Shown: positions 1 to 8,893 of the stretch, in pieces
How positions within the stretch are numbered: position 1 is the first letter of the stretch
How the letters are laid out: each line of letters opens with the position of its first letter
Source: Candidatus Competibacteraceae bacterium
GTDB taxonomy: Bacteria; Pseudomonadota; Gammaproteobacteria; Competibacterales; Competibacteraceae
Direction of reading: 5' to 3'
DNA length: 8,893 nucleotides
NCBI GenBank assembly: GCA_012032855.1
Contig: JAAUQA010000104.1
Location: 1 to 8,893, forward strand
Position numbers and translations under genes: made by a program
The notes under the pieces: model-generated
The model's database searches: none
What the model was told of the DNA's origin: nothing
The model's input: the letters and a program-made list of their open reading frames with translations, nothing else

Positions 1-34
1 CGGTCTCGGCCGGCTGATCGGCGAGAACGCGGCT

Positions 35-547
35 GTGGCCCCGCCCCGACGGCACCACCGGCCGTCGAAGCGCGAGATCCTCTTCCACGCCGACGGCAAC
101 GTCGATCGCGAGACCACCTGGCAGGAGGACGGTGCGATCGACCGGAACAAGGCCACCCGCTCGCGCTTCTACGACCCTTCGGCCGGCCGGCGGCAGGTCA
201 TCGCCGTTTTTGGGATCGGGCTTATTGCGTGGGCGGCTGCCAGTTTCGCCCATGAACTGTTGGTGTTCGCCTGGGTCGATGGCGATAGCGTAGTGGTCGA
301 GGGCAAGTTCAGCAATGGGCGCACACCGAAACAAGGCACAGTGAGCGTCTACGACGGCAGCGACACACTGCTGCTGACCCTGCCAATCAAGGACGACGGC
401 ATGGCCCGCTTTCCGCTGGAAGACTATAGCAGTGGCCTCAAAGTCGAACTCGACACGGGTTCGGGTCATACGGCCTACTGGATTTTGACCCCGCAGGACA
501 TTGCCGACCAGCGCAGTAAACATCCACAGACCGAGGCGCGGAAATGA
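35..547 (+). CDS. Small exported protein before ZnuA-like gene; N-terminus doubtful
   Basis: The frame is open to the left edge of the window; GTG at 35 is only the first possible start seen. From about residue 54 the protein looks normal: two arginines, a hydrophobic stretch (about residues 55-72) ending in Ser-Phe-Ala, then HELLVFAW and a beta-rich domain of about 95 residues, as in small periplasmic proteins with a carboxypeptidase-regulatory-like or DUF4198-like fold encoded beside metal-uptake genes. I read the hydrophobic part as a signal peptide or membrane anchor. Residues 1-53 are unlike the rest: charged, no signal features, and almost every codon ends in G or C, a bias that stops near base 205. 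There is no ATG or GTG start just before the signal segment, so the true start may have been replaced by a foreign join. The stop overlaps the next start by 4 bases, implying translational coupling. A role in metal acquisition is inferred from the neighbour only. Confidence 0.6.
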   Translation: MAPPRRHHRPSKREILFHADGNVDRETTWQEDGAIDRNKATRSRFYDPSAGRRQVIAVFGIGLIAWAAASFAHELLVFAWVDGDSVVVEGKFSNGRTPKQGTVSVYDGSDTLLLTLPIKDDGMARFPLEDYSSGLKVELDTGSGHTAYWILTPQDIADQRSKHPQTEARK

Positions 548-768
548 AAAGCTTGGCCACTTATCTCGGCTTGCTGTTGGCTTGGCTAAGCGTCGCGGCG
601 GTCGCCGAACCGCTCAGCGTGTACACGGTTAATTACCCGCTGGCCTATTTTGCCGAGCGCATCGCCGGCGAGCAGGCCGAGGTGGTATTCCCGGCTCCGG
701 CTGGGCGTGACCCAGCTTTTGGCAACCAACAATCGCTACCATTGGCGAGTATCAGCAGGCCGATTTAA
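544..768 (+). CDS. ZnuA-like metal ABC transporter binding protein, 5' part (frame broken)
   Basis: This is the N-terminal part of a cluster A-I (zinc/manganese) solute-binding protein: a signal peptide of about 21 residues ending Val-Ala-Ala-Val-Ala, then the opening beta strand SVYTVNYPLAYFAERIAGE and the FPAPAGRDPAF segment where ZnuA relatives carry the first lobe's metal site. After Phe the frame runs into unrelated sequence and stops at 766-768. Family-like sequence (WQPTIATIGEYQQADLILL) resumes at once in the next frame from base 720. One extra T in the TTTT run at 717-720 restores a continuous protein of about 295 residues ending at 1430, a normal length for the family. The start overlaps the stop of the preceding gene. 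In typical ZnuA proteins a His follows the Asp-Pro at this place; here it is Ala-Phe-Trp, so one usual metal ligand is absent. Confidence 0.8.
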   Translation: MKSLATYLGLLLAWLSVAAVAEPLSVYTVNYPLAYFAERIAGEQAEVVFPAPAGRDPAFGNQQSLPLASISRPI

Positions 769-1430
769 TTCTCCTCAACGGCGCCGACTACGCGCGCTGG
801 GTGACCAAAGTCAGTTTGCCAAGGGCACGCCTGGTGGATACTTCGAAGGCTTTTGCCGAACGGTTGATTGCCATTGAGGATGCTGTCACCCACAGCCATG
901 GTCCCGAGGGCGAGCATTCTCATACCGGCACGGCGTCGACGACTTGGCTGGATTTCCAGCAGGCGTCTTTGCAGGCTCAGGCCATCGCCGCCGCGTTAAG
1001 CCGCCAACAGCCGACGTTGCAGGATACGTTTATGCAAAACCTGCAGGCATTGAAGCAAGACCTGGCGGCGCTTGATGAGCAACTCGCGGAACTGGTGGTG
1101 AAGCAACCTGAACTGCCTCTGCTGGCTTCGCACCCCGTGTACCAGTATCTTGCCCGGCGTTACGGGCTCAAGCTACGCAGCCTGCAATGGGAGCCGCAAC
1201 AGCTCCCGGATGAAGCGCAGTGGCAGGAGCTTGCCGCAATCCTGCAACAGCACCCTGCCCGCTGGATGATTTGGGAGGCCGAGCCGGCGCCGGAGGCGGT
1301 TGCCAAGCTCAGTGAACTAGGTGTGCAAAGCGTGGTGTTCGATCCCTGCGCCAATGTTCCTGCAAACGGCGACTGGCTTAGCGTGATGCGCGCTAACGTG
1401 AATAACCTAAGGCCTGTGTTTGTCTGGTAA
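720..1430 (+). CDS. ZnuA-like metal ABC transporter binding protein, 3' part (frame broken)
   Basis: This is the continuation of the gene starting at 544, in a frame shifted by one base. A GTG at 801 could serve as a start but sits in mid-domain without a signal peptide, so an independent protein from there would not be exported. Visible features are the ADLILLNGADYARW segment of the N-terminal lobe; a short histidine-rich loop (HSHGPEGEHSH, about bases 894-924) typical of zinc-binding members; a long linking helix around LQALKQDLAALDEQL; LLASHPVYQYLARRYGL with the second-lobe metal His; and a C-terminal end with N-N-L-R-P. Role: periplasmic capture of Zn(II) or a similar metal for an ABC importer whose permease and ATPase are not in this window. 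I see no clear terminator in the 159 bases after the stop. Confidence 0.82.
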   Translation, partial: WQPTIATIGEYQQADLILLNGADYARWVTKVSLPRARLVDTSKAFAERLIAIEDAVTHSHGPEGEHSHTGTASTTWLDFQQASLQAQAIAAALSRQQPTLQDTFMQNLQALKQDLAALDEQLAELVVKQPELPLLASHPVYQYLARRYGLKLRSLQWEPQQLPDEAQWQELAAILQQHPARWMIWEAEPAPEAVAKLSELGVQSVVFDPCANVPANGDWLSVMRANVNNLRPVFVW

Positions 1431-1589
1431 GCCCTTTGCATGGCGTTACGCTGTGATTTGATGCAATTGATGTTGCTCAATGCCGTGAACAAGATATGAA
1501 AAAGACACGGATTAAACTCCGGATGATGGGTGTCGCCGGCTCTGCGTTATGCTGCTTCGCGTAAAGCGGGCTGCGTTCTCCCTCAGCTA

Positions 1590-1900
1590 TCAACGGAGTC
1601 GCCGCAACGCATAAGTCCCGGCACCGAAAAACAACAGTGTCGGCAGCAACGCGCCCAGTAGCGGATAGTCGTACAACAGCACCACATTGCCCAGCAGCCG
1701 GTTGAGCAGGAAGAACAATAACCCCAGGAGCACTGCAACCAACAGCCGTTGCCCGATCCCGGCAGTGCGTTGCGGTCCGAACACAAACGGTAAGGCGATG
1801 AATAGCATCCCCAAGTTCGTCAAGGGCGTGAACGCTTTTACCCAGAAGGCCAGTTCATAATTTCGGGCGTCCAACCCATTTGCTTGCAGATAACCGAAGT
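1590..1900 (-). pseudogene. lptG: lptG remnant, C-terminal about 100 residues only
   Basis: Reading leftwards from about 1900, the protein matches the C-terminal end of LptG, an inner-membrane permease subunit of the LptBFG lipopolysaccharide exporter: GYLQANGLDARNYELAFW, then membrane helices containing ALPFVFGPQR, a G-Q-R-L motif and LLGALLPTLLFF, ending in LRRLR. Full LptG is about 350 residues; here the first about 250 are missing. The open frame continues upstream to 2027, but that part (including HLVRKKKDLTP) is not LptG-like and looks like fused junk. The homology ends next to a REP-like motif at 1904-1918, and the toxin gene begins soon after, so the 5' part was lost by insertion or rearrangement. 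Without the periplasmic jellyroll and the first helices it cannot work as LptG, so a functional lptG is expected elsewhere in the genome. Confidence 0.75.
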
Positions 1901-1903
1901 GAA

Positions 1904-1926
1904 AAGGGGTCAGGTCTTTCTTTTTT
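1904..1926. repeat. REP-like GGGGTCAGGTCTTTC motif at the lptG break
   Basis: The + strand carries AAAAGGGGTCAGGTCTTTC followed by a run of T. GGGGTCAGGTCTT sequences are familiar as parts of dispersed elements linked to REP-associated (IS200-like, Y1) transposases in gammaproteobacteria. Here the motif sits exactly where homology to LptG stops. No second copy and no transposase are visible in the window, so assignment to that element class rests on my recollection of the motif. Confidence 0.35.
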
Positions 1927-2035
1927 CGCACAAGATGAAATGAATTATTCGTTCCTCTAGCCCACCAAGATAAGGCTGCCTGAACAAAGTGGTTTGAAGG
2001 CAAACCGAACACCACCAGAGTCGACAAGAAAGGGA

Positions 2036-2302
2036 CTACTCGTAAATATCTTTGCGGTGGCCAACACGCAACACCAACACAACCAGTTTATCGTCTTCAA
2101 TGTTGCAGATTATTCGATAGTTACGCACTCGGTAGCGCCACAGTCCCAACAGATCGCGGGACAATGGCTTACCGAAACGACGAGGATCTTCAGCAGTGGC
2201 AATGCGCTCCCGTAAGTAGCGCAGAATTTCCTGTTGGACCTGCCGGTCGAGTTTGTGAAGTTCCTTGGCGGCCGCATCGTCAAACTCAACGGTCCAGGTC
2301 AA
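2036..2302 (-). CDS. RelE/ParE-superfamily toxin
   Basis: This 88-residue protein has the compact RelE fold pattern: an N-terminal beta strand (TWTVEFDDAAAKELHKLD), two helices, LSRDLLGLWRYRVRNYRIIC forming the central strands, and a C-terminal VLRVGHRKDIYE. The conserved basic cluster (R56, R58, R60, R63), the H82-R83 pair and Y87 match the positions used by RelE-type ribosome-dependent mRNA interferases, so RelE is a better guess than the gyrase-targeting ParE. The start is a TTG at 2302, preceded by a CAGGG that can serve as a weak ribosome binding site. It overlaps the end of the antitoxin gene by 17 bases, the usual coupling for such pairs. The key basic residues are present, so the toxin looks intact. 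Confidence 0.88.
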   Translation of the reverse strand: MTWTVEFDDAAAKELHKLDRQVQQEILRYLRERIATAEDPRRFGKPLSRDLLGLWRYRVRNYRIICNIEDDKLVVLVLRVGHRKDIYE

Positions 2303-2498
2303 GACCCTGTTCCAGTTCGTCCAATGTCCAGCGCTTGCCCGGGTTCTCCAAGCGTTCGATGGCTAGGTACTTATCTTCCATCTCGTCGAGGTGCTCTAGA
2401 ATCGCCTCGCGGACATAGAAAGATTTGGTACGCCCGGTCTTGGCGGCCAATTCAGTCAAACGGGCTTCAATTTCTTTAGGCAAACGGATTGCTAACAT
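2286..2498 (-). CDS. Ribbon-helix-helix antitoxin (RelB/CopG type)
   Basis: This is a 70-residue antitoxin. Residues 1-45 form a ribbon-helix-helix DNA-binding domain: the strand MLAIRLPKEIEARL, then TELAAKTGRTKSFYVREAILEHL. The acidic C-terminal part (EMEDKYLAIERLENPGKRWT and following) is the likely toxin-wrapping segment. I chose the ATG at 2498 rather than an upstream start at 2579 because GGGAG lies 6 bases before it and the protein begins directly at the DNA-binding strand, as in this family; the extra 27 residues upstream have no recognisable character. The gene overlaps the toxin gene. The inverted repeat just upstream (2511-2537) is a natural site for autoregulation by the toxin-antitoxin complex. 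Confidence 0.87.
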   Translation of the reverse strand: MLAIRLPKEIEARLTELAAKTGRTKSFYVREAILEHLDEMEDKYLAIERLENPGKRWTLDELEQGLDLDR

Positions 2499-2510
2499 GG
2501 TTACTCCCGA

Positions 2511-2537
2511 TGCTATACGTGTAAAACATATATAGCA
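2511..2537 (-). promoter_or_regulatory. Inverted-repeat operator candidate for the toxin-antitoxin operon
   Basis: TGCTATA (2511-2517) and TATAGCA (2531-2537) form a perfect 7-base inverted repeat with a 13-base AT-rich spacer, ending 13 bases upstream of the antitoxin ATG. The region is AT-rich on the coding strand and contains promoter-like hexamers (TTGCTA, TATAGC), though I cannot fix one -35/-10 pair with proper spacing. Ribbon-helix-helix antitoxins commonly bind short repeats overlapping their own promoter, which fits. Confidence 0.5.
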
Positions 2538-2664
2538 TAGCAACCTGATATCCCGATGAGAATCGGGGTGTGAAGGCAAAATTGCTAAATGGTGTGAATG
2601 CTTCAGCCAGTTGACCAGGGTGGTGGTACTAATCGCTCATGAATCACCCCAGAGTTAAGGTGAG

Positions 2665-3279
2665 TCAGGGCGCAAACCGGATTTTATAACCCAGGCTATC
2701 CAATTGGTTGGGAATCGCATTGAACGCAATCGTGATGCGTTGATCCCCCTCATTGGGCGGCACGCCGTGTAGTAGATAACTAGGATAAAGCACCATGTCA
2801 CCGGGCTCCACATCTGGCAGCATCCAGGTATCGCTACTGTAATGATTGAGCGGCACATCGTTCTTGAAAATAAATTCCCCACCGCCGGTGTTCTTGCGGA
2901 AAAGTGTGCTGGCCGAGGGATGCGGCTTGGTGATGTAAATGATGCCGGAAATAAAACTATTCGCGTGGGTGTGCATGAATTGACTGCCACCATGATCCAG
3001 CACATTCATCCACATTTCTTTTACCAACCACTGCAGTTTTTCCGCGAACAACAGCTCACCGAAGTTGACTAGGTATGGCGCAACCAGCCCAGTCAAACTT
3101 AAGTAAACCTCATCTTCCTGCGGGTTGATCATTTGTGTGTGTGACAGCAGATCGGTAGCGGTATTGGCTTTCCTGCGCAACGATTCGGCCCGTGCAGTGA
3201 GTTGCCGGATTAAATCAGAACTCAGCAATGCATCGGTTTTCATTAACGGCGTGGGAAACAGACCGATTATTTTGCTCAT
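2665..3279 (-). CDS. 2OG-Fe(II) oxygenase of the TIGR02466/2OG-FeII_Oxy_5 type
   Basis: This 204-residue protein begins with the family signature LFPTPLMK and continues with MNVLDHGGSQFMHTHANSF, the SGIIYI strand, a glycine-rich GGGEF, then PGDMVLYPSYLLHGVPPN and RITIAFN. Probable iron ligands are within H103-x-H105 and H171, with R181 as the 2-oxoglutarate carboxylate anchor. In the textbook motif H-x-D/E the acid would stand where H105 is, so the exact facial triad is uncertain. Family members are about 200 residues, so it is full length. It lies 34 bases after the tmpB-like gene on the same strand and is probably the last gene of that operon, although no good ribosome binding site is visible. 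The substrate is unknown; context suggests a phosphonate or a methylated amine, but that is inference. Confidence 0.82.
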   Translation of the reverse strand: MSKIIGLFPTPLMKTDALLSSDLIRQLTARAESLRRKANTATDLLSHTQMINPQEDEVYLSLTGLVAPYLVNFGELLFAEKLQWLVKEMWMNVLDHGGSQFMHTHANSFISGIIYITKPHPSASTLFRKNTGGGEFIFKNDVPLNHYSSDTWMLPDVEPGDMVLYPSYLLHGVPPNEGDQRITIAFNAIPNQLDSLGYKIRFAP

Positions 3280-3313
3280 TGGGAGTTTACCGACTTTATG
3301 AGCATTACAGACC

Positions 3314-3883
3314 TTACTCCTTTTCTCTCTTCTCTCTTCTCGCCTTTTCTAGATAAGGCCGATAATGTTCAATGGATGGGGTTTCCAAACCGAAGACTTT
3401 TCCGGCGTCGTCGTACCGGCGCAACCGAACCGCGCGTTCAAAATGAGGGTAGCGCTCGAACGATTCGACTTCAGTGGACTTTAACACGCCACCTTGCAGC
3501 TTCAGACTCTGAATCGAAGCATCTGACAGCGTAGCAAGATAATCGGGATCGACCGCGCACAGATAGCGTTTGGCCTTGACATGCAGGCGTATCGGTTCCA
3601 CGACTTCCGACATGAAATGAGCTTCCAGTGCAGCGGCCCCAACCTCCTCGTGCTTGCCATCAATCCCGTGATCGGCAATGTTTTCGGCCAAACCATGGAC
3701 AAAATGCCCGTAATCATGCAGGACGGCTGCGGCGATCATCAGATCATCTTCACCCGCTTCGGCGGCAAAGCACGCCGTTTGTAACATGTGCTCCTGCATG
3801 GTGACCTGTTCGCCGTAGTCCTTGTGACCAAAGCGATGAAATGCGGCGATGATCTCGTCAATGATGGTATGGTTTTCGCTCAT
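3314..3883 (-). CDS. tmpB: TmpB/PhnZ-type HD-domain C-P-bond-cleaving oxygenase
   Basis: This 189-residue HD-domain protein belongs to the group of mixed-valence di-iron oxygenases (MIOX/PhnZ/TmpB), also known as the phosphonate-operon HDIG protein. Metal-site residues can be followed in order: H32 in MQEHMLQ, the H56-D57 pair in VLHDYGHF with H60, H78 in DGKHEE, H101 with K105 in LHVKAKRYL, and D158 or D159 in LRRYDDAGK. Y23 with E25 just before fits the PhnZ substrate and gating region. The reaction expected from the family is O2-dependent cleavage of a 1-hydroxy-2-aminoethylphosphonate (free or N-trimethylated) to phosphate and glycine or glycine betaine, in the cytoplasm. It starts 3 bases after the stop of the dioxygenase gene that makes its substrate, so the two are co-translated. 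A highly charged tail, ending KARREKREKE, is encoded by a polypyrimidine repeat. TmpB versus PhnZ cannot be decided by eye. Confidence 0.87.
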   Translation of the reverse strand: MSENHTIIDEIIAAFHRFGHKDYGEQVTMQEHMLQTACFAAEAGEDDLMIAAAVLHDYGHFVHGLAENIADHGIDGKHEEVGAAALEAHFMSEVVEPIRLHVKAKRYLCAVDPDYLATLSDASIQSLKLQGGVLKSTEVESFERYPHFERAVRLRRYDDAGKVFGLETPSIEHYRPYLEKARREKREKE

Positions 3884-3886
3884 AAG

Positions 3887-5008
3887 TTAAGCCCGTTGTT
3901 CGCTTAGGATCGCCAATTTGCTCAGCAGACCATCCTTATCGGCATAGCACCCTTGCAAATGGCGTTCGCCGCCATTGCCGCCATAACCACTGCGACCGTG
4001 CAGAATGCGTTGGTTATCGAAAAGCAACACGTCGCCCGCATCCAGTTTTAGGGTGATTTTATGCGCCCCATCTTCAAGCAAACGGCCGAACGCCTGATAA
4101 GCACTGTAGAAATCCTTCATCTTGTCAGGTTCGACGTAAAAGGGCTGAATCGATCGACTATTGAAGTGGATCGCCTTCAGCCGACTCCGGGCGTCAGTCT
4201 CAATGATGGTGGTTTTGTGTTGCAGGTCGGTATCTTTACTGAGATAGCGAAATTTGACCGGGGTTTTCGCTAACAGATCGAACTTTTCCGGTGCGTCCCG
4301 CCGCAGCACTTCGGCCACGAAAAATCCATCAACCAGAGTATTGTCGCCGCCATCAATGCTGTTGCTCAAACAATGCAGTACCTGCAGGGTCGGAACCGGA
4401 TGGCGGTAGGGATTATCCGTATGACTGGGTAACGCCAAGCCGGTATAAGCCAGATTAGTGGGATTGGGTGTTACTTTGACATCAAACAACCGACCGTAAT
4501 TAGTCTCTCGAACATAGCCGAACAGCTTGACAACTTCGAGCACCATGCCCGGTTCAGTCGGCACATCCCGCAGCATTGTGAATCCGTAATCACGCACGTC
4601 TTGCAGCATCTCGCGCAGGGCCGCATCTTCATCGCAAAGGTGATCGTAACCATAATGCCGAATTATTGGGATGATCTCGGCGGCTTGCCACAGCGTCGGG
4701 CGCATATTCCGGCGCTCGACTTCGTCCGGTTCATAGGCATTGTTCCGCAACCAAGCTGGATCGAAGCGACTGGTGATGCCATCATCCGCCCAGGTAATGT
4801 CCAAGGTTCCGTTTAGCACGACATGAGCAGGAATGCTATCCAATGAGATCACGACCGTATCAACCAGCCGCTGTCCGTTAGGGTGCCGATTTTCCGGCGC
4901 GTTGTCCCGCAACCAGACGTAATGAAAGCTGCTGCAGTGGCCGTCCTCCCACTGAATAACGAGAGCTTCGGCTGTCCGGTCGATTCGGGCAATGACATGT
5001 AGGGTCAT
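3887..5008 (-). CDS. tmpA: TmpA/PhnY*-type 2-oxoglutarate dioxygenase acting on an aminoethylphosphonate
   Basis: This 373-residue protein is related to gamma-butyrobetaine hydroxylase. An N-terminal DUF971-like domain (about residues 10-95, with VWLRDNAPENRHP) precedes a TauD-like catalytic domain (about 120-365). The iron site is H196-x-D198 (LPSHTDNPY) and H337 (RILHGRSGY); R349 near HLQGCYADKDG is a candidate 2-oxoglutarate anchor. Gamma-butyrobetaine hydroxylase binds structural zinc through cysteines just after the WLRDN motif; those cysteines are absent here. Beside a TmpB-like gene, the expected reaction is hydroxylation of C1 of N-trimethyl-2-aminoethylphosphonate (TmpA) or of 2-aminoethylphosphonate itself (the TmpA-like enzyme called PhnY*). 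Classical PhnY belongs to a different branch without DUF971. The ATG at 5008 gives a normal length, though the ribosome binding site is poor. It follows the App1-like gene by 60 bases. Confidence 0.87.
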   Translation of the reverse strand: MTLHVIARIDRTAEALVIQWEDGHCSSFHYVWLRDNAPENRHPNGQRLVDTVVISLDSIPAHVVLNGTLDITWADDGITSRFDPAWLRNNAYEPDEVERRNMRPTLWQAAEIIPIIRHYGYDHLCDEDAALREMLQDVRDYGFTMLRDVPTEPGMVLEVVKLFGYVRETNYGRLFDVKVTPNPTNLAYTGLALPSHTDNPYRHPVPTLQVLHCLSNSIDGGDNTLVDGFFVAEVLRRDAPEKFDLLAKTPVKFRYLSKDTDLQHKTTIIETDARSRLKAIHFNSRSIQPFYVEPDKMKDFYSAYQAFGRLLEDGAHKITLKLDAGDVLLFDNQRILHGRSGYGGNGGERHLQGCYADKDGLLSKLAILSEQRA

Positions 5009-5068
5009 GAATACTGGAACGCGGCAGTTAAATGCAGGGGCTTCTACGAACAGTATAATGTCGTGATG

Positions 5069-6034
5069 TTACGGAATGGTGTCTATTAAAAGGTCGCTGA
5101 GCGCCTGCTCTAAAGGGTCAGCGGGTTTGGTGTCTTTGGTAAATTCTGCCCGGATATCCGTCAAACTGGCCGAGTCGATATAGCCCTGAGTCGCTGCGTG
5201 GTCCGCAGCCGCCAACGTGTCGGTAACTAATAACATATCGATACAGTGCTGACGTGTTTGCTCCGCAAGCTTTCCAACTTCTTCATCCCGCTGCTTGTTG
5301 CTGACATCGCGGATGTAAATGGCGCGGACTTGACGGGCACGGTTAGCAACAATTTCGGAATAAATCTCAGGGTCATGCTGACCACTGTCGCCAATCAGAA
5401 TAAACGGCAACTCGGGGTAAGTATCCATGACATGGGTAATCTGTGCGAGTTTATGTGCTCGATGACTGGCATGAATCAGCCGGTCAAAATCCAGGCCGAA
5501 ATCCTGCAGCAGCAAGGGACCGGGCGGAATTCTATTTATTGCCATGAATTCGTTTAGAAAGTCATACAGGTTCCAGGGGCTGCTGGATACGTAAAACAAG
5601 GGCCGTGGAACCGGACCGTCGCTTTGCAGAGCGCGATAAAATGCCGCCACGCCGGGAAACGGCAACCGCATCGCGGGGCTGTGTAAAAAGGTCAACCGTG
5701 CCATCCGCAATAGACTGGTCGCATTGGTCACCAGAATCGTATCGTCAATGTCGCTGATGACGCCGAAATCGCAAACGTTGGGAGGCACCAACACTGTGCC
5801 GGTCGCCGTCGGTGTGATCGTAGTCGCCAGCGATGGTTGAGCGGGAACGTGCAGCCCGACCTCGTGCCAAAGCGCATCCTCATCCGGATTGTCGGGAGTG
5901 GGCAGAATAAAGTTGAAATACCCCTCCTCATCGGTGCGCGTTTCCACCTGCACATTACCGATGGTGGCAATCAATTGCAGATTGGGGACTTCATCACTCT
6001 CAAAGCGCTGGTAAGTGGCGGCTAGATTTTCCAT
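5069..6034 (-). CDS. App1-type (DUF2183) HAD phosphatase, catalytic part
   Basis: This is the catalytic part of an App1-like phosphatase, a HAD-superfamily group whose yeast founder dephosphorylates phosphatidic acid. Visible motifs are the nucleophile D95-I-D-D-T99 (GVISDIDDTIL), the SSSPWNLYDFL segment with the motif II Ser (150-154), K195 in SHRAHKLAQI, and the acidic motif GDSGQHDPEIY (215-225). Before this lies a beta-rich accessory domain with YFNFILP. The ATG at 6034 overlaps the end of the upstream open frame (6022-6249) by 13 bases. TYQRFESDEVP directly after this ATG normally lies inside the family's N-terminal domain, not at a start, so this is most likely one gene with a lost base. 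Restoring one G in TGG at about 6031-6034 gives LWENLAATYQRF and a continuous 393-residue protein. No signal peptide is seen. Its place first in a phosphonate operon is unusual. Confidence 0.85.
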   Translation of the reverse strand: MENLAATYQRFESDEVPNLQLIATIGNVQVETRTDEEGYFNFILPTPDNPDEDALWHEVGLHVPAQPSLATTITPTATGTVLVPPNVCDFGVISDIDDTILVTNATSLLRMARLTFLHSPAMRLPFPGVAAFYRALQSDGPVPRPLFYVSSSPWNLYDFLNEFMAINRIPPGPLLLQDFGLDFDRLIHASHRAHKLAQITHVMDTYPELPFILIGDSGQHDPEIYSEIVANRARQVRAIYIRDVSNKQRDEEVGKLAEQTRQHCIDMLLVTDTLAAADHAATQGYIDSASLTDIRAEFTKDTKPADPLEQALSDLLIDTIP

Positions 6035-6249
6035 AACGATTCGTCGTTAGACCGCTCAATGTCTTCACCGCGATGTTCCAGTACACGGCCTTTTAGATAC
6101 AGGTTTTGCGCATTGCCGTAACCGGCATAGGGCACGACCTGCAAGGGGTGATCATATTTTAAGCGCTGTTTAAGCTGGTAACGCAGTTCATCGAAGCGGC
6201 TTTCCAGTAAATGGCCGATGCGTTGAAAGGTACTGGTCCAGTTAGCCAT
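6022..6249 (-). CDS. App1-type phosphatase, N-terminal part (frame broken)
   Basis: This 75-residue open frame is the amino-terminal piece of the App1-like protein: after a basic helix (RFDELRYQLKQRLKY) comes VVPYAGYGNAQNLYLKGRVLEHRG, the typical start of the bacterial DUF2183 accessory domain. It ends DESLWKI and stop, where relatives continue with a tryptophan followed by a short helix and RRFESDEVP. That sequence lies at once in the next frame, from 6034. One extra G after TTATGG joins the two. If the break is real, the ATGG in the overlap could still allow re-initiation and produce the two halves as separate chains. It is the first gene of the leftward operon and diverges from the DUF3500 gene. 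The ribosome binding site is weak. Confidence 0.75.
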   Translation of the reverse strand: MANWTSTFQRIGHLLESRFDELRYQLKQRLKYDHPLQVVPYAGYGNAQNLYLKGRVLEHRGEDIERSNDESLWKI

Positions 6250-6299
6250 CGTTAGCGATTACTTATCTTGGTGTACAGAGAGAGTTAACAACGAACGAG

Positions 6300-6305
6300 A
6301 GTATA
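6300..6305 (-). promoter_or_regulatory. Possible -10 element for the leftward phosphonate operon
   Basis: Read on the - strand this is TATACT, a five-of-six match to the sigma-70 -10 hexamer, about 50 bases upstream of the App1-like start at 6249. I see no convincing -35 at 17 bases, so an activator-dependent promoter is possible. Confidence 0.3.
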
Positions 6306-6313
6306 GCGTAGCA

Positions 6314-6342
6314 GTGAAGACGTTTTTGTGAGGTTTCTTCAC
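6314..6342. promoter_or_regulatory. Inverted repeat in the divergent promoter region
   Basis: GTGAAGA (6314-6320) and TCTTCAC (6336-6342) are perfect 7-base inverted repeats separated by 15 bases, centred between the App1-like and DUF3500 genes. The element overlaps the spacer of a plausible + strand promoter and lies just upstream of the - strand TATACT. Its position and symmetry fit an operator for a dimeric regulator of both arms. No regulator gene is in the window, so the partner is unknown. Confidence 0.4.
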
Positions 6343-6355
6343 ACGAAACTATGCT
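6326..6355 (+). promoter_or_regulatory. Candidate promoter for the DUF3500 gene
   Basis: TTGTGA (6326-6331) and TATGCT (6350-6355) are four-of-six matches to the sigma-70 -35 and -10 hexamers with an 18-base spacer, about 35-40 bases before the likely start codon. The right half of the inverted repeat lies in the spacer, so a bound regulator would probably block RNA polymerase. Confidence 0.35.
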
Positions 6356-6388
6356 TTACTTTTTACACAGTGCAACAATTTGGAGCCA

Positions 6389-6913
6389 ATGAGTATGGGT
6401 ATCAATCGCCGTCAATGGCTAAGCACAGTTCCTTTAGCATTGCTGACCAGCGGACTGTCGGTGCCGGTAATTGCGCAGCAACGTGACGCATGGACTCTTC
6501 AAGCTCTGGAATTTTTGGAAAGCCTGGATAGCGGCCAACGTGCGCAGGCATTATTTCCGTTTAATTCCGGGCAACGACGGGACTGGCACTACATACCCCG
6601 GCAGCGGCACGGTGTGGCGATCAAGGCATTGTCCGATGAACAACGTGGTCTGTTGTGGCGGTTAATGGCAACGGCCTTGAGCAAGCGCGGTTTCGCTAAG
6701 GTTCGCGATGTCATCAAAACCGAAGCGATTCTGGCCGATCTCACTAATAACCCAGGTTTTCGCGACCCTGACAACTACGCCATAGTTTTTTTTGGCGATC
6801 CAGCCACTCAACAAACCTGGGCATGGCGCTTTGAGGGCCACCATTTGGCGCTGAATTTTACTGTGATTCCCGGTAAAGGGTTAACCTTGACACCGGCGTT
6901 TTTTCGGCGCTAA
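6389..6913 (+). CDS. DUF3500 family exported protein, N-terminal part (frame broken)
   Basis: GGAG at 6382-6385 serves ATG codons at 6389 (3 bases away) or 6395 (9 bases, better spacing). The protein starts MGINRRQWLSTVPLALL with a twin-arginine motif, a hydrophobic stretch and an Ala-Gln cleavage region near VIAQQ, so Tat export to the periplasm is likely. The mature part has DUF3500 features: LDSGQRAQALFPF, DWHYIPRQRHGVAIKALS, DPDNYAIVFFGDP, and WAWRFEGHHLALNFTV. The family has no experimentally fixed function that I know of; the conserved His and Trp residues suggest ligand or metal binding, but that is a guess. After LTPAFF the frame reads Arg-Arg and stops. With one T fewer in the six-T run at 6899-6904 it continues FFGANPAVTPPG into the next open frame, giving about 344 residues, normal for the family. 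Confidence 0.8.
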   Translation: MSMGINRRQWLSTVPLALLTSGLSVPVIAQQRDAWTLQALEFLESLDSGQRAQALFPFNSGQRRDWHYIPRQRHGVAIKALSDEQRGLLWRLMATALSKRGFAKVRDVIKTEAILADLTNNPGFRDPDNYAIVFFGDPATQQTWAWRFEGHHLALNFTVIPGKGLTLTPAFFRR

Positions 6914-7430
6914 TCCTGCTGTCACGCCCCCCGGTCATCAACATGCGGGCTTTCAGGCGTTGGCAGACGAGGAAAACCAAGCGTTCCGACTGTTGAACAG
7001 CTTGTCCGAACCCTTGCTCGAACAGACCGTGATCAATGACCGTTCGTTGGGAAATATTGTGACCGGACCGGGTCGCGAGGACAGTTTGCGCGAACGTCAG
7101 GGTTTGCCTCTGGGGCGAATGGCGGCTGAACAACGCGATCATGCGCTCGCCTTGCTGGATAGCTATTTACAAACGGCTCCCGCCGCAGTGGCCACGCGCA
7201 ATTTACAAAGAATTCGCGACGCCGGTGTTGACCAACTGTATTTTGCCTGGGCGGGGAGCCTCACTCCCGGCAAACCCTACTATTACCGCTTGCATGGGCC
7301 AACGCTGATCATCGAATACGACAACACCCAGGACGGCGGCAATCACGTTCACTCGGTATGGAACGATCTCCAGGAAAATTTTGGCCAAGATTTGCTGGCC
7401 GCGCATTATGCCTTATCCGTTCACGGCTGA
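6906..7430 (+). CDS. DUF3500 family protein, C-terminal part (frame broken)
   Basis: This is the continuation of the DUF3500 gene. The family-like reading GANPAVTPPGHQHAGFQ starts at 6906, upstream of any start codon in this frame, which shows it is a fragment and not a gene of its own. The C-terminal domain shows DQLYFAWAGSLTPGKPYYYR, LHGPTLIIEYDNTQDGGNHV, the HVHSVWND motif and a final FGQDLLAAHY, all characteristic of DUF3500 ends. The His-x-His in NHVHSVW and the pair of His in the N-terminal part (EGHHLAL) could together bind a metal, but nothing here proves it. It is followed 145 bases later by the phosphonate-binding protein gene with its own Pho-box promoter, so the two may be separately controlled. 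Confidence 0.8.
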   Translation, partial: GANPAVTPPGHQHAGFQALADEENQAFRLLNSLSEPLLEQTVINDRSLGNIVTGPGREDSLRERQGLPLGRMAAEQRDHALALLDSYLQTAPAAVATRNLQRIRDAGVDQLYFAWAGSLTPGKPYYYRLHGPTLIIEYDNTQDGGNHVHSVWNDLQENFGQDLLAAHYALSVHG

Positions 7431-7495
7431 CAGTCAATCCCAATTCTTCGGTAATCGGCTTTCGGCGGAGTAAGCAGGCGGGGCTCTCCCTATCC

Positions 7496-7529
7496 CTGTC
7501 ATAAAATTGTTATATCAGCCCGCTAGCAT
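7496..7529 (+). promoter_or_regulatory. Pho box and -10 element upstream of the phosphonate-binding protein gene
   Basis: CTGTCAT (7496-7502), AAAA (7503-7506) and TTGTTAT (7507-7513) reproduce the PhoB site layout of two 7-base direct repeats separated by 4 AT bases; the first repeat is a perfect CTGTCAT and the second matches at five of seven positions. In PhoB-activated promoters the box replaces the -35 element and the -10 lies about 10 bases further on; here TAGCAT (7524-7529) follows after exactly 10 bases. The gene starts at 7576. This supports PhoB-dependent expression under phosphate limitation. Confidence 0.7.
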
Positions 7530-7575
7530 CCGGGGTTCCGTATAACTGCATTTTGCTTATCCAAAGAACGATTTC

Positions 7576-8598
7576 ATGAAAAAACTACGCTTGCTGTGCC
7601 TGACTCTCTTGTTATCGCTATTTACCCTCCACGCCTTAGCGGAAACCGAACTTACCGTCTATACCGCCTTTGAAGCGGATCAACTCAAGGATTACGCCGA
7701 GCGCTTTAACGCCAAGCACCCGGATATCCAAATCCAATGGGTACGGGACTCTACCGGCATCATTACCGCCAAGCTACTGGCGGAAAAAGACAATCCGCAA
7801 GCCGATGTGATTTGGGGACTGGCCGCCACCTCACTGCTGCTGATGAAGAGCGAGGGGATGCTGGAATCCTATGCCCCCAAAGGACTGGAAAAACTTGACG
7901 CAAAATTCCGCGGTGATTCCAATCCACCGTCCTGGGTTGGCTTGGATGCTTGGGTAGCTTCAATCTGCTTCAATACAGTCGAAGCCGAACGCTTGAACCT
8001 ACCCCAGCCGACGTCTTGGAAAGACCTGACCAAACCGGTCTACAAAGGTCACGTGGCGATGCCTAATCCCAATTCGTCCGGCACCGGCTTTCTCGATGTA
8101 TCAAGCTGGCTGCAGATGTTCGGTGAGGAACAAGGCTGGGCTTTCATGGATCAGCTTCATGAAAACATCGCTTTCTACACCCATTCCGGCTCCAAGCCTT
8201 GCAAAGACGCCGCCCGCGGAGAAATCCCCATCGGCATTTCCTTTGCCTACCGGGGCGCTCAATCCAAGGCTCAAGGCGCGCCTTTGGAAATCATCATTCC
8301 TTCCGAAGGTATCGGCTGGGATATGGAAGCCGCCGCCATCGTCAAGGGCACATTGAACATGGACGCCGCCAAAACCCTGATGGATTGGGCGATCTCTGAG
8401 GATGCCATGACGATGTATAACCAGAACTTCGCGGTGGTGGCGATTACCGAGATGTCCAAGCCAGTAGAGCATTTCCCCGAAGGTATCGCCGAAGCGATGA
8501 TCAAGAACGACTTTGAGTGGGCCGCTCAGAATCGTAAGCGCATTCTTGACGAATGGCAAAAGCGTTACGACGCCAAATCCGAACCCAAATCATCCTAG
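7576..8598 (+). CDS. phnS: Periplasmic 2-aminoethylphosphonate-type binding protein of an ABC importer
   Basis: This 340-residue protein begins with a clean signal peptide (KKLRLLCLTLLLSLFTLHALA, cut before ETELTVYTAF). The mature protein is a type II periplasmic binding protein like the iron(III)/AfuA group, and matches the PhnS2-type 2-aminoethylphosphonate binding proteins: TAFEADQLKDYAERF, VRDSTGIITAKLLAEKDNPQ, DVIWGLAATS, then LDAWVASICFNT, MPNPNSSGTGFLDVSSW, THSGSKPCKDAARGE, GISFAYRGAQ and PSEGIGWDMEAAA. The serine- and threonine-rich loops (DSTG, NSSGTG, THSGS) are placed to hold a phosphonate group. It would deliver 2-aminoethylphosphonate or its trimethyl form to the importer and so feed the TmpA/TmpB pair. 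It has its own Pho-box promoter and is followed by a hairpin before the next transporter gene. The exact ligand is inferred from family and neighbours. Confidence 0.87.
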   Translation: MKKLRLLCLTLLLSLFTLHALAETELTVYTAFEADQLKDYAERFNAKHPDIQIQWVRDSTGIITAKLLAEKDNPQADVIWGLAATSLLLMKSEGMLESYAPKGLEKLDAKFRGDSNPPSWVGLDAWVASICFNTVEAERLNLPQPTSWKDLTKPVYKGHVAMPNPNSSGTGFLDVSSWLQMFGEEQGWAFMDQLHENIAFYTHSGSKPCKDAARGEIPIGISFAYRGAQSKAQGAPLEIIIPSEGIGWDMEAAAIVKGTLNMDAAKTLMDWAISEDAMTMYNQNFAVVAITEMSKPVEHFPEGIAEAMIKNDFEWAAQNRKRILDEWQKRYDAKSEPKSS

Positions 8599-8623
8599 AC
8601 CGTTGGTATCGGCCTGGAAGTGG

Positions 8624-8695
8624 TTATCAAGACCGTCGGCGCAAAGGATACCGCAGTCGAGCCTACAAGGATGTATTCACGGCGTGTCTTGATAA
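8624..8695. repeat. 10-base inverted repeat after phnS-like gene
   Basis: TTATCAAGAC (8624-8633) and GTCTTGATAA (8686-8695) are perfect reverse complements separated by 52 bases. The inner part near the right arm contains GGATGTATTCACGGCGT, reminiscent of extragenic palindromic repeats in gammaproteobacteria, but I cannot confirm the family. The pair could fold in RNA between the binding-protein gene and its neighbour, or mark the ends of a small non-coding element. Confidence 0.45.
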
Positions 8696-8726
8696 GCATG
8701 TCTAGGTTGATACTCGTTTGGCTGCC

Positions 8727-8760
8727 AGCCGCGCTGACCTGATCGGGTTACGCGGCTTTT
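8727..8760 (+). terminator. Intercistronic hairpin with T run (attenuator-like)
   Basis: AGCCGCG (8727-8733) pairs with CGCGGCT (8751-8757), with a further inner ACC/GGT pairing, and is followed by four T (8757-8760, the first T shared with the stem). This fits a weak intrinsic terminator or an mRNA-stabilising hairpin. It stands 30 bases before the next gene, where it would give more binding protein than membrane or ATPase subunits, a common arrangement in ABC importers. Confidence 0.5.
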
Positions 8761-8789
8761 CCAATGTTGGCTGTTCGGGAGAATAGTTG

Positions 8790-8893
8790 ATGAATGCCGC
8801 TGTTAAACCCCAAGCACAACCCAATTTTGCTGAATCTCTAGCATCTGCTGCAGACCAGCAGCAGATTTATCTTGAAGTCGACCGGATTATCAA
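8790..8893 (+). CDS. Start of probable ABC transporter ATPase (partial, runs off the window)
   Basis: Only 34 residues are present. ATG at 8790 follows GGGAG (8777-8781) at 8 bases. The first about 26 residues are a polar lead; the last ones, IYLEVDRII, resemble the first beta strand of an ABC ATPase domain (a strand of the type L-E-V, followed in relatives by K-x-F-G). Together with the gene order binding protein, then transporter genes, this suggests a PhnT-like ATPase of the aminoethylphosphonate importer. The Walker A and signature motifs would lie outside the window, so a permease cannot be ruled out. Confidence 0.5.
   Translation, partial: MNAAVKPQAQPNFAESLASAADQQQIYLEVDRII

Follow-up and report, generated by a model that had tools for sequence, protein, structure and literature searches.

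An 8,893-base stretch of DNA (the window; the entire contig JAAUQA010000104.1 of a Candidatus Competibacteraceae bacterium) carries an adjacent tmpA-tmpB pair whose TmpB has a shortened gating loop. We infer, with a probability of roughly two in three, that the substrate of this variant is 2-(trimethylammonio)ethylphosphonate (trimethyl-AEP) or a closely similar compound, oxidised to phosphate and a betaine, with a PhnS2-type importer as a plausible supplier and the App1, DUF3500 and TIGR02466 genes as independent neighbours. The window TmpA and PhnS2 are members of their families, the catalytic residues of the pair are kept, TmpA-TmpB adjacency recurs across phyla, and many relatives have the short loop. 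Following the two-step TmpA/TmpB scheme given in PMC10574752 and PMC8177086, TmpA would use O2 and 2-oxoglutarate to hydroxylate the phosphorus-adjacent carbon of trimethyl-AEP or a similar N-methylated 2-AEP, and the mixed-valent di-iron site of TmpB would cut the C-P bond, releasing phosphate together with glycine betaine or the corresponding analogue. The functional unit would be the two adjacent genes, plausibly supplied by the divergent importer.

Gene content and layout

Open reading frame and family-model searches of the window recovered all six gene families named in the earlier note, at or near the positions it gave, and the co-oriented and divergent layout it described is real. The minus strand carries the App1-type phosphatase, TmpA-type dioxygenase, TmpB-type HD oxygenase and TIGR02466 oxygenase, with gaps of 60, 3 and 34 nt (App1/tmpA, tmpA/tmpB and tmpB/TIGR02466, respectively). 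On the plus strand are DUF3500, the PhnS2-type binding protein and the beginning of a likely PhnT, and the divergent starts lie 139 nt apart. The features are as follows.

2665..3279, minus strand: TIGR02466 / 2OG-FeII_Oxy_5 oxygenase, 204 aa, intact (PF13759/TIGR02466, 63.7 bits vs cut-off 62.5)
3314..3883, minus strand: TmpB-type HD-domain oxygenase, 189 aa, intact (TIGR03276 201.9 and NF049941 194.4, both under cut-off)
3887..5008, minus strand: TmpA-type Fe(II)/2OG dioxygenase, 373 aa, intact (TauD and GBBH; NF049936 407.2 vs 400)
5069..6034, minus strand: App1-type HAD phosphatase, catalytic part (APP1_cat 171.4 bits; frameshift near 6030)
6022..6249, minus strand: N-terminal part of App1, in a different frame (matches the N-terminus of App1 relatives)
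6380..6913 (feature listed as 6389..6913), plus strand: DUF3500 N-terminal half (PF12006 121.7 bits; frame broken near 6905)
6960..7430, plus strand: DUF3500 C-terminal half in a different frame (PF12006 118.7 bits; 9x86 E 1.7e-13)
7576..8598, plus strand: PhnS2-type (2-AEP class) ABC transporter substrate-binding protein, 340 aa, intact (TIGR03261 526.9 vs 392.75)
8790..8893, plus strand: first part of a gene likely to encode the transporter ATPase PhnT2 (34 residues translated by hand; cut by the contig end)

The earlier note had the families right but overlooked that App1 and DUF3500 are each split by a frameshift. The 75 N-terminal residues of App1 lie in the separate frame and match relatives L208 (E 3e-24) and L209 (E 8e-24), and those relatives whose alignment covers almost the entire window piece (11 + 2) are single open frames of 386-466 aa. 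DUF3500 is likewise a single 391-aa frame in one relative. It is rather improbable that the contig is partly mis-assembled and the arrangement of the outer genes an artefact: the gene spacing over 2665-8893 is tight and plausible, the nearest named TmpB and TIGR02466 relatives come from the same bacterial family, and the probable home order of the window contains App1 matches at 60%. Features that would fit mis-assembly are frameshifts in or close to short homopolymers (App1, DUF3500 and, it seems, ZnuA), an LptG similarity that breaks off near 1900 (best matches starting at query residue 9 or 10), and a G+C content of 62% in the first 1000 bases vs 50.5-55.2% later.

The TmpA and TmpB pair

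The core of uptake and oxidative C-P cleavage proposed in the earlier note is supported by family models, active-site residues and the TmpB-like predicted fold. TmpA passes the curated NF049936 equivalog cut-off (407.2 vs 400), and its closest solved relative is TmpA 6npb (E 2.7e-90). Its Fe(II) ligands are H196, D198 and H337 (H-x-D...H), the same HDH set being present in 80/80 other loci, and equivalents of the aromatic cage for a quaternary amine are found at Y171, F175, Y188 and Y355. These cage positions were placed by alignment to BBOX and its cage residues. The phosphonate contacts of the characterised TmpA are N187, N287 and R288 according to PMC9296572; transferred with a presumed numbering shift of 6 residues, which suits each of the three, they correspond in the window TmpA to N185 and R285, both kept, and to S284 where N287 would be expected. 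The S284-equivalent position is S or A in 13/18 short-loop loci and N in 47/55 long-loop loci, the five short-loop Chloroflexota loci retaining N, and this split may reflect shared ancestry.

The most notable feature of the locus is the TmpB with a shortened loop. Aligned to TmpB 6npa and PhnZ, its gating loop reads Y23-G24-E25, one residue less than the Y-x-x-E of PhnZ/TmpB, and gating may be altered. The protein falls under both curated cut-offs (TmpB NF049941, 194.4 vs 300; the broader Phn-HD TIGR03276, 201.9 vs 214.6), and it is nearer to TmpB than to PhnZ both in alignment and in the structure match of its predicted model (pLDDT 91.0; top PDB match 6npa, TM 0.85-0.86). The H...HD...H...H...D di-iron motif is kept (H32, H56, D57, H78, H101, D158) and is invariant in 43 aligned sequences; judging from alignment and motif order, each residue probably serves as the corresponding iron ligand.

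The short loop occurs in 64 of the best 120 TmpB matches, the window TmpB included. On a 66-row tree it needs three changes, of which the starred branches force at least two, and 0/200 bootstrap trees give it a single origin. Because an AU test leaves one short-loop clade acceptable (no rejection, p 0.242), we do not claim separate origins. Oxidative phosphonate degradation in the environment is counted with PhnZ/TmpB gene models, and a large short-loop branch with at least one member under the curated TmpB cut-off could be mislabelled or omitted in such counts. Short-loop TmpBs also offer a natural test of the role of the Tyr/Glu loop in mixed-valent di-iron oxygenases.

TmpA-TmpB adjacency was compared over 100 TmpA loci, 80 from several phyla and 20 from one gammaproteobacterial order (20 of the 33 TmpA-like places there), with at least 4 kb of flank on both sides in 52/80 and 12/20, respectively, and incomplete flanks in the rest. 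A TmpB match adjoins TmpA or is fused to it in 93/100. The multi-phylum set accounts for 74/80 (46 downstream, 6 divergent and 22 in the same frame, with a weak match in L036), and 2 of the 6 loci without a match stop at a contig edge; the gammaproteobacterial order gives 19/20, the remaining contig ending 652 bases past TmpA. No further Competibacteraceae genome with a tmpA-tmpB pair was found among the searchable genomes.

The closest known system is TmpA/TmpB of Leisingera caerulea, which converts trimethyl-AEP to glycine betaine and phosphate with the same two families encoded by adjacent genes. The window pair keeps the cage equivalents and iron ligands, and its predicted TmpB fold matches 6npa; it differs in the YGE loop, the sub-threshold TmpB, S284 for N287 and the importer alongside. 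PhnY*/PhnZ, which acts on 2-AEP, shares the two-step logic and the HD oxygenase family at the second step, whereas the window hydroxylase is of the BBOX/TmpA type and PhnY* belongs to a different 2OG family (PhyH-like).

The importer and the substrate

The window binding protein is over the PhnS2 cut-off and in this resembles the PhnS2/PhnT2/PhnU2 (possibly AepX-like) 2-AEP importers; unlike them, it is divergent from a TmpA/TmpB pair. The contig stops 34 codons into the gene at 8790, and those residues have no family match; the gene after PhnS2 in locus L100 is PhnT2 (501 vs cut-off 457.7), and PhnU2 is over its cut-off in L103. PhnS2 proteins 65-72% identical occur in 5/369 genomes of the class of G012, and G082, in the order of G213, is among the genomes with PhnS2. 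Two of the five closest PhnS2 loci in this class sample contain AEP catabolism genes above curated cut-offs (PbfA in L101; PhnW and PhnX in L104). No close PhnS2 was found at the other TmpA loci (best E 9e-8 among the 80, none among the 20), and the importer link is therefore as unreplicated as that of the other neighbours.

The 2-AEP class of the importer also bears on an unlikely, though not negligible, alternative in which the short-loop pair acts on another substrate, for example unmodified 2-AEP or a partly methylated form, in place of trimethyl-AEP. The change of a TmpA contact from N to S, with its uneven distribution between short- and long-loop loci, points the same way, as does the loop glutamate, the residue reported in PMC8177086 to reach the substrate amine. 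This alternative is opposed by the retained aromatic cage equivalents, by a TmpA above its equivalog cut-off and by the Chloroflexota loci that combine a short loop with N. The preferred reading has its own points against: the TmpB scores, S284 in place of Asn, an importer family named for 2-AEP and lacking a close counterpart at the other TmpA loci, and the incomplete flanks.

App1, DUF3500 and TIGR02466

The earlier note had made App1, DUF3500 and TIGR02466 members of the locus and raised the idea of a lipid-bound phosphonate, to be checked by their co-occurrence near TmpA/TmpB. None of the three was present in the fetched flanks of the TmpA loci (0/100), TIGR02466 remaining absent with a 120-sequence profile, whereas in the positive control App1 was detected in 11/11 and DUF3500 in 7/7 loci fetched for each; the genomes examined thus gave the lack of conservation that the note itself had named as telling against its idea. 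Comparisons centred on the neighbours agree. App1 relatives (13 loci, omitting the wider regions of App1-like matches at 35-42% identity) adjoin UvrA-like, transporter, hydrolase, pyrE-like or endonuclease/phosphatase-family genes, named mostly by eye, and DUF3500 relatives (7 loci, omitting a place in G004 on a short contig) have other neighbours, with no match to any other window protein. No neighbourhood like that of the window was found from App1, DUF3500, TIGR02466 or PhnS2 (5 loci) as starting points.

We accordingly rejected the lipid-phosphonate locus, in which DUF3500 would act outside, App1 would free the head group and TmpA/TmpB would follow. The single-contig layout and an App1 family named for phosphatidate phosphatase speak for it, but with the neighbours unconserved in the genomes examined and both App1 and DUF3500 frame-broken in the window, its probability is very low. 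The family matches (App1 phosphatidate phosphatase, DUF3500, TIGR02466) are shared; a conserved link to phosphonate genes was not found in the genomes examined. With no support from the relatives examined, the lipid hypothesis for these three genes need not absorb further work.

TIGR02466 deserves separate weighing, its gene lying on the same strand just past tmpB. It could be a true TmpB partner in Competibacteraceae, for example as a second alpha-hydroxylase acting on another phosphonate (2-AEP or methyl-AEP) and supplying the product to the same TmpB, an idea to which we give little credence. Its best relative (87%, from a Competibacteraceae MAG) and a TmpB relative (74%), both Competibacteraceae, have the same sources and a longest contig of 44,057 bases, the sole shared value over 20 kb seen. 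That they share this contig is deduced purely from its size, gene adjacency there being unseen, and smaller sizes coincide by chance (1247 for TmpB/TIGR02466; 2963 for TmpA/TIGR02466). None of the best 120 of 6822 TmpA matches lies on a 44,057-base contig, as a TIGR02466 partnership would have it, but a protein search would overlook a frameshifted TmpA. Also against it, besides the 0/100 TmpA loci, relatives at 50-53% occur elsewhere, at 5 places in 4/40 genomes of the probable home order, with TmpB absent from the fetched stretches. A TmpA-TIGR02466 linkage through the 2963-base contigs was rejected as coincidence because the two proteins seem to come from different groups.

One could speculate, at long odds, that short-loop TmpBs form a distinct branch of HD-domain mixed-valent di-iron oxygenases in which a Y-x-E loop holds back O2 and senses the substrate amine, and that in Competibacteraceae two hydroxylases (TmpA and a TIGR02466 oxygenase) may feed a single short-loop TmpB, which would then cleave the C-P bond of several phosphonates.

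The solved relatives of TIGR02466, 3bvc and 2rg4, are both named merely as uncharacterized proteins. For the DUF3500 N-terminal half the solved relative is 9x86 'Amc20' (E 4e-16); as a route to function it was set aside, the part of the literature examined yielding no work on the 9x86 protein. A twin-arginine-like N-terminus, read by eye only, is all that points to the export of the DUF3500 protein described in the earlier note.

Gene layout and integrity

The window is one complete contig of 8893 bases. Its locus belongs to the TmpA/TmpB route, the TmpB being a variant, and adjoins a plausible importer. The TmpA/TmpB-type pair named in the earlier note stands, with TmpA over its curated cut-off and TmpB a variant below it, and the other families that it named (TIGR02466, App1, DUF3500, PhnS2-type) are present, but App1 and DUF3500 are each split.

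Gene features, in transcription order on each strand
6249 to 5069, minus strand: App1-type phosphatase, split, first in minus-strand transcription order
5008-3887, minus strand: TmpA-type dioxygenase, open from start to stop
3883-3314, minus strand: TmpB-type HD oxygenase, open from start to stop
3279-2665, minus strand: TIGR02466-family 2OG oxygenase, open from start to stop
2579-2036, minus strand: RelB-type antitoxin and ParE/RelE-type toxin, both open, directly after the TIGR02466 gene
6389-7430, plus strand: DUF3500, split (span also given as 6380-7430)
7576-8598, plus strand: PhnS2-type binding protein, open from start to stop
After PhnS2, plus strand: next gene, probably PhnT, first 34 codons at the window end

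The antitoxin scored 92.9 against NF048017 (cut-off 50) and the toxin 62.2 against PF05016 (cut-off 23). The App1 and DUF3500 frames are broken near 6030 and 6905, respectively, each at a short homopolymer. App1 relatives aligning over nearly the whole window piece are single open frames of 386-466 aa (11 near-full-length ones in the order of genome G368, the second comparison order; the two in the order of genome G213 measure 394 and 400 aa), and a DUF3500 relative is one 391-aa open frame. A gene for a ZnuA-like metal-binding protein (544-1430, plus strand) has an apparent frameshift near 770, its first piece matching weakly (15.3 bits), and upstream of it is a short protein whose sole match, Ig-like, is very weak (E 0.096). 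The three frame breaks look like sequencing or assembly errors, with decay as the alternative.

LptG (1590-2027, minus strand) is represented by its C-terminal ~100 residues only, and similarity ends near 1900 in the best matches; since LptG is normally essential, the truncated copy may mark a place where contigs were joined, or be a second copy that is broken. The G+C content is 62% in the first 1000 bases vs 50.5-55.2% in later steps, and the first ~190 bases, read by eye, are unlike the following gene; an assembly join is possible at the window start (1-1000).

TmpA and the short-loop TmpB

TmpA scored 407.2 with the TmpA model (curated cut-off 400) and 362, below the cut-off of 414.75, with the gamma-butyrobetaine dioxygenase model; its nearest solved relative is TmpA 6npb. 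The aromatic cage equivalents, located from the BBOX cage positions, are kept (Y171, F175, Y188, Y355). The phosphonate contacts of TmpA given in PMC9296572 (N187, N287, R288) correspond in the window protein to N185, S284 and R285, at an inferred constant numbering offset of 6 residues. With the cage equivalents kept and S284 in place of N287, the site looks, on sequence, suited to an amine that is quaternary or methylated, and one phosphonate contact is changed. The TmpA/TmpB and PhnY*/PhnZ schemes are those in PMC10574752 and PMC8177086.

TmpB fell below cut-off with both the Phn-HD model (201.9 vs 214.6) and the TmpB model (194.4 vs 300). Its predicted structure (pLDDT 91.0) best matches TmpB 6npa (E 4.7e-13, TM 0.85), followed by PhnZ, and an alignment of 43 sequences shows no variation at the inferred ligands H32, H56, D57, H78, H101 and D158. 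The loop Y23-G24-E25 is one residue shorter than the YxxE loop of PhnZ and TmpB, in which, according to PMC8177086, the Tyr occupies the second iron until substrate arrives and the Glu contacts the substrate amine.

Of the 74 TmpA loci at which TmpB was matched, 18 have the short loop: 5 are Chloroflexota and 13 are labelled Acidimicrobiales, other Actinomycetota, Microthrix or (one) Gammaproteobacteria. At TmpA position 284, 13 of these 18 carry S or A (the window has S), and 47 of 55 long-loop loci carry N; locus L036, counted among the 74 with a weak TmpB match (E 2e-5), is in neither class. This link between position 284 and loop class may reflect shared ancestry. The best 120 TmpB matches comprise 64 with the short loop (window included), 52 of the long form, three outside the rule of the script (one, protein P0289, of the long form when aligned) and one unread. 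All 18 readable TmpBs (19 found) in the order of G368 have the long loop. On a 153-row tree built without the loop, short-loop proteins lie mainly in two groups and require 3 changes, of which starred branches force only 1; on a 66-row tree they also require 3, starred branches force 2, and 0 of 200 bootstrap trees have 1. A single short-loop clade was not rejected by the AU test on the 66 rows (p 0.242). Among the papers listed for DUF3500, TIGR02466, Competibacter with phosphonate, and PhnZ with HD-domain terms, none was seen to describe a short-loop TmpB or the present gene set.

Neighbours of TmpA/TmpB pairs

In the best 80 of 301 loci encoding a TmpA relative, a TmpB match lies downstream in 46, divergent in 6 and in one frame with TmpA in 22 (74/80); 2 of the 6 loci lacking a match end at a contig edge. 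The one-frame arrangement (L027, L042, L043, L045 and others; likewise in the 565-aa database protein P0048) is apparently a fused enzyme. Both flanks are 4 kb or longer in 52/80 and 9 kb or longer in 37/80. For the second set, the order of G368 supplied 48 genomes, from the class that includes a genome titled Gammaproteobacteria; TmpA-like matches were found in 30 (33 places, 20 fetched), and some of the more distant ones may be other butyrobetaine dioxygenase family members. TmpB is present in 19 of the 20 fetched loci (2 of the 19 cut by the contig end), and in 12 of the 20 each flank extends to 4 kb or more.

App1, DUF3500 and TIGR02466, which the earlier note took for locus members, gave no match in the fetched flanks of any of the 80 loci (a 120-sequence profile of TIGR02466 likewise) or of the 20 (0/100), and have other neighbours elsewhere, so that their membership and proposed co-occurrence are unsupported. 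The same test detected App1 in 11/11 and DUF3500 in 7/7 loci fetched for them and would therefore have seen these genes at TmpA loci.

App1 relatives occur in 22/48 genomes in the order of G368, where the 11 near-full-length loci adjoin, by eye, UvrA-like, transporter, hydrolase or other genes, and in 2/40 genomes (60%) in the order of G213. DUF3500 was found in 4/14 TmpA genomes and 4/48 genomes in the order of G368, and the 7 of these 8 loci that were fetched contain no phosphonate gene by eye and no match to other window proteins. At three loci (L115-L117) a small similar protein adjoins DUF3500 (motif like 'HALPGSVLVL', by eye), with no Pfam match at E 1e-5 for that of L117. A solved relative, PDB 9x86, named 'Amc20', could give DUF3500 a function; no explaining paper was found in the literature searched.

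TIGR02466 relatives occur in 1/369 genomes of the class (29%; the same single genome in a 274-genome sample), 5/48 in the order of G368 (27-32%) and, in the order of G213, 4/40 (5 places at 50-53%). In L197 the next gene is spermidine-synthase-like (Pfam), and L198 and L200 each have a gene that shares its N-terminus, judged by eye; the neighbour in L199 is ambiguous, and L201 stops at the contig edge. A spermidine-synthase-like neighbour may be a more usual setting of the oxygenase.

PhnS2 relatives occur in 11/369 genomes of the class, 5 of them at 65-72%. The gene beside the pair is, as the earlier note held, present and a plausible importer (transporter context in PMC8316502), but its five closest loci have no Tmp match, nor one to App1, DUF3500 or TIGR02466. 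By curated cut-offs they encode PbfA (L101), PhnW and PhnX (L104) and sulfoacetaldehyde acetyltransferase (L102), with no catabolic gene over cut-off among those tested in L100 and L103.

Probable contig linkage of TmpB and TIGR02466, and possible origin of the pair

The best named relatives of TmpB (74%) and the TIGR02466 oxygenase (87%) are from Candidatus Competibacteraceae. For both, the longest contig is 44,057 bases, from the same sources, so the two genes are probably on one contig there; this is the only size above 20 kb common to both lists (33 and 14 such sizes), and a shared short size of 1247 was taken as chance. Apart from that of the window, 11 sizes are common to the TmpA and TmpB lists, which is what a linked pair should give. 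Because of this hint, and with no TmpA on a 44,057-base contig among the 120 matches listed of 6822, we raise the weak idea of two hydroxylases, TmpA and the TIGR02466 oxygenase, serving TmpB.

The order of G213 was picked for its genomes G213, G082 and G317, whose LptG proteins are the closest of the class sample (62-67%); it also contains the 60% App1 and one PhnS2 locus (G082), and on these three grounds is probably the home order. TmpA-like proteins occur there in only 1/40 genomes (2 places, 44% and 31%), with no TmpB match beside them in the fetched stretch, which suggests that the tmpAB pair was acquired by transfer. Among the closest 10 TmpA loci in named genomes, 8 are from Chloroflexota.
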